Shown here in pieces: positions 1 through 64,000 of a stretch of 64,000 bases of DNA. The position numbers were made by a program, and so were the translations under genes. The notes under the pieces were generated by a model that saw only the letters and a program-made list of their open reading frames with translations, was not told where the DNA came from and did not search any database. The DNA lies in contig NZ_CP121687.1 in NCBI RefSeq assembly GCF_038396635.1, positions 1,612,001 through 1,676,000 of the forward strand, written 5' to 3'. How positions within the stretch are numbered: position 1 is the stretch's first letter; each line of letters starts with the position of its first letter. This stretch comes from Defluviitalea saccharophila. GTDB taxonomy: Bacteria; Bacillota; Clostridia; Lachnospirales; Defluviitaleaceae.

Positions 1-262
1 TCATTAATGATACTAAATAAATAGAAGTATTAATATGAATGACCTTAAATTTGTATTTTTTCATTTTTATTAATAGATTTTTATAGTCTTCTAATAAACA
101 GAGTATTCTTTGAAAAATATTCTTTCCTTTATATTCAATTTTTTGATATGAATAATTATATAAATTGCTAAGTTGAGAATTTAATATATTCTCAACATGA
201 GTTACAACTCCACCGCTAACTTTTTTAGAAATATCAAGGCCTGTCAATAGAATATTCTCCAT
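1..262 (-). CDS. Glycosyltransferase, N-terminal part (cut by window edge)
   Basis: An open frame starts at ATG 262 and runs without a stop to base 1, giving 87 codons, so the 3' part lies outside the window. The start follows a GGAAAGGG Shine-Dalgarno-like run. The protein begins MENILLTGLDISKKVSGGVV and then has THVENIL, a Gly-Gly loop plus helix layout seen at the N-terminus of GT-B (GT4-type) glycosyltransferases; VIHINTS about 75 residues in fits the second Rossmann strand. It is 63 bases downstream of another GT4-type gene in the same direction, so it probably belongs to the same surface-polysaccharide operon. The family call rests on a short fragment; donor and acceptor sugars cannot be inferred. 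Confidence 0.6.
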   Translation of the reverse strand, partial: MENILLTGLDISKKVSGGVVTHVENILNSQLSNLYNYSYQKIEYKGKNIFQRILCLLEDYKNLLIKMKKYKFKVIHINTSIYLVSLM

Positions 263-325
263 GATTTTCCCTTTCCTATTATATAAAAGTACTATAATTT
301 TTATGGCAGATTAAAATCATTCAGA

Positions 326-1513
326 CTATTTTTCTTCAATAAAGCATTTTTCAAAAAATTGCTTTAGTCTTTGCATCTTAATTTTCATGTCTATACTTCT
401 AAGCGCAAACTCCCTAAAGTGATTTTCAAAGCCATCAATTTGATACATTCTGTTAGTAAATTGTATAATTTCTTCTATATCTATGGGCTCATTATTGTCG
501 TTAACTCTCAAAATATAATTCCGAATACTGCTTTTCATTTTAATATCTGGGTCATTATGACTCGTTATAAAAGGAATTCCTCTAGCTACATACTCTCTAG
601 TTTTTAATGCGGAAGATTCATTTAAGTTCTTTCGATATAAGGCTAACGGTGCCACAGCAATATGACATTTATTGAATAATTTATCTAGTTGTTCTCCTGA
701 TAATTCTTCATAAAATAATACTCTGTCATGTAACTCTAATTTTTTTGATAAATTAATCAAATTCTTCAACTCATTTCCTGTGCCAACGATATGAAAAGTT
801 ATATTAACACTACCTTTATAACTTGCTATCCCTTTAATAACTCTATCAACTCCATGCCAAGGTGCAATTTGACCTACAAAAAGTAATTCTAGCTTTGCTT
901 TATCATAAGGTGGAACTTTTCTTAAAGGTAGCTTTTCTACATCCATCCCATTTCCTAAGACTAAACTTTCTTTTTTATTTCTACTATTATAATAAGAGTA
1001 TCTTTTTCTTTCGTATCTTTTTATCTCATTTGTAACTGCAACAAATCCTTTGACATATCCAAAAATATAAGGAGCTAAATATTTCTCAACCCAATATTCT
1101 TTGTTACTATTTCCCTGAGTTTGCTTTATCTCATCCAATTCTTTTGTTTGATGCTCAAAGATAATTTTAAAAGGGAATTGTTTTACAAGCCTTAAAAGTT
1201 GTGAACTTGCTTTAGGATAACGAAAATATAATAAATCAAATTCTTCCTTTTGAATTTCTTGAATAATTTTGTTATATAATATTAAATTCTTATACCATGT
1301 TTTTTGAAAAAAACTATGAGTATATTTAATTTCATGAAATATAATATTGTTATGAAATTGTCTTGAAATTTTGTCTGGATCTTTTGTATAAAAAATCATA
1401 CCTTTTGTATTTACACCACAATTGTTAAGACCATCTACTTGAGCTATTATTTTCTTAAGCACTCCCGAACCTTCAGACAATTCGCCACGAATAGCAACAT
1501 ATAATACCTTCAT
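326..1513 (-). CDS. GT4-type glycosyltransferase (GT-B fold)
   Basis: A 395-residue protein expected to transfer a sugar from an activated donor during surface-polysaccharide assembly at the cytoplasmic face of the membrane. The N-terminal half opens with a Rossmann strand (MKVLYVAIRGELSEGSGV). The C-terminal half shows the usual GT4 sequence: LLFVGQIAPWHGVDRVI near residue 210, FHIVGTG near 240, and the donor-binding stretch ALKTREYVARGIPFITS near 305-320, where Glu of REYVA fits the second Glu of the EX7E motif. The start overlaps the stop of the upstream deacetylase-fold gene by 4 bases, so the two are probably translationally coupled. The family is clear; the sugar is unknown. Confidence 0.85.
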   Translation of the reverse strand: MKVLYVAIRGELSEGSGVLKKIIAQVDGLNNCGVNTKGMIFYTKDPDKISRQFHNNIIFHEIKYTHSFFQKTWYKNLILYNKIIQEIQKEEFDLLYFRYPKASSQLLRLVKQFPFKIIFEHQTKELDEIKQTQGNSNKEYWVEKYLAPYIFGYVKGFVAVTNEIKRYERKRYSYYNSRNKKESLVLGNGMDVEKLPLRKVPPYDKAKLELLFVGQIAPWHGVDRVIKGIASYKGSVNITFHIVGTGNELKNLINLSKKLELHDRVLFYEELSGEQLDKLFNKCHIAVAPLALYRKNLNESSALKTREYVARGIPFITSHNDPDIKMKSSIRNYILRVNDNNEPIDIEEIIQFTNRMYQIDGFENHFREFALRSIDMKIKMQRLKQFFEKCFIEEK

Positions 1514-3006
1514 TTATTCTTATACCCTTCTATAATATTAATTATTTGTTTCCCTGACATAGCTTCACATTGTTTGGCGCTTAAATACTTTAATACTCTC
1601 TCATACACTTTTTTCCATTCATTGTTTGCCTCTCCAAAAAAAGAATTATGCCATAAGATTGTAAAAACTCCTTGATAATTATCAATGATTTCAATCATTT
1701 CAACACATCTATCATAAGCTTCATTAGCTTTTAGTCTTTTATATTTATTGCTACATAGTGTCATATCCATAACAATTAGAGGAATTTCCCACATATTTAT
1801 AACTTTATTATGAATCAAATCATATGGCTTAAAAGGAAAACAAGTACCGCACCGAAATCCTTCGCAATCCGGATATCCCATTGAAGTATCATAAATGAAC
1901 TTATTATAGCTTTGATATCTCCAAGTATCCGGTACTTTAAACCTTAAGTAATGCTGTCTGCAACCGTATTTGTGATCATATACTACTGAATCTAATACCC
2001 TTTTTTCTTGTTTCATTAATTGTTTATTATTAAAAGTGTTATAACTTCCATGATACCCAACTTCGAAATCTAACTCTATCATTTTATTAATTAATGATTT
2101 TACTCTATAATCTTTTAATAAATAATTATTATCATATTCTGAGTTCCCTGATACCATAAAATAAAACGAAGAAGAAAAACCATATTTTTTTTCAATCTTC
2201 ATTAAGTACTCAAAAGTCCAATAAGGATCTTTTTTATACATATTTATATTCTTTATCATCTTCCCAAGATCATCTAACCCTTTGTCCAATTTCTTAAGTG
2301 TCAAAATATTACTTAAAGTCTCTTTAACTTGCCTTTTATTTAATATATTATGCTTTAATATATAATCTACATCATGTGATAAACAAACCACAAAATCTTT
2401 ATTTCCCCACCACTTTTTTCTTTTATATCCTAAATTAAAATCTTCAATCCATGACCATAATAATTCTATATATTCATTTACAATCGGCCTACCCAAAAAG
2501 TTATGCTTATAAGCTAATGAATGTTTGGCAGAAAATCTTTTATAACGTTCATTATGAATCATATGCGATAAAACAACTTCTTCATATCTAGATAACATAA
2601 AAAAAGCATCAGAAATAAAATCAATATTTGTATGAATATGCATATTATCCTTTTTTATAAATAATCTCTGTCCATCTGAAAATATAGAAATAATATCTGT
2701 TGTACACTTTATTGGGATTTCTAATATAAATCTATTAACAAAAGAGGGAATAGATTCAGCTTGCAAATAATATTCTCCAAATAGTTTCTTAGAAGCTTTT
2801 ATAATAATTATATTCTTAAATTTGTCTGTAATTTTTTTAGCATCTTTCGAATCGATATAAGCAATCAAAATATCTTTTTCCCCTTGAATATAACTAGTTA
2901 AACATTCAATATAGCTAACATTCTGTCCTAGTACAAAGAAAAACAAACTAAAAACATATTGGATTTGTTTTTTAAAATTATTATCTTCTATATAAATATA
3001 AATCAT
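1510..3006 (-). CDS. Polysaccharide deacetylase-fold protein (CE4-like)
   Basis: A 498-residue protein whose C-terminal part (about residues 200-490) carries NodB/CE4-like motifs: LSHDVDYILKHN at 209-220 with the metal-type His-Asp-x-Asp, and GYHGSYN further on, resembling motif 2. The first 200 residues form a separate domain with YEEVVLS in the middle, like the N-terminal domain paired with deacetylase folds in many capsule loci. No signal peptide is seen, so a cytoplasmic location is inferred, unlike secreted CE4 enzymes. It could deacetylate a lipid-linked or nucleotide-linked sugar, or be non-catalytic. It lies in the polysaccharide operon, overlaps the downstream glycosyltransferase by 4 bases, and follows the GNAT-fusion gene by 39 bases. 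Confidence 0.75.
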   Translation of the reverse strand: MIYIYIEDNNFKKQIQYVFSLFFFVLGQNVSYIECLTSYIQGEKDILIAYIDSKDAKKITDKFKNIIIIKASKKLFGEYYLQAESIPSFVNRFILEIPIKCTTDIISIFSDGQRLFIKKDNMHIHTNIDFISDAFFMLSRYEEVVLSHMIHNERYKRFSAKHSLAYKHNFLGRPIVNEYIELLWSWIEDFNLGYKRKKWWGNKDFVVCLSHDVDYILKHNILNKRQVKETLSNILTLKKLDKGLDDLGKMIKNINMYKKDPYWTFEYLMKIEKKYGFSSSFYFMVSGNSEYDNNYLLKDYRVKSLINKMIELDFEVGYHGSYNTFNNKQLMKQEKRVLDSVVYDHKYGCRQHYLRFKVPDTWRYQSYNKFIYDTSMGYPDCEGFRCGTCFPFKPYDLIHNKVINMWEIPLIVMDMTLCSNKYKRLKANEAYDRCVEMIEIIDNYQGVFTILWHNSFFGEANNEWKKVYERVLKYLSAKQCEAMSGKQIINIIEGYKNK

Positions 3007-3045
3007 TATATCACTACTCTTTCAATACAAATAGTTTATGAGTAA

Positions 3046-4368
3046 TCAGCAAACACCCTCAATAATTTCATTAATAATATATTCTAATGAAACAATATTT
3101 GCATTATAACCATATGTTTCAAATTCTTTAATAATATCCTGATAATTATATATCGGTGTTATAATTATCAGGTCTACTTTTTCCATTTTTTTAATATCAT
3201 CTGTTTTTATAACTCTAATGTTATTCCAATATTCTTGCTTATTATTATCAATAAAAAATTGAATAACTTCAGAAGCATTGGATATTTCTTCATAAAGCCT
3301 CTTTCCTAATTCCCCTAATCCATAAATTGCAACTTTTTCAATACCTCGATTTTTCAAATATCCCAACACAGTCCTATTTTGATTTTTAACCATTATCCAT
3401 TTATTTAATAAATGATAGTATTGTTTATATCTAGAATCTACATTTGGATATGTAACATAATTTTTTTGAATATTAAAATAGGTTTTTTGTTTTGCTCCAA
3501 AAGCTCTAAAATATCTTTCTATAGGTTCAATCATGCTTCCTTCAAAATCAAATCTTTTAGCAAAAGTAGAAGCAAATTGAATCGCTTTCCAAATTAAAAG
3601 AGCATGTGCACCACTTGTTCTTAGTTTAGTGTCTTCTCCTCCTAGCAGATAATAGACAGACTCTCGATCCCAAACAATATAAATTGTTGCATGAATATTC
3701 CCCTCTTTATCTTCTGCATAAAATATTTTTCTAGTATTCCTTTTTTGACAAGCTTTATCAATCCTTCGTAAAAAATCTAAAGAATAAGGTATATCAATAT
3801 TCTGTCTTTCAAATGTTTTTTTATTTATCTTATAGAAAGTTTCAATATCACAATCTTCTTTTACCTCAACTAGACTACTTGCCTTTTTAATTAGCCGTCT
3901 TATTCTTGACTCAAAATTATTGTATACATTATCTAGATCATCTAATTTCTCTATTACATAAGTATATCTTGTTGTTTGTTTAAATTGATTCCAATATAAT
4001 GGTAACCAATTTGTAAACGAATAATGAAAATTTTGATTAAAATTAGCAATTGGTAATTTCTCCAATTTCAAAACTAACTCATTTATAATATCTTTTTCAA
4101 ACGCTAATTTTCTTGTGTATTTTTGATTTGGAGGATATTTTATCCATATCCCGTTTGTTTGTGTAATTTTAGGTTGCATTATGTTCATTAAATTATTACT
4201 TTTATAAAAGAAATAAGGAAGTGAAGCAAAGATTTCATCTCCTTTTTCAACAAGTAAGACATCCCAATTTTCTTTTCCACACACAGCATCCATCCACCAT
4301 GCTTGAGAAAAAAGAGGAATAGAGCTTTCTTTATTACATAAATCCCTATATCTCTGCTTTGAAATCAT
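3046..4368 (-). CDS. FemAB/GNAT-like acyltransferase fused to a Rossmann-type domain
   Basis: A 440-residue two-domain protein. Residues about 20-300 look like a FemAB/GNAT-type N-acyltransferase of the kind found in polysaccharide and peptidoglycan loci, with HATIYIVW at 226-233, YYLLGGEDTKLRTSGAHALL at 239-258 and a closing EPIERYFRAFGA. Residues about 345-435 form a second domain with a nucleotide-binding start, VAIYGLGELGKRLYEEI, and the strand-ending IIITPIYNY. That domain resembles the small Rossmann module attached to various surface-sugar enzymes. The start follows AAAGGAG by seven bases. The domain pair suggests an enzyme that acylates an amino sugar in the polymer repeat unit; this is inference. 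Confidence 0.65.
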   Translation of the reverse strand: MISKQRYRDLCNKESSIPLFSQAWWMDAVCGKENWDVLLVEKGDEIFASLPYFFYKSNNLMNIMQPKITQTNGIWIKYPPNQKYTRKLAFEKDIINELVLKLEKLPIANFNQNFHYSFTNWLPLYWNQFKQTTRYTYVIEKLDDLDNVYNNFESRIRRLIKKASSLVEVKEDCDIETFYKINKKTFERQNIDIPYSLDFLRRIDKACQKRNTRKIFYAEDKEGNIHATIYIVWDRESVYYLLGGEDTKLRTSGAHALLIWKAIQFASTFAKRFDFEGSMIEPIERYFRAFGAKQKTYFNIQKNYVTYPNVDSRYKQYYHLLNKWIMVKNQNRTVLGYLKNRGIEKVAIYGLGELGKRLYEEISNASEVIQFFIDNNKQEYWNNIRVIKTDDIKKMEKVDLIIITPIYNYQDIIKEFETYGYNANIVSLEYIINEIIEGVC

Positions 4369-4393
4369 ATTTTTACTCCTTTAAAACAACTAA

Positions 4394-5350
4394 TTATAAT
4401 AAATTCTTGATAAGTTTATGTATATCAAAAGTACGTTTTACATATATTTTCCCATCTTTACAACATATCCATTCTCTATCTTGTTCTTTATATATGCTAC
4501 CAATAGCATATTTTTTTAGTATCTTGCATTTTTTATAGTCTAAAATGCTTAGGTTTTTACCTTTATCCCAAAAATGCTTTATCCCTATGAGAACTGATGC
4601 ATAATTTCCTCTAAGAAAATGATATATTTCTTCAATGCTCCAATTTTCCCAATCTATATAGTCTTGTCCATTCAAAACATTAGGAGCTTTTCTTATTTCA
4701 CCAGTTATTTCTTGTTTCATTGGCTTTACTGTATTTTCAGCTATATCATTAACTGCTTTTACTATCAATTTTGTTCCTATGCGAATAGCCTTCTTCTGTA
4801 AACTTTCTATGGCTTCTCCATGATAAATTTCATACTTCTGTTGATATATAATATCCCCCGTATCTTCTCCTTTATCCACATAATGAATTGTTATGCCACC
4901 TTGCTTTTCCATATAATAATACATCCAAAACCACGGATTTGCTCCTCTATATTGAGGTAAATAGGAGGGATGCATATTAATAACTCCATACTTAGGTATT
5001 TCTATAATGTTAGGTTTAAGAAGTTGTGAAAAACTGGCTATACAAATCAAGTCCGGGGTTAATTTTTTTATCGTTCTTTCCATATCAACAACATTAATAT
5101 CGCTACAAAAAAAATACGGTAGCTTCTTTTTCTTTGCAAATTCCTTCAATACGCTAATATCTTTACGTTTAAAAATCCAATGATATATTTTCAAAGTGTG
5201 ATAATATGCCTTAAATCTAAAACTTTGTCTATACTTTCTAGGGGCTGCTTCTATTATACCAATAATATTATGATATTTATTCAATGCCTGTAAAGGCAGC
5301 AAACTAAAAAAGCCATTCATACCTAAAAAAAGAATGTTTAATTTTCTCAT
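4394..5350 (-). CDS. Methionyl-tRNA formyltransferase-like sugar N-formyltransferase
   Basis: A 318-residue member of the formyltransferase family, which uses 10-formyltetrahydrofolate to formylate an amino group. The catalytic triad seen in this family is intact: Asn125 and His127 in VINMHPSYLPQYRGANP and Asp163 in KGEDTGDIIYQ. The C-terminal region (about 220-318) fits an OB-like domain. The position among polysaccharide genes, rather than beside def or fmt partners, argues for a nucleotide-amino-sugar N-formyltransferase and not the initiator-tRNA enzyme. It ends 25 bases before the GNAT-fusion gene. The sugar substrate is unknown; a 3- or 4-amino sugar is the usual class. Confidence 0.75.
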   Translation of the reverse strand: MRKLNILFLGMNGFFSLLPLQALNKYHNIIGIIEAAPRKYRQSFRFKAYYHTLKIYHWIFKRKDISVLKEFAKKKKLPYFFCSDINVVDMERTIKKLTPDLICIASFSQLLKPNIIEIPKYGVINMHPSYLPQYRGANPWFWMYYYMEKQGGITIHYVDKGEDTGDIIYQQKYEIYHGEAIESLQKKAIRIGTKLIVKAVNDIAENTVKPMKQEITGEIRKAPNVLNGQDYIDWENWSIEEIYHFLRGNYASVLIGIKHFWDKGKNLSILDYKKCKILKKYAIGSIYKEQDREWICCKDGKIYVKRTFDIHKLIKNLL

Positions 5351-5376
5351 TGCCTTACCCTCTTCACATATTGACC

Positions 5377-5964
5377 TTATTGTTTGAATAAATGCTTAGG
5401 TATATAACCATAAAACTCATACTTATTTTTCTTTTCTACTACTTTATCTTTGGATATAGTCTTTACGATTTTAGCTGGTACACCTGCTAAAACACAATAT
5501 CCTTCAGGAAAACTTTTATTGACTACACTACCTGCCGCTACAACTACATGATCTCCTAAATGAACTCCAGGTAAAATAACGGCATTCATTCCTATCCAAC
5601 AATATTTTCCTATTTTTATAGGCCTACATTTTTCATGCTTTGTATACTCATATATACTATGATTTGCACTTATAATCCCTACTCCAGAAGCTATGATTGT
5701 ATAATTTCCAATTTCTATTCCATTTATCCCTTGTATATAGCAATGCGGACTTAATCCTGGCGCTGTGCCAATTCCAATACGTATATTATGTGGACAAGTT
5801 ACCTTTGAAGTAAAATGCACTGGCCAATATGCATGTCTATTTATTCCTAATATTTTTTGATAAAACAAATTTGCAAACGTAATCGGAGCCGCTGTATTCT
5901 TTGTCATCTTAATATATTTAAAATAATTGATACTTTTTTTAAGTGTCTGTATAAACTTTTCCAT
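5377..5964 (-). CDS. Left-handed beta-helix (hexapeptide) acyltransferase
   Basis: A 195-residue protein with hexapeptide repeats from about residue 58 to 165, for example [38 protein letters not shown] and [14 protein letters not shown], closed by the typical [10 protein letters not shown]. The catalytic-type His is likely in [11 protein letters not shown]. These are trimeric O- or N-acetyltransferases using acetyl-CoA. The length and the [12 protein letters not shown] motif place it near the LacA/WcaF/CapG group acting on capsule sugars. It is 12 bases downstream of the next gene, in the same operon. Its exact acceptor is not predictable. Confidence 0.8.
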
Positions 5965-5976
5965 ACTTCTTCATCT

Positions 5977-6984
5977 CTATTCTATTTTATATATATTGAA
6001 TTTAGATAATGCATCACCATAGTTCATATAGATCCTAAAGTTCAAGATTTTATCTTCTACCAATAACTCTTCATTGTTTGAAATTTCTTTCCATGCTAAA
6101 TCATTACTACTCCAATATTCTAATTTTATTTTTCCCTGATATGCTATTAATAACTTTATCTTATTTGCATATATATGGATAGGCTTTAAAAAAATATATC
6201 CAGATTTATTACCATATAATATATTATGACAATTCCATTGAGATTCTGATCTCCCATTATATTTATCATACCATCCAATATAACAATACTTTCTACCATC
6301 TATTACCATATCTGAAGAATTTACATGAAGTATTGATTTGTTAAATTTTCCTAATTCAATAAGATCAAATTTTCCTTCCTTAGCATCTAACACTGCACAC
6401 AAATTAGTTTCTTGCAATTTAACGTAAGAATTAAATATGATCTGTTGCTTTCCATTACTATAAGTATATGCATAAACCATATTCTTGCTTATTGAGAAAA
6501 TTAAATTTCCCTCAGTCTTAAAAATCTCTGTATACTCATCTTCAGTTTTTTCTTTTGGATTTTCAGTGGCTAACTCATACCCTTTTTGTGAAAGTAAAAT
6601 TAAACTTGTAGTACAATTGCCTCGATAAGTAAAACTAAACATTACAGTTGACTCTATAGATGGAACAAACGGTTTTATATAAATTGCTCTTGAAACATTT
6701 TGTAATACCTGTCCATTAACTTTAAATCCCATTGGGAAAAACTCCACTCCTTTTCCCTGTGCTCTCACGTTGCCCATAACAGGCAAAAAGTCCTTGTCAT
6801 TAAGATAATTTGTACTTATACCATTACAAATAAAACGAAGCTTACTATTTTTGGGTTCAATAGCATACATACTAGATGTCTCTTGATCAATATCCTCATA
6901 AAAATTTATTTCTTTGAGTAGTAAATATTTATCATTATAATCTTCAGTGATCATTCTAATATCTTCTAATATATTTTCACTCAT
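5977..6984 (-). CDS. Unrecognised protein in polysaccharide operon
   Basis: I do not recognise this 335-residue protein. It has a clear start after AAAAAGGAG and tight spacing to both neighbours (12 bases to the acyltransferase, 42 from the Gfo/Idh gene), so it is very likely translated. It has no signal peptide or membrane segment. From about residue 40 it is rich in alternating hydrophobic and polar residues with many aromatics (for example AIYIKPFVPSIESTVMFSF and GYIFLKPIHIYANKIKLLI), which suggests mainly beta structure, possibly two beta-sandwich domains. The first 40 residues look helical. A carbohydrate-binding or scaffolding role would suit the context but nothing in the sequence proves it. 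Confidence 0.6.
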   Translation of the reverse strand: MSENILEDIRMITEDYNDKYLLLKEINFYEDIDQETSSMYAIEPKNSKLRFICNGISTNYLNDKDFLPVMGNVRAQGKGVEFFPMGFKVNGQVLQNVSRAIYIKPFVPSIESTVMFSFTYRGNCTTSLILLSQKGYELATENPKEKTEDEYTEIFKTEGNLIFSISKNMVYAYTYSNGKQQIIFNSYVKLQETNLCAVLDAKEGKFDLIELGKFNKSILHVNSSDMVIDGRKYCYIGWYDKYNGRSESQWNCHNILYGNKSGYIFLKPIHIYANKIKLLIAYQGKIKLEYWSSNDLAWKEISNNEELLVEDKILNFRIYMNYGDALSKFNIYKIE

Positions 6985-7026
6985 AAATCATTCTCCTTTT
7001 TCAAAAATATTGACATACTGATCACT

Positions 7027-8064
7027 CTAGCTTATTTCATATACTTTTAAAATGATATGAATAGCCTTTTTCCCCTCAATTCCATCAATATATGGAGTAC
7101 TTTTTTTTACAATGCTATCAATTGCATTTCTATATAGAGAAATATGTCCTGACCCATAAATATTTTCAATTTCTCTATCGCATGCTTTTTGAACCTGCTC
7201 CAGACTATCTTTTCCGTCTTCGAACTGCCAAACTTGAACCTTATTAACCGCTTTTCCGCCAATGACAACCGTACCTTTTTCGCCTAGAATAGTCAAAGTT
7301 TCTTCTAAATTCTGTGGATAAACACATACTGTTCCTTCTACATTCCCTATAGCTCCATTTTTAAAGCGAATTTGCAAACTCCCGTAATCCTCCATCTCAA
7401 TGTATGGGTGTGTGAAATTTCCAAGCATTGCATTTACCTGCTCAACTTCTCCCCCAAGCATCCACTGTAAAAGATCTATGTTGTGGATACATTGATTCAT
7501 CAAACATCCCCCATCTTGCTTTTTTGTTCCTCTCCATGGAGCCTGCCTATAATACTCTTCATTTCTATTCCATAAAATCCTGGCATTTCCCGCAATGATT
7601 CGTCCAAATCTTCCTTCTTCCACAGCTTGACGCAATTTCTGGATAGCTGGATTAAATCGGTTTTGATGGCATACACAAAGCTTTACTTTATTTCTTTCTG
7701 AAGCTTCGATCATTCTATCTGCATCTTCTATAGTCATTGCCATAGGTTTTTCTACTATTACATGTTTTCCTGCATTCATAGCATCAATTGAAATCTTTGC
7801 ATGCTTTCCTGATTCCGTTGCAATCGCAACAATATCCACACTCGTATTTTTTAAAAGATCTTCATAATGTGTATATATCGTTGGTGTTTCAACTAATATT
7901 TCTTGCGCTGCCATTTTTTCAACATATTCTTCTGCTTTCTTTTTGGCTCGTTCCTCAATAATATCACATACGGCTATTAATCTTGCTTCAGGATGGTTAT
8001 TGACAATTGCTTCAACATGTTTATAACTGATCCTTCCACAACCGATTATTGCAAAATTCATCAT
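7027..8064 (-). CDS. wbpB: Gfo/Idh/MocA oxidoreductase, WbpB-like
   Basis: A 345-residue NAD-dependent oxidoreductase. The N-terminal Rossmann motif is FAIIGCGRISYKHVEAI, the family EKP motif is in HVIVEKPMAMTIEDAD, and HNIDLLQWMLGG supplies the usual catalytic-domain His. In the WbpA-B-E-D pathway WbpB oxidises C3 of UDP-N-acetylglucosaminuronic acid so that WbpE can aminate it. The call rests on the neighbouring wbpA, wbpD and wbpE homologues. I chose ATG 8064, which has GGAGG eight bases upstream, over an in-frame ATG at 8097; the longer form would overlap wbpA by 4 bases but lacks as good a ribosome site. Family sure; exact substrate inferred. Confidence 0.8.
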   Translation of the reverse strand: MMNFAIIGCGRISYKHVEAIVNNHPEARLIAVCDIIEERAKKKAEEYVEKMAAQEILVETPTIYTHYEDLLKNTSVDIVAIATESGKHAKISIDAMNAGKHVIVEKPMAMTIEDADRMIEASERNKVKLCVCHQNRFNPAIQKLRQAVEEGRFGRIIAGNARILWNRNEEYYRQAPWRGTKKQDGGCLMNQCIHNIDLLQWMLGGEVEQVNAMLGNFTHPYIEMEDYGSLQIRFKNGAIGNVEGTVCVYPQNLEETLTILGEKGTVVIGGKAVNKVQVWQFEDGKDSLEQVQKACDREIENIYGSGHISLYRNAIDSIVKKSTPYIDGIEGKKAIHIILKVYEIS

Positions 8065-8093
8065 TACCATGGCCTCCGTATCTAAGTTGTAAA

Positions 8094-9401
8094 TCATAGT
8101 ATTTCTATGTTCTCTCGATTCTTTACGTTTTTCATTGCATTTTTTGTATCAAAAATAAATTTTGAATGCTTTGCAATATACTCATAATCATATACAGTGT
8201 GCATTGTCGTAATAATCACTAAATCTGCTGTTTCAAGGATGCCTTGAGTTAATTCTACAGAAGAATATGTTTTCCCTTTATGCTGAAACTCAGGAATATA
8301 TGGGTCATTATATATGATCTCTGCTCCCTGATTCTCTAAGTGTTCAATGACTTTTAATGCGGGCGACTCTCTTAAATCATCAATATCCTGTTTATAAGCA
8401 ACGCCTAAGATCAATATCTTTGAACCTCTTAACGCTTTTGAAAAACGATTTAATATTTTCATACTTCTTTCCATTACAAACTCTGGCATGTAATTATTAA
8501 TTTCTCCTGCTGTTTCAATTAGTCTCGTATGATAATTATATTCTCTTGCTTTCCATGTTAAATAAAATGGATCAATCGGAATACAGTGTCCTCCTAAGCC
8601 TGGTCCAGGATAAAATGCCATAAACCCATAGGGTTTTGTTTTGGCAGCTTCAATAACTTCCCAGACATTAATACCCATTTTATGGCACAATATTGCCATC
8701 TCGTTTGCAAGCCCAATATTAATATTTCTGAATGTGTTTTCTAAAATTTTTTCCATTTCTGCTACTGCTGGTGAAGATACTTCAAAAACTTCACTTTCTA
8801 ATACATTCCTATATAAGGCAGCTGCTACTTCTGTACTGTCTTGTCCAATGCCACCAACAACTTTAGGTGTATTCTTTGTTTTATAGATTTTATTTCCTGG
8901 GTCCACCCTTTCAGGTGAAAATGCTAAATAAAAATCTTTTTCACATTTCAATCCCGTAGATTCTAGGATTGGCTTTATTATCTCTTCTGTTGTCCCAGGA
9001 TATGTGGTACTCTCTAAAACAATTAGCATACCTTTATGCAAATATTTCGCAATATCTCTTGTAGACTTCTCTACATAAGAAATATCTGGTTGAAAATATT
9101 GGTCTAGAGGCGTGGGAACGCATATCGATACACAATCAACCTGCTCAACAAAACTAAAATCATTCGTTGCAGATAAAAGTCCTTTCTCTACTACTTCTGA
9201 AAGTTCTTCATCCACTATATCACCAATATAATTGTGCCCTTGATTAACCATTTTTACTTTTTCGTCCTGTATATCAAAACCTATTACACGATATCCTGCC
9301 TTAGCTTTTTCTACTGCAAGAGGAAGACCAACATATCCAAGTCCTACTACGCCTATTACTGCTTCTTTATTAATAATTCTATTTAATAATGCTTGTTTCA
9401 T
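8094..9401 (-). CDS. wbpA: UDP-N-acetylglucosamine 6-dehydrogenase, WbpA-like
   Basis: A 435-residue UDP-sugar dehydrogenase. The NAD motif is GVVGLGYVGLPLAVEKA at about 17-33, the conserved TTYPGTTEE follows near 132, and the catalytic Cys is Cys273 in GPGLGGHCIPIDPFYL. A C-terminal UDP-binding domain begins near ILGVAYKQDIDDLRESP. The enzyme oxidises the C6 hydroxyl twice to give a uronic acid. The neighbouring wbpB, wbpD and wbpE homologues indicate UDP-GlcNAc as substrate, the first step towards UDP-2,3-diacetamido-glucuronic acid. A GGAGG site precedes the ATG. A UDP-ManNAc dehydrogenase (WecC-like) role is the main alternative. Confidence 0.85.
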   Translation of the reverse strand: MKQALLNRIINKEAVIGVVGLGYVGLPLAVEKAKAGYRVIGFDIQDEKVKMVNQGHNYIGDIVDEELSEVVEKGLLSATNDFSFVEQVDCVSICVPTPLDQYFQPDISYVEKSTRDIAKYLHKGMLIVLESTTYPGTTEEIIKPILESTGLKCEKDFYLAFSPERVDPGNKIYKTKNTPKVVGGIGQDSTEVAAALYRNVLESEVFEVSSPAVAEMEKILENTFRNINIGLANEMAILCHKMGINVWEVIEAAKTKPYGFMAFYPGPGLGGHCIPIDPFYLTWKAREYNYHTRLIETAGEINNYMPEFVMERSMKILNRFSKALRGSKILILGVAYKQDIDDLRESPALKVIEHLENQGAEIIYNDPYIPEFQHKGKTYSSVELTQGILETADLVIITTMHTVYDYEYIAKHSKFIFDTKNAMKNVKNRENIEIL

Positions 9402-9420
9402 TTCTTTCCTCCTCTATGGG

Positions 9421-9993
9421 CTATTCTTTAATTAAAAGATTGTCAAGTAACTTATACTCACTTTTACAGCTATTACAATAATATTTATATTTATCTTTTA
9501 ATAATTTTTCGCCACAGGCACATACCCAACCTATTAATCTTGCAGGGTTTCCTACAACAAGGCCATAATCCGGAACGTCCTTAGTAACAACAGAACCTGC
9601 ACCTACTAATGCATACTTCCCTATTATGTTGCCACATACAATAGTAGCGTTAGCACCTATGGTAGCTCCCTTTTTAATTACAGTTTGCATAAATTCATGT
9701 TTTCTATTTATATGACTACGTGGATTTATAACATTGGTAAACACACAGGATGGTCCTAAAAACACATCATCTTCGCAAATTATTCCTGTATAAACAGATA
9801 CATTATTTTGTATTTTTACATTATTGCCAATAATAACATTGGGCGATATAACTACATTCTGTCCTATATTACAGTCTTCGCCTATTTTACATCCACTCAT
9901 AATATGGCTAAAATGCCATATTTTTGTTCCAGCTCCTATTTCACAAGGTTCATCTATATAACTCGATTCATGTACAAAATATAATTTCGACAT
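9421..9993 (-). CDS. wbpD: WbpD-like N-acetyltransferase with C-terminal zinc ribbon
   Basis: A 190-residue hexapeptide-repeat acetyltransferase, expected to acetylate the 3-amino group of UDP-2-acetamido-3-amino-glucuronic acid. Repeats run from CEIGAGTKIWHFSHI through VISPNVIIGNNVKI to YALVGAGSVVTKDVPDYG; NRKHEF in the middle is typical of the WbpD/WlbB group. The last 40 residues hold CACGEKL and YYCNSCKSEY, a four-Cys zinc-ribbon-like tail. I chose ATG 9993, preceded by AGAGG eight bases upstream, over an upstream ATG at 10023 with a poorer site. It sits between wbpE and wbpA homologues, 19 bases before the wbpA start. Confidence 0.82.
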   Translation of the reverse strand: MSKLYFVHESSYIDEPCEIGAGTKIWHFSHIMSGCKIGEDCNIGQNVVISPNVIIGNNVKIQNNVSVYTGIICEDDVFLGPSCVFTNVINPRSHINRKHEFMQTVIKKGATIGANATIVCGNIIGKYALVGAGSVVTKDVPDYGLVVGNPARLIGWVCACGEKLLKDKYKYYCNSCKSEYKLLDNLLIKE

Positions 9994-10130
9994 TATAGAT
10001 ATCCTCTCTTTATTATCGTTCATCCTGTTGGCTTTTCATGCCTTCTAAAAATGAGTCATAAATTTTCGTCTGTTTTCCTCGAAAGATATGGATAAAATCT
10101 TTTTATCATACTGTTAGGAATAATGTTTAT

Positions 10131-11324
10131 TTATCTCTTTTCAAATTCATAGATCGTATTAATGATAAAATCTTGATCTTCTTTTGTTAATTCTGGATAT
10201 AATGGAATAGCAAAGGTACGATTGGATAAGTACTCGGATACCGGTAAATCTCCTTTTTGATATCCTAAATTTTTATAAACCTTTTGTAAATGTAAAGGTA
10301 CAGGATAATAGATACCCGTTGCGATTCTCTTTTCTTTTAGATGCTGAACAAGTTCATCTCTATTTTCGCTTTGTAAAATATATAAATGAAATACGCTTTT
10401 TGCATCGTGATGCACTTCTGGTGTAATGAGTTGTGTATTCTTCAGATTTTCTGTATAATAATCTGCCAGCTCTTTGCGTCTTGTATTCCATTTATCTAAA
10501 TATTTTAGCTTAACATTTAAAATGGCTGCTTGTATATTATCTAATCTTGAGTTATATCCAATAAAGTAATTGTAATATTTTGCAGCATCATATATAGTCT
10601 TGTCCTCTATATCTATGTTTTCTTCTTGCTCTTCTTTTATGCCATTTATTAAATTATATGCCGAACGTCCTAACTCGCCGCTTCCATGTACTCTAAGAGC
10701 TTTTATTAATGCTGCTAATGTATCGTCATTAGTAGTAATCATTCCTCCGTCTCCAAAAGCTCCGAGATTTTTTGTAGGGAAAAAAGAAAAACAACCTATC
10801 GTTCCAATACTTCCTACCTTTTTACCTTTATATTCTGCTCCAATGGCTTGGCAAGCATCTTCTACCACATAAAGATTATATCTATTGGCTATATCCATAA
10901 TTTCGTCCATATTTGCCGGCTGTCCAAAAATATGAACAGGCAATATAGCTTTAGTGTTTTTATTGATCTTCTCTTCAATCTTATCCGGATCAATATTATA
11001 AGTGTCTTTTTTTATATCTACAAAAACAGGCTTCGCTCCTACTCTGGAAATTGCTTCTGCAGTGGCAAAGAAAGTAAATGGAGATGTAATCACCTCATCT
11101 CCATCACCAATTTTTAGGGCATGCAAGGCCAATACTAAGGCATCGGTTCCATTAGCACAAGTAATTGCATGTTTGCAGCCAATATATTCTTCCATTTTCT
11201 TTTCTAACAATTTTATTTCTTCTCCCATAATATATTGGGCAGAAGAAATTACCCCTTGCAATCTTTGATCTATCTCATTTTTAATAGTTTCATATTGTTT
11301 TTTTAAATCTAATAAAGGAATCAT
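10131..11324 (-). CDS. wbpE: PLP-dependent sugar aminotransferase, WbpE-like
   Basis: A 397-residue DegT/DnrJ/EryC1/StrS aminotransferase. The PLP-binding lysine is Lys185 in [26 protein letters not shown] near 56-67 binds the cofactor phosphate and [13 protein letters not shown] near 155 holds the ring-contacting Asp. Next to wbpD, wbpA and wbpB homologues it should aminate the 3-keto intermediate to UDP-3-amino-glucuronic acid. An acidic insert of about 25 residues (around 224-250, with [15 protein letters not shown]) is not usual for the family. ATG 11324, with GGGAG nine bases before it, gives the standard [11 protein letters not shown] start; upstream starts were rejected. It is the first gene of the polysaccharide operon, after a terminator. 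A PseC-like role for the nearby dehydratase is the alternative. Confidence 0.83.
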
Positions 11325-11433
11325 CAAAGTAACTCCCATCCATAACATTTTTATATTTTTGTCATCTGATAACAATCACTATTATTATTTTCGTCATAAC
11401 TTTACAAAAACCTTAGAAAATTTTGTGGATAAT

Positions 11434-11459
11434 AAAAAACAGTACTAATCTGTACTGTT
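11434..11459 (-). terminator. Terminator of flagellin-glycosylation operon
   Basis: Read on the minus strand, arms AACAGTAC and GTACTGTT (8 bp, six-base loop) are followed by TTTTTTATT, directly after the dehydratase gene. It separates the glycosylation operon from the polysaccharide operon that begins at wbpE. Confidence 0.85.
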
Positions 11460-11467
11460 ATAATAAT

Positions 11468-12469
11468 CTATATTAATTTTTCACTTAATATAAGTTCTCT
11501 TAATTCTTCTTTGCTTAAGGCTTGTACTTTTGAAGAATCTGTTGAATATTCACTAACATCATAATGATTAACCTTAGGATAGCTTTGAACAAATGGATAG
11601 ATTCTAAACATTTCATCCAATTCTTCAGCCCTCATAGCTTCTTCTTTAGTCATGAGTTCTTCGTACATTTTTTCTCCCGGTCTTAAGCCTATGGTTTCAA
11701 TCTTAATTTCTTCATCTAACGGTAAACTGTATTTTTTTCTTGTCTCTTCAATGACAACTTCTGCTAAATCCTTTAAGTTAACAACCGGCATTTTTAGGAC
11801 GAAAATGTCTCCTCCCTGAGCATATTCTGTAGCTTTTAGCACTAAATCTACTGCTTGAGTAATGCTCATCATAAATCTTGACATATTAGGATCTGTAAGT
11901 GTTATTTTTTTATTTTCTAATATTTGCTGCTTAAATAGGGGTATAACAGAACCCCTGGAGCCCATTACATTTCCAAATCGTACTGCTGCAAATATGGGCC
12001 TTTTTCCTCCTTTATAATAATGCGCAGAGGACATAAGGCGCTCTGCCAGAAGCTTAGTGGCTCCCATGGTATTTGTAGGACTTATGGCTTTGTCGCTGCT
12101 TGTATAAATGACTCTATCTACCTTTTGATTAATGGCGCATTCTATGACGTTCTGAGTGCCAAGGACATTGGTTTTTACAGCTTCAAAAGGATTGTATTCA
12201 CAGGCAGGAACATGTTTTAGGGCAGCCAAATAAAAAACGATATCAATTCCATGCATAGCTCGTTCCAGTCTTTCCTTATCTCTTATATCGCCTAACAGGA
12301 ACCTAATGTTTTTACGTCTTCCCAGTTCTTGCTCCATTAGAAACTGCTTATATTCATCTCTGCTGAAAATACGAATAACTTTAGGATTATACTTAATGAG
12401 CTTTTTTACCAAGGCTTGTCCAATAGTTCCTGTTCCCCCGAGGACTAAAATCTTTCTGTTCTCAAACAT
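11468..12469 (-). CDS. UDP-N-acetylglucosamine 4,6-dehydratase, CapD/PseB/FlaA1 type
   Basis: A 333-residue soluble extended short-chain dehydrogenase. It has the NAD motif VLGGTGTIGQALVKKL, the TSSDKAISPTN catalytic stretch with the Asp-Lys pair, and MGATKLLAE, where Met stands in the place usually taken by catalytic Tyr; Met is common in CapD-type members. It would convert UDP-GlcNAc to a 4-keto-6-deoxy sugar. As the last gene of the MAF operon it may supply a precursor for flagellin glycosylation, as PseB does for pseudaminic acid, but no other pseudaminic or legionaminic genes are in the window. ATG 12469 was preferred over GTG 12481 because GGGTG lies just upstream and the protein then starts with MFENRKILVLGG. 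Confidence 0.8.
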   Translation of the reverse strand: MFENRKILVLGGTGTIGQALVKKLIKYNPKVIRIFSRDEYKQFLMEQELGRRKNIRFLLGDIRDKERLERAMHGIDIVFYLAALKHVPACEYNPFEAVKTNVLGTQNVIECAINQKVDRVIYTSSDKAISPTNTMGATKLLAERLMSSAHYYKGGKRPIFAAVRFGNVMGSRGSVIPLFKQQILENKKITLTDPNMSRFMMSITQAVDLVLKATEYAQGGDIFVLKMPVVNLKDLAEVVIEETRKKYSLPLDEEIKIETIGLRPGEKMYEELMTKEEAMRAEELDEMFRIYPFVQSYPKVNHYDVSEYSTDSSKVQALSKEELRELILSEKLI

Positions 12470-12486
12470 CGCTTCACCCACTTAAC

Positions 12487-14259
12487 CTATGATAGTATTG
12501 TAATATATGCTGTAAATAGTTTTATCTCATTTTCTTCTATAAATTCTTCCAAGATTTTTTCAAAATGTACTGCGGCATTATATTGGAGCTTATACAGGCT
12601 TTCATTTTTTTCAATAATTCGTTTGTATGAATCTTGATCATTTTCTATGATTTTGGGTTCATACTGCTGAGCAATCTGTAATAGTTCGAACTGTTTATAA
12701 TAAAATAAAAGCTCATTAGTAAGCGTAGCCTTATTGATTTCTTGATCATTTTTGTCTAATTGGTATAAGATATTTTTAAATTTTTCCCTGCTTTTCCCTT
12801 CATAATACCTTTTAAGCTCTAAAGTCCACTCTAAATTTGATTTAGCGCATTTTTTTACCACTTTTAATTCTTTTAAGATATTTTTCAGCTTTTCAATTCC
12901 ATTATTATATACAGTATTCTCTTTTTTCTCTATTATATGCCCGATCTTGTCCTTTGCATTAATATCTTTATTACAGTATTTTATAATGGCATCTTCTAAT
13001 GTCATGATCATAGTGCCCTTGATTTTTGCTCCGCCTTCTGTGGCATCTATAAAGATAGTGGTTGAGTTTTCTCTAATAAAGTTTTCAAACCAATTAAGGT
13101 AATAATATAATTGCGAGCTGGTAGGAATCCTGTTTCCATGTATATCTTCCACTAATAGATCACCTGGTGAATCCTTGTGATCTTCTTCAGATATCTTGGC
13201 TGCTATGTCACTATGGTGCTTTGCATTGGTAAATGCTAAATCCTGTCCAATTAAAATGATAGGGTTGCATCCCATGTATGTGGCTATAGCCGTAGAGCTG
13301 TTGGCCACAGATCCTCCTACTTTAATAATATCCTGTTTCTCCCCTGATATATATTCCGTAAGTTTTTTTAACTTTTCATCCGTTATAAATATTTTTTTGC
13401 CCCGCCATTCTTCCACAAGGATATGATTGCCATGAACCAATGAAATAAAAGGTATGGTTAAATCCATATAGTCCTTAGCTAATTCATAGGTAACATTTTG
13501 AGGATCAATATTACACAGAAAATGAGGAATAATTCCTCTTTCTAATAAGGGCTTTAATGTTCTTACCCCAGCAATAATCACAGCTTTATCCATTATATCT
13601 TTTAGATGCTCGATATTTTGTTCAAGGGAAGGTCCTGCAGACACAATGATAGCAGGACAATTTTTAAAACTGTCCTTAAAAGAAGTGATGGAATTCCCTT
13701 CTATAATATATGGAATATTTTCTATTAAGTTTGTGCTTATCTGACTAGAAAGTTTTTCTATAGCATTCACTTGTATTTGAAGTTCAAGATTATACTTATT
13801 AATAATTCCCAAAAGCTGATTATAGAACTCTGCATATATTTTATCATAGTAGGACAATGTATATATCTTAAAATGGTTATAATTTTCTATGGAGGTATTT
13901 TGCTTTAAGATTTCATAAATATTAAAACATGCATTTCCTACAAGAGAAATTACAGTTGCTTTCTCTAAAATAGGTTTAACATGTTCTAGTTCTTTTACAT
14001 ATAAATATAATTCTTCATTTGGCTCTATAATAACGATGATATTTTCCTTTGCATATTTTGATAATGCATATAGATTATATCCTAGTCCTAATCCAAATAA
14101 TATAAATACAGTATTTAAACCATACTCCTCTAACGAACCTATATTTCGTATTGCTTCTTTCAGAGGGTCATATTTGCTGTGCAAATAGATCTCCTTTTCC
14201 CCTATTTGAAGCTTTGCAGTTGGGGCTCCACTTTTTGAAGTTTCTATTTGAATGGTCAT
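12487..14259 (-). CDS. MAF-type flagellin glycosyltransferase (DUF115), paralogue 3
   Basis: A 590-residue motility-associated-factor protein. The N-terminal part has LHSKYDPLKEA and a Rossmann stretch VFILFGLGLGYNLY; the DUF115 core begins PAIIVSAGPSLEQNI near residue 203 and continues with ILIGQDLAFT and DATEGGAKIKGT. The C-terminal 150 residues are a helical, Lys/Glu-rich region. MAF proteins transfer nonulosonic or related sugars to flagellin Ser/Thr before export. It is the third paralogue in an operon downstream of flagellin. ATG 14259 has AAGGTG six bases upstream and follows the previous stop by 10 bases. Which sugar is transferred is unknown. Confidence 0.83.
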   Translation of the reverse strand: MTIQIETSKSGAPTAKLQIGEKEIYLHSKYDPLKEAIRNIGSLEEYGLNTVFILFGLGLGYNLYALSKYAKENIIVIIEPNEELYLYVKELEHVKPILEKATVISLVGNACFNIYEILKQNTSIENYNHFKIYTLSYYDKIYAEFYNQLLGIINKYNLELQIQVNAIEKLSSQISTNLIENIPYIIEGNSITSFKDSFKNCPAIIVSAGPSLEQNIEHLKDIMDKAVIIAGVRTLKPLLERGIIPHFLCNIDPQNVTYELAKDYMDLTIPFISLVHGNHILVEEWRGKKIFITDEKLKKLTEYISGEKQDIIKVGGSVANSSTAIATYMGCNPIILIGQDLAFTNAKHHSDIAAKISEEDHKDSPGDLLVEDIHGNRIPTSSQLYYYLNWFENFIRENSTTIFIDATEGGAKIKGTMIMTLEDAIIKYCNKDINAKDKIGHIIEKKENTVYNNGIEKLKNILKELKVVKKCAKSNLEWTLELKRYYEGKSREKFKNILYQLDKNDQEINKATLTNELLFYYKQFELLQIAQQYEPKIIENDQDSYKRIIEKNESLYKLQYNAAVHFEKILEEFIEENEIKLFTAYITILS

Positions 14260-14269
14260 CGTTACACCT

Positions 14270-15691
14270 TCATTCAATAAACTCGATAGTTGCTGTAAAT
14301 ATCTTTATCTCTTCCTTGAACTTTCTTTGTCTTAGTCTTTGATCCACTGGTTTTGAATAGTCTATATATTGGTCAATAAAGTTCTGTAGAGGCATATGCT
14401 TGCATCCTTCTATAAATGCTCCGCCTTCTGTGGCGTTTATAAATTCTATCTGAGGATTATCTTTAATTTTATTTTCTATCCAATGTTTAAAACTTAGTAA
14501 TCCTAAGGTTGTATCCAGCCATTCTCCGTTTTGGCCTTTTACTTTTCTTCTGTTGGTACTTTCATTTACTGTATTTCCATAAGCATGACTTTGACCATCC
14601 GTAAAAGCCAAGTCCTGCCCTACAAATACAATGGGATTCCCTCCAAATCGAATAGACAAATCCAATATTGCTGTAGCAACAGAACCTCCTAAATCCATAA
14701 TGTGTTCTGGATTTTCTACATGCTCTTTTTTGTCAGAAGCAATATATTTAGGTCCCTTATATTTTGATATAGTATCTGCACTGGCTGATTCAAAAAATAC
14801 CATAGGAATATCCAAGTTTTCATATCCGCTGATTTGGCTATAAGTAGGCTCATATTGAGGATCTATGATACAAAACATATCCGGTTCTATATTTTCCCAG
14901 AGTAAAGTCTTTAAAGTTCTTCCTACGGCAAAAATAAAAGCCCTGCCTTCCAAATCACTGAGCAAATGAATATTCTTTTCTAATGAAGGCCCCGCCGATA
15001 CAATGATAAAAGGCAAGCCTTTATATCGATTATAGAGTCCTCCTACACTAGGAACATTTAAGGCTTTATTTCTTTCGTAATTTTCATCTACTCTTTCCCT
15101 CCACTCATCTGTTTCACTCTTGGTTATATTCCAATCCTCTAATATAAATCGAATATTCTCGCTACCTTTTGGTATAGTTTTTAAAGAGGGAGGGTAGATG
15201 ATTAATTTGACGTCTTTCTTCAATAAATTCCCTAGATTCAATGCAAGTTTTTTTTCATTATCCGAAATCATAAGATGAACTTTATCGTCAGATAAAATGT
15301 TTGACAAATTCCTGCATTCCAAGGCAGCTTCAAATATATTGAAATTCATTTCAAATACATATAATTCTTGATTGCCTTTTAATTTATTTAATATTGCTTC
15401 AATATGATAACCCAGTCCAAAACCAAAAATAATAATGTTTTCTTTTTGTTCACTATACTGACTGTCTGCAAATTTTTCTGCTTCTTTAATGGGATCATAT
15501 TTGCTGTGCAAATAAAAATCTATATTCTTATTTCTTACATAATCATAATCAGAAATTCTAAGGGTATATACCTTTGAATGGGTTAGTTCTTTTTTATATG
15601 TTTTTTCGTCCAATATAAATTGATTCATATCATTATATAGATGGATGTCTTTAATCTTTAGCAAATCCATATTGCTTTTATAAAAATCCAT
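14270..15691 (-). CDS. MAF-type flagellin glycosyltransferase (DUF115), paralogue 2
   Basis: A 473-residue MAF protein, the shortest of the three, lacking most of the C-terminal helical tail of its neighbours. It shares LHSKYDPIKEAEKFA, the Rossmann stretch IIIFGFGLGYHIEAIL and the DUF115 core FIIVSAGPSLEKNI, VFVGQDLAFTDGQSHA and INATEGGAFIEGC. Asn replaces the Asp found in the other two at the start of the ATEGGA motif. The start is ATG 15691, two bases after the stop of the small upstream gene and seven bases after GGGG, which indicates coupling. It probably acts on flagellin in the cytoplasm; the sugar is unknown. Confidence 0.82.
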   Translation of the reverse strand: MDFYKSNMDLLKIKDIHLYNDMNQFILDEKTYKKELTHSKVYTLRISDYDYVRNKNIDFYLHSKYDPIKEAEKFADSQYSEQKENIIIFGFGLGYHIEAILNKLKGNQELYVFEMNFNIFEAALECRNLSNILSDDKVHLMISDNEKKLALNLGNLLKKDVKLIIYPPSLKTIPKGSENIRFILEDWNITKSETDEWRERVDENYERNKALNVPSVGGLYNRYKGLPFIIVSAGPSLEKNIHLLSDLEGRAFIFAVGRTLKTLLWENIEPDMFCIIDPQYEPTYSQISGYENLDIPMVFFESASADTISKYKGPKYIASDKKEHVENPEHIMDLGGSVATAILDLSIRFGGNPIVFVGQDLAFTDGQSHAYGNTVNESTNRRKVKGQNGEWLDTTLGLLSFKHWIENKIKDNPQIEFINATEGGAFIEGCKHMPLQNFIDQYIDYSKPVDQRLRQRKFKEEIKIFTATIEFIE

Positions 15692-15693
15692 AC

Positions 15694-16050
15694 CTATGCC
15701 CCTATAGTTAAGATAAGCTTTTGATTCCACTCTTCAACTTTAGGTAGTATCTCATATTCTAAGATGTCGCCAATTAACACATAATCCATATTTTCTAATG
15801 CCTCTACCATTGCATTAAAGGGTTCAATCATTTCTGAAATATCAATAGGTTCAACCTGTACATCCAAGGTAAGTGAAATGGCTTCCATAGACCATTTTAA
15901 TCCATCTATAATTTGAACAACCAAATCCATTCCTTTGCCTTCCATTCCTTCATGAAAGGAGTTTACTGCTTCATTGATTCCATTGATAAGTCTGCCAGTG
16001 TATTCGACTAATGTTTGAATAACTTCCATTTTTTCTGCTCTTTGATTCAT
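15694..16050 (-). CDS. Small helical orphan protein between MAF genes
   Basis: A 118-residue acidic protein that I do not recognise. It is preceded by AAAGGGG and its stop lies two bases before the next MAF start, so it is almost certainly translated within the glycosylation operon. It looks wholly alpha-helical (for example TLVEYTGRLINGINEAVNSF and EMIEPFNAMVEALENMDY), with no Cys or His pattern, no signal and no membrane segment. The acidic helices and the setting between two flagellin glycosyltransferases suggest a partner, chaperone or specificity factor for MAF or flagellin; this is inference. Confidence 0.65.
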   Translation of the reverse strand: MNQRAEKMEVIQTLVEYTGRLINGINEAVNSFHEGMEGKGMDLVVQIIDGLKWSMEAISLTLDVQVEPIDISEMIEPFNAMVEALENMDYVLIGDILEYEILPKVEEWNQKLILTIGA

Positions 16051-16078
16051 AATTATCCCCTTTTCAAAAAATTATTTT

Positions 16079-17932
16079 TTAAACAAAAGAAATACTGCAC
16101 TGAAATATTTTAATAATCTCTATGTCTTGATCAATAACACTTTGTACCAGTTTATTGATATTAAAAGCGGTATCTTCTATTTTTTTATGAAGTGCTACAT
16201 TTCTATTAATTAAACGACGACATTTCTCTTCTTTGCTTTCATTCATTTTTTCTATGAATTCATTATTTGTGTCAATATCATTTATTATTCTTAATAAAAT
16301 ATCTGCAACAGCCTCATTGCGTTTTATCAGGTCATTAAGTTGTGTTTCAAACAGATTAAGCCTTCTGATATCTTTCTCATCTGTATTTTCTTTATTGAGT
16401 AATTGATGTGCTTCTTTAAATCCTTGGCTAGAAATTTTATGAACCTTTTCTAAATCTACTTTTAAATTCATTAAAAGGCGTTGGAGTTTTTCGTCTTGAT
16501 ATCCTATTTTTTTAGCTTTAATAATAGTATTAATTTTATCCTGTATAAACTCATTTTTAAGACAGTACTTCTCAATAGCTTGTCTTAAAGTCATAATATC
16601 CGTTCCATGAATTTTGGCTCCGCCTTCTGTGGCATCAATATATGTTTTATGTGAATTATGGACTATAAATTTTTCCATCCACATTAAAAAAGCATGCCAT
16701 ACGCTATTTGTTAATACTTTATTACCATCTATGTCTTCAACCTCTATTAGATCATTATCTTCACCATCTTGTTTTAATGTAGTATCGCTGCAACTATCCG
16801 CATGAAATTTCCCATCAGTGTAGGCCAAATCCTGCCCAATAAATATAATGGGGTTGCACCCTAAATAAGCTGCTATGGATAGAGAAGCATTGGCTACAGA
16901 AGCTCCAAGAGGTAAAATATCCATATCTCTCTGAGTAAAATATTTAACAAGTCCTCGATATTCGCTATTGGAGATATAAAATGCATCTCCCTGGTGTTCA
17001 GAGATTACTGTGTCATTTGAGACAACCGTAGTAATAAGAGGAATAGTATGATCCCCGTAGTCTTTTAGAACATTATATGCCGCTATTCCAGGATCCATGG
17101 AAACAACAAAATGTGGAGTAATATTATGATTAATAAGGGTGGGGAGAGTTCTCCCTCCCGAGAAAATAATTCCCCTGTCTTTTACGTTTTGAAGTTCCCT
17201 TATATTTTTATCCAAAGAAGGACCTGCGGATACGATAAAAGCTGGGATATTATTAAATTTATTTTTTAAATCGTTAATTGTCCCCTGATAAAATATTGAG
17301 TACAGATTATTAAAAAAATTTTTATTAAACTGCTCCCAAAAATGCTCCCTGGTATTTTTTGAAATCTTAAATAATGAAACATAGTTTTTAATTTCTCCTA
17401 TAACCTTTTCATAAAATACAGAATAAATATTAGGATATTGAGAAAATGGAAGCAGCATTATATTATCTACATTAGAAATGTTAATAAATTCACCTAATAA
17501 AAGTTTGAGCTCCTGAGCATTAGTGCCTGTAAAAATAAAAGTTTTGTCTCTACGCATAATAGGTGTCCAATCATACATTGAAAATGCTTTAGAAAGTGTC
17601 CCCTCATTGGGTTCAATAATGATTAAAGGATTTTCTTTGTGCAGATATTTTAAAAGCTGTAGTATATGGTACCCTAATCCCATTCCATATACAATAAAAA
17701 CGGTCTTTATGTTATAAGCACTTAACTTTTGTACAAATCTTTCCCCTTCTTTTATAGGAGAATATTTGCTATGGATATATATTTCTCTATTGAAATCATT
17801 TATTTTAATAGTATAATTATCGTCCTTCGTTTTTTCTAAAACGGCATTTGAATTTTTCTCGTATAGGCTAATATTCTTGCCTGTTATTTTCATATATTCT
17901 TGTACATTTTTTTCATAAAGGGAAGAACTCAT
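16079..17932 (-). CDS. MAF-type flagellin glycosyltransferase (DUF115), paralogue 1
   Basis: A 617-residue MAF protein, first gene of the glycosylation operon. It has IHSKYSPIKEGERFVQKL, the Rossmann stretch VFIVYGMGLGYHILQLL, IIIEPNEGTLSKA, then the DUF115 core AFIVSAGPSLDKNI near residue 230, IIFIGQDLAYTDGKFHA and DATEGGAKIHGT. The last 170 residues form a long helical tail. It starts 15 bases after AAAGGAG begins and is preceded by a sigma-28 type promoter, so it should be expressed with late flagellar genes. All three paralogues keep the core motifs, so none looks dead. Confidence 0.85.
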   Translation of the reverse strand: MSSSLYEKNVQEYMKITGKNISLYEKNSNAVLEKTKDDNYTIKINDFNREIYIHSKYSPIKEGERFVQKLSAYNIKTVFIVYGMGLGYHILQLLKYLHKENPLIIIEPNEGTLSKAFSMYDWTPIMRRDKTFIFTGTNAQELKLLLGEFINISNVDNIMLLPFSQYPNIYSVFYEKVIGEIKNYVSLFKISKNTREHFWEQFNKNFFNNLYSIFYQGTINDLKNKFNNIPAFIVSAGPSLDKNIRELQNVKDRGIIFSGGRTLPTLINHNITPHFVVSMDPGIAAYNVLKDYGDHTIPLITTVVSNDTVISEHQGDAFYISNSEYRGLVKYFTQRDMDILPLGASVANASLSIAAYLGCNPIIFIGQDLAYTDGKFHADSCSDTTLKQDGEDNDLIEVEDIDGNKVLTNSVWHAFLMWMEKFIVHNSHKTYIDATEGGAKIHGTDIMTLRQAIEKYCLKNEFIQDKINTIIKAKKIGYQDEKLQRLLMNLKVDLEKVHKISSQGFKEAHQLLNKENTDEKDIRRLNLFETQLNDLIKRNEAVADILLRIINDIDTNNEFIEKMNESKEEKCRRLINRNVALHKKIEDTAFNINKLVQSVIDQDIEIIKIFQCSISFV

Positions 17933-17965
17933 TTTAAAGCTCCTTTATTAAATAATATACAACTT

Positions 17966-17992
17966 ATATCGACAAAAAACCATAAATCATTA
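17966..17992 (-). promoter_or_regulatory. Candidate sigma-28 (SigD) promoter for the MAF operon
   Basis: On the minus strand TAAT, 15 bases and GTCGATAT match the flagellar sigma consensus TAAA-N15-GCCGATAT except for one -35 base and one -10 base. It lies directly after the flagellin terminator and 34 bases upstream of the first MAF start. Confidence 0.6.
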
Positions 17993-17997
17993 ATAGA

Positions 17998-18027
17998 AAA
18001 AAGCCAAGGCATAAGCCCTGGCTTTTT
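17998..18027 (-). terminator. Flagellin gene terminator
   Basis: On the minus strand a hairpin with arms AAAAGCCAGGGC and GCCTTGGCTTTT (one mismatch, TTAT loop) is followed by six T. It sits ten bases after the flagellin stop and should end a monocistronic flagellin message. Confidence 0.9.
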
Positions 18028-18037
18028 GAAAATTGTG

Positions 18038-18853
18038 TTATCTTAATAATTGAAGTACACTTTGTGGATTTTGATTTGCTTGTGCAAGCATTGTTTGTGC
18101 AGCTTGGTTTAAGATGTTGAGTTTGGTGAAATTCATCATTTCTTTAGCCATATCAACGTCACGAATTCTGGATTCAGATGCTTGTAAGTTTTCAGCAGCT
18201 GTATCTAAGTTCTTGATTGTATGTTCTAAACGATTTTGAAGAGCACCAAGTTTGGATCTTTCTTGAGAAACTTTGTTGATTGCACTGTTAATAGTGGAAA
18301 TTGCTTGTGTTGCACTATCTGCACTATTAACTGCAATAGAATCTAATCCATTAAATGCAGCACTTCTCATATCTCCGATAGATAAAGAAACCATTTGGTT
18401 CGTATTAGCACCAATTTGGAATTTCTTTGCACTCAATGTTCCATTTAAAAGATTTTGAGTGTTGAATTCTGTTGTGCTTGCAATACGAGTGATTTCTGCT
18501 CTTAATTGATCAAGCTCAGCTTTGATATAGCTTCTATCTGTTCCAACATTAGTGTCGTTAGCAGCTTGTACAGCTAATTCTCTCATTCTTTGAAGAATTG
18601 CATGAGTTTCATTTAATGCACCTTCTGCAGTTTGAATTAAAGAAATACCGTCTTGAGCATTTCTGGAAGCTTGATTTAATCCTCTGATTTGTGCACGCAT
18701 TTTTTCAGAAATAGAAAGACCAGCTGCATCGTCTCCAGCACGGTTAATTCTTAAACCGGAGCTTAATTTTTCGATTGCTTTGGATTGTCCGTTAGCGTTA
18801 ACCCCTAATTGTCTGTGCGCATTAATTGCTTGCATATTGGTATTGATAATCAT
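18038..18853 (-). CDS. hag: Flagellin
   Basis: A 271-residue flagellin with the conserved N-terminal D0/D1 region (MIINTNMQAINAHRQLG, then RINRAGDDAAGLSISEKMR) and C-terminal D1/D0 region (RIRDVDMAKEMMNFTKLNIL, ending QNPQSVLQLLR). Only about 50 residues separate the two, so the outer D2/D3 domains are essentially missing, as in the short flagellins of Bacillus and many Clostridia. It polymerises into the filament after export by the flagellar type III system. Ser/Thr positions in the short central part are likely glycosylation targets of the downstream MAF enzymes. It has its own sigma-28 type promoter, CsrA-type leader and terminator. SD TCCTCC-complement lies eight bases before the ATG. 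Confidence 0.95.
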   Translation of the reverse strand: MIINTNMQAINAHRQLGVNANGQSKAIEKLSSGLRINRAGDDAAGLSISEKMRAQIRGLNQASRNAQDGISLIQTAEGALNETHAILQRMRELAVQAANDTNVGTDRSYIKAELDQLRAEITRIASTTEFNTQNLLNGTLSAKKFQIGANTNQMVSLSIGDMRSAAFNGLDSIAVNSADSATQAISTINSAINKVSQERSKLGALQNRLEHTIKNLDTAAENLQASESRIRDVDMAKEMMNFTKLNILNQAAQTMLAQANQNPQSVLQLLR

Positions 18854-18860
18854 AATTTAT

Positions 18861-18893
18861 TCCTCCTTGAATTTTATTAGGGCATCCATGCCC
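18861..18893 (-). promoter_or_regulatory. Candidate CsrA-binding leader of flagellin mRNA
   Basis: The leader holds an AAGGAGGA Shine-Dalgarno (18861-18868) and, 11 bases upstream, a hairpin with arms GGGCA and TGCCC and loop TGGA (18880-18893). A GGA in a hairpin loop plus a second GGA at the Shine-Dalgarno is the two-site layout by which CsrA represses flagellin translation in Bacillus subtilis. csrA and fliW are the next genes upstream. Confidence 0.7.
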
Positions 18894-18907
18894 AAATTAT
18901 AAAATAT

Positions 18908-18923
18908 AGAGTTGGCCAACTCT
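18908..18923 (-). promoter_or_regulatory. Perfect palindrome at the 5' end of flagellin mRNA
   Basis: AGAGTTGGCCAACTCT is a perfect 16-base palindrome lying about eight bases after the predicted transcription start. It could act as a DNA operator or as a 5' stabilising hairpin; it is separate from the CsrA-type hairpin. Confidence 0.55.
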
Positions 18924-18937
18924 TGTTTACATCTTAT

Positions 18938-18964
18938 ATATCGGATAATCAGAAATTTACTTTA
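18938..18964 (-). promoter_or_regulatory. Sigma-28 (SigD) promoter of flagellin
   Basis: On the minus strand TAAA, exactly 15 bases and TCCGATAT match the flagellar sigma consensus with one change. Transcription should start near 18931, giving a leader of about 78 bases. Confidence 0.85.
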
Positions 18965-18977
18965 TACATTTTTATAA

Positions 18978-19205
18978 TTATTTTTTAAATATTTTTCCCA
19001 GTTCTTTAATTTGATTAATCGAGCTTTGAACTGCTGCCTTATTCTCCTCTTTAATCTCTAAAAATATTTCTTTTCTATATATAGCAATATTTTTTGGAGC
19101 TTGTATACCTAACTTTACTTTATCTCCTTGAATGTCTAATATCGTTATTTCTATTTGATCGCCTATGATAATAGATTCATCTTTTTTTCTAGTTAATGCC
19201 AGCAT
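18978..19205 (-). CDS. csrA: Carbon storage regulator CsrA
   Basis: A 75-residue CsrA. The start MLALTRKKDESIIIGD and the later VKLGIQAPKNIAIYRKEI carry the beta-strand RNA-binding surface, with the Leu4 and Arg (in IYRKE) positions conserved. The dimer binds GGA sites and blocks flagellin translation until FliW sequesters it. I chose ATG 19205, which begins one base after the fliW stop and has GAGGG upstream, over a longer frame. Gene order fliW-csrA-hag is the classic Gram-positive arrangement and the flagellin leader shows matching sites. Confidence 0.93.
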   Translation of the reverse strand: MLALTRKKDESIIIGDQIEITILDIQGDKVKLGIQAPKNIAIYRKEIFLEIKEENKAAVQSSINQIKELGKIFKK

Positions 19206-19206
19206 A

Positions 19207-19671
19207 TTACACACCCTCTTTCGCAGAAGTATATTCTTGTAAATCATTAAAGATTTTATGTTTTACTTCATACTCTTCATTTTGTGCTATAACCTGCATT
19301 CCTATTTTTGTTTGGCTATTTATTATAATGGGTGCTTTAAGGTTAGCTGTCATTTGAGTAATGTCTTCGGGAACAACTACAATCGCATAAACGATTAATT
19401 CATTTTCGTTAAATTCTCCTAAGCTTTCAATAAGCTCGTTATCTACTTTTGGAGAATAATCCGGACATATTTTTAGAGGATTAATTAAAGCAAAAGCAAT
19501 ACTGCCGTCGTCTATGGATTGGAGCCAGCAGAAGGGACTATTTTCGTCTTCCTCATCAAAAATAAATATATATTTTTTATAATCTGGAAAACCGGGAATC
19601 CCTTCAGGGAAGGTGATGATTTTACCTTCGTCTATATTTAATTCACCAAAATGCTTGGTTTGTATAGTCAT
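19207..19671 (-). CDS. fliW: Flagellar assembly factor FliW
   Basis: A 154-residue FliW, the protein antagonist of CsrA that also binds flagellin. Recognised by FGELNIDEGKIITFPEGIPG at residues 8-27, followed by the FCWLQSIDDGSIAFALINP stretch and VVVPEDITQMTANLKAPII. ATG 19671 has GGAGG eight bases upstream; the ATG at 19686 overlaps that ribosome site and was rejected. Free FliW releases when cytoplasmic flagellin falls. It is 1 base upstream of csrA, so the two are coupled. Confidence 0.94.
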   Translation of the reverse strand: MTIQTKHFGELNIDEGKIITFPEGIPGFPDYKKYIFIFDEEDENSPFCWLQSIDDGSIAFALINPLKICPDYSPKVDNELIESLGEFNENELIVYAIVVVPEDITQMTANLKAPIIINSQTKIGMQVIAQNEEYEVKHKIFNDLQEYTSAKEGV

Positions 19672-19737
19672 TATTTTTACCTCCATTTTTAATATATTTT
19701 AGGTAATTTTGCTTATTTCTATAATAAATGATTCTTT

Positions 19738-19765
19738 TAAAAAAGGGAACGGCTAAAACCGTTCC
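19738..19765 (-). terminator. Terminator after flgL
   Basis: Minus-strand arms GGAACGG and CCGTTCC around TTTTAG are followed by CTTTTTT, 22 bases beyond flgL. It ends the flgM-to-flgL unit before fliW. Confidence 0.85.
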
Positions 19766-19786
19766 TGTCAACAAAATTATTGATAT

Positions 19787-21115
19787 TTATTTTATAAAGT
19801 CCACTAATGTAGGCTGTATGATCCGTGAAGTTGCTATTAAAGAGGATTGATATACTGCCTGCTGGATGCTGAATTGTGTGTATACTTCTTCTATATCCAC
19901 ATCTTCATTGGAGGACATGAGTTCTGTAAAGTTTACTTTGTCGGAGCTTATTCTGTTTTCTATAAATTCAAGTCTTTTCATACGACTACCTAAATCTGCA
20001 TGATGGGTAGATAGATTGGACATATGCTTATCCAGTTTACCTATCATGTTATCAAATAAACTTCCCAAAGAAAATTCATCTGTTTTAGGTCTTTTACCTT
20101 CCTCAATTTCTTCCATTCTTTGATCATAATTTTCTACATACCTAATCAGTTCATCAATATCCTGCATGAGGTCCGGAGTTAAAACTTTATTCCCGAGGGT
20201 ATTTACAGTAATTTTAGTGTTAGTACCTACTTCATATTCCATGGCATCATTAGATGGGGAATACTCAATAGGATTCGCAGTATCTGTTATATCTTTACAG
20301 TCAAAATAATTCTCCGGTCTAGGATCTCCTATGTTGAAATTAGTTTTTTGGTATGTGATTTTAATATCTGTTGTCGGAGAAATATCATTTGGATTAAATA
20401 TAATTTCTCCAGTATCACTAATTACATATACCTGCCCTGATGGAGGAGTATCATATGGTCCATCTTCCACGGAGATGCTGGTTCGAGTATCATAAGAATT
20501 TTTTTCTACTATAGTAATAGGCGCTCCATCTATCTCTACAGTGGTTGCTCCTCCATCTATATTCCCATAGGGAAGTCTGATTCTTGTAAATTCACTTTCT
20601 CCTATTTTTAAAGTTTCTAAATCCTCTTTTGTAAATTCTTGTTCAAATTCAAATGTCCTTGTACTATCTGCTTTATCATAAATTAATTTCGTATCCGTTT
20701 TAAATCCTGTAAAAGAATATCTTCCTGCATAACTCACATTGCCTTCTAGAACCAATTGGTTTTTAAGCTGCTTTAAGTCCTCTATGACTTTTTTTCTTTC
20801 TTCCGTACTTAAGGTATCCGATGATGCCTGGACGCAACGTTCTCTCATAGAATCTAATACTGAACGTATATTTATTAGTGACTGCTCTGTAACCTCCATC
20901 CAAGACCTTGCCTGCTTTACGTTATCCTGGTATTGTCCCAGTTCAGCTACATTGGTTCTAAACTTGAGAGCTCTTCCTGCAATAATCGGATCGTCGGAAG
21001 GCTTTTGAATCTTTTTTAGTGTACTCATCTGCATATATATATCATTCAGCCTTTGAGTATTTCTATTAAGCCCCAAAAGCATATTATTAACCATCATATT
21101 GTTTGTAATACGCAT
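19787..21115 (-). CDS. flgL: Hook-filament junction protein FlgL
   Basis: A 442-residue flagellin-like junction protein (HAP3). The N-terminus MRITNNMMVNNMLLGLNRNT and the C-terminal ending SIQQAVYQSSLIATSRIIQP are the D0/D1 coiled-coil regions that join the filament. A beta-rich middle (about 150-300) is longer than in the Bacillus protein, which is about 300 residues. GGGGTGAGACG precedes the ATG. It follows flgK by 10 bases. It has no separate promoter that I can see. Confidence 0.92.
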   Translation of the reverse strand: MRITNNMMVNNMLLGLNRNTQRLNDIYMQMSTLKKIQKPSDDPIIAGRALKFRTNVAELGQYQDNVKQARSWMEVTEQSLINIRSVLDSMRERCVQASSDTLSTEERKKVIEDLKQLKNQLVLEGNVSYAGRYSFTGFKTDTKLIYDKADSTRTFEFEQEFTKEDLETLKIGESEFTRIRLPYGNIDGGATTVEIDGAPITIVEKNSYDTRTSISVEDGPYDTPPSGQVYVISDTGEIIFNPNDISPTTDIKITYQKTNFNIGDPRPENYFDCKDITDTANPIEYSPSNDAMEYEVGTNTKITVNTLGNKVLTPDLMQDIDELIRYVENYDQRMEEIEEGKRPKTDEFSLGSLFDNMIGKLDKHMSNLSTHHADLGSRMKRLEFIENRISSDKVNFTELMSSNEDVDIEEVYTQFSIQQAVYQSSLIATSRIIQPTLVDFIK

Positions 21116-21125
21116 CGTCTCACCC

Positions 21126-22976
21126 CTATACGCCCATTCGGTTAATTGTCACATCAAGAATTTGGTCCATTACGGAAATCATTTTTGCGGCTGCATTATA
21201 CATTTGTTGAAATTGAATCATATTAGTCATTTCTTCGTTGATATCAACACCGCTTACAGACATTCTTTGATTTTCTACTGCCATTGTAATATTGGTTTGG
21301 GTTGCTTCTAACATATTAGCTTGTTTTGCATTAATTCCTAACTCACTGATAATGGAATTCATATATGAGTCAGCAGTACCTTCCCTGAACAAATGGGTAT
21401 AATTTCTTAAGGCTTTTAATCCTTCCATAAATCCATTACCACTAGGAAGGCTTTCTCCATTTAGGGCAGCAGCTATTTTCCCTACATCCTCTAAGATATC
21501 TTTTGAAAGGGAAAAGTTATCTGCTGTAATCTTCGTATAGTCCAGAGGCCCACCTAATTCATTTGTTCCTTTTGCTGTGCTGTTTTCTTTATAAGTGAAG
21601 AAATAAAGACCGGTCTCACCTTCTGAATTAATGGCATTGAAATGGCCTCCGCCTAATTCTGCAATTGGAGCCCCATTTCTGTCTTGTCCTTCATTAACTG
21701 CTCTGGCAAAGGTTCTAACAAATTCATTTAGTCTATTTAAATAATATGGAATCCCCTTATATGCCATACCATTGCCTATTTCCACATCAGAAATAGGAGT
21801 AGATATGCTGTTCCATTGTCCTTCTTGGACATTAAGGGTAATGGTATTTGCTACACTATCATATTGAAAATCAGTATAATCAATGCTACGCCCATTTACG
21901 GTTATAATCCCCTTAGCATCTATGTCTATTCTACTTGGATTTGAAATGGTTAATGTAACTGTTCCATCTCCATTATTTACTGCTAAATCAAATTTGCCTT
22001 TAAAATTTTGATTATTATTGCCGTCTCGCATATCGAGATAGCCCTTAAGTTCTCCTCCCAAATTGGGGTCTGTTATATCAAAATTAAGGCCATTTGCCCA
22101 TTTAATATCGTATAAACCTTCTACATCCTCGGGATTATATTTGACATCGTCTCCATCAGCATTTTCTCTTGGTACCAGCTTTAATTCCGTTGCATAAAAA
22201 TGATCTACTAAAATCTGTCCGTTGATTTTGACTCTAAAATGCTTCTCACTTTTATCTCTGTTATCCACTCCGCTAAGGTTTCCGTTTCTAACCTCCGGGT
22301 TGGTCTCTATTTCGTCTACTTCTACATTAACAATTTTAGAAAGTTGATCAACCAGTTTTGCCCTTTCATCCCTAAGGTCATTTGCCTTACTGCCATCTAG
22401 TTCGTATTTATAGATTTGCTGATTTAAACTTTGAATTTTCCTGGCAATAACATTGATTTCTTCTACCTTAGTCTTTATTTCAAAATTTAAATCTCTTTGA
22501 TATTTCTTTAGATGTTGTGCGGTTGTATTAAAGTATTGGGTTAAAGTTACTGCCGCCTCTTTTAAAGCAGCCCTATGTTCCCCACTGTCGGCATTGTTGA
22601 CTACACCGTTAACGGCATCAAAAAAACTATTAAAAATAGTATTAAATCCTGAATCGGAAGGTTCGTTAAAAAGGCTCTCTATTAGAGAAAGCTGTGTTTT
22701 TTTAACGCTATACTGACCAAGGATGGCACTTTCCGACCAATATTTCGTATCAATATAAAAATCTCTCATTTGATTGATGCCATAGACTTCTGAGCCTGTC
22801 CCTAGCATTCCTTTCCCTGCATTTGGAAGGGGTCTGGTAGCTCGTTGTTCTACGATCTGACGACTATATCCCTTTGTATTGGCATTGGAAATATTATGCG
22901 CAGTGACATCCAGCGCCGTCCGTGCCGTAAATAGCCCGTTAGTTGCTATATTAAATCCTAGAAATCCCGAACTCAC
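21126..22976 (-). CDS. flgK: Hook-filament junction protein FlgK
   Basis: A 616-residue HAP1. The N-terminus has GFNIATNGLFTARTALDVTA then HNISNANTKGYSRQ, the rod/hook family signature, and the C-terminus has SVSGVDINEEMTNMIQFQQM followed by YNAAAKMISVMDQILDVTIN, the usual FlgK ending. GTG 22976 is the start, with AAAGGA upstream. The middle (about 290-420) carries beta-rich, variable sequence. It is downstream of a second FlgK-type gene in the same operon; this copy is nearer flgL, as in other Firmicutes. Confidence 0.92.
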   Translation of the reverse strand: MSSGFLGFNIATNGLFTARTALDVTAHNISNANTKGYSRQIVEQRATRPLPNAGKGMLGTGSEVYGINQMRDFYIDTKYWSESAILGQYSVKKTQLSLIESLFNEPSDSGFNTIFNSFFDAVNGVVNNADSGEHRAALKEAAVTLTQYFNTTAQHLKKYQRDLNFEIKTKVEEINVIARKIQSLNQQIYKYELDGSKANDLRDERAKLVDQLSKIVNVEVDEIETNPEVRNGNLSGVDNRDKSEKHFRVKINGQILVDHFYATELKLVPRENADGDDVKYNPEDVEGLYDIKWANGLNFDITDPNLGGELKGYLDMRDGNNNQNFKGKFDLAVNNGDGTVTLTISNPSRIDIDAKGIITVNGRSIDYTDFQYDSVANTITLNVQEGQWNSISTPISDVEIGNGMAYKGIPYYLNRLNEFVRTFARAVNEGQDRNGAPIAELGGGHFNAINSEGETGLYFFTYKENSTAKGTNELGGPLDYTKITADNFSLSKDILEDVGKIAAALNGESLPSGNGFMEGLKALRNYTHLFREGTADSYMNSIISELGINAKQANMLEATQTNITMAVENQRMSVSGVDINEEMTNMIQFQQMYNAAAKMISVMDQILDVTINRMGV

Positions 22977-23002
22977 GATATCATTCCTTTCTTAGCCCCT
23001 TG

Positions 23003-24628
23003 CTATCTTCCAACCACGCCCATACGATTGACGATCGTATCGATCATTGAATCCACAGCATTGACAACTCTAGCTGAGGCATTGTATGCATGTTGGTATT
23101 TCATCATATTACTCATTTCTTCATCCATAGATACTGCCGACATGGAATTTCTTAAATTATCTACATGATTAACTACTGTTTGTTTATCTTGTACTCTTTG
23201 AATCACTTCATTGCCTTCTGTACCGATTCTTGTTACGAATTCTGCATAATAGTCCTGGAAATTAAGACTGTGGTTATTGCCTATTTTAGTTTTTTCTGCA
23301 TCCCATGCAGATAAAATTTCTTGAACGACAGAGTCATCTCCCACATCCCCAGTTCTGGATAAAGGAAGCAAGTTATATCCTCCATCATTTAGAAGGGCAG
23401 GATTAATGACTAAGTTTCCTGCAGAATAAAGCGTATTTGGATCATTTGGATCTTCTGCAATGTAATTTTGGGTTGTATCGTATCTTGTAACACTTTTCCT
23501 TGAAAAAAGTTCCATAAACTTTGTTTTTGCTGTATCCTGTCCCATAGGAGCATTAGGATCTGTCTGGTCTGTAGGTGCTAAAATATCATTAATAGTGGTT
23601 ACAATGCTATGAATTAATGTATCAAATTCCTTTTGAATTTTAGGAATTAAATAGCAGTTGCCTTCATCTTCACTGGTTTTATTATCATTCAGGGTAATCT
23701 CAGACCAATCTGTTGCATAGTTTGCAGGGGCATTTCCTCTGGATAAAAGAAGTCCCTTGAGCTTCCCTATATCGTTTCTGGACCCTGAGGTAATTTCCCT
23801 ATTCATCTTAATGACGTCTTCGCCTGTATCTTCCCAAACAGGTTTTACAAAGGGACTCATAGGTTGGGTCTGTACGAGTTTCATCTTGTTTACAAACTTT
23901 CCATGCACCAAAAGGTGTCCTTCTGCTTTTACCTGAACCCTTCCCGTAGCATCCTCACTATATTGAATATCGATAAGCCCTGCCAATTCATCCAGTATAT
24001 TATTTCTCTTGTCTCTTAAATCATTGGCATGGTCTCCGTTAATTTCATATCTTGCAATTTCTTCATTTAAATCTCTGATTTGAACAGACAGTGAGTTAAT
24101 GGTTTGAACCGTATCAATTACTTGATTATTTAAATCAAATTGATAGGAGTTTAATTGATTTGCAATATGATTAACTTTATCAATAAAAACCGAAGCACTT
24201 TGTATAAACGCTTTTCTTTCGTCTAATCCGTCCGGTGCTGTGGCCAGTTTATTGGTCTGCCTCCAAAAGTCCGTCATAACCTCACTAAGACTTTCGCCGT
24301 TAATCTCTCCTAAAATAGATTCTACTTCTAAAATAGTGGACTGTTTTGCATTATAAAACTGATATCCCCCTATTTCCGTACGATAGTTTCTATCTAAAAA
24401 TGAATCCCTGATCTGTCTTATTTCTGTTATATCAACACCAAAGCCTATAGAAAGGAGATCATTACCATTGCGTCCTATAGTCATGTAAAAACTGTCATTT
24501 TGAAGGACTTGTTGCCTTACATAGCCCGGTGTATTAACATTGGTTAAATTATGTCCTGTTACATTAAGACCCATTTGGCTGGCATTTAAACCAGAAATGG
24601 CTCTTGATAAGCTTGCCATGGAACTCAA
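23003..24628 (-). CDS. flgK: Second FlgK-type hook-associated protein
   Basis: A 541-residue paralogue of FlgK with its own N-terminal signature SGLNASQMGLNVTGHNLTNV and NTPGYVRQQ and C-terminal AVSMDEEMSNMMKYQHAYNA and VNAVDSMIDTIVNRMGVVGR. The middle differs strongly from the neighbouring FlgK. The start is TTG 24628, with GGGGG seven bases upstream; the first ATG would leave 16 bases. Tandem FlgK genes are unusual. It may form a second junction ring or replace FlgK under other conditions; alternatively it is the true FlgK and the neighbour the variant. Confidence 0.85.
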   Translation of the reverse strand: MSSMASLSRAISGLNASQMGLNVTGHNLTNVNTPGYVRQQVLQNDSFYMTIGRNGNDLLSIGFGVDITEIRQIRDSFLDRNYRTEIGGYQFYNAKQSTILEVESILGEINGESLSEVMTDFWRQTNKLATAPDGLDERKAFIQSASVFIDKVNHIANQLNSYQFDLNNQVIDTVQTINSLSVQIRDLNEEIARYEINGDHANDLRDKRNNILDELAGLIDIQYSEDATGRVQVKAEGHLLVHGKFVNKMKLVQTQPMSPFVKPVWEDTGEDVIKMNREITSGSRNDIGKLKGLLLSRGNAPANYATDWSEITLNDNKTSEDEGNCYLIPKIQKEFDTLIHSIVTTINDILAPTDQTDPNAPMGQDTAKTKFMELFSRKSVTRYDTTQNYIAEDPNDPNTLYSAGNLVINPALLNDGGYNLLPLSRTGDVGDDSVVQEILSAWDAEKTKIGNNHSLNFQDYYAEFVTRIGTEGNEVIQRVQDKQTVVNHVDNLRNSMSAVSMDEEMSNMMKYQHAYNASARVVNAVDSMIDTIVNRMGVVGR

Positions 24629-24639
24629 AAAATCACCCC

Positions 24640-25146
24640 CTATTGTCTTGCATCAAAGAAGCTTCTGCTGTTGGCACTATGCATCTGTCCCCCTTGACTA
24701 TAATCGTTAGTAGTAAAAGTACGTTTACTTTGTATAGCGTTAATCGTAAAATCAATCATTTCCATGGATTGATTCAGCAATAATCTATTTTGTTCATTAG
24801 ACCTTTTTAAATCATCTAAGACATTTTGCATTTCTAATTGAACTTTCTTTAATCTTTGACTTTCTTCCCCCGAATTTTTTAATCTTTCAAGGAGTTTAGA
24901 TATTGTCAGACTTTTTTTATCTTCATTTAAAACCAGGGCAATATCTTCTATAACTTGTTCACGATTTTTTTCAAGTCGTGCGGTTTTAGATACTACCGCT
25001 TGTTCTTTCTTTGTTAACTCTTGAAGTGCCGCAGTATCTCCTGCTACAAGAATATCTGTTTTTTCTTTAGACATTTCTAACAAATTCCTGTAGCACAGAG
25101 TTTCTTCTTCCAAGACTTTGATTAAATCATATATTAATCCTGCCAC
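24640..25146 (-). CDS. flgN: Flagellar chaperone FlgN
   Basis: A 168-residue, mostly helical protein in the FlgN position, between flgM and flgK. It is the export chaperone for FlgK and FlgL. The body has long heptad-like helices (LIYDLIKVLEEETLCYRNLL, then RLKKVQLEMQNVLDDLKRSN) and a flexible Ser/Gly-rich tail. The start is GTG 25146 with GAGGG upstream. The sequence family is weakly conserved, so the call depends partly on gene order. Confidence 0.85.
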   Translation of the reverse strand: MAGLIYDLIKVLEEETLCYRNLLEMSKEKTDILVAGDTAALQELTKKEQAVVSKTARLEKNREQVIEDIALVLNEDKKSLTISKLLERLKNSGEESQRLKKVQLEMQNVLDDLKRSNEQNRLLLNQSMEMIDFTINAIQSKRTFTTNDYSQGGQMHSANSRSFFDARQ

Positions 25147-25164
25147 GCTAATCCCTCATTTTTA

Positions 25165-25443
25165 TTAAATCTTCTGATCAAAGGCACTTTCTACAATTTT
25201 ATCCGCTAATTCCTGAGCACTTACATTATAATTTCCTGATTGAAGTTTTTGCGTAATCTCCTGTACCTTTTCCTGTCTAATATCAGGTACCTTCGAGAGT
25301 GCACTAAGGGCAACTTGAAAGTCTTTACCTTCCTTAGATAAGGCAAACACATCCTTTCCCATAGTCTTATTGATTTTTTCTGTTTTTTGGATTCGATTTG
25401 TATTATAAACTTCTAATACTTGATTTACTCTCGTTATTTTCAT
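25165..25443 (-). CDS. flgM: Anti-sigma-28 factor FlgM
   Basis: A 92-residue protein that should hold sigma-28 inactive until the hook is finished and FlgM is exported. The C-terminal half has the family pattern (VQEITQKLQSGNYNVSAQEL then ADKIVESAFDQ), and the N-terminal half is unstructured and Lys/Asn-rich. A sigma-28 type promoter lies 37 bases upstream, so FlgM would feed back on its own transcription. It heads the flgM-flgN-flgK-flgK-flgL unit. Confidence 0.9.
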   Translation of the reverse strand: MKITRVNQVLEVYNTNRIQKTEKINKTMGKDVFALSKEGKDFQVALSALSKVPDIRQEKVQEITQKLQSGNYNVSAQELADKIVESAFDQKI

Positions 25444-25479
25444 ATTCTCACCTGCTTTATTATTTATTCTCCTACTACT

Positions 25480-25507
25480 ATATCGTCACCAATCCCTTAA
25501 GAATTTA
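25480..25507 (-). promoter_or_regulatory. Candidate sigma-28 promoter of the flgM operon
   Basis: On the minus strand TAAA, 16 bases and GACGATAT. This is one change from GCCGATAT and one base over the usual spacing. It lies between two terminators and flgM. Confidence 0.65.
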
Positions 25508-25515
25508 GTCTTCAT

Positions 25516-25557
25516 GAACAAAAAAAGAGTTCCGCGAGCGAAACTCTTTTTTTGTTC
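25516..25557 (-). terminator. Long symmetrical terminator upstream of flgM
   Basis: A 16-bp perfect stem (outer GAACAAAAAAAGAGTT) around a loop with an inner CGC/GCG pair. T-runs on both sides make it usable in either direction. It follows a second terminator at 25564-25593. Confidence 0.85.
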
Positions 25558-25563
25558 TATGAA

Positions 25564-25593
25564 ATAAAAAATCGACTTTCGTCGATTTTTTAT
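25564..25593 (-). terminator. Terminator of the comFC-yvyF unit
   Basis: Arms ATAAAAAATCGAC and GTCGATTTTTTAT with a four-base loop; on the minus strand the A/T arm gives a T-run. It overlaps the stop codon of the yvyF-like gene. Confidence 0.85.
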
Positions 25594-26024
25594 CGTCCTT
25601 CTATTCTGTCCTTATTGAGATAATGCATTCTTGTCTTTTTAGGGTCAGTCTTCTCAAATGTAAGGGAGCGTTCTGGACCTTTAAGACTGTCCGAAGCCAA
25701 CCTCACATCTCTTTCCAATTCAAAGGCACATCTTTCACAAAATCTTCCTGTTTTTATGGAAGCACCGCATTTTTCACACTCTATTCCCATAGGAGAATCT
25801 GGAGTAATAATCAATCTTCCTTCCCTAAGATAATGCTTGATGGTTGCAATGGCAACATCTGTCGCCTGTGATACTTCTGCCATAGATGCTTTAGGATGAT
25901 CATATAGATAATCTTTTACCCTCTTAAATTCCTTTTCTTCTTCATCTTTACAGGCAGGACAAATCACTCTACCCGTAATGTACTGAAAAAGCTTCTTACA
26001 CCTTCTGCAATTTCTAATATCCAT
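25590..26024 (-). CDS. yvyF: YvyF-type flagellar-operon protein (zinc ribbon plus HTH)
   Basis: A 144-residue member of the YvyF/TIGR03826 family, found beside flgM in Firmicutes. It has an N-terminal ribbon CRRCKKLFQY...CPACKD, a winged or simple HTH (SMAEVSQATDVAIATIKHYL) in the middle and a second ribbon CEKCGASIKTGRFCERC. The function is not established; a regulator of flagellar expression is likely. ATG 26024 with GGGG upstream is preferred over GTG/ATG at 26039. Its start overlaps the upstream paralogue by 11 bases. Confidence 0.85.
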   Translation of the reverse strand: MDIRNCRRCKKLFQYITGRVICPACKDEEEKEFKRVKDYLYDHPKASMAEVSQATDVAIATIKHYLREGRLIITPDSPMGIECEKCGASIKTGRFCERCAFELERDVRLASDSLKGPERSLTFEKTDPKKTRMHYLNKDRIEGR

Positions 26025-26277
26025 TATTCCACCCCTCATTCATAATATTTGCTTTTTTAGCAATATCAATTCTTTCCTCATCGATAAAACGATAAATCGT
26101 CTTTAAGGGAATATCGGTAGCCTTCGATACTTCCATAGCATTGGTACCTTTATGCTTTAGAATATAGTCCTTGACTTTTGCATATTCTTCTTGATCTTTT
26201 TGATAGCAATGGCCACAATACTTTCGACCATTTTTCTCAAAGAAGCGTCCGCATATTCCGCAAATTTCATATGCCAA
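26014..26277 (-). CDS. Short YvyF paralogue
   Basis: An 87-residue protein with the ribbon CGICGRFFEKNGRKYCGHC and one HTH (AMEVSKATDIPLKTIYRFID), matching only the first two-thirds of its downstream neighbour. The start is TTG 26277, behind GGGGGGAG. It lacks the second ribbon. The tandem arrangement and overlap suggest duplication followed by loss of the C-terminal part; whether the two act as a pair is unknown. Confidence 0.8.
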   Translation of the reverse strand: MAYEICGICGRFFEKNGRKYCGHCYQKDQEEYAKVKDYILKHKGTNAMEVSKATDIPLKTIYRFIDEERIDIAKKANIMNEGWNNGY

Positions 26278-26292
26278 TACTACTCCCCCCTG

Positions 26293-27012
26293 CTACATGT
26301 CTTGCCCTATACTAAGTGAAAGAAAGCATACCATTTTTGCTCCTCTTTTTTTAAGCAAAGTGGTACAATAATTAATCGTAGTCCCTGTAGTATATATATC
26401 GTCAACTAAAAGTATTTTCATTTGGTCTAAATTGATTGAATCTGCTAATTTAAATGCCTTTTTTAAGTTATTTTGTCTTTGCATGATGGATAATCCGCTT
26501 TGGGGTCTTGTCTCCTTCACCCTGGTAAGTATGGAAGCATCCATAGGAATATTCAAGGCTTTTGAAATCTCTTTCGCCAATTCTTCTGCCTGATTATATC
26601 CTCTTTTTCTTTTTCTGTTTTTATGAATGGGAATGGGTATAATGAGATCAAACCCTTCTTCTAATACTTGATCCTTTATTTTGTCAGCCATAAATTTGCC
26701 TAGATATTTTGCATATTCCTTATGTCCGCCATATTTAAATCTATATATTGCTTCTTTTACCATACCCTCATAGATAAAAACTGCCCATCCTCTGTCATAA
26801 ACCGGAGTATTCTTGACACAGTCAAAACATGTGGTTCTTTCTTTAGAGTCCTGTATGGGTTTTCCGCACTTTTCACAAACCTTTCCTTCAACAAATGGAA
26901 GGGCACTCTTGCAAGCTTTGCATATTCCCCTTTCTTCTTGAATCGGAATAATGCTTGTACAAAAGATGCATCTGGGAGGATAGACTAAATCCAGCAATAA
27001 ATCAACCCACAC
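26293..27012 (-). CDS. comFC: ComFC-family phosphoribosyltransferase-like protein
   Basis: A 239-residue ComF protein. The N-terminal four-Cys ribbons (CIFCTSI, CKACKS, CEKCGKPI, CFDC) precede a type I PRTase fold with the PRPP loop ILLVDDIYTTGTT near residue 200 and the YNQAEELAKEI and RPQSGLSIMQRQNNLKKAF stretches usual in this family. It is a cytoplasmic competence-associated protein involved in handling incoming single-stranded DNA. GTG 27012 has AAGGTG seven bases upstream. It follows recD2 by 13 bases and precedes the yvyF pair, as in Bacillus, where comFA occupies the upstream place. Confidence 0.9.
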   Translation of the reverse strand: MWVDLLLDLVYPPRCIFCTSIIPIQEERGICKACKSALPFVEGKVCEKCGKPIQDSKERTTCFDCVKNTPVYDRGWAVFIYEGMVKEAIYRFKYGGHKEYAKYLGKFMADKIKDQVLEEGFDLIIPIPIHKNRKRKRGYNQAEELAKEISKALNIPMDASILTRVKETRPQSGLSIMQRQNNLKKAFKLADSINLDQMKILLVDDIYTTGTTINYCTTLLKKRGAKMVCFLSLSIGQDM

Positions 27013-27025
27013 TGTTCATCACCTT

Positions 27026-29263
27026 CTAGGAGGTTAATTCTTTAATTTTCCTGAGCCTATAGGCCAGGGAAGAGTATCTGTTAATTTCACGATTATTGTC
27101 TACCATCCTATGAAGTGTACTTTCAAGTCCTACAATAACAACCAATTTCTTTGCCCTTGTCACTGCCGTATAAAGAAGATTTCTGTTCATCAGCATGGGC
27201 GGTCCACTGTGAATAGGAATAATAACGATAGGGTACTCTGACCCTTGAGATTTATGAATCGTTACCGCATAAGCAAGTTCCAGTTCGTCCAATTGACTAA
27301 AATCATACTCTACAGTTTTTAAATCGTCAAATAAAACCGTAAGGGTCTGAGCTTCCTCATCTATTTCCTGGATGTTTCCTGCGTCCCCATTGAAAACCCC
27401 CACTCCTTCGTCTATTCTCATCCCTATATCATTATAGATCTTCCAAGGGATATTATAATTGTTTTTGATTTGCATGACTTTATCTCCCTCACGGAATAAA
27501 GTCATGCGATATTCTTTTTCTCTTTTTTTCTTGGACGGAGGATTTAGGGTCTGTTGAAGAACAGTATTTAAAGATTCTACTCCCAAAGAACCCTTTCGCA
27601 TAGGGGTCAATATTTGTATATCTTTTATGGAATCACAATCTGTAAAGGCAGGAAGTCTTTTTTTCACCAGCTGCTTAATTGTTTCTATGACTTCATCCTG
27701 GATGCTTCTTTTCATAAAGAAGAAATCCTTATCCTTTTCATTGAGAACAGGATACTCTCCTTTATTAATTCTATGGGCATTCATAACGATTGCACTTTCT
27801 CTGGCCTGTCTAAAAACTTCTGTTAATCGAACAACTTTAATCGTTTCGCTTCGAATCATGTCTTTTAATACATTGCCCGGACCTACGGAGGGTAATTGGT
27901 CCACATCTCCTACAAATATGAGTCTTGTTCCGGGTGCTACTGCTTTTAAAAGACTATTCATCAGCAAAATATCCACCATGGATACTTCGTCTATAATGAT
28001 GACATCCGCTTCCAGTGGTCTTTCTTCATTTCTTTCGAATACTTGTTTTTTATTGTCTTCCTCTAAAAAAGTAATTTCTAAAAGCCTATGAATGGTGCTC
28101 GCTTCCTTACCGGTGGCTTCGCTCATACGCTTTGCCGCTCGCCCTGTAGGGGCAGCTAAGATTACATCATAGCCTTCTTCTTCGAGCAGTGAGATAATAG
28201 AATTAATCGTTGTGGTTTTACCTGTTCCCGGTCCTCCAGTAATAATGAGAACCCCTTCACTCATTGCCTCTTTGACAGCTTGTCTTTGTTCGGGAGCTAA
28301 TTTAATTCTCTTTTCTTTTTCTAAACGATCGATTCTTTTTTCTATGCCCTTACTTTGTACTTCATCCTTCATCATCGCAAGGTCTATGAGCCTTCTGGCC
28401 GTATTCATTTCAGCGTAGTAGAATGGCGTAAGATAAACCGCTTCTATATCTTCCATTTTCTCCTGCCAGATCTGTTTGTATACCTGAAGTTCTATCAGGG
28501 CATTCTCAATTAACTCATATGATACGCCAAGAAGCTCATGGGCTGCTTGTATTAAGTGCTCTCTTAACATATAGGTATGTCCGTTATTGGAGTATTGATT
28601 TAAAATAAATTTTATCCCTGCTTTGATTCGATGAGGGGAATCTTCTCCTATGCCTACGGTTTCTGCTATTTGGTCCGCCATTTTAAATCCGATGCCAAAA
28701 ATATCTTCTGCTAAACGATAGGGATTGCTTTTGACGATCTCAATGGTCCCTTCTCCGTATTGTTTATAAATTTTTAGCGCATAGGAAGGGGAAATCCCGT
28801 AGTCTTGAAGAAATAATATAGCCCGTCTTAATTCTCTTTGTTCATGAAAGATTTCTCCGATTTGAAGCGCTTTTTGTCTGCTGATGCCTTTAACTTCTTC
28901 TAAGCGTTCCCATTCTTCTTCGATCACCCGCAAGGTATCAAGTCCAAACTTTTCTACGATACGTCTTGCTAGAGCCGGACCTATGCCTTTAATAACTCCG
29001 GAGCTTAAATATTTTTCTATGCCGTCTTCTGTCTTTGGAATGGTTTTTTCATAAGTATCTATTTGAAATTGATTTCCGTAAATCGGATGAGTGACCCAGG
29101 AACCGATGATTTTCAAAGTTTCGCCGGGATAGGCTTCAAGAAGTGTTCCTACACATACAATTTCCTCATCTTTTGCCTGTATGGAACACACCGTATACCC
29201 GTTTTCTTCATTGCGAAAGATAATGTCTTCTATGGTTCCTTCTATGATTATTTGGTTATCCAT
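27026..29263 (-). CDS. recD2: RecD2-type SF1B DNA helicase
   Basis: A 745-residue helicase of the RecD2 type, found in bacteria lacking RecBCD. The N-terminal OB-like region (about 1-80) and helix-hairpin-helix repeats (SSGVIKGIGPALARRIVEKF; VKGISRQKALQI) precede the helicase core. Walker A is GGPGTGKT at 343-350, motif II is VIIIDEVSMVD and a C-terminal UvrD-like motif is AVTIHKSQGSEYPIVIIP. It unwinds DNA 5' to 3' in repair or replication-fork restart. ATG 29263 gives the standard MDNQIIIEGTIED start; its ribosome site is weak (GTGTGG). Confidence 0.93.
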   Translation of the reverse strand: MDNQIIIEGTIEDIIFRNEENGYTVCSIQAKDEEIVCVGTLLEAYPGETLKIIGSWVTHPIYGNQFQIDTYEKTIPKTEDGIEKYLSSGVIKGIGPALARRIVEKFGLDTLRVIEEEWERLEEVKGISRQKALQIGEIFHEQRELRRAILFLQDYGISPSYALKIYKQYGEGTIEIVKSNPYRLAEDIFGIGFKMADQIAETVGIGEDSPHRIKAGIKFILNQYSNNGHTYMLREHLIQAAHELLGVSYELIENALIELQVYKQIWQEKMEDIEAVYLTPFYYAEMNTARRLIDLAMMKDEVQSKGIEKRIDRLEKEKRIKLAPEQRQAVKEAMSEGVLIITGGPGTGKTTTINSIISLLEEEGYDVILAAPTGRAAKRMSEATGKEASTIHRLLEITFLEEDNKKQVFERNEERPLEADVIIIDEVSMVDILLMNSLLKAVAPGTRLIFVGDVDQLPSVGPGNVLKDMIRSETIKVVRLTEVFRQARESAIVMNAHRINKGEYPVLNEKDKDFFFMKRSIQDEVIETIKQLVKKRLPAFTDCDSIKDIQILTPMRKGSLGVESLNTVLQQTLNPPSKKKREKEYRMTLFREGDKVMQIKNNYNIPWKIYNDIGMRIDEGVGVFNGDAGNIQEIDEEAQTLTVLFDDLKTVEYDFSQLDELELAYAVTIHKSQGSEYPIVIIPIHSGPPMLMNRNLLYTAVTRAKKLVVIVGLESTLHRMVDNNREINRYSSLAYRLRKIKELTS

Positions 29264-29345
29264 ATATCCACACCATTCATTTAACAATCTAATATTTATA
29301 TTATAATAATGCATTTTTTGATAAATGAAAAGGGGAAAAAGATAA

Positions 29346-29364
29346 CGGGCGCATCATGCGCCCG
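29346..29364 (-). terminator. metK terminator
   Basis: Arms CGGGCGCA and TGCGCCCG with a three-base loop; on the minus strand it is followed after a few bases by CTTTTTCCCC. It lies six bases after the metK stop. Confidence 0.75.
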
Positions 29365-29369
29365 AAAGA

Positions 29370-30560
29370 TTATAGATTTGCTTCTTTTCTTAAAATGTCT
29401 GCCTTATCTGTTCTTTCCCAAGGAAGGTCAATATCTGTTCTTCCAAAATGACCGTAAGCTGCTGTCTTGGAATAGATTGGTCTTCTAAGATCTAAAGCCT
29501 TAATAATTGCAGCAGGACGAAGGTCAAAGTGTTTCTTAACCAATTCAGTGATTGCTTCATCGGATATTTTTCCGGTTCCATGGGTATTTACTAAAATGGA
29601 TACAGGCTCTGCAACCCCTATAGCATATGCCAGTTCTATTTCACATTTTCTTGCAAGACCGGAAGCTACAATATTTTTTGCCACATATCTTGCTGCATAA
29701 GCTGCGGAACGGTCGACTTTAGTTGGATCTTTACCGGAGAAAGCTCCTCCTCCATGACTAGCATATCCACCGTAAGTATCTACAATAATTTTTCTTCCTG
29801 TAAGTCCTGAGTCTCCTTGAGGGCCGCCGATTACAAAACGACCTGTAGGATTAATATAATATTTTGTATCTTTATCTAAGAGTTCTTTTGGAATGACTGG
29901 CTTTATAACGTATTCCATAATATCTCTTTGTATTGTTGCCTGATCTACTTCAGGACCATGCTGTGTAGAAATGACAACAGTGTGAACTCTTACTGGTTTG
30001 TCGTCTTCATATTCTACGGTTACTTGGGACTTTCCATCCGGTCTAAGATATGGAAGAGTTTCATTTTTACGAACTTCTGCTAATCTTCTTGCCAATTTAT
30101 GGGCTAAGGAAATCGGCATTGGCATCAGTTCAGGGGTTTCGTCGCAGGCAAATCCAAACATCATTCCCTGGTCTCCTGCACCGATGGCTTCAATATCTTC
30201 TTCCACAGCTTGTCCAGTTTTTGCTTCTAAGGCTTTATCAACCCCCATGGCAATATCGCCGGACTGTTCATCAAAGGATGTAAGTACGGCACAGGTATCG
30301 CCGTCAAAGCCAAACTTTGCTCTGGAATATCCTATTTCTTTAATCTTTTCTCTCACTACTTTTGGAATGTCCACATAGCAATTGGTTGTAATTTCTCCCA
30401 TTACTAAAACCATACCGGTTGTTACTGCTGTTTCACAAGCTACTCTTGCATTTGGGTCCTGAGATAATATTGCGTCTAAAACGGCATCCGAAATTTGGTC
30501 ACAGATCTTATCTGGATGTCCCTCTGTTACGGATTCCGATGTAAATAATCTTCTTGACAT
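29370..30560 (-). CDS. metK: S-adenosylmethionine synthetase
   Basis: A 396-residue MetK making S-adenosylmethionine from methionine and ATP. The family markers are [20 protein letters not shown] at 5-24, [16 protein letters not shown], the P-loop-like [20 protein letters not shown] and DLPWERTD near the end. ATG 30560 has AAGGAG upstream; the longer frame to 30725 runs into the riboswitch and was rejected. Transcription is controlled by a SAM-I riboswitch ending in a terminator, so product shuts off the gene. Confidence 0.97.
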
Positions 30561-30614
30561 ACCTATCAACTCCTTATTATATATTTTAGGTAAAAAAATT
30601 AATTTCATACATGA

Positions 30615-30641
30615 ACAAAATACAATATGCGCGAGTGTGCA
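30615..30641. repeat. Dispersed repeat A, copy 1
   Basis: A 27-base sequence containing TACAATATGCGC. It matches 36994-37020 with one difference. It lies between the SAM riboswitch terminator and metK and so is in the metK mRNA leader. Confidence 0.75.
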
Positions 30642-30779
30642 AAAATAAAAAACCTCTTGACGAGGTTTTGTGCTATTTATTTCCTCATCTTCCGAATTTC
30701 TTCGGGGGAATTGGCACCACTGCATTATGCTGGTTGCCGGGTTTCATCGGGCCCTTTCCCTCCACCTCTCTTGATAAGA
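30642..30779 (-). promoter_or_regulatory. SAM-I (S-box) riboswitch with terminator
   Basis: On the minus strand the aptamer (30683-30778) reads CTTATCAAGAGAGG, then GGGCCCGATGAAACCCGGCA, a GTGGTGCCAATTCC stretch and a closing GATGAG, matching the S-box core. It is followed by a terminator with arms AACCTC and GAGGTT and TTTTTTATTTTT (30642-30670). High S-adenosylmethionine should stop transcription before metK. Confidence 0.93.
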
Positions 30780-30838
30780 AAAAATATTTAATTATATTAG
30801 ATTGAGTATAACAAACTTTGAAGAACTTTGTCAAGAAA

Positions 30839-31297
30839 TCAAAATAATATTCCTACCCCATAACTAAGAATTGCTATGATGAGTCCGGAAACTGCCGCTC
30901 CAGAGGATACGGCTAAAAATGCTTTTTTAAATTCCAAGTGTAAAAGGGATGCTGCGAGGGATCCTGTCCATACCCCTGTTCCCGGAAGGGGGATGGCAAC
31001 AAATAAAAAAAGTCCTAAGAGTTCATATTTTACAATATTCTTGCTTTTTTTCATCGTTCGGCTCTCAATCCACTCAATTATCGGACGCATCCATCTGATG
31101 TTTTTTAATATTTCAAAGGACTTATTAACAAATAAAATAATAATCGGACATGGAAGAATCGCTCCGATTAAGGTTAATATGTATACCTCCCAAAAACCAA
31201 TACCCTGTATAATCCCGTAAGGGATGGCTGCCTTTTGCTCTAATATGGGAATTGCAGCAATAATAATTGCCATCCATTCAGTTGAAATAAAGTCCAT
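30839..31297 (-). CDS. Small multidrug-export-type membrane protein (COG2426)
   Basis: A 152-residue membrane protein of the COG2426 family, annotated as a putative small multidrug export protein. It has about four hydrophobic segments (MAIIIAAIPILEQKAAIPYG, ILTLIGAILPCPIIILFVNK, LLGLFLFVAIPLPGTGVWTG, AVSSGAAVSGLIIAILSYGV). The EQKAAIPYG and PLPGTGVWTG loops resemble the re-entrant signature of DedA-like proteins. Export activity has not been shown for most members. It stands alone between metK's leader and the flagellar rod genes. Confidence 0.75.
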   Translation of the reverse strand: MDFISTEWMAIIIAAIPILEQKAAIPYGIIQGIGFWEVYILTLIGAILPCPIIILFVNKSFEILKNIRWMRPIIEWIESRTMKKSKNIVKYELLGLFLFVAIPLPGTGVWTGSLAASLLHLEFKKAFLAVSSGAAVSGLIIAILSYGVGILF

Positions 31298-31412
31298 GGC
31301 TTCACCTAACCTATATTTGTTCTATATAAATAGTATACAATTCTACAATCAATTATACCACAAGAAAGCTTCTGCGTCACACTTGTGAAATAAGAAAGTA
31401 TAATAATCCTTT

Positions 31413-31442
31413 TAAATAAAATAAGCCGCCGTTAAAGGCGAC
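31413..31442 (-). terminator. Terminator of the mbl-flhO-flhP-flgJ unit
   Basis: Minus-strand arms GTCGCC and GGCGGC (one G-T pair) followed by TTATTTTATTT. The stem includes the last codons and stop of the flgJ-like gene. Confidence 0.7.
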
Positions 31443-31782
31443 CCTTAAGTTGTTTATAAAGTACATTGGCTAACCCAATGCCATTTGATTTTGAAGCACT
31501 TTTGGCATACTCTTCATCAAGCATCTCTTGAAATATTTCTTCTCCTTGACTTTTTTCAATGAGACCTCCTGGCTGAATGGTTCTTCTCATTTCTTTAAAG
31601 AGCTGATTAATAAAATATGCTTCAAACTCTTGACAGGCTTCTTTTAGGGCTTTGTCATCCTTTTCTTCCGAAGCCTTTTTTAGTACGGCTTCAAAGTTTT
31701 CTAACTTTTGGCTTTGAGTTTGGGTTTTATATATATTATCTATAGGATAGGAAGCAGAAAAGTCAATTCCATTGGTTTTCAT
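31432..31782 (-). CDS. flgJ: FlgJ-like rod-binding protein
   Basis: A 116-residue protein with the rod-binding domain of FlgJ (ALKEACQEFEAYFINQLFKE, then EEIFQEMLDEEYAKSASKSN) and no peptidoglycan-hydrolase domain. It should help cap the growing flagellar rod. It follows flhP by 16 bases, and this FlhO-FlhP-FlgJ grouping supports assignment to rod assembly. It lacks a signal peptide, as expected for a flagellar type III substrate. Confidence 0.88.
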   Translation of the reverse strand: MKTNGIDFSASYPIDNIYKTQTQSQKLENFEAVLKKASEEKDDKALKEACQEFEAYFINQLFKEMRRTIQPGGLIEKSQGEEIFQEMLDEEYAKSASKSNGIGLANVLYKQLKGRL

Positions 31783-31798
31783 TGTTTACTTCAACCTC

Positions 31799-32614
31799 CT
31801 ATCGTTTGAGTTGATTTACTTGAGCAAGCATGTCGTCGGAAGTTTGAATTGCTTTTGAACTGATTTCATAAGCTCTTTGAGCAACGATGAGTTTAACCAT
31901 TTCTTCAACAACTTGAACATTGGAAGATTCTAAGCTTCCTTGAATCAATCTGCTAGGTTTGTTAACTTCTCCGTCCGCCTCGAAGATCGGCTGTCCAGAT
32001 GCCGAGGTTGGTCTTACAAGATTTCGCCCTACATCCTCAAGCCCCGCTCTATTGGGGAATTGAACCACTTGTATTTGTATCCCTAAATCAATGGTTTCCC
32101 CTTCTCCATTCACATAGGAAAAAGTGCCTTCTTCTCCAATGATCAAATCAGAAATGTTTACTTCCGGCGGAATATAAATAGGCTCTTCATCTGTACTTAA
32201 TACGGGATATCCGTCGGATGTAACAAGCATTGCCTCATCATCTACCATACTGATTTTAAAACTTCCGTCTCTGGTATACAGAGTTTCGTCGTTTGGCCCT
32301 AATATTGCAAAAAATCCTTCCCCATCGATCGCCAGATCTAAAGGGTTATTCGTCATCTCAATATTACCCATTGAATAGTCTTTAACGGAAGCTATTGGTC
32401 TAACTCCGTACCCTACTTGCAGGCTTACCGGTCTTCCTGCACCATTTTCGTCTACACCTGCTCTTTGCATGGTTTCATATAAAAGAGATTTAAACTCTAA
32501 TCTGCTTTTCTTATAGCCAACCGTATTCACATTTGCTAAGTTATTGGAGATGGTATCTACATTCATCTGTTGGGATACCATTCCTGAGGCTGCTGTCCAT
32601 AGTGAACGCATCAT
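31799..32614 (-). CDS. flhP: Flagellar distal rod protein FlhP (FlgG family)
   Basis: A 271-residue FlgG-type rod protein. The N-terminus MMRSLWTAASGMVSQQMNVD then TISNNLANVNTVGYKKSRLE is the rod/hook signature, YGVRPIASVKDYSMGNIEMT and NPLDLAIDGEGFFAI are typical of FlgG/FlgF, and the ending NVQVVEEMVKLIVAQRAYEI is the C-terminal coil. With flhO and mbl it reproduces the Bacillus mbl-flhO-flhP order. Starts 15 bases after the flhO stop. Confidence 0.92.
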   Translation of the reverse strand: MMRSLWTAASGMVSQQMNVDTISNNLANVNTVGYKKSRLEFKSLLYETMQRAGVDENGAGRPVSLQVGYGVRPIASVKDYSMGNIEMTNNPLDLAIDGEGFFAILGPNDETLYTRDGSFKISMVDDEAMLVTSDGYPVLSTDEEPIYIPPEVNISDLIIGEEGTFSYVNGEGETIDLGIQIQVVQFPNRAGLEDVGRNLVRPTSASGQPIFEADGEVNKPSRLIQGSLESSNVQVVEEMVKLIVAQRAYEISSKAIQTSDDMLAQVNQLKR

Positions 32615-32629
32615 TTCACATTCCCCCTA

Positions 32630-33388
32630 TTATATTTTTCCTACTTCATTAACTGCTTTCCCTAAGGTTTCATCATGGGTTTGGATTGCCTTTTGATTGG
32701 CTTCATAAATTCTGGTGGCAGTAATCATATCTACCATTTCTCGTACAACACTGACATTAGAGCCTTCTAGAAAGCCTTGCGCAATTCTGCTTTCAACGTC
32801 TTTTTCCATAGTTCCTTCGGTTCTTTCTAATAAATTATCTCCAACTTTTCTAAGGCTTTCAGGATTTTCAAACTCTAATATTCTTAATTGATCTACAAAC
32901 TCGTCATTGACATATATATTTCCTGCTTCATCGATTCGTATATCTCCCTGTTCTAAACGGATAGCCCCATTTTGACCTAAAACTATATTCCCCTCTTTTG
33001 TCATAAGCGTTCCATCTGGACCTAATGAAAAAGAGCCGTCTCTTGTATATTTCTCAGTTCCGTCTTCCGTCCCTATAGCAAAGAAAGCTTTTCCCTGGAT
33101 AGCAACATTCAATGGATCATTGGTTTGTTTTAGGGCACCTTGAACATAACTTGTATAAATTTCATCGATGTATAATCCCAAACTCATAGTTCCAATATTA
33201 CGATTATTTGAAAATCCATTCTTCATATCGTTAATTCGTTTTGTGAGTTCTTCTGGAAACGAATGGGATACAACGATATCCTTCTTATAGCCATTGGTAT
33301 CTACATTTGCCAAGTTATTGGTTATAACATCCATCTTATTAAATTGTGTTTTCATTCCAATTGCAGAAGTGTATAATCCCCTAATCAA
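32630..33388 (-). CDS. flhO: Flagellar rod protein FlhO (FlgF/FlgG family)
   Basis: A 252-residue paralogue of FlhP. It begins MIRGLYTSAIGMKTQFNKMD and VITNNLANVDTNGYKKD, has NDPLNVAIQGKAFFAIGTED in the middle and ends NVSVVREMVDMITATRIYEA. It forms part of the distal rod. It lies between mbl and flhP with short spacers, so it is probably cotranscribed from mbl. Confidence 0.92.
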   Translation of the reverse strand: MIRGLYTSAIGMKTQFNKMDVITNNLANVDTNGYKKDIVVSHSFPEELTKRINDMKNGFSNNRNIGTMSLGLYIDEIYTSYVQGALKQTNDPLNVAIQGKAFFAIGTEDGTEKYTRDGSFSLGPDGTLMTKEGNIVLGQNGAIRLEQGDIRIDEAGNIYVNDEFVDQLRILEFENPESLRKVGDNLLERTEGTMEKDVESRIAQGFLEGSNVSVVREMVDMITATRIYEANQKAIQTHDETLGKAVNEVGKI

Positions 33389-33415
33389 ATCAAGTCCCCC
33401 TATTTAATATCTTTT

Positions 33416-34411
33416 TTACTTCTTTCCACTTGCCATATACTCTACATATTTACCGGTTCCAATCGCTACACAAGAAATTGCATCCTCTGCAATGATGACA
33501 TTGATACCTGTCTTTTCTTTAATCAATTTGTCAAGACCGTAAAGGAGTCCTCCTCCTCCAGTCATAACAATACCACGATCAGAAATATCTGCTGCTAACT
33601 CCGGTGGAGTCTTTTCCAATACTCCGTGAACCGCTTCAACTATATTAGCAACCGGCTCTTGAAGAGCTTCCAGCATTTCTTCAGAAGTTACTGTAATTGT
33701 TTTAGGCAGTCCTGTAATCAGGTTTCTTCCTCTAACATCTAAGGAAACAGATTGTGTTCTTGGGTAAGCTGTTCCTATATTGATCTTTAAATCTTCTGCC
33801 GTTCTTTCACCGATCAAAACATTGTGTTTCTTTCTCATATATCGGACAATTGCTTCATCAAAATTATCCCCAGCAATCTTTAATGAGGAACTCACAACAG
33901 TACCGCCAAGAGAAATGACTGCAATATCTGTTGTTCCTCCTCCAATATCTACAACCATACTTCCACAAGCTCGTCCTATATCAATGCCTGCACCAATGGC
34001 AGCAGCAATAGGTTCCTCTATAACAAATACCTGTCGTGCACCTGCTTGCTTTGTTGCATCTTCTACTGCTCTTCTTTCCACTTCTGTTACTCCGCTTGGA
34101 ACACATACTGCAATGCGTGGTTTTAAAAGAAGCTTCTTACCTACGGATTTTTGTATGAAATATTTTAACATTTTTTCTGTTATATCATAATCTGAAATAA
34201 CCCCTTGTCGTAAAGGGCGAATAGCAACAATATTACCAGGGGTACGACCTAACATTCTTCTTGCTTCTTCTCCCACCGCAAGGATCTGATGTGTATTGTT
34301 ATCAATCGCTACAACTGAGGGTTCTTCTAATACGATGCCCTGCCCTTTTATATAAACAAGAACACTGGCAGTCCCTAAATCAATTCCAATATCTGTTCCA
34401 AACATCTTCAT
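33416..34411 (-). CDS. mbl: Rod-shape protein Mbl (MreB family)
   Basis: A 331-residue bacterial actin. The phosphate-1 motif is DIGIDLGTASVLVYIKGQG at 6-24, phosphate-2 is VVDIGGGTTDIAVISLGG near 160 and the adenosine motif is MTGGGGLLYGLDKLI near 288. It forms membrane-associated filaments that guide lateral wall synthesis. It lacks the mreC/mreD neighbours of mreB and lies between spoIIID and flhO, as Bacillus mbl does, so I call it Mbl. Confidence 0.92.
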   Translation of the reverse strand: MKMFGTDIGIDLGTASVLVYIKGQGIVLEEPSVVAIDNNTHQILAVGEEARRMLGRTPGNIVAIRPLRQGVISDYDITEKMLKYFIQKSVGKKLLLKPRIAVCVPSGVTEVERRAVEDATKQAGARQVFVIEEPIAAAIGAGIDIGRACGSMVVDIGGGTTDIAVISLGGTVVSSSLKIAGDNFDEAIVRYMRKKHNVLIGERTAEDLKINIGTAYPRTQSVSLDVRGRNLITGLPKTITVTSEEMLEALQEPVANIVEAVHGVLEKTPPELAADISDRGIVMTGGGGLLYGLDKLIKEKTGINVIIAEDAISCVAIGTGKYVEYMASGKK

Positions 34412-34542
34412 TCTCCTTTGTAATTTCTTTAAATGTTATCGTCATTTATTAGTAAAAATATTATACCTTTTATGCCATTTTATTTATTTAATTATATCTA
34501 ATTTGTGTAAAATATTCAAAGGTATTTACCATGAAATTTTGT

Positions 34543-34577
34543 AAAATAATAACTAGGGAAAAATCTTCCCTAGTTAT
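34543..34577 (-). terminator. spoIIID terminator
   Basis: Arms ATAACTAGGGAA and TTCCCTAGTTAT, then TATTTTAC on the minus strand. It starts right after the spoIIID stop and separates it from mbl. Confidence 0.85.
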
Positions 34578-34578
34578 C

Positions 34579-34851
34579 TTATCTTCTCTTCTTACTTTTT
34601 TTAGTTAAATTCATATACTTTTCTTTGGTGGCCAAACCGCCTCGAAGATGTCTTTCTGCTTTATTAAATTCCAAAACTTTCCTTGCCTGTATGGCCAGTT
34701 TCGGATTTATTTTTTCTAATCGTTCCGTAACATCTTTATGAACGGTACTTTTACTTATTCCGAATTTTTTGGCTGTTTCTCTTACGGTAGCATTATAACC
34801 AATGATAAAGTTTGCTACTTCTATGGCTCTTTCTTCAATATACCCTTTCAA
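34579..34851 (-). CDS. spoIIID: Sporulation transcription regulator SpoIIID
   Basis: A 90-residue DNA-binding protein of the mother cell. The family sequence is clear: YIEERAIEVANFIIGYNATV, then the HTH AKKFGISKSTVHKDVTERLE, then HLRGGLATKEKYM. It adjusts the sigma-E regulon and prepares for sigma-K. The start is TTG 34851 with GGGGGG eight bases upstream; that ribosome site is one arm of a perfect inverted repeat (34859-34902). It is followed by a terminator, so it is likely monocistronic, although spoIIQ lies upstream in the same direction. Confidence 0.95.
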   Translation of the reverse strand: MKGYIEERAIEVANFIIGYNATVRETAKKFGISKSTVHKDVTERLEKINPKLAIQARKVLEFNKAERHLRGGLATKEKYMNLTKKSKKRR

Positions 34852-34858
34852 AAGATGG

Positions 34859-34902
34859 CCCCCCTTAACACAACTCTTGTTTTATATATATGTTAAGGGG
34901 GG
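34859..34902 (-). promoter_or_regulatory. Inverted repeat covering the spoIIID ribosome site
   Basis: On the minus strand CCCCCCTTAACA, a 20-base spacer and TGTTAAGGGGGG form a perfect 12-bp stem. The GGGGGG of the second arm is the spoIIID Shine-Dalgarno. No T-run follows, so it does not look like a terminator for spoIIQ. Confidence 0.75.
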
Positions 34903-34925
34903 ATGGTTTATGATTTGCTATTTAG

Positions 34926-35783
34926 TTATTTGTTTAAGAACTCTTTCGGATCAACCGGTACATCGTCTTTTGTTACTTGGAAATATACGTGATTGCCTAA
35001 AGCAACGGAATACTTTGTAGGCGCTCCTATTTCTCCTATAACTTGACCCTTTTCTATTACTTCATTTTGTTTTACGGAGATATTTTTCTGCAATTGACCG
35101 TAGATTGTTTTCCATCCGTCTCCATGATTAAGGATGACTGTAATTCCGGTTTCAGGGTCATTTTTGATCATTTCAACTTTTCCTTTGGCTGCTGCTTTAA
35201 CGATACCTTCTTCTGTTGGAGCAATACAAATTGCAGGGTGAACTCTATACTGTTCCAGGGTTTTATCAAAAACTAATTTATCGACACTATAGTCCATGAC
35301 GATTTCCCCGGATACAGGCCATACAAGAGAAGAAGTTTCGCTAAAAGAAAAGGTTTCTTCTACATCTTCACTGGTTTCCGTTTTATCGGTTTGATTTTCG
35401 TTTGCTTTTTCTGTAGAAGCCGGTGTAGTTTCCTGCACTTCTTTATTGGACGCTACCACAATATCTTCTGTCGTACTCGTATCTTCCTTTGCCGCTTCTT
35501 CTTTAGAAGAATTTTCTGCAACGGCACTTCCTGCTCCTTCAATATCTTCTTCCGTAATATTTAAGTCGTTCTGATAGGCATTAATCGTTCCCACATCTTC
35601 TAAGTCATAGTCTCCAAATTCTTCGTTTAAATCGATGGAATTTTGTTCGTTCACTTTGTCCAGAGTATTCATATTATTTCTGGTGATAAATGTAGTTGTC
35701 CCAATCACCGTTAGAATACATAATAACAAAATCGCATAATAACTTTTCTTATTTAGATACGTCCAAAATTTATATTTTTTCAT
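34926..35783 (-). CDS. spoIIQ: Stage II sporulation protein SpoIIQ (degenerate M23 domain)
   Basis: A 285-residue forespore membrane protein. It has one N-terminal membrane segment (AILLLCILTVIGTTTFI, about 17-33), a long acidic linker (about 40-150) and a C-terminal LytM/M23 domain (about 155-275). SpoIIQ binds SpoIIIAH across the septum and tethers engulfment. The zinc-site positions are largely lost: His182 is present but the next ligand is Cys186 instead of Asp, YGQL (Gln230) replaces the usual YxHL, and the HxH is His265-x-Tyr267. It is probably a structural, not enzymatic, protein. spoIID lies 44 bases upstream. Confidence 0.9.
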   Translation of the reverse strand: MKKYKFWTYLNKKSYYAILLLCILTVIGTTTFITRNNMNTLDKVNEQNSIDLNEEFGDYDLEDVGTINAYQNDLNITEEDIEGAGSAVAENSSKEEAAKEDTSTTEDIVVASNKEVQETTPASTEKANENQTDKTETSEDVEETFSFSETSSLVWPVSGEIVMDYSVDKLVFDKTLEQYRVHPAICIAPTEEGIVKAAAKGKVEMIKNDPETGITVILNHGDGWKTIYGQLQKNISVKQNEVIEKGQVIGEIGAPTKYSVALGNHVYFQVTKDDVPVDPKEFLNK

Positions 35784-35827
35784 CTTGTATCCACCTCCGT
35801 CTATAGTATAACCGGAGGTAAAATGGG

Positions 35828-36847
35828 CTATTCACTTTTCAAAATATTTTCCTCTATTTCATTAATTTCTTTAATCTGGACCCCCTGATAGTAATGGGTT
35901 AAAATTTCTCTATAGTTTTTCCCTTCCTTAGCCATGTAATTGGCTCCATATTGACTCATTCCAGCCCCGTGGCCATACCCCTTAGTAAAGAAAATAAGAT
36001 TATCTCCTTCTTCTTCAATGGAGAAACAACTGGACCTTAGATTAAACAGCTTTCTTATTTCTTCTCCGCTTAAAACTTTATTGCCTATTTGAACCTTTTT
36101 AATATATCCTCCGCTGTTTCTTTCTATGATCTGAATTTGCTGCATTAAGTCCTGTATAACGATATCAGGGTACTTTTCCTTTAGCAACTGATATACTTCC
36201 TGTTTAGAAAGCTTCGTCTCAGATTCAAATGAAGGTGCTTCCTGATCGCCTATACTTTCTACGCTTTGAAGGTACGGTACATCCACTTCCCATACATCTT
36301 CTGCACTCTGGGTAATGCCTGCACTGGTAGAATGAAAAACCGCTTCAATAGGTTCTTCTTCATATGTCATAATCTCATTCCGGGTTTCTTCCACTGCTCT
36401 AGAGATTTTATCATAGTATGTATAAAAATTATCTCCCCAATTTTTTTTTAATTCCTCTTTAGATAAATATGCCTGCCCTTTAGAGGGATCGGTTGAAATA
36501 TCTGCTCCTTTAAGGTCTTCCTTTCCTTTTTGATTAATCTTCTTAACCGCATAGGTTCTTGCCGCCACTGCCTGTGCCTTTAAAGCTTCTATTTCAAATA
36601 ATGCAGGCATCTCCGCTGCCAATACACCTTTAATATACTCTTCAAATTCCAGATTCATAATCTTTCCGGACTGCACATCTAATACTTTAACCATCCTCGT
36701 ATTTTTTTTGTTACTTTTTTCTACCTTCTTTTCTGCAAGTTCCTGCGGCTTGACTGCCGGGCTGTCTCCCAGAAACGATGTAATAAAAGCGGGCAATCCG
36801 ATAATTGCTAAAAAAACCATTAAAAAAAGAGCTCCTACTTTTTTCAA
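35828..36847 (-). CDS. spoIID: Stage II sporulation protein SpoIID
   Basis: A 339-residue peptidoglycan lytic transglycosylase required for engulfment. The N-terminal membrane segment is VGALFLMVFLAIIGLPAFI. The SpoIID domain shows LEFEEYIKGVLAAEMPALFE near residue 70, then LKAQAVAARTYAVKKI, and near the end GYGHGAGMSQYGANYMAKEG, the family signature. The catalytic Glu is in AAEMPA. TTG 36847 was chosen: AGGGGGG lies five bases upstream and the membrane segment then begins almost at once; the longer ATG frame reads through a dispersed repeat. Confidence 0.92.
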   Translation of the reverse strand: MKKVGALFLMVFLAIIGLPAFITSFLGDSPAVKPQELAEKKVEKSNKKNTRMVKVLDVQSGKIMNLEFEEYIKGVLAAEMPALFEIEALKAQAVAARTYAVKKINQKGKEDLKGADISTDPSKGQAYLSKEELKKNWGDNFYTYYDKISRAVEETRNEIMTYEEEPIEAVFHSTSAGITQSAEDVWEVDVPYLQSVESIGDQEAPSFESETKLSKQEVYQLLKEKYPDIVIQDLMQQIQIIERNSGGYIKKVQIGNKVLSGEEIRKLFNLRSSCFSIEEEGDNLIFFTKGYGHGAGMSQYGANYMAKEGKNYREILTHYYQGVQIKEINEIEENILKSE

Positions 36848-36993
36848 GCTATCCCCCCTGTAATTTTGTGCCCATTTGTAAATCATGATATGTCTTGTAC
36901 ATTTATATGTAAGGGGAAGAAATTTCATTACCTCTAAAAATAAGAAAGCGTTTGCTTGCGAAACTCTTGCGCCGAGCACGATTGGCAAAGCCG

Positions 36994-37020
36994 ACAAAAT
37001 ACAATATGCGCCAGTGTGCA
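36994..37020. repeat. Dispersed repeat A, copy 2
   Basis: A 27-base sequence that differs from 30615-30641 at one position (GCGCCAG instead of GCGCGAG). It lies between murA and spoIID, next to palindromic repeat B. Confidence 0.75.
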
Positions 37021-37035
37021 TTCTGCCGAAGGATT

Positions 37036-37079
37036 TTTCATTGCATAGGAAATCTTAAAGAATTTCCTATGCAATGAAA
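37036..37079. repeat. Palindromic repeat B, copy 1
   Basis: A perfect 18-bp inverted repeat with an eight-base loop; each arm contains TTGCATAGGAAA. The core is shared with 62469-62514. It lies between spoIID and the murA terminator and has no T-run of its own. Confidence 0.75.
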
Positions 37080-37081
37080 GA

Positions 37082-37108
37082 GCCTGCAAAACCATGGGTT
37101 TCGCAGGC
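37082..37108 (-). terminator. murA terminator
   Basis: Arms GCCTGCGAAACC and GGTTTTGCAGGC with a three-base loop start directly after the murA stop. The following TCTTTC is a weak T-run, so it may be a partial terminator. Confidence 0.6.
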
Positions 37109-38365
37109 CTATTTTACTTTCTCGATTTTTGCCCCAAGAGCTGCTAACTTTTTCTCCATTTCAGAATATCCTCTTTCTATATGATAAATATCGCTGATTT
37201 CTGTTGTTTCGTCTGCTACCAATGCACAAAGAATAAGGGCGGCACCGGCTCTTAGATCTGTTGCTTTAACCTGTGTTCCCGTAAGATTCTTTACTCCGTC
37301 TATAATCGCACTTCTGCTTTCTATCTTGATTTGGGCTCCCATTCTTTTTAATTCACCCACATGCATAAACCTATTTTCAAATACTGTTTCAATCACCATG
37401 CTTGTCCCTTCTGCTACGCTAAGCAGACTCATAAAAGGCGCTTGCATATCTGTTGGAAAACCGGGATAGGGCAAAGTCTTAATGTCTACGGCTTTTATTT
37501 CATTTCCTCCGTATACCCTTATGCCTTTTTCCGTTTCTGTCACATCCACATTGCATTCTTTTAACTTTGCAATAATGGGTTTTAGATGATCGCATACGAC
37601 ATTCTCGAGAAAAACTTCTCCTCTTGTAATGGCTCCTGCAATCATAAAGGTTCCTGCTTCAATTCTATCGGGGATCACACAATGGGTTGTACCTGTAAGC
37701 TTTTTAACACCGTTAATTTTAATGGAGTCCGTTCCTGCTCCTCTTATATCTGCTCCCATTTTGTTGAGGTAATTGGCAAGATCAACAATTTCAGGTTCCA
37801 CTGCTGCATTTTCAATGATGGTAGTTCCTTCCGCAAATACGGCGGCCATCATAATGTTTTCTGTAGCTCCGACACTGGGGAAGTCTAGATAAATTTTAGT
37901 TCCTGTTAATTTATCTGCATAGGCCTCTACATATCCGTTTTGTTGTATGATCTCTGCGCCTAGTGCACTAAAACCTTTTAGATGAAGATCTACTGGTCTG
38001 CTTCCAATGGCACATCCTCCAGGAAGAGGAATTTTGGCTTTTCCAATCCGAGCAAGGAGCGGACCCATGATTAAAAATGAAGCTCTCATTTGGCTTACCA
38101 AATCATAAGGGGCTTCATATTCAGAAATATGATCCGTGGTAAGTTCGATTTCGCCCTTTGTTTTGCTCCATTTAACCGTTACGCCTAAATGCTGTAAGAG
38201 CTGCTGCATAATGACTACATCTTTAAGATTAGGAATATCGCCTATTTTACTTTTTCCATCTGCCAGTAGGGAAGCTGCCAGTATGGGAAGGACAGCATTT
38301 TTTGATCCACTGATTCTAACGCTGCCCCTTAAAGGAGGACTCTTATGAACAACTAATTTAGCCAA
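37109..38365 (-). CDS. murA: UDP-N-acetylglucosamine 1-carboxyvinyltransferase MurA
   Basis: A 418-residue enzyme of the first committed step of peptidoglycan synthesis, transferring enolpyruvate from PEP to UDP-GlcNAc. [13 protein letters not shown] near residue 22 holds the conserved Lys22-Asn23, and the catalytic, fosfomycin-target Cys is Cys118 in [15 protein letters not shown]. Asp305-type motifs occur in [12 protein letters not shown]. The length is normal. The MurA-SpoIID order follows the Firmicutes atp-ywmB-murA-spoIID region, and this gene is probably the main MurA copy. Confidence 0.96.
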
Positions 38366-38380
38366 TGCACTCTTTCCCTT

Positions 38381-39127
38381 CTAGTAATCTACTGTAATGA
38401 CCGGCGTTGCAAGATAAAGATAGGTACTGCCTTCATATTCATTGTAATGAAATGCAAGATTAACATTAATCTTTTTGCCGTTGGAAACTAACCAATCATC
38501 AATCAATCTTGTGTACCCATAAACACTGTAAATTTCTTCTGTTTCATAGGTTTCCTCGATCTTTGCTCCTATGTCTTTCATGATGTTTTTTGCTATTTTT
38601 TCTTTTTCTTCTTTGCTTAAGTCTCCTCTAAGAGTTCCTGCAATCGTAATATTGGTAGTAGGTTTCATGTTGTTTTCTGCAAAGATACTGTCTAACTCTT
38701 CTTTTAAATAAGGGATGCTGTCATATTGGCCATATAGGATAATATCAATGATAACATAGGTATTTGTACTATTTTCTTCTTCATACTTGATGGATTCCAA
38801 CTTGACAGTGGTTTTAGCATTTTTCGAAACTCTAGTTGTAGTGAATTCTCTAAATGTATCGCTGTCTTTTTCTTCTGTGTTGTCAGCTTTTAAAATTCCT
38901 AGAGCCTCTGTAATTCTCTTAGAATAAGCTTTCATTTCTTCAAGATCGGAAAATGATTGATTTAACAGTCCCCAACTGTTGAGATTGATTTGAATGGTTT
39001 CGAAATCAGAATTATTAAACGCTGAAAGAAGAGTTCTTTCACCATTTTTATTATTTCCTATTTGCAGAAAAGCTACACTATAAACTATTGCTAAAAATCC
39101 TAAAAAAATGATTACCTTTTTTTTCAT
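38381..39127 (-). CDS. ywmB: YwmB-family secreted protein
   Basis: A 248-residue protein in the ywmB position between atpC and murA. The N-terminus MKKKVIIFLGFLAIVYSVAF is a signal peptide or anchor. The rest shows the two-repeat alpha/beta pattern of the YwmB/TATA-box-like family, with LRGDLSKEEKEKIAKNIMKD near 175 and YGYTRLIDDWLVSNGKKINV near 205. Its function is unknown. It is separated from murA by 15 bases and is likely cotranscribed with it. Confidence 0.8.
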   Translation of the reverse strand: MKKKVIIFLGFLAIVYSVAFLQIGNNKNGERTLLSAFNNSDFETIQINLNSWGLLNQSFSDLEEMKAYSKRITEALGILKADNTEEKDSDTFREFTTTRVSKNAKTTVKLESIKYEEENSTNTYVIIDIILYGQYDSIPYLKEELDSIFAENNMKPTTNITIAGTLRGDLSKEEKEKIAKNIMKDIGAKIEETYETEEIYSVYGYTRLIDDWLVSNGKKINVNLAFHYNEYEGSTYLYLATPVITVDY

Positions 39128-39229
39128 TTTATTTCCTCCCGCCCATAAATCTATTTAAAGTATGGACAAGTAGAAAATATTTAATCATTTCAAAAATTTT
39201 TTTAAGAAGAGGAATTTCCTATGTAACAA

Positions 39230-39256
39230 AAAAGAACGGTCAAAAAACCGTTCTTT
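39230..39256 (-). terminator. ATP synthase operon terminator
   Basis: Arms AAAAGAACGGT and ACCGTTCTTTT with a six-base loop, ending in TTTTT on the minus strand, 17 bases after atpC. Confidence 0.88.
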
Positions 39257-39273
39257 TGAAATATATATTTGGA

Positions 39274-39675
39274 TTATTTATTATATTTACTAAGTTCAAG
39301 CCTTACAAGTGCTCGTCTTAAGGCACTTTCAGCTCGAGCTATATTAATATCCGAAGTTCTGTTTGCCAATCTTTCTTCTGCTCTTCTTTTAGCTTCTTCT
39401 GCTCTGGCTACATCTATTTCCTCCGGCCACTCCGCTGCATCGGTAAGAATGGTAACCTTATCCGGTTGTACCTCTGCAAAACCTCCAATTAAGGATGCTT
39501 TCTTTTCATTTCCATCTTGTTTAATACGAATAGTACCAATGGAAATGATCGTTGTTAAAGGTTCATGATCCGGTAATATCCCGATATCTCCCTCAGTGGT
39601 TCGAAAACTTACGCGGTCTACCTCTCCATCAAAAAAATTTCTTTCTGGTGTAATGATTTGAAGTTGTATTTTCAT
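39274..39675 (-). CDS. atpC: ATP synthase epsilon subunit
   Basis: A 133-residue epsilon subunit of the F1 central stalk. The N-terminal beta-barrel has ITPERNFFDGEVDRVSFRTT then GDIGILPDHEPLTTI, and the C-terminal helical hairpin begins near residue 90 with ARAEEAKRRAEERL. The C-terminal hairpin regulates rotation in many species. The gene is last in the operon. Confidence 0.96.
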   Translation of the reverse strand: MKIQLQIITPERNFFDGEVDRVSFRTTEGDIGILPDHEPLTTIISIGTIRIKQDGNEKKASLIGGFAEVQPDKVTILTDAAEWPEEIDVARAEEAKRRAEERLANRTSDINIARAESALRRALVRLELSKYNK

Positions 39676-39683
39676 ACAATCAC

Positions 39684-41087
<1,404 letters not shown>

Positions 41088-41112
41088 TCACTCCTTCATT
41101 CATATACTGCCT

Positions 41113-41976
41113 TTACTTCAAAGCTTCTGATCCGCCTACAATTTCGGTTATTTCTTGGGTAATACTTGCTTGCCTTGCTCTGTTGTATTCCACTGTTAAT
41201 CTGTCGATGATATCCATAGCATTTTCTGTTGCAGAGTCCATAGCAGTCATTCTTGCTCCCTGTTCACTGGCAGCAGACTCAACCATAGCTCCGTAGATAA
41301 TGCTATTGATATACTTTGGAATAACATGTTCTAAAACCCCTTCAGGCGAAGGTTCATAGGACATTAAAGTATCTTCTTCTTTTGAGTCTTTGACTTCGTT
41401 AAATTCTGAAACGTCAACCGGCAATACTTTCTTTACTGTAGGTACTTGTTGAATAGTGGATTTAAAAGCAGTATAAACTAAATATACTTCATCAATCTCT
41501 TCTTTCATGTATAAATCCAATACCGTTTCCCCTACTCTAGCAGCATGGGAGTATCTGGGGTTTTCCGAAATTCCTAAATGCGCTTCATGAATATTGTATT
41601 TTCTTCTGGTAAAGAAGTCTCTTGCTTTTTTTCCTATAACTATAAATTTTACATTCTGCTTTTGTCCCATATGCTGCAGAGCCTGCTTACATACATTGGC
41701 ATTGTATCCTCCAGCCAAGCCCCTGTCTGAAGCCATAACAATATACATTGTATTCTTAACTTCTCTTTCTTTTATGTATGGATGGCTGATTCCTCTACTT
41801 CCATGCACAATAGAAGAAATAGTTTTTTGCATTGTTAAAAAGAATGGTCTGGTTTCTTCCAGATTTTTTCTTGCTTTTTGCATCTTGGCTGTGGAAACGA
41901 GTTTCATTGCCTTTGTAATTTGGCTGGTACTGTGAACACTTTTAATTCGTCTTTTTATATTGCGTATGGAGGCCAT
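41113..41976 (-). CDS. atpG: ATP synthase gamma subunit
   Basis: A 287-residue central-shaft subunit. The two ends hold the coiled coil: MASIRNIKRRIKSVHSTSQI and TKAMKLVSTAKMQKARK at the N-terminus and MTAMDSATENAMDIIDRLTV and YNRARQASITQEITEIVGGS at the C-terminus. VMASDRGLAGGYNANV marks the Rossmann-like body. Confidence 0.96.
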   Translation of the reverse strand: MASIRNIKRRIKSVHSTSQITKAMKLVSTAKMQKARKNLEETRPFFLTMQKTISSIVHGSRGISHPYIKEREVKNTMYIVMASDRGLAGGYNANVCKQALQHMGQKQNVKFIVIGKKARDFFTRRKYNIHEAHLGISENPRYSHAARVGETVLDLYMKEEIDEVYLVYTAFKSTIQQVPTVKKVLPVDVSEFNEVKDSKEEDTLMSYEPSPEGVLEHVIPKYINSIIYGAMVESAASEQGARMTAMDSATENAMDIIDRLTVEYNRARQASITQEITEIVGGSEALK

Positions 41977-41988
41977 TATGACACCCCT

Positions 41989-43503
41989 TTACTTATCATT
42001 TTTAAACTTGGATTTGAATTCATTAATTGCTCCATCTATTCGTTTTTCTAATTCTTTATCCACTTCTTGTTTTTCTCTGATAGTTGATACGATATCGGAA
42101 TACTTCGTTTCGATAAATTCTAAGAACTCTTTTTCAAAACGCCTAATCTCCGATACTTCTATATCCATTAAGTATTTTCTGGTAGCCGCGAACAAAATTA
42201 ACACTTGGTGTTCAACAGGCATAGGTCTGTATTGAGGTTGTTTTAAGACCTCCATGATTCTTTCTCCTTGAGCTAAAGTATCTCTTGTAGCTTTATCAAG
42301 CTCTGAACCGAATTGAGCAAAGGAAGCCAAATCACGATATTGTGCCAGTTCAACACGAATAGGTCCTGCTATCTTTTTCATCGCCTTAATCTGAGCAGCC
42401 CCCCCTACACGGGATACGGAAAGCCCAGGGTTTATTGCAGGACGAACCCCTGCATTGAAAAGCTCTGTTTCAAGATAAATTTGTCCGTCCGTTATTGAAA
42501 TAACATTCGTAGGAATATAAGCGGAAACGTCGCCTGCCTGAGTTTCAATAATAGGAAGCGCAGTGAGTGATCCGCCTCCTCTTTCATCAGAAAGTTTTGC
42601 AGCCCGTTCTAAAAGTCTTGAATGAAGGTAGAATACGTCTCCAGGATAAGCTTCACGTCCCGGTGGTCTTCTAAGCAGCAAGGACATGGCACGATAAGCT
42701 ACCGCATGTTTTGACAAATCGTCATAAATAATCAATACGTCCTTTCCTGCTTCCATCCATTCTTCTCCCATAGCACATCCTGCATAAGGAGCAATATATT
42801 GAAGCGGAGCCAGCTCGCTGGCAGTTGATGCAACAACGGTCGTATAATCCATTGCCCCATGTTTTTCAAGAGTATTTACAAGTTGTGCTACAGTTGATGC
42901 TTTTTGGCCAATAGCTACATAGATACAAAGAACATTTTGTCCTTTTTGGTTGATAATTGTATCTATTGCAATAGCAGTTTTACCTGTTTGACGGTCTCCA
43001 ATGATTAATTCTCTTTGTCCCCGGCCAATTGGTACCATGGAGTCAATAGCTTTAATTCCTGTCTGTAGCGGCGTATCCACGGACTTTCTTTCGATAACAC
43101 CGGGAGCTACTCTTTCTACCCGGCGATATTTATCGGTAACAATAGGTCCTTTACCGTCTATAGGTTGTCCTAAAGCATTCACAACTCTACCAACAAGGGC
43201 ATCCCCTACAGGCACTTCAACAACTCTACCTGTGGATTTTACAGTATCTCCTTCTTTAATACCTTCATCGGAACCAAGAAGTACCGCCCCTATGTTATCT
43301 TCTTCAAGGTTTAATACCATTCCATATACTTCTCCCGGGAATTCAAGAAGTTCTCCTGCTATGGCTTTTTCTAAGCCGTGGATTCTAACAATTCCATCCC
43401 CAACTTGTATAACTGTTCCTACATCAGTAACTTCTAAACGAGTCTGATAATTTTTTATTTGTTGCTTTATAACAGAACTAATTTCTTCAGGTTTAAGATT
43501 CAT
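41989..43503 (-). CDS. atpA: ATP synthase alpha subunit
   Basis: A 504-residue non-catalytic nucleotide-binding subunit. Walker A is [15 protein letters not shown] near residue 169 and [20 protein letters not shown] marks the N-terminal barrel. ATG 43503 gives the usual [16 protein letters not shown]; the longer GTG start at 43527 overlaps atpH by 4 bases and was rejected, although the ribosome site AAGGGG is a rather distant 13 bases before the ATG. Confidence 0.96.
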
Positions 43504-43523
43504 ACTTTTGGTTACACCCCTTT

Positions 43524-44069
43524 TCACACAAGCTGCATATCATATAGGCTGGTCTTTAATCCTTGAAGTTGTCCATAAATGCTGGCATCCAAAATCCTAT
43601 CGCCTACTCGAATTTTAAGACCTCCAATAATAGATGGATCTACTTGTGTTTCAATTTGTATCTGCTTCTTAATGCGACTGGTTAAGGTTTGCTTTATTTT
43701 TTCAATTTGTTCCTCTTTTAAGGGTACTGCAGAAATAACTACAGCAGTTACAATTCCCTTATAGGTTTTAACTTCATCTAAAAAAGTACTTAGAATCTCT
43801 AAAAGGTGCTCTTGTCTCCCTTTTTGTACGACCAATGTCAAAAGCCCCATGAGTTCATTGGATACTATGGAAGAAAATACATCTTTTAAAAGCTGCATTT
43901 TTTCTTCTCTTAAAATATGAGGATGCTGCAAAATCTGCATAAATTCCTCTTCGGACTCCAGGACTTGGTGTATCATTTGTACCTGACTTTCCAATTCATC
44001 CATAGTATTGGTTTCTATAGCTATATCAAACAAGGCTTTTGCATAACGTTTTGATATTAATTGTGCCAT
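43524..44069 (-). CDS. atpH: ATP synthase delta subunit
   Basis: A 181-residue peripheral-stalk subunit. [15 protein letters not shown] at the N-terminus and [20 protein letters not shown] near the C-terminus are conserved OSCP/delta stretches. It overlaps atpF by 13 bases, which suggests coupled translation. Confidence 0.94.
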
Positions 44070-44575
44070 GATACATCCCCCATCTGTGAAATGACTTCAT
44101 CAATCAACTCACTGTGTTTTTGCTCATCTATGGAAGATGCAATAAGTTTTCCTGCCATCATTGATGCTATTTCTACCATTTCTTTTTTCATTTCATCTTT
44201 AATTTTAACTTTTTCTCTTTCAATGTCTGTTAATGCTCTATTTTTTATTGAATCAGCTTCTTTTCTGGCTTCTTCAATAATTTCATTTTCTTTTTCCTGA
44301 GCTTTTTTTCTGGCTTCTCTTAAAATTTCATCTGATTCTTCTTTAATATGGCCTAATTTATTCTCATACTCTTTTTTCATTTCCAGAACTCTTTGTTCTT
44401 CTGATTTTGCCTGTTCAAGCTGAAGTCTAATCTTCTCAGATCGCTTCTCCATAAATTCTCTTACAGGTTTAAACAAAAGAAAAGATAATCCTGCAAATAA
44501 AATAAGGGTATTTAACAGCTGCAGGCCAAGGCCAAATAGAAACTGCTGGTCAAAACTAATAATCCCTCCATCCAA
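44057..44575 (-). CDS. atpF: ATP synthase b subunit
   Basis: A 172-residue peripheral-stalk subunit with one membrane segment near the N-terminus (FLFGLGLQLLNTLILFAGLSF) followed by a long charged coiled coil. The start is TTG 44575, nine bases after AAAGGAGG. The unusual start and the hairpin upstream (44602-44652) both fit the need for fewer b than c subunits. Confidence 0.94.
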   Translation of the reverse strand: MDGGIISFDQQFLFGLGLQLLNTLILFAGLSFLLFKPVREFMEKRSEKIRLQLEQAKSEEQRVLEMKKEYENKLGHIKEESDEILREARKKAQEKENEIIEEARKEADSIKNRALTDIEREKVKIKDEMKKEMVEIASMMAGKLIASSIDEQKHSELIDEVISQMGDVSWHN

Positions 44576-44601
44576 GAGAAGAATCCTCCTTTCTCAATGT
44601 T

Positions 44602-44652
44602 ATAGATTTCACAAACTAACCTCTTATGTATATGTATTAATGTGAAATCTAT
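44602..44652 (-). promoter_or_regulatory. Intra-operon hairpin between c- and b-subunit genes
   Basis: Arms ATAGATTTCACA and TGTGAAATCTAT are perfect over 12 bp, with a 27-base loop, in the 157-base gap between the c-subunit gene and atpF. No T-run follows on the minus strand. It could protect the upstream c-subunit message or act as a processing site. Confidence 0.6.
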
Positions 44653-44732
44653 TGAAGAGTAACAACATATATTTTTAGTGCTCTTAAGTGCCTAAAGTTG
44701 TCCCTCTTAACCATAGGTAAATGTGCTGCGTA

Positions 44733-45038
<306 letters not shown>

Positions 45039-45071
45039 TTACCTAAATATTATATAAGAATGTTATCTTCA

Positions 45072-46344
<1,273 letters not shown>

Positions 46345-46410
46345 TATTCACACCCCTTTCTTGATTTAATTTCTACTTCAAAAATAGAATTATAATTTTT
46401 ATTATTATTT

Positions 46411-46818
46411 TTAGCTTTTAATATGATCGACTTTGATGCCTTTTGGCGACCTCTTCTTATCACGGTAAAGCTCCAGAAAAACAGCTGCTTTCATGGTAAG
46501 CATTCCGAATACGGTACCCAACAGATTAATGCTGGGCTCTAAGGCTGCTATGGTTAATACAAGTCCAGTTAATATGTATCTGGCTATATAGCCACTGGCC
46601 GCATATTTTTGTGCTCTGCTTTTCTCCATCTGGACAGCTTTTTTTATGCTGATTTCCATTAATCTAAGCCGTAATACAGAAAAAATAGTTCCAAATGAAA
46701 CGCCTTTAATAAAACCAAAAGAATCTTCCGCAATAAAGCTGCCTGCGATTCCAATGACTGTACCTAGAATGATCATCCTAAGAATGAGTCGATTCCTTTC
46801 AGGAACACGGTCATTCAT
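46411..46818 (-). CDS. atpI: ATP synthase protein I
   Basis: A 135-residue, four-segment membrane protein of the AtpI family (IILGTVIGIAGSFI, FIKGVSFGTIFSVLRLRLME, ARYILTGLVLTIAALEPSIN, LLGTVFGMLTMKAAVFLELY), which assists c-ring assembly. ATG 46818 has AAAGG eight bases upstream; ATG 46827 is also possible. It overlaps the AtpZ-like gene by about eight bases. Confidence 0.85.
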   Translation of the reverse strand: MNDRVPERNRLILRMIILGTVIGIAGSFIAEDSFGFIKGVSFGTIFSVLRLRLMEISIKKAVQMEKSRAQKYAASGYIARYILTGLVLTIAALEPSINLLGTVFGMLTMKAAVFLELYRDKKRSPKGIKVDHIKS

Positions 46819-47056
46819 CTTTTTCATCCTTTCTCATGTTTCTGGCTTTTATTCCTTTTAGTGCAATAACAAATAAATTTCGAAAAGCAGCTCCTACACC
46901 CAAAAAAGAAAAAACAATTAAAAACAAAACTCCTGTATTAAGCCATTTATCAAGAAAATTGCCTAATAGTATGCAGAATATAATCGGCAGTGCCATCATG
47001 ATTCCTATTTGAGATATCAAGGAAATCAAAGCTAAAATTTCTGCTTTTTTTTTCAT
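46811..47056 (-). CDS. AtpZ/AtpI-like small membrane protein
   Basis: An 81-residue protein with two membrane segments (ALISLISQIGIMMALPIIFC and LFLIVFSFLGVGAAFRNLFV), typical of the AtpZ/F0F1 assembly family that begins many clostridial atp operons. AtpZ-AtpI complexes carry divalent ions in alkaliphiles. ATG 47056 is the probable start; the ribosome site (GGTGG) is weak. It is the first gene of the ATP synthase operon. Confidence 0.82.
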   Translation of the reverse strand: MKKKAEILALISLISQIGIMMALPIIFCILLGNFLDKWLNTGVLFLIVFSFLGVGAAFRNLFVIALKGIKARNMRKDEKDE

Positions 47057-47157
47057 TATATTGCACCACCAACTTACATTTTTTTCAGATTTGAGACTTT
47101 TCCATCCATTATACACCGTTATTTTTTAACTGTCCATAAGTCTATGTATTTAACCTA

Positions 47158-48300
47158 TTAAAAGTCTTCCGGTCTTTTATTGCTTTTCCCAAAGCAATAT
47201 AAAATCGCGTCAACAATTCTCTTAGAGGCATGTCCATCTCCAAAAGGATTCTTAACACTTGTCATGGCTTCATAAGCATCCTTACTGGTAAGCAGTTCAG
47301 AGGCCATGTTAAAGATTCTCTCTTCATCGGTTCCTGCAAGTTTCAGTGTTCCGGCTTCTACCCCTTCCGGTCTTTCCGTTACATTTCTAAGAACCAGTAC
47401 AGGCTTCTTCATGGAAGGAACTTCTTCCTGCAATCCTCCGGAGTCTGTCAGTACCAAATAGGATTTATTCATCAAATTATGCATATCTTTCATATCCAAC
47501 GGATCAATCAGATGTATACGGGGGTGATTACCCAGAATTGGATAAACAGTTTCTCTTACAGCAGGATTTTTATGTACTGCATAAACAACTTCTATATCTT
47601 CAAAAGCTTCTACAAGTCTATATACGGCATTGCAAATATTTTCAAGGGGTTCCCCTAAATTCTCTCTTCTATGGGCAGTCATTGCAATAATCCGTCTATT
47701 CCCATAATCAATATCGTTTAATAAAGGATTTGCGAATATATAGTTTTCCTCAATCGTTGTTTTTAATGCATCAATAACCGTATTCCCCGTTACAAAGATT
47801 TGTTCCTCAGGAATGCCTTCTTTTAACAAATGGGTCTTTGCTAAAGATGTAGGCGCAAAATGAATGTCTGTTAAAGCTCCCGTAAGCTTTCTATTCATTT
47901 CTTCAGGAAAGGGCTGATATTTGTCATAGGTTCTAAGACCTGCCTCAACATGCCCAACCTTTACCTGATTATAAAATGCAGCTAAAGATCCTACAAAGGT
48001 TGTACTGGTATCCCCGTGAACCAAAACAATATCAGGAGACACCTCTTTGATCACCTTATCCAAGCCTTCCAGAGCACGAACCGTAATATCTATAAGGGTT
48101 TGTCTTGCTTTCATAATATCCAAATCAAAATCCGGTTTTAACTTAAAGGTATCCAGTACCTGATCTAACATTTCTCTATGTTGTGCTGTAACACATACGA
48201 TGCTTTCAATGCCATCGGTTTTTTCTAATTCTTTTACAACCGGTGCCATTTTAATCGCTTCCGGTCTTGTCCCAAATATGCTCATTACTTTAATTGACAT
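47158..48300 (-). CDS. wecB: UDP-N-acetylglucosamine 2-epimerase
   Basis: A 380-residue non-hydrolysing epimerase converting UDP-GlcNAc to UDP-ManNAc (MnaA/WecB). The markers are SIFGTRPEAIKMAPVVKELE, VTAQHREMLDQVL, VHGDTSTTFVGSLAAF and HVEAGLRTYDKYQPFPEEMN, then DSGGLQEEVPSMKKPVLVLR. ATG 48300 gives the usual start; the 23-residue extension was rejected. With the nearby TagO-like transferase it would serve wall-polymer linkage units. It could also feed the distant polysaccharide operon. Confidence 0.93.
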   Translation of the reverse strand: MSIKVMSIFGTRPEAIKMAPVVKELEKTDGIESIVCVTAQHREMLDQVLDTFKLKPDFDLDIMKARQTLIDITVRALEGLDKVIKEVSPDIVLVHGDTSTTFVGSLAAFYNQVKVGHVEAGLRTYDKYQPFPEEMNRKLTGALTDIHFAPTSLAKTHLLKEGIPEEQIFVTGNTVIDALKTTIEENYIFANPLLNDIDYGNRRIIAMTAHRRENLGEPLENICNAVYRLVEAFEDIEVVYAVHKNPAVRETVYPILGNHPRIHLIDPLDMKDMHNLMNKSYLVLTDSGGLQEEVPSMKKPVLVLRNVTERPEGVEAGTLKLAGTDEERIFNMASELLTSKDAYEAMTSVKNPFGDGHASKRIVDAILYCFGKSNKRPEDF

Positions 48301-48472
48301 GAGTTTTCCCAGCCTTTCGTAAAAGTCATTACTAATATTTAACCATATGGAAAATATTTTATCAACCACAAATAAAATATAATTTTATTTAAAATATCCT
48401 ATCCATTTTAATAGAATTTATTGCTAATTATTATTTTTATAGGCTATAATAAAATAAAAAAGGAGTGGTACA

Positions 48473-48940
48473 ATGACCTCCCCTATTAGTCAAATTACAA
48501 CTGAAGAAAATGTTACTTTAATTACCTTAGATAATATCCCCTCCAATACATCAGACATTGCTCGTATATTTAGGGCTATTGGAGAATCCGGAGTTAATAT
48601 TGATATGATTAGTCAAACATCTCCTTATAAAGGGAGTATCAATATTTCTTTTTCTCTGCAAGATGAAGACGTATTCACTGTCCTTAAAACTCTAAAAGCT
48701 TTTAAAGCAGATTATGAGAATCTAAGAATCGATATTAATTCGAATAATGTAAAGATTTCTCTATTCGGAGAAGGCATGAGAACTACACCTGGAACTGCCG
48801 CAAAAACCATGGAGCTACTCGCTCAAAACGATATCGAGATACAACTTATTACCACTTCAGAAGTAGATATTTCCTATCTTATTTCTGCTTCTGATAAGGA
48901 CAAAGCTATAAAATGTTTCAAAGAATATTTTAATATTTAA
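48473..48940 (+). CDS. Stand-alone double ACT-domain protein
   Basis: A 155-residue plus-strand protein made of two ACT-like domains related to the regulatory part of aspartokinase: the first with ITLDNIPSNTSDIARIFRAI and ESGVNIDMISQT, the second with VKISLFGEGMRTTPGTAAKT and AQNDIEIQLITTSEVDISYL. There is no kinase domain. ACT domains bind small ligands, usually amino acids; the SEVDISYL motif is that of Lys/Thr-binding aspartokinase ACT pairs. AAAAAAGGAG precedes the ATG. It is divergent from wecB and converges with tagO. A role in amino-acid sensing is inferred. Confidence 0.82.
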   Translation: MTSPISQITTEENVTLITLDNIPSNTSDIARIFRAIGESGVNIDMISQTSPYKGSINISFSLQDEDVFTVLKTLKAFKADYENLRIDINSNNVKISLFGEGMRTTPGTAAKTMELLAQNDIEIQLITTSEVDISYLISASDKDKAIKCFKEYFNI

Positions 48941-48966
48941 AAAGGGATGCCGTCGGCATCCCTTTA
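48941..48966. terminator. Bidirectional terminator between ACT gene and tagO
   Basis: Arms GGGATGCC and GGCATCCC with a three-base loop, flanked by AAAAA and TTTA. It can serve both convergent genes. Confidence 0.85.
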
Positions 48967-48976
48967 TGCGTATTTC

Positions 48977-50071
48977 TTATTTTTGATTATCACTTTGATT
49001 ATCACTTTGATTGTCACCTTGATTATCATATATAATCATATATAATGCAACTGCCATGGCGATAAACACACCTAAGGCAACTACTGTATCCTTTTGTGCA
49101 ATAAGGATTCCTATGATTCCAAAGCCGCCACTAATTCCATAGAGGGTAATCACTGCTTTCTTTTGACTATAACCCTTATCTACCAGACGGTGATGCAGAT
49201 GTCCTCTGTCCGCTTCCATAATCGGTCTGCGGTTAATGATTCTTCTAAGGATCGCAAAGGTGGTGTCAAAGATAGGCAGCGCCAATACTAAAACGGCAAT
49301 AATAATTGTAACCGCTGTATATCCCTTAATAAATCCTTGAACGGATGTAACGGCTAAAGTAAATCCTAAAAAGGTAGAGCCTGTATCTCCCATAAAGATC
49401 TTTGCAGGATTAAAGTTATGAGGTAAAAATCCTAAGCAGGATCCTGCCAAAGCCGCAGTTAACACTGCCGCCACCGGTCCAATGGGATTCGGAGATAGAA
49501 TGGATAAAGTCATCAGACAAATTGCTGCTATTGAGGATACGCCTGCAGCCAGTCCATCCAGTCCATCAATCAGATTAACCGCATTTGTAACCCCTACAAT
49601 CCAAAACAAAGTAATCGGCACACTAAGCTTTTCTAATAGTAAAGTATTGCTTTCTGCAAAAGGCCATGTAACAAATTCGATTCTGATATCAGAATAAATC
49701 ACCACAAGGGCTGCAAGAATTTGCACACATAATTTAAGCTTTGCATTCAAATTATAAATATCATCGAAAAAGCCTAATAAAAATATAATTAATCCACCCA
49801 TAAGGAGACCTGAAATTTGTTTCCATTGAAACGCCTCCACCAAAGGAGTAATGAAGAATACTGTTATAATAAACCCTAGAAAAATAGCTATACCACCCAT
49901 TCTGGGCATAGGCTCTTTATGCATTCCTCTTGCCTTAGGCTGATCTACTGCACCAACCATCAAAGCAATTTTTTTACTCAGTGGCGTTGTAAGAAGGCTG
50001 ATTATAAAAGCTGAAATAAACGAAACAATGTATAGTAAAATAGTTTCCTGCACAGCTACGCTCTGAAACAC
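48977..50071 (-). CDS. tagO: Undecaprenyl-phosphate GlcNAc-1-phosphate transferase, TagO/WecA type
   Basis: A 364-residue polytopic membrane enzyme that starts wall-polymer or O-antigen type chains by moving GlcNAc-1-P to undecaprenyl phosphate. The motifs are GMHKEPMPRMGGIAIFLGF, VNLIDGLDGLAAGVSSIA, IFMGDTGSTFLGFTLAV and DRGHLHHRLVDKGYSQKKAV. The start is GTG 50071 after AGGAGAGG. The C-terminus ends in a hydrophilic tail of repeated SDNQ/GDNQ tetrapeptides encoded by a tandem repeat. Confidence 0.92.
   Translation of the reverse strand: MFQSVAVQETILLYIVSFISAFIISLLTTPLSKKIALMVGAVDQPKARGMHKEPMPRMGGIAIFLGFIITVFFITPLVEAFQWKQISGLLMGGLIIFLLGFFDDIYNLNAKLKLCVQILAALVVIYSDIRIEFVTWPFAESNTLLLEKLSVPITLFWIVGVTNAVNLIDGLDGLAAGVSSIAAICLMTLSILSPNPIGPVAAVLTAALAGSCLGFLPHNFNPAKIFMGDTGSTFLGFTLAVTSVQGFIKGYTAVTIIIAVLVLALPIFDTTFAILRRIINRRPIMEADRGHLHHRLVDKGYSQKKAVITLYGISGGFGIIGILIAQKDTVVALGVFIAMAVALYMIIYDNQGDNQSDNQSDNQK
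48983..49030. repeat. Four tandem 12-base repeats in the 3' end of tagO
   Basis: Units TTGATTATCACT, TTGATTATCACT, TTGATTGTCACC and TTGATTATCATA in tandem; on the minus strand each encodes a four-residue (S/G)DNQ unit. The copy number could change by slippage. Confidence 0.9.
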
Positions 50072-50197
50072 CTTTATCCTCTCCTTATGATTTATACACT
50101 CTTATTTTTTCCCAAAATTTAATAATAAATCATGTATATTCTATATGTATATGCAAAGGTTGTCAAATTAAATTTTTGTTACAATTTATTACAATTT

Positions 50198-50226
50198 AAA
50201 AAAACCGATACTTAATCAGCATCGGC
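50198..50226 (-). terminator. Terminator after comEB
   Basis: A hairpin with arms built on CCGAT and ATCGG, followed by seven T on the minus strand, 12 bases after the deaminase stop. Confidence 0.78.
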
Positions 50227-50238
50227 TTATACTTTTTA

Positions 50239-50682
50239 CTAATCTCCAAAAGAAGTCATTTCGATACCTGCTTCTTTTAAAAGCTCTATGGATAATTCAT
50301 CGGGATAAGCCCCTTTAAAAACAATTCTTTTTATTCCGGCATTGATCGCCATTTTAGCACACATCACACAAGGCTGATGGGTAACATATAAAGTACCTCC
50401 TGCTACAGATACGCCATGCATAGCAGCCTGAACAATAGCGTTTTGTTCCGCATGAAGTGCCCGGCAAAGTTCATGCCTTTGTCCTGAGGGAATTTGAAGC
50501 TTTTCTCTTAGACATCCTACCTCTGCACAGTGGGAACATCCTGTAGGTGCCCCGTTATACCCTGTTGATAGGATACGTTTATCTTTTACAATCAATGCTC
50601 CAACCTGTCTTCTAAGGCAAGTGGATCTGTCTTTCACTAAATCCACAATCCCCATAAAATATTCATCCCAACTAGGCCTCAT
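50239..50682 (-). CDS. comEB: dCMP deaminase, ComEB type
   Basis: A 147-residue zinc deaminase making dUMP from dCMP. The zinc site is [11 protein letters not shown] (catalytic Glu, His ligand) and [11 protein letters not shown] (two Cys ligands). A second Cys/His group ([14 protein letters not shown]) in the insert binds an extra zinc, as in known ComEB/dCMP deaminases. It is 14 bases downstream of upp. Confidence 0.93.
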
Positions 50683-50696
50683 AGTATCCCCCCAGC

Positions 50697-51326
50697 TTAT
50701 TTTGTTCCAAACAGACGATCTCCTGCGTCTCCTAATCCCGGGACAATATATCCATGATCATTTAATTTTTCATCTAATGCTGCTACATAAATATCAACAT
50801 CCGGATGATCCTTATTAAGTCTTTCAACCCCTTCAGGAGCTGCAATCAAACATAAAAATCTGATTCTTTGTACACCTTTGTCCTTAATGAATTGAATAGC
50901 AGCGGAAGCTGAGCCTCCTGTTGCCAACATAGGATCTAAAACATATATATCTCTCTCAGGAGCATCATAAGGTAATTTGCAGTAATATTCTACAGGCTCT
51001 AAGGTTTCCGGATCTCTGTACAATCCTATATGTCCTACTTTAGCTGCTGGAACTAAATTAAGCATTCCATCCACCATGCCAAGTCCTGTGCGAAGAATAG
51101 GAACAATACCTAATTTCTTACCAGCCAATGCTTTTGCCTTTGCTTTTGCTACAGGGGTTTCTACTTCAATTTCTTCTAATGGTAAGTCTCTTGTTGCCTC
51201 ATAACACATGAGCATGGCAATTTCTTCAACCAATTCTCTAAATTCCTTTGAACCTGTTTCTTTGCTTCGCAGCATAGATACTTTGTGTTGAATTAACGGA
51301 TGATCCATTACATATATTTGTCCCAT
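50697..51326 (-). CDS. upp: Uracil phosphoribosyltransferase
   Basis: A 209-residue enzyme making UMP from uracil and PRPP. The PRPP loop is [20 protein letters not shown] near 128, the start is [20 protein letters not shown] and the uracil-binding end is [17 protein letters not shown]. The order rpiB-upp-comEB is conserved in Firmicutes. Confidence 0.96.
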
Positions 51327-51341
51327 AATATCCTCCTCGTC

Positions 51342-51776
51342 TTAATTATCCTCTTCAATTTGTCCAATACGGCGAATATGTCTTTCATCATTGGAAAACT
51401 CTGTTCCTAAAAATGTTTCTACGATCTTAAGGGCAAGTCCAGGTCCGATTACTCTGGCGCCCATAGCGAGTATGTTAGCGTCATTGTGTTCTCTTGTAGC
51501 TTGTGCGGAAAAACAATCATGGCAAAGGGCTGCCCGAATACCTTTTATTTTATTGGCTGCAATGGAGATACCTATTCCTGTTCCGCAAATCACAATACCT
51601 TTGTCACAGGTTCCCTCTGCAACCAGCTTCGCTACGCTTTTCCCAAATTGGGCATAGTCGCAGGACTCGGTGGAGTAGCAGCCTACATCCTTATAGTCAA
51701 TATTTTTGTCTTCTAAGTATTTAATAATTTCTTGTTTTAATTGGTAGCCGCCATGGTCACTTCCAATCGCTATCAT
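51342..51776 (-). CDS. rpiB: Ribose-5-phosphate isomerase B
   Basis: A 144-residue RpiB interconverting ribose-5-P and ribulose-5-P. It starts MIAIGSDHGGYQLKQEIIKY; the active-site Cys64 is in VICGTGIGISIAANK, and His97 in REHNDAN fits the second catalytic position. The Cys marks a true RpiB or a related allose-6-P isomerase; context favours RpiB. Confidence 0.94.
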   Translation of the reverse strand: MIAIGSDHGGYQLKQEIIKYLEDKNIDYKDVGCYSTESCDYAQFGKSVAKLVAEGTCDKGIVICGTGIGISIAANKIKGIRAALCHDCFSAQATREHNDANILAMGARVIGPGLALKIVETFLGTEFSNDERHIRRIGQIEEDN

Positions 51777-51841
51777 TGGTGTCCCTCCGTTTTTTTCTTT
51801 TTTAATATATCACTTCTATAAAATCATAGCAAACCATATTT

Positions 51842-52294
51842 TTACATATTATGACTTATTTTTAGTACTAATTTTTGTATCAATTGCTGCAGGCTTTCTG
51901 CACAGTTTCTGTATTCCTCTATTCGTCCTCCATAGGGATCTTCTACATCTCCAGATTCTTCTACAAATTCTTTTAATGTAAATATTTTACCCTTATATTC
52001 CGGAAAGTTGATATGCAAATATTTCTTATGATTGTCAGTCATCGTCAGTATAAGATCCGCATCTTCTATATCCTTTGGTTCTATTTGTCTTGACTTATGC
52101 TCATCTAAAGTAAGATCATAGTCTTTCATAGCCTGATGGGCATATTCGCTGGCACCGGATGTAAAAAATACTGAAATGCCTCTTGAAACAACTTCTATAT
52201 TAAGAGAAGCCTTTTTTAATTCTCTTTTTGCCAAGGCTTCTGCCATTGGACTTCTGCAAGTGTTGCCAGTGCATACAAACATTATTTTTTTCAT
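51842..52294 (-). CDS. ywlE: Low-molecular-weight protein-tyrosine phosphatase, YwlE type
   Basis: A 150-residue phosphatase with the P-loop VCTGNTCRSPMAEALA (Cys8, Arg14) and the general-acid Asp in VEDPYGG. Thr at the P-loop position after Asn is the feature that makes Bacillus YwlE an arginine-phosphate phosphatase, so protein-arginine phosphatase activity is plausible. It sits between ywlC and rpiB, as in Bacillus. Confidence 0.9.
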   Translation of the reverse strand: MKKIMFVCTGNTCRSPMAEALAKRELKKASLNIEVVSRGISVFFTSGASEYAHQAMKDYDLTLDEHKSRQIEPKDIEDADLILTMTDNHKKYLHINFPEYKGKIFTLKEFVEESGDVEDPYGGRIEEYRNCAESLQQLIQKLVLKISHNM

Positions 52295-52306
52295 ATTTGC
52301 TCACCT

Positions 52307-53359
52307 CTATACCCTAACGATATCATATCCCGCTGCCTTTTGAAGGCGATTCATAATGGCAAAACCTATTTCTTCATAGGGAAAAGCCTCTGCTAAAATT
52401 ACATCCATCCCTGCCTCATCAAACGCCCTTAAAGTATCAAATAAATTTGCGGCAATAGTTTCAGGTTGATTTCTGTCTCCAACAACGATAATGCAATCTC
52501 CCCTATACGAGTCCTTTGTTTGAGTTGTTGCCATGATTCCAACCTTTAAATGCTGGGCGTGTTTCTCTATTGTAAATTTGTTTATAGTATCAATCACTTT
52601 AGACAATTCTCCGTCTACAATGGTTACTTTTGCTTTTGGTGCATAATGCTTGTATTTCATGCCGGGGGATTTTGGAATGGATGTAAGGGCTTTTTGTGAA
52701 AGAATAGCTGGGTCCACCAATACTTCTCCAACAGCTTCTTCTAACATCTCTTTTGTTACCCCTCCGGGCCTTAAGATCATAGGAATATCTCCCGTAACAT
52801 CCACAACGGTAGACTCTAAGCCCACTAATACAGATCCCCCGTCTAAAATCATTTCGATTTTGCCGTTTAAATCTTCTATAACATGGGATGCTTTTGTAGG
52901 GCTTGGCTTTCCGGAAGTATTAGCAGAAGGCGCTGCAATGGGAACCTGGGCAGCCTCAATTAATGCCCTTGCTATTTTATTTTGCGGCAGTCTTATGGCA
53001 ACAGTAGCAAGGCCTGCCGTAATAGAATATGGTATACTATCTGATTTAGGAAAAATAAGAGTGAGTGGCCCCGGCCAAAAGGCATCCATTAAAATCTGCG
53101 CTTTTTCGGGGATATATTCTACCAATGGTGGCAGCTCTTCTCTAGATGAAATATGTACAATAAGCGGATTATCAGAAGGTCTCCCTTTAGCCTGAAATAT
53201 TTTTTTAACGGATGCTTCATCCAGTGCATTGGCTCCTAAACCATAGACGGTTTCTGTAGGAAATGCAACCAATCCGCCGGCTTGTATTATTTGTGCCGCT
53301 TCTTTGATCGTGACGGCATCTGGATTTTCAGAGTTTAGTGCTTTTATGATGGTGTTCAT
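52307..53359 (-). CDS. ywlC: Threonylcarbamoyl-AMP synthase, Sua5/YwlC
   Basis: A 350-residue Sua5-type enzyme making threonylcarbamoyl-adenylate for the t6A tRNA modification. The YrdC domain has GLVAFPTETVYGLGANALDE and KGRPSDNPLIVHI, then SANTSGKPSPT and ILRPGGVTKEML; the C-terminal Sua5 domain (about 230-350) starts SPGMKYKHYAPKAKVTIV. Full-length Sua5, not the short TsaC form. Confidence 0.95.
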   Translation of the reverse strand: MNTIIKALNSENPDAVTIKEAAQIIQAGGLVAFPTETVYGLGANALDEASVKKIFQAKGRPSDNPLIVHISSREELPPLVEYIPEKAQILMDAFWPGPLTLIFPKSDSIPYSITAGLATVAIRLPQNKIARALIEAAQVPIAAPSANTSGKPSPTKASHVIEDLNGKIEMILDGGSVLVGLESTVVDVTGDIPMILRPGGVTKEMLEEAVGEVLVDPAILSQKALTSIPKSPGMKYKHYAPKAKVTIVDGELSKVIDTINKFTIEKHAQHLKVGIMATTQTKDSYRGDCIIVVGDRNQPETIAANLFDTLRAFDEAGMDVILAEAFPYEEIGFAIMNRLQKAAGYDIVRV

Positions 53360-53513
53360 AGTTTTTCCTTCCTTAATACGAATGCTTTTTCACGGTTTAT
53401 TGTACCCTTATTATATAACAAAATGCAAATATATTTTCATGAAATAGGATAGAAGTATGACGATGAAACGATGGATTTTATTAAAAAAATGTTTTATTTT
53501 GACCAAATCCGTA

Positions 53514-53540
53514 ACATTTTGATAAAAAAACCATATATTA
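53514..53540 (+). promoter_or_regulatory. Candidate sigma-K/sigma-E type promoter
   Basis: AC, 16 bases and CATATATTA resemble the mother-cell consensus AC-N16/17-CATANNNTA. Transcription would start near 53547, 30 bases before the Gly/Tyr-rich gene. The -35 element is only two bases, so the call is tentative. Confidence 0.4.
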
Positions 53541-53575
53541 TAGTAAGAACATATACCTTGAAAGGAGGTTATCAT

Positions 53576-53977
53576 ATGGCAAACGGAGCAGCAATTACTG
53601 GTGGAAATTTTGAATTGCTTCTTTCAAAATATATCGGTGAAACTGTTACAATCTTTACTGCTAGCGGTGGACAATCCGGTTCTGGATTTACTGGTGTTAT
53701 TTTAAGCGTAAACAATTGCTTTGTACGTCTTTTAACTCGTATCGGTCCCCCTCCGGGATGTGCTTTAGGTAATTCTTGCACAGGCTTTAATCCATTCTAT
53801 GGTTATGGTGGTGGATACGGATCTGGATATGGCTACGGCTACGGTCCTATTCAACCTGGTAGTGAAAGCGGTGCAGTTACTGCCGGCGGATGGAATGGAT
53901 TCCCTGTTTATACAGTTGGTTCTGTTGCAGACATTCCGATCGATTCCATCGTATCCTTTGTTCACAATGCAGTATAA
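53576..53977 (+). CDS. Small Gly/Tyr-rich protein, possible spore-surface protein
   Basis: A 133-residue protein I do not place in a named family with confidence. Residues about 10-60 (FELLLSKYIGETVTIFTASG, then FTGVILSVNNCFVRLLT) fit a small SH3/Sm-like barrel as seen in some spore-coat-associated proteins. The middle is a Gly-Tyr repeat tract (GYGGGYGSGYGYGYG), and the C-terminus (VYTVGSVADIPIDSIVSFVH) returns to a strand pattern. ATG 53576 has AAAGGAGG seven bases upstream; the frame open from 53471 runs through the candidate promoter and was rejected. A mother-cell type promoter supports a spore-surface role; this is inference. Confidence 0.75.
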   Translation: MANGAAITGGNFELLLSKYIGETVTIFTASGGQSGSGFTGVILSVNNCFVRLLTRIGPPPGCALGNSCTGFNPFYGYGGGYGSGYGYGYGPIQPGSESGAVTAGGWNGFPVYTVGSVADIPIDSIVSFVHNAV

Positions 53978-53989
53978 TTTTGGCCTCAC

Positions 53990-54018
53990 AAAAAGAGAAG
54001 CCCCAGGCTTCTCTTTTT
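53990..54018. terminator. Bidirectional terminator
   Basis: Arms AAAAGAGAAGCC and GGCTTCTCTTTT with a three-base loop, shared by the converging Gly/Tyr-rich and AIM24-like genes. The arms are nearly the same as at 54950-54974. Confidence 0.88.
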
Positions 54019-54035
54019 ATTACATATCGCATGTA

Positions 54036-54851
54036 TTAATCTCCATCTAAAAGATTACCAAGACCGCCCATCAAATCCAGCACACTGCCTTCTCCTTTTC
54101 TTCCTCCTGTTATTCTGGGTGCAGCGCTATAGATTCTATCTGCCAATCGACTAAATGGTATAGATTGAATCCAAACCGTTCCAGGTCCTTTAAGGGTTGC
54201 AAAGAATAATCCTTCTCCACCGAAGAAGGCTGTTTTAATACCTCCCACAAACTGAATATCATAATCTATATGTCTTGTCATGGCCACAAGACATCCAGTA
54301 TCTATGCGCAGGGTTTCTCCTGGGCTTAATTGCTTTTCTACAATCGTTCCTCCCGCATGAATAAAAGCTAAGCCGTCTCCTTCTAATTTTTGCATAATGA
54401 ATCCTTCTCCGCCAAAGAAGCCTGCCCCTAGTTTTCTTTTGAAATCAATACCTACAGAAACACCTTTTGCCGCACAGAGAAATGCATCTTTTTGACAAAT
54501 GATTTTTCCTTCATAAGCGGATAAATCCACAGAGATGATCTTCCCGGGATAAGGGGCTGCAAAAGCAACCTTTTGCTTTCCCTGGCCTCCGTTAGTAAAC
54601 ATGGTCATGAATAAGCTTTCTCCAGTAACAAGTCTTTTTCCTGCTCCTAAAAGCTTGCCCATTAGTCCGCTCTGTTCCTGTCCTGAACCGTCTCCAAAAA
54701 TAGTTTCCATTTGTATACTCTGTTCCATGTACATCATCGCCCCTGCTTCAGCAATGACGCTTTCCCTTGGATCCAGTTCAATTTCAACAAACTGCATATC
54801 ATCCCCGTAAAGCTGAAAATCAATTTCATGAGCATTTTTAAAACCCTGCAT
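54036..54851 (-). CDS. AIM24/TIGR00266-family protein
   Basis: A 271-residue protein of the TIGR00266/AIM24 family, a double-stranded beta-helix-like fold with no known activity. The family signatures are [20 protein letters not shown] near 25-45, [20 protein letters not shown], then [20 protein letters not shown] and [20 protein letters not shown]. No signal or membrane segment. It lies alone between two terminators. Confidence 0.88.
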
Positions 54852-54949
54852 GCTTTAACCTCCTTAATAATTAATATCCTATTTATGGTTATTCCTTATA
54901 AAAGTTTTAATTCCTTTTATTTTTTTCATAAATATAAAATAAAATTATA

Positions 54950-54974
54950 AAAGAGAAGCCTCGGGCTTCTCTTT
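54950..54974 (-). terminator. Terminator of the Usp-like gene
   Basis: Arms AAAGAGAAGCC and GGCTTCTCTTT around a three-base loop, followed by TTATAATTTTATTTT on the minus strand. Confidence 0.8.
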
Positions 54975-55401
54975 ATTGTAAAAATACTTCTTTATCTTTT
55001 ATAGGCAAGGGTTTTTCCCTCTCTAATACCATAATTTCTACTTCCGGTGTTGTCGATGTAATGTAATTTTCTATGTCTTTTGTAATCAGTCTATGAATCT
55101 TGTTTCTCATTGTTTCGCCCAATACCAATTGATTAATCTCGTTTTCTTTAATAAACTCTACAATACGTTCCGGTACATGATCATCACAAACCACATGTAC
55201 TTCTCCACCCAGTTCTGAAGCATAGTCGAATAACTCCTGAAGTAATTCTCCTGCATCACTTTGAGATAAAATGCTGCTGCCATGTTCCACATGAAGTATG
55301 TGCAATTCTCCCTCAACCTGTGAAGCTAATTCTGCACCTTTCTTAATGAGTCTTTTACTGTTCTGCTGAATTGTAATGCAGACTAGAATTTTCTGTGGCA
55401 C
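54973..55401 (-). CDS. Universal-stress-protein-like protein (KdpD-Usp type)
   Basis: A 142-residue alpha/beta protein with the Usp start KILVCITIQQNSKRLIKKGA, the second strand GELHILHVEHG and INQLVLGETMRNKIHRLITK, resembling the Usp domain of KdpD. The ATP-binding Gly-rich loop of classic UspA is not clear, so ATP binding is doubtful. The start is GTG 55401 after GGAGGGG. Function unknown; no kdp genes are nearby. Confidence 0.75.
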   Translation of the reverse strand: MPQKILVCITIQQNSKRLIKKGAELASQVEGELHILHVEHGSSILSQSDAGELLQELFDYASELGGEVHVVCDDHVPERIVEFIKENEINQLVLGETMRNKIHRLITKDIENYITSTTPEVEIMVLEREKPLPIKDKEVFLQ

Positions 55402-55489
55402 TAAATCCCCTCCTTCTGGAGAATAATAGGTGTTTACACCTAAAATTATTATAGCATAGTATTGGTTAAAAAGCTATGCATACATTTTC

Positions 55490-57295
55490 TTATTTCTTTG
55501 GAGAAATGCCGCTCCAAAATTCGCTGTTCTCAAGACCAAGGCGCCATATAGCTATTCCCTGCAGTCCTTTAGATTTCGCTAATTTCAGTTTAAATTGTGT
55601 ACTTTGGGCATTTTCAAACCACACAATTCTGTCCTTGCCTTTTTCATCCTTATATCTATAGTATGGCACTTTAAAGGTATCGTTCCATAGGATTTTCCCC
55701 CCATATTGTTTTACATAATTGTTGACATCCGAGGCAGTTATTGCTTTTCCATCTTTTCCGTCCAAAGTCCAATCATATCCATACGCCGCGATCCCCATAA
55801 GTATTTTTTTCGGAGGAATTTCTTTTACTGCAAAATTGATTACATTCTCCACCCAGTCATAGGATGCCACAGGCCCCGGAGTACCTCCGGACCAATGTTC
55901 ATCATAGGTCATAATGACCACTCTGTCTGCGTGTTGCCCAATCGCCTTATAATCATAAGCCCCTGTCCAGTTATCATTGATATAATCCGCCGTTTTAGCA
56001 GGAACCGTAGCGGAAACTATATAGCCTTTAGGGCCTAAGGCAGCCTTTAATTCTTTAATAAAGGATGTATATTCTGCCCTTGTATCCGCACCTATCCCTT
56101 CTATATCTACCTCTACACCATCATAGCCATACTTTTCAATTTCACTTAAAACACTTTGTACTAATTTATCTCGAAGAACCGGATTCTCCAAAACATTTTC
56201 AGCCAGATCCCGGTGAAAACTTCCTCCCTGTGCGTTGTGAATCAGCATAAGAGATTTAATGCCCTTTTGATCTGAGTAACTTAAGGTCTCTGTCTGGGGA
56301 TAATCTACTGCAAGGGTGCCATCCTCTTTCATCCCATGGGTAAAAGTGGCAACCTCTGTAATTTTACCATTATAAGTTTTTAAAGAATTATGGGAACCTA
56401 GATGTCCTTCATAGTACTTTACGGTAAATCCAAGCACCGTATCAAATTGATAAGGGATCACTTCTATATCCTCCAGAGAAGGACCCGAACCATCGATAAT
56501 TACAGAAGGGGGTACTACTCTTATAAGTTGTCCTACATAAATTGTATCCGAGCTTAAATTGTTCCATTGTTTCAGGTCAGATACCGTAACACCGAATTTC
56601 AAAGCAATTGCAGAAAGACTGTCTCCTTTTTTGACAACATAGTCCGAGACTTTAGGCAAATCACTGTTAATCAAAACAGTTTTTGAAGTATGGTCCCAAT
56701 CTACAGGCATATTGAAAGCCTCGGAAACAAATCGAATGGGGACCATCAGGCGTCCGTTGATCACCTTTGGCGAGGTGTCCAGAAAGTAAAGTTTTCCATT
56801 AATATACGCCTGGGGCAAATTGGCTTGTAAATAAATCGTTTTATTATCTTTTGTAATGATTGCTATTTTATCTTTATTGTCCCAATCCACCACGGCTCCT
56901 AACGATTCTGAGACAATACGAATCGGAACGAGTACCCTTCCATTGTCTATAACAGGAGGAGCGTCTGATTCTACATATCGATTATTAATGCGAATTTGAA
57001 TCGGTTTTGTCTGCTGAGAGGATACCTTTTGTGTTGTTGCTCCATAAGCAGTATCTGAAAATCCCGGCTGAAAAATGAGCTGAAAGGCAATAAGAGAACC
57101 GGTCATAAACTTAACCGATGAGATTTTTATATTTGGATATACTTTCCTGAGGTAGGCTTCTAACCCAAGCTTTTGATTCTCTGATTCAATATCTCCGAAT
57201 TCCTTGGAGAATTCTGCATCCTCAGGCAAATAAATAATAAGATGATATTCGCCATTTTCATATACAAGCCTTTGATTATACTTCTCCCAGTTCAT
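55490..57295 (-). CDS. LysM and GH18 protein with copper-amine-oxidase-like N domains
   Basis: A 601-residue, probably secreted glycoside hydrolase. After a charged N-terminal stretch (1-55) a hydrophobic segment (60-75, ending before DTAYGA) looks like a late signal or anchor. Two stalk repeats follow (about 98-155 and 157-210; [19 protein letters not shown] and [19 protein letters not shown]), then a LysM (about 218-262, [19 protein letters not shown]) and a GH18 barrel (about 275-595). The catalytic motif is DGVEVDIEG with Glu399. The set resembles spore cortex-lytic YaaH/SleL proteins. It probably cuts muramic or GlcNAc linkages in the wall. Confidence 0.85.
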
Positions 57296-57316
57296 TTTCT
57301 CCCTTCTTTCCTTTAT

Positions 57317-57350
57317 AAAAAGCCACCTACGATTTCGTAAAGTGGCTTTT
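57317..57350 (-). terminator. Terminator of the amino-acid ABC operon
   Basis: Arms around AAAAGCCAC and GTGGCTTTT with an inner TACGA/TCGTA pairing, followed by TTTTTAT on the minus strand. Confidence 0.8.
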
Positions 57351-57398
57351 AACTTTAGTTTTATTCTTATTATGGAAAGAAGAAAAAAACTTATTCAT

Positions 57399-58157
57399 CT
57401 ATAATATTTTTTCTAAGAATGCCTTAATTCTTGGATGATCAGGATTATTAAAGAGCTTTTCCGGCGGTGCATCTTCAATAATTTCTCCCTGATCCATAAA
57501 TACAACTCTGTCCGATACCTCTTTGGCAAAGCCCATTTCATGGGTTACAACAAGCATCGTCATATGTTCACTGGCTAATTTTTTGATTACCCCTAAAACC
57601 TCTCCTACAAGTTCCGGATCTAAAGCTGAGGTCGGTTCATCAAAAAGCATAATATCTGGTTTCATGGCTAAGGCACGGGCTATGGCTACTCTTTGCTTTT
57701 GACCTCCTGAAATTTGGGAAGGATAAGCATCTTTTTTATCCAGAAGTCCCACCTTGCTAAGAAGCTCTTCTGCCTCTTTGATCGCTTGTTCCCTATCGAC
57801 TTTATTAACTATGATAGGCGCTTCGATAACATTTTCTAAAACTGTCTTATGAGGGAAAAGGTGAAAATTTTGAAACACCATCCCCATTTTTCTAACTCCA
57901 TCTTTTACATCTTTATGAGGAAGGGGTATACGTTTGCCTTCTTCGTCAAAAGCTTCAATAGGAATCCCTTCAATCTCTATCCTTCCTCCGTCACATTTCT
58001 CCAAGAGAATAAGGCAACGAAGCAGAGTGCTCTTTCCTGAGCCGGAAGGACCTATAATAGAGATGACTTCTCCTTTACCTACACTCAGGGACACGTTTTT
58101 TAGAACTTCTAAATTTCCGAATCGTTTGCTGATATTAGATGCCTGAATCATAATCAT
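57399..58157 (-). CDS. glnQ: Polar amino-acid ABC transporter ATPase (GlnQ type)
   Basis: A 252-residue ATPase. Walker A is [14 protein letters not shown] near 36, the signature is [15 protein letters not shown] near 150 and Walker B is [34 protein letters not shown] is typical of polar amino-acid importers. It is the last gene of a substrate-binding protein, permease, ATPase operon. AGGAG lies seven bases before ATG 58157. Confidence 0.94.
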
Positions 58158-58167
58158 AGTAAAACTC

Positions 58168-58812
58168 CTACTCGTAAATGGAATACTTTTGCTCTAATTT
58201 ATTAAATATCCATACAATCACAGAGGTTAAAAGCAAATAAATGGCTCCGGCTATAACAAAAGGTATGATAGTAAATTCTCTTGCCACGATTTGATTGGCA
58301 TTTCGAAGTAAATCGTCCATACTGATTGCAGCCACCAGGGCCGTATCTTTAACCAGTGTAATGGCTTCGTTAGATGTAGCAGGAAGTACTCTTCTTATGG
58401 TTTGAGGGAGTATGATTCGGCGCATGGTTTGGGAATAGGTCATGCCTAAAACTTTTGCCGCTTCATACTGACCTTTATCAATGGATATAATGCCTCCCCT
58501 GAAGATCTCCGTAAAATATGCACCGTAGTTTAAAACAAAGGTAATGGACGCTGCTTCAAATTTATCAAAGGTTATCCCTAAGAAATGGGGAAGTCCAAAA
58601 TAAATAAAGAACAATTGAAGAAGAAGAGGAGTTCCTCTAAAAATCCATGTATAAAATCCAATGACAGAAGAAAGGAGCTTGGATTTTGACACCTTTCCTA
58701 AAGCTCCTAAAACTCCCAGTGGAATAGATAATAATATTGTAATTCCATAAAGTTCTAATGTATTGATGCTTCCTTTAATTATATACCAAATCATTCCTAA
58801 AGTATCAGACAC
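58168..58812 (-). CDS. Polar amino-acid ABC transporter permease
   Basis: A 214-residue inner-membrane permease of the His/Glu/Gln/Arg/opine family with about five segments. The EAA loop is [20 protein letters not shown] near 140. It lies between the binding protein (10 bases) and the ATPase (10 bases). The exact amino acid is not known. Confidence 0.92.
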
Positions 58813-58822
58813 AATAAGCCTC

Positions 58823-59638
58823 CTATTTTACAACGATGTCTTCTCCAAACCACTTTTTAGAAATTTCTGCTGCTGTTCCGTCTTCTTTCATTTCCTTCAT
58901 AATTCTGTTTACTTCATTTGCTAAACTTTGGTCACTTAATCTAAATCCTATACCATAGGACTCACGGCCGAAATCTTCTTCTAATACTCTAAATTTGTCA
59001 GGCTTTTTAGCGATATAGTATCTTCCTACGATTTCATCCATTACGGCTGCATCGAGACGACCTGCTTCCAGTTCCATAAGAACAGTTGTATTATCCGGAT
59101 AGTCGCTTACTTCTTTAATGCTTGCTGCTGTGTCGGCATCGGCATTTAAAGCTGTCTCTGCACTGCTTCCTGTTTGAAGTCCAATAACTTTATCGGCTAA
59201 ATCTGCTTTGGTCTGAATATCGGAATCGCTTCTTACAATAATAATTTGCTTATTATCAAGGTATACATCTGAGAATAGAATTTCTTTCTTTCTCTCTTCT
59301 GTAATAGAAAGTCCATTCCAGATTACATCGATATTTTTCCCGTTTAATTCCATCATCTTCGCATTCCAGTCAATAGGTTTTAACTCAATTTCAACACCCA
59401 TTCTTTTTGCAACTTCTTTTGCTAAATCGATGTCAAATCCTACAATTTCTCCGGCTTCATCGCGAAATCCCATTGGTGCAAAGGTATCATCTAATCCAAC
59501 AACAAAAACGCCCTTTGATTTGATTTCTTCTAAAGAATTGTCTTCTGTAGAGCTGGTTGCTGCTTTATTGCCGCAGCCTGCAGAAAATAAAGATATAATC
59601 ATAATGCTAAGTAATAAAAATACTATATTCTTTTTCAT
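58823..59638 (-). CDS. Amino-acid ABC transporter substrate-binding lipoprotein
   Basis: A 271-residue extracellular solute-binding family 3 protein. The lipobox is LFSAGCGN with Cys22, preceded by a signal peptide. Family markers are VFVVGLDDTFAPMGFRDEAG and IVGFDIDLAKEVAKRMGVEI, then WNGLSITEERKKEILFSDVY. The Asp and Arg pattern fits a polar amino acid. It is the first gene of the operon. Confidence 0.93.
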   Translation of the reverse strand: MKKNIVFLLLSIMIISLFSAGCGNKAATSSTEDNSLEEIKSKGVFVVGLDDTFAPMGFRDEAGEIVGFDIDLAKEVAKRMGVEIELKPIDWNAKMMELNGKNIDVIWNGLSITEERKKEILFSDVYLDNKQIIIVRSDSDIQTKADLADKVIGLQTGSSAETALNADADTAASIKEVSDYPDNTTVLMELEAGRLDAAVMDEIVGRYYIAKKPDKFRVLEEDFGRESYGIGFRLSDQSLANEVNRIMKEMKEDGTAAEISKKWFGEDIVVK

Positions 59639-59727
59639 TTTATTTCCCCCTGTATCTTATCAACATTTTTCTTATGAGTATATTATACTTTAACTCACTA
59701 AAATTGTAAAGTAGTAAATCAAAAATA

Positions 59728-59754
59728 ATTCCTATAGTTTTAAACTATAGGAAT
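59728..59754 (-). terminator. Terminator of the btuFCD operon
   Basis: A 13-bp palindrome (ATTCCTATAGTTT and its complement, one central base) overlapping the ATPase stop, followed by TATTTTTG on the minus strand. Confidence 0.75.
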
Positions 59755-60513
59755 GATATAAGGATATTGACTTATGGGATTTTCGAAAATCTCTACAGTA
59801 ATATGATAGACATTTTTTATATTTTCTTTATTAATGACCTCCCGGGGACTTCCTTTGGCGATCACTTGTCCTTTGTCCAATAGTATAATCTCATCACTAT
59901 AGATAGACGCCAAATTTAGGTCATGCAATATTGCAATAATAATCTTATCCTGTTTTAGGCTTTTAAATATGTTCAGAAATTCTATTTGATACTGTATGTC
60001 TAAATGGGAGGTAAGCTCGTCTAATAGAATGATATCCGCTTCCTGGCTTAAAGCTCTTGCAGCGATAACCCTTTGGGTTTCTCCGCCGCTTAAATTTGTA
60101 ATCAATTGATCTTTTAAATCCCATGTATTTGTGGCTTTCATATACCTTTCCACGATCGCCTCATCTTCTGAATCAAAATCCTGAAAGCTTCGTTTGTACG
60201 GACTTCTTCCCATCATCACAATCTCAAAAACGGTGAAGTCGTAATCTATTAATATATTTTGAGGGATTACTGCCATCATCTTTGCTAAATTTTTATTCTT
60301 TATACTGCATATATCCTGATGATCTATAAATACACTGCCAAGGCTTGGGGTAATCATCTTTGATATATTTTTTATGAGGGTGGATTTCCCTGAACCATTT
60401 GGCCCTATGATGGAATAAAATTTGCCCTTATTAAAACTTAAGCTTATATCCTTTAGGACCTTTTTATCCCCATAGGAGAAATTAAGATTTTTAATGTCTA
60501 TTTTTTGTCCCAA
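59740..60513 (-). CDS. btuD: Cobalamin/iron-complex ABC ATPase (BtuD/FecE type)
   Basis: A roughly 257-residue ATPase with Walker A GPNGSGKSTLIKNI, signature LSGGETQRVIAARALSQEAD and Walker B IILLDELTSHLDIQYQIEFL (Leu where Pro is usual). MAVIPQNILIDYDFTVFEIV is typical of the BtuD/FhuC group. The start is uncertain: TTG 60513 has AAGGAG eleven bases upstream, whereas GTG 60525 overlaps that site and the previous gene. The cobalamin riboswitch before the operon points to corrinoid import. Confidence 0.88.
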   Translation of the reverse strand: MGQKIDIKNLNFSYGDKKVLKDISLSFNKGKFYSIIGPNGSGKSTLIKNISKMITPSLGSVFIDHQDICSIKNKNLAKMMAVIPQNILIDYDFTVFEIVMMGRSPYKRSFQDFDSEDEAIVERYMKATNTWDLKDQLITNLSGGETQRVIAARALSQEADIILLDELTSHLDIQYQIEFLNIFKSLKQDKIIIAILHDLNLASIYSDEIILLDKGQVIAKGSPREVINKENIKNVYHITVEIFENPISQYPYIIPIV

Positions 60514-60517
60514 GGGT

Positions 60518-61543
60518 CTATCCACTCCTTCTTTTCATTTTGATTAACAGATATATAAAATAGGGAGCGCCGATCAATGCCGTCACCGCCCCTACGGGCA
60601 ATTCTCCCGGTGCTGCTATGGTTCTGCCGATGGTATCGGACAGCAGTAAAAAAATCGCTCCGCCCAATGCCGAAAAGGGAATCAGGACTTTATTATTTGG
60701 TCCAACAATGATTCTTGCCATGTGGGGTACTATAAAACCTACAAAACCGATAAGTCCCGAAAAAGAAACACTAACGGCTATCATCATGGAGGAAATGATA
60801 ATAGTGCCCTTTTTTAGTTTTTCTGTTTCAACTCCTAAGGTTTTAGCAGTTTCCTCTCCTGTCAGCATTAAATTAAACTCCTTATAGAAAAAGGAAATAA
60901 TCATTGTACCAATCAGTACAACCGGAGCTGCTATATAAATATTTTCCCAGCTTGAAGCATTAAAGCTGCCCAACATCCAAAAGATGATTCTGCTGGCTTG
61001 CTCCTGGTTAAAAACCATAATGATGGATATCAAAGAAGAGGTCAAAAATCCAATTGAACTTCCCACCAGCAGCAAATATACAGTGGATGCCTTGCCTCTT
61101 ACCTGAACGATCATATATACCATAATGGTCGTGGCTGCAGCCCCTATAAAGGCAAATAAAGTGGCAGGCAAATGGATCACGATGGCTAATGCCGCTCCTA
61201 AGGCTGCTCCTCCCGATACCCCAAGGACATAGGGGTCTGCCATAGGATTTTTAAATAAGGACTGAAAAGCAGTGCCCACTACGGCCAGTCCCATTCCAAC
61301 AATACTTGCCATAATAATTCTAGGCATCCGCACCATAAAGATAATCAAAAAATTCTTATTGGAGGGTGCTGTATGGATATACCTGCCAATAAAAGGTATG
61401 CCTTTTAGGATTTCCATGAATACCTCATGGGGCTTTATGTTGGCGGCTCCCATGGAGATCGCTCCGATTACCAGTATAAAATATACCACCATCAGTATAA
61501 AGAACAGTGTTTTTCTCTTTCTTAAGATATACCTACCCATCAT
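60518..61543 (-). CDS. btuC: Cobalamin/iron-complex ABC permease (BtuC/FecCD type)
   Basis: A 341-residue permease of the FecCD family with about ten membrane segments. The family markers are RMPRIIMASIVGMGLAVVGT, AFQSLFKNPMADPYVLGVS and FVGFIVPHMARIIVGPNNKV. It lies between the binding protein (5 bases) and the ATPase. Substrate choice (corrinoid) is inferred from the riboswitch. Confidence 0.92.
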   Translation of the reverse strand: MMGRYILRKRKTLFFILMVVYFILVIGAISMGAANIKPHEVFMEILKGIPFIGRYIHTAPSNKNFLIIFMVRMPRIIMASIVGMGLAVVGTAFQSLFKNPMADPYVLGVSGGAALGAALAIVIHLPATLFAFIGAAATTIMVYMIVQVRGKASTVYLLLVGSSIGFLTSSLISIIMVFNQEQASRIIFWMLGSFNASSWENIYIAAPVVLIGTMIISFFYKEFNLMLTGEETAKTLGVETEKLKKGTIIISSMMIAVSVSFSGLIGFVGFIVPHMARIIVGPNNKVLIPFSALGGAIFLLLSDTIGRTIAAPGELPVGAVTALIGAPYFIYLLIKMKRRSG

Positions 61544-61548
61544 CTCAC

Positions 61549-62421
61549 CTATTCAAATAAATCCGGATGCATCGCCTTTGCCAAGGTTTCGATCCCCTCC
61601 GCAAGCCTTGGCCCCTGCCTGCTGATAAGATTATCATCTATTTCAATGACCTTGTCATTTTTAACCGCCGATAATTCCTTATAACCAGCAGTTTCTACAA
61701 ATTGCTCCTTCAGCCCAAAATATTTTGATATAAAGATGATCTCCGGATCATTTTCTATGATTTTCTCAAGACTATACTGCCATCCCGTGGCATCTTTTGC
61801 AATATTGTCTCCACCGGCTATTTCCAGCATCTGGCCGATAAATGTATCTCCTGTGGCAGTGAAATCTCCATTTTTACCAAAATCGGCAGCATAATATACC
61901 TTAGGTTTTTTGGCATCTTTAACTTTTTCCTCGATCTCTGCAATCTTAGATTGCATTTCAGTAATCAGATTATTGGCTTTCTCTTCTGCATTAAGAATCT
62001 CTCCCAATGCAGCAATTGACTCATAAGCCCCCTCTAAATCAGCGGAATCATATAAGGTAACAACCTCTATACCTAAATCCTCCAGCTTTTTATGGGTTTC
62101 TTCTTTAAAGTTTGCCGTTGCAATAACGATATCTGCATCCAGTTCAACGATTTTTTCTACACTGGGATCAATTAAAGAACCTATACTTGGAACCTGTTTG
62201 GCTTCTTCCGGATAATCGCAGTAATCGGTTCTTCCAACCAAAACATCCTCTTTTCCTAAAGCATAAATAAGTTCAGTAATACTGGGGGCTACAGAAACGA
62301 TTTTCTTTTGTTCTTCAGTTTTTTGCGGATTAGTGCTGCCGCTGCATCCAGCAATAATTCCTAAAATAACGATCATCATAAAGATTTTCAGTGACTCTTT
62401 TATTATTTTTTTCATATTCAT
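61549..62421 (-). CDS. btuF: Cobalamin-type ABC substrate-binding lipoprotein (BtuF type)
   Basis: A 290-residue periplasmic-binding family protein with lipobox GIIAGCSGS. IVSVAPSITELIYALGKEDV and VGRTDYCDYPEEAKQVPSIG are the family start, typical of corrinoid-binding BtuF. The start is ATG 62421 or ATG 62415 (both follow AAAGGAAAGGG). An upstream in-frame ATG at 62454 lies in the region of the palindrome's flank and was rejected. First gene of the operon behind the cobalamin riboswitch. Confidence 0.9.
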   Translation of the reverse strand: MNMKKIIKESLKIFMMIVILGIIAGCSGSTNPQKTEEQKKIVSVAPSITELIYALGKEDVLVGRTDYCDYPEEAKQVPSIGSLIDPSVEKIVELDADIVIATANFKEETHKKLEDLGIEVVTLYDSADLEGAYESIAALGEILNAEEKANNLITEMQSKIAEIEEKVKDAKKPKVYYAADFGKNGDFTATGDTFIGQMLEIAGGDNIAKDATGWQYSLEKIIENDPEIIFISKYFGLKEQFVETAGYKELSAVKNDKVIEIDDNLISRQGPRLAEGIETLAKAMHPDLFE

Positions 62422-62468
62422 TACCCTTTCCTTTCTATGTATTAATTCATGCATTCTGTCCAGAGGGC

Positions 62469-62514
62469 TTTTAATTGCATAGGAAACCCCTCAGGATTTC
62501 CTATGCAATTAAAA
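62469..62514. repeat. Palindromic repeat B, copy 2
   Basis: A perfect 18-bp inverted repeat (arm TTTTAATTGCATAGGAAA) with a ten-base loop. It shares the ATTGCATAGGAAA core with 37036-37079. It starts within the T-run of the riboswitch terminator and lies 47 bases before btuF. Confidence 0.8.
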
Positions 62515-62782
62515 AGGCAGTACATCATAGACGTACTGCCACTAGAACACTTATAACTATACAATAAAATCACATAGTTAACGGACTCTAATAGACTTTC
62601 CCTCCGAAAGTTTATTACATCACTCATTTAGGCAGGTCTCCTGACTTATGATTCATCCTTGTCTTTCCCTTCCCCTAGAAAAAGAGCTTCTAGAGTGGCT
62701 TTAAAGACTCGTCATCAAATACAGTAGCGGGGGCTGTTACGGATTCTAACCGTATTCCCTTTTCACCTTAAAAGGCACCTAA
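62511..62782 (-). promoter_or_regulatory. Cobalamin riboswitch with terminator
   Basis: On the minus strand the element begins AGGTGCCTTTTAAGGTG, has the core GCCCCCGCTACTGT and GATGACGAGTCTTTAAAGCC and ends with the B12 box AAGTCAGGAGACCTGCCT (62630-62647). Downstream, GGCAGTAC and GTACTGCC form a terminator with TTTTT (62511-62540). An ACTTTC-GGAGG-GAAAGT hairpin lies between. Between btuF's start (62421) and the MCP stop (62804) I see only this element and palindrome B. Confidence 0.94.
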
Positions 62783-62803
62783 ATGAACTATTAAGTTAAT
62801 GGA

Positions 62804-64000
62804 TTATTGAAGTTTGAATCTTTCTACCGCTTTCATAAGTTTTTCTTTTCCTATCTTTACCTCTTCTGTTTGTTCTGCTATTCCAGTAACTTTATCTGCA
62901 ATGATTGCCGTATTTTCAGCCACATTGGTAATTCCACTGGCTCCTTCATTGGTCGCTGAAGCAATTTCTTCAATAGCTTTCATCATATTCTGTATGGAAG
63001 CCAATAATTCCTCCGATGTAGCACTGAAATCTGTAATAATATCACTTACATTTTCTGCATCATTTTGATATTTATCTGTTGCTTCCAGCATCAATCCATA
63101 ATCTTCTTTTACATCTGAAGAAACGAATTCCATTAATTTATTGGAAGTAGAAGACAGATTATTTACTGAGTTTTGAACCGTTTTTATGATTTCCTGTATT
63201 TCCATTGCAGTAGATCCAGAGCTTTCAGCCAGCTTTCCGATTTCGCCTGCAACCACCGCAAAGCCTCTGCCTGCTTCTCCTGCTCTGGCTGCCTCTATAG
63301 CTGCATTTAATGCCAAAAGATTGGTTTGAGAAGTAATTTGAAGAATCGCATTGGATAAGGCAGTGATTTGTTCTACCGATTTTGATTCTTCAATTGCTTT
63401 TTCCAGGGCTAGTTTTGCTTCTTCCAGGATATTCATCGCATTATCTTGAGAAGATAGAACTTTTTCCCTTAATGTGCTTGCTCTTTCTCGAATTTCTTCA
63501 ACGGTTCTGGCACCGTCCTGTGCCTTTAACGCAATGGAATTTGCAGCATTTTCAATTTCAACAGCAGTTGCATTCATTTCCTCGGAAGATGCCGCTGTTT
63601 CTTCCATTCCTGCTGAAATTTCTTCTGTTGTGGATGCCACTTCGTCTATTTGTCCCTTTAGCATATCGATATTTGTATCAACTTCTAAAACTGCCTCCAT
63701 AGATTTATTGGATTCAGTTACAATATCTTGAACCATGCTTCTAAGGGTCGTGATCATCTGCTGCAGAGACCTTGAAATAAGGCCTATTTCATCTTTATAT
63801 TTTTGGTATTTGCTTGGCATATCAACAGTTAAATCTCCCTTGGAGATCTGTTCGATAATCTTTGAAGCTTCCTTGATTGGCTTTGATATTTTCTTCCCTA
63901 CAAAGACGGAGACCATCACAAATATAATTCCAACTAAAAGGGACATGACCCCAAGAATTGTAATTTGTCTGCTGATTTGGCTTCTCATTTCTACTTTCTT
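62804..64000 (-). CDS. Methyl-accepting chemotaxis protein, 5' end outside window
   Basis: The C-terminal 398 residues of a chemoreceptor; the frame stays open to base 64000, so the start and the extracellular sensor lie beyond the edge. Visible parts are a membrane segment ([20 protein letters not shown]), a HAMP domain ([20 protein letters not shown] on), and a long coiled coil with the signalling tip [20 protein letters not shown] and [20 protein letters not shown]. It signals through CheW-CheA to the flagellar motor. The ligand is unknown. It ends 24 bases before the riboswitch. Confidence 0.93.

Follow-up and report, generated by a model that had tools for sequence, protein, structure and literature searches.

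A predicted hairpin joining the spoIIID ribosome-binding site to its sigma-E promoter in Defluviitalea saccharophila, a candidate insulator against read-through RNA

Introduction

Several genes of phage T4, including gene e (lysozyme), soc, 49, and I-TevI, carry inhibitory hairpins at the site of translation initiation (PMC3014915). For gene e, the long early transcripts bury the Shine-Dalgarno (SD) sequence in the hairpin, while transcripts from a late promoter just upstream do not contain the 5′ arm and are translated, and a 100-fold difference has been reported for lysozyme (PMC3014915). Gene e is the proven precedent for an SD hairpin that blocks translation of read-through RNA. A large hairpin has also been proposed to block translation of spoIIGA-sigE read-through RNA at Bacillus subtilis sigG, and transcripts that start at the sigG promoter are unable to fold it; a separate small hairpin at the sigG ribosome-binding site lies in the native leader and dampens translation of all transcripts 2–4 fold (PMC5942855).

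Here we analyze a hairpin at the ribosome-binding site of spoIIID in a 64,000-nucleotide stretch of the Defluviitalea saccharophila chromosome (hereafter, the window); Defluviitalea phaphyphila is the closest named relative. With its start site and its effect on translation predicted from sequence, the element appears to belong with the T4 gene e and B. subtilis sigG hairpins. It differs from gene e in that cell compartment takes the place of early and late phage timing, the sequences are unrelated, and, unlike in T4, a sporulation gene on the chromosome carries the arm within its sigma-E promoter spacer. Like spoIIID, the sporulation gene sigG of B. subtilis follows another sporulation operon, but it is a different gene with a different sigma factor in Bacilli, and, unlike the sigG case, the device at spoIIID and spoIIQ recurs across many Clostridia. 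The small sigG hairpin likewise buries the SD; however, the native leader expected here does not contain the spoIIID stem. We found no description of the spoIIID or spoIIQ hairpin in the open-access papers searched, most subscription papers being outside the search.

Results

The genes on the minus strand are arranged in the order murA, spoIID, spoIIQ, spoIIID, and mreB (Table 1). The spoIIQ-like gene scores 51 of 250 bits against the NCBIfam SpoIIQ model, which is below the cut-off. Only 74 nt separate its stop codon from the spoIIID TTG and no terminator is listed between them, so that spoIIQ read-through RNA is likely to be made. The first terminator-like element downstream of both genes is the hairpin 3′ of spoIIID, whose minus-strand tail, TATTTTAC, is likewise T-rich. 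The listed start of spoIID is probably wrong, and the true start would be the TTG after ACAGGGGGGATAGC; about 170 nt inside the open reading frame, GGGGGGATAGC-TTG fits an SD and start codon.

Table 1. Positions of genes, promoters, and hairpins in the window, with four hairpin stems from related loci
Feature	Position	Strand	Remarks
spoIIID, TTG start, 90 aa	34579..34851	-	TIGR02844, 126 bits vs cut-off 111.5
Right arm TGTTAAGGGGGG	34859..34870	-	holds SD GGGGGG (34864-34859)
Loop, 20 nt	34871..34890	-	with most of the -10 and the predicted sigma-E start (~34880-34876)
Left (anti-SD) arm CCCCCCTTAACA	34891..34902	-	RNA form reaches 34889 as CCCCCCTTAACATA
-10 of sigma-E type promoter, CATATATA	34885..34892	-
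-35 of sigma-E type promoter, TCATAAA	34907..34913	-
spoIIQ-like M23 peptidase gene	34926..35783	-	presumed read-through source, between spoIID and spoIIID
spoIIQ hairpin	35793..35819	-	ACCTCCG (35819-35813) pairs with SD CGGAGGT (35799-35793)
Sigma-F-like promoter of spoIIQ	GAATA (35833-35829)-N15-GGTTATACT (35813-35805)	-	by eye against the known sigma-F consensus
spoIID, listed ORF	35828..37021	-	TIGR02870, 371 bits
Hairpin 3′ of spoIIID	34549..34577	unset	scored on the plus strand by the terminator scan
L086 stem			CCCCTCAGAGTACTT/AAGTATTCTGAGGGG, arm in spacer
L035 stem			CCCTCATACATT/AGTGTATGAGGG, arm takes in the -10
L068 stem			CCTGCATATAATT/AATTATATGCAGG
L046 stem			CCCCTGCAATGCTT/AAGTATTGCAGGGG

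The inverted repeat 5′ of spoIIID is complementary at 12 of 12 positions, and its SD lies 7 nt 5′ of the TTG. An earlier note on this DNA had described a perfect 12-bp inverted repeat with a 20-base loop and no T-run, and every one of its coordinates is right; it had also identified the GGGGGG SD of a gene starting at TTG 34851 as one arm of the stem, and this is confirmed. When the spoIIID strand is folded as RNA, the stem extends to 14 bp with one G-U pair, and the pairing runs beyond the SD into the AT-rich TTAACA/TGTTAA. RNA folding of the 211-nt region gave -43.4 kcal/mol compared with -33.8 kcal/mol for shuffled sequences (z -2.6), with 0 of 200 shuffles as good. Across the window, perfect 12-bp inverted repeats with loops of 3–40 gave 30 k-mer hits in 11 places, whereas 30 dinucleotide-shuffled windows averaged 0.3 hits and never had more than 2. 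Ordinary terminators account for some of the other places, and the spoIIID inverted repeat exceeds chance.

The left arm is contained in the spacer of a sigma-E type promoter, ATA-N16-CATATATA (34911-34885). This promoter is identical in form to that of Clostridium difficile spoIIID, where a start site was mapped by RNA-seq to ATA-N16-CATATATA; in C. difficile, spoIIID expression depends on sigma-E and spoIIQ is transcribed from a sigma-F promoter (PMC3789822). Counting 14 nt on from where the -10 begins puts the predicted spoIIID start at ~34878, inside the loop. From the promoter pattern and its mapped C. difficile counterpart, the native RNA is therefore expected to start in the loop and to have a leader without the left arm, in agreement with the dedicated promoter that the earlier note had proposed. 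Nearly all members of an initial set of 85 relatives have this promoter pattern at a similar site upstream of spoIIID, in most of them as TCATAAC followed by CATACAATGTAA.

In order to compare the two transcripts, we calculated the energy needed to open the six SD bases in an RNA starting 90 nt upstream (read-through) and in the predicted native RNA, where the SD was picked by a simple rule and all energies are predicted. Opening the spoIIID SD of the window would cost 19.1 kcal/mol in the read-through RNA, in which it is held in a stable 14-bp stem, versus 4.0 kcal/mol in the native RNA. These values support, at the level of sequence, the earlier note's claim that RNA reading in from spoIIQ would fold the stem and hide the SD, while RNA started in the loop would be free. 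Neighbor genes in the window and in the related loci served as the background. Among 48 window genes with an SD, burial by read-through is greatest for spoIIID (~15 kcal), followed by spoIIQ (8.5 kcal), and burial above 8 kcal is seen in 1% of 202 neighbor genes in related loci versus 20% of spoIIID genes. Over 229 clostridial spoIIID regions, mean SD opening is 7.4 kcal for the long RNA, 3.4 kcal for the short RNA, and 4.9 kcal when the left part is shuffled.

Those 229 regions are the loci with distinct, usable upstream sequence among 259 collected; the GTDB set was selected by SpoIIID similarity, and the relatives are not independent. Long SD-burying stems are found in several groups with unrelated sequences (examples in Table 1), and in each of these the left arm ends before the predicted start. 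In 177 regions, the duplex formed by a genome's own left arm is stronger than one formed with another genome's left part (Wilcoxon p 1e-13), in a swap control that preserves promoter motif and composition. Within close groups, the majority of changes replace C by U opposite a G, so that the pair is retained as G-U, and in L004 all 14 pairs are kept with CCTTCC opposite GGGGGG. Double changes are rare within these groups (1 of 14 pairs, 2 of 15) and are often reached by shuffles, and for this reason they were dropped as main evidence and the case for covariation rests on the comparison between groups. Thus, the compensatory changes that the earlier note had named as a check are borne out between groups, where stems are kept with different sequences, but hardly within close groups. 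No such stem is present in several spoIIQ-adjacent groups (e.g., L131, L132, L220, L239, and L252), and the median gain for the spoIIQ-adjacent class as a whole is just 0.9 kcal.

The strength of burial depends on the upstream gene, which was called from open reading frames. Relative to shuffled left parts, SD opening has a median excess of 2.6 where the upstream gene is codirectional without a terminator (n = 95), 0.5 where it is codirectional with a terminator (n = 44), and -0.1 where it points in the opposite direction (n = 66). The effect of direction has a p value of 5.5e-6 before collapsing relatives, 0.003 when they are collapsed at 80% identity, and 0.02 at 70%, and it is not significant at 65% (p 0.09–0.13). 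The swap test gives the same order of classes, with -16.8 for own versus -10.3 for swapped arms in the codirectional class without a terminator and -11.1 versus -10.2, which is not significant, in the opposite class. That the stem follows the direction of the upstream gene is our main reason for reading it as an insulator.

The same comparisons bear on other explanations of the stem. A DNA operator, where a dyad over the promoter binds a regulator such as SpoIIID itself, would fit the perfect dyad and the distance of 32 bp between arm centers, which is about three turns and would suit a dimer. We consider an operator very unlikely, because the arm sequences are wholly different between groups while the pairing stays, the right arm sits at the SD in every case, and an operator need not depend on the direction of the upstream gene as the stem does. 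In addition, the stems overall contain 51 G-U versus 26 A-C oppositions, so G-U is tolerated twice as often, pointing to sense RNA rather than DNA, although C-rich left arms may partly cause this excess.

We give just as little credence to a terminator or a processing/stability hairpin of the spoIIQ mRNA. The stem is GC-rich and located at the end of spoIIQ, but on the spoIIID strand GGGGGG is followed by CCATCTTTTG with no U-run directly after the stem, the stem is absent from the terminator-scan list, and ending there would consume spoIIID's own SD. It would also leave matched arms unexplained where the upstream gene is not spoIIQ, which is the situation in most Lachnospiraceae-like loci; the SD-burying device is not tied to spoIIQ.

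The earlier note had offered as an alternative an RNA switch, and a switch or thermometer would place the hairpin in the normal spoIIID leader, where a ligand, a protein, or temperature opens it. The SD-burying stem is stable, as a switch would have it, but with the promoter overlying the left arm, native RNA would be expected to lack it, and the proposal is unsupported. No Rfam family matches the element at E up to 1, pairing is conserved between groups while arm sequences are not, and the hairpin is on average missing where the upstream gene points away, all of which makes a switch about as improbable as an operator. Dependence on direction is predicted by neither an operator nor an RNA switch and favors an insulator. 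Least credible is a by-product of composition, in which C-rich promoter spacers pair by chance with G-rich SDs: shuffled left parts do still give some burial and the opposite-direction class sits at the shuffled level, but own arms outperform swapped arms with motif and composition kept, and the pairing does not stop at the SD but runs on into AT-rich bases.

A second stem is present at spoIIQ, where the promoter is sigma-F-like and the left arm falls on the end of its spacer and the first -10 base (Table 1). In 45 spoIIQ regions, SD opening is 7.7 kcal for the long RNA, 2.2 kcal for the short RNA, and 3.6 kcal for shuffled sequence. The sigma assignments of spoIID and the window spoIIQ are carried over from B. 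subtilis and C. difficile. On that basis, mother-cell and forespore genes alternate along the tandem array spoIID(E)-spoIIQ(F)-spoIIID(E), with a predicted RNA insulator at both inner junctions. The sigG gene of the same genome, considered as a second case after the B. subtilis precedent, has 8 nt of complementarity in its promoter spacer yet shows no burial (4.2 vs 3.4 kcal) and was ruled out. Very long spoIIQ stems, ACCTCCATGTATATTGTT .. AACAATAATATATGGAGGT, occur in L119, L128, L136, L223, L234, and L237, where they reach across the sigma-F -35, GTATA, and terminate within the SD; in L223 and L234, the stem covers the whole promoter.

Discussion

The spoIIID hairpin is probably a cis-acting translational insulator against read-through RNA. 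In the mechanism that we infer, which extends from the start site and the existence of read-through RNA to the block in translation and its biological reason, the 5′ arm of the SD-burying hairpin would be encoded between the -35 and -10 of the spoIIID sigma-E promoter, and the same bases would serve as promoter spacer and as RNA stem. Transcription from this promoter in the mother cell would start in the loop and give a leader of ~27 nt without the 5′ arm, which would be translated. Polymerase entering from spoIIQ, which would be transcribed by sigma-F in the forespore with no terminator in between, would instead produce RNA with both arms; the hairpin would form ahead of ribosome binding and no SpoIIID would be made. 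SpoIIID, a mother-cell regulator, would in this way be kept from the forespore and from any cell in which polymerase strays in from upstream.

Sigma factors are the usual explanation for cell-type specificity in sporulation. They may not suffice where genes are arrayed in tandem with no terminator between them, as read-through would put mother-cell proteins in the forespore and vice versa; the hairpin would be an answer at the level of RNA. Stray SpoIIID in the forespore could matter because SpoIIID represses some sigma-G genes in C. difficile (PMC3789822). More tentatively, and as a generalization that could well fail, promoter-embedded anti-SD arms may add a second level of control over compartments throughout clostridial sporulation arrays. 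Wherever genes of opposite cells lie in tandem without terminators, as with spoIID, spoIIQ, and spoIIID, the spacer or the -10/-35 would double as an arm that keeps RNA entering from the neighbor from being translated, and this would have arisen many times independently. An SD complementary to its own promoter provides a rule for finding further cases.

Other hairpins were seen near these start sites. In L012, L094, L099, L105, L108, and L143, the promoter-region AGGAAGGGCC pairs with GGCCTTTTC between the SD and the spoIIID start codon, a variant that differs from stems pairing with the SD core alone. In L021, L022, L028, L037, L039, L040, L055, and L064 (also L030 and L036), a hairpin is located between AAGGGGG and the spoIIID ATG. 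These hairpins keep their pairing while varying in sequence (GCGTTCC..GGAACGC, GCGTTCTGTC..GACAGACGC, and TTCCGAG..TTCGGAG), and the SD-to-ATG spacing is normal once the hairpin is looped out, resembling T4 genes 38 and 25 (PMC3014915). No hairpin is present in the near relatives L047 and L078, which have AGGGGGAACCCTATG.

Within the window, a long hairpin, TTTCATTGCATAGGAAAT..ATTTCCTATGCAATGAAA, at 37036-37079 between murA and spoIID is possibly a terminator, which would render an RNA insulator at spoIID unnecessary. The YwmB-like gene before murA (38381-39127) has an SD-burying stem, CTTGTCCATA / TATGGGCGGGAG, with 8.6 versus 0.6 kcal.
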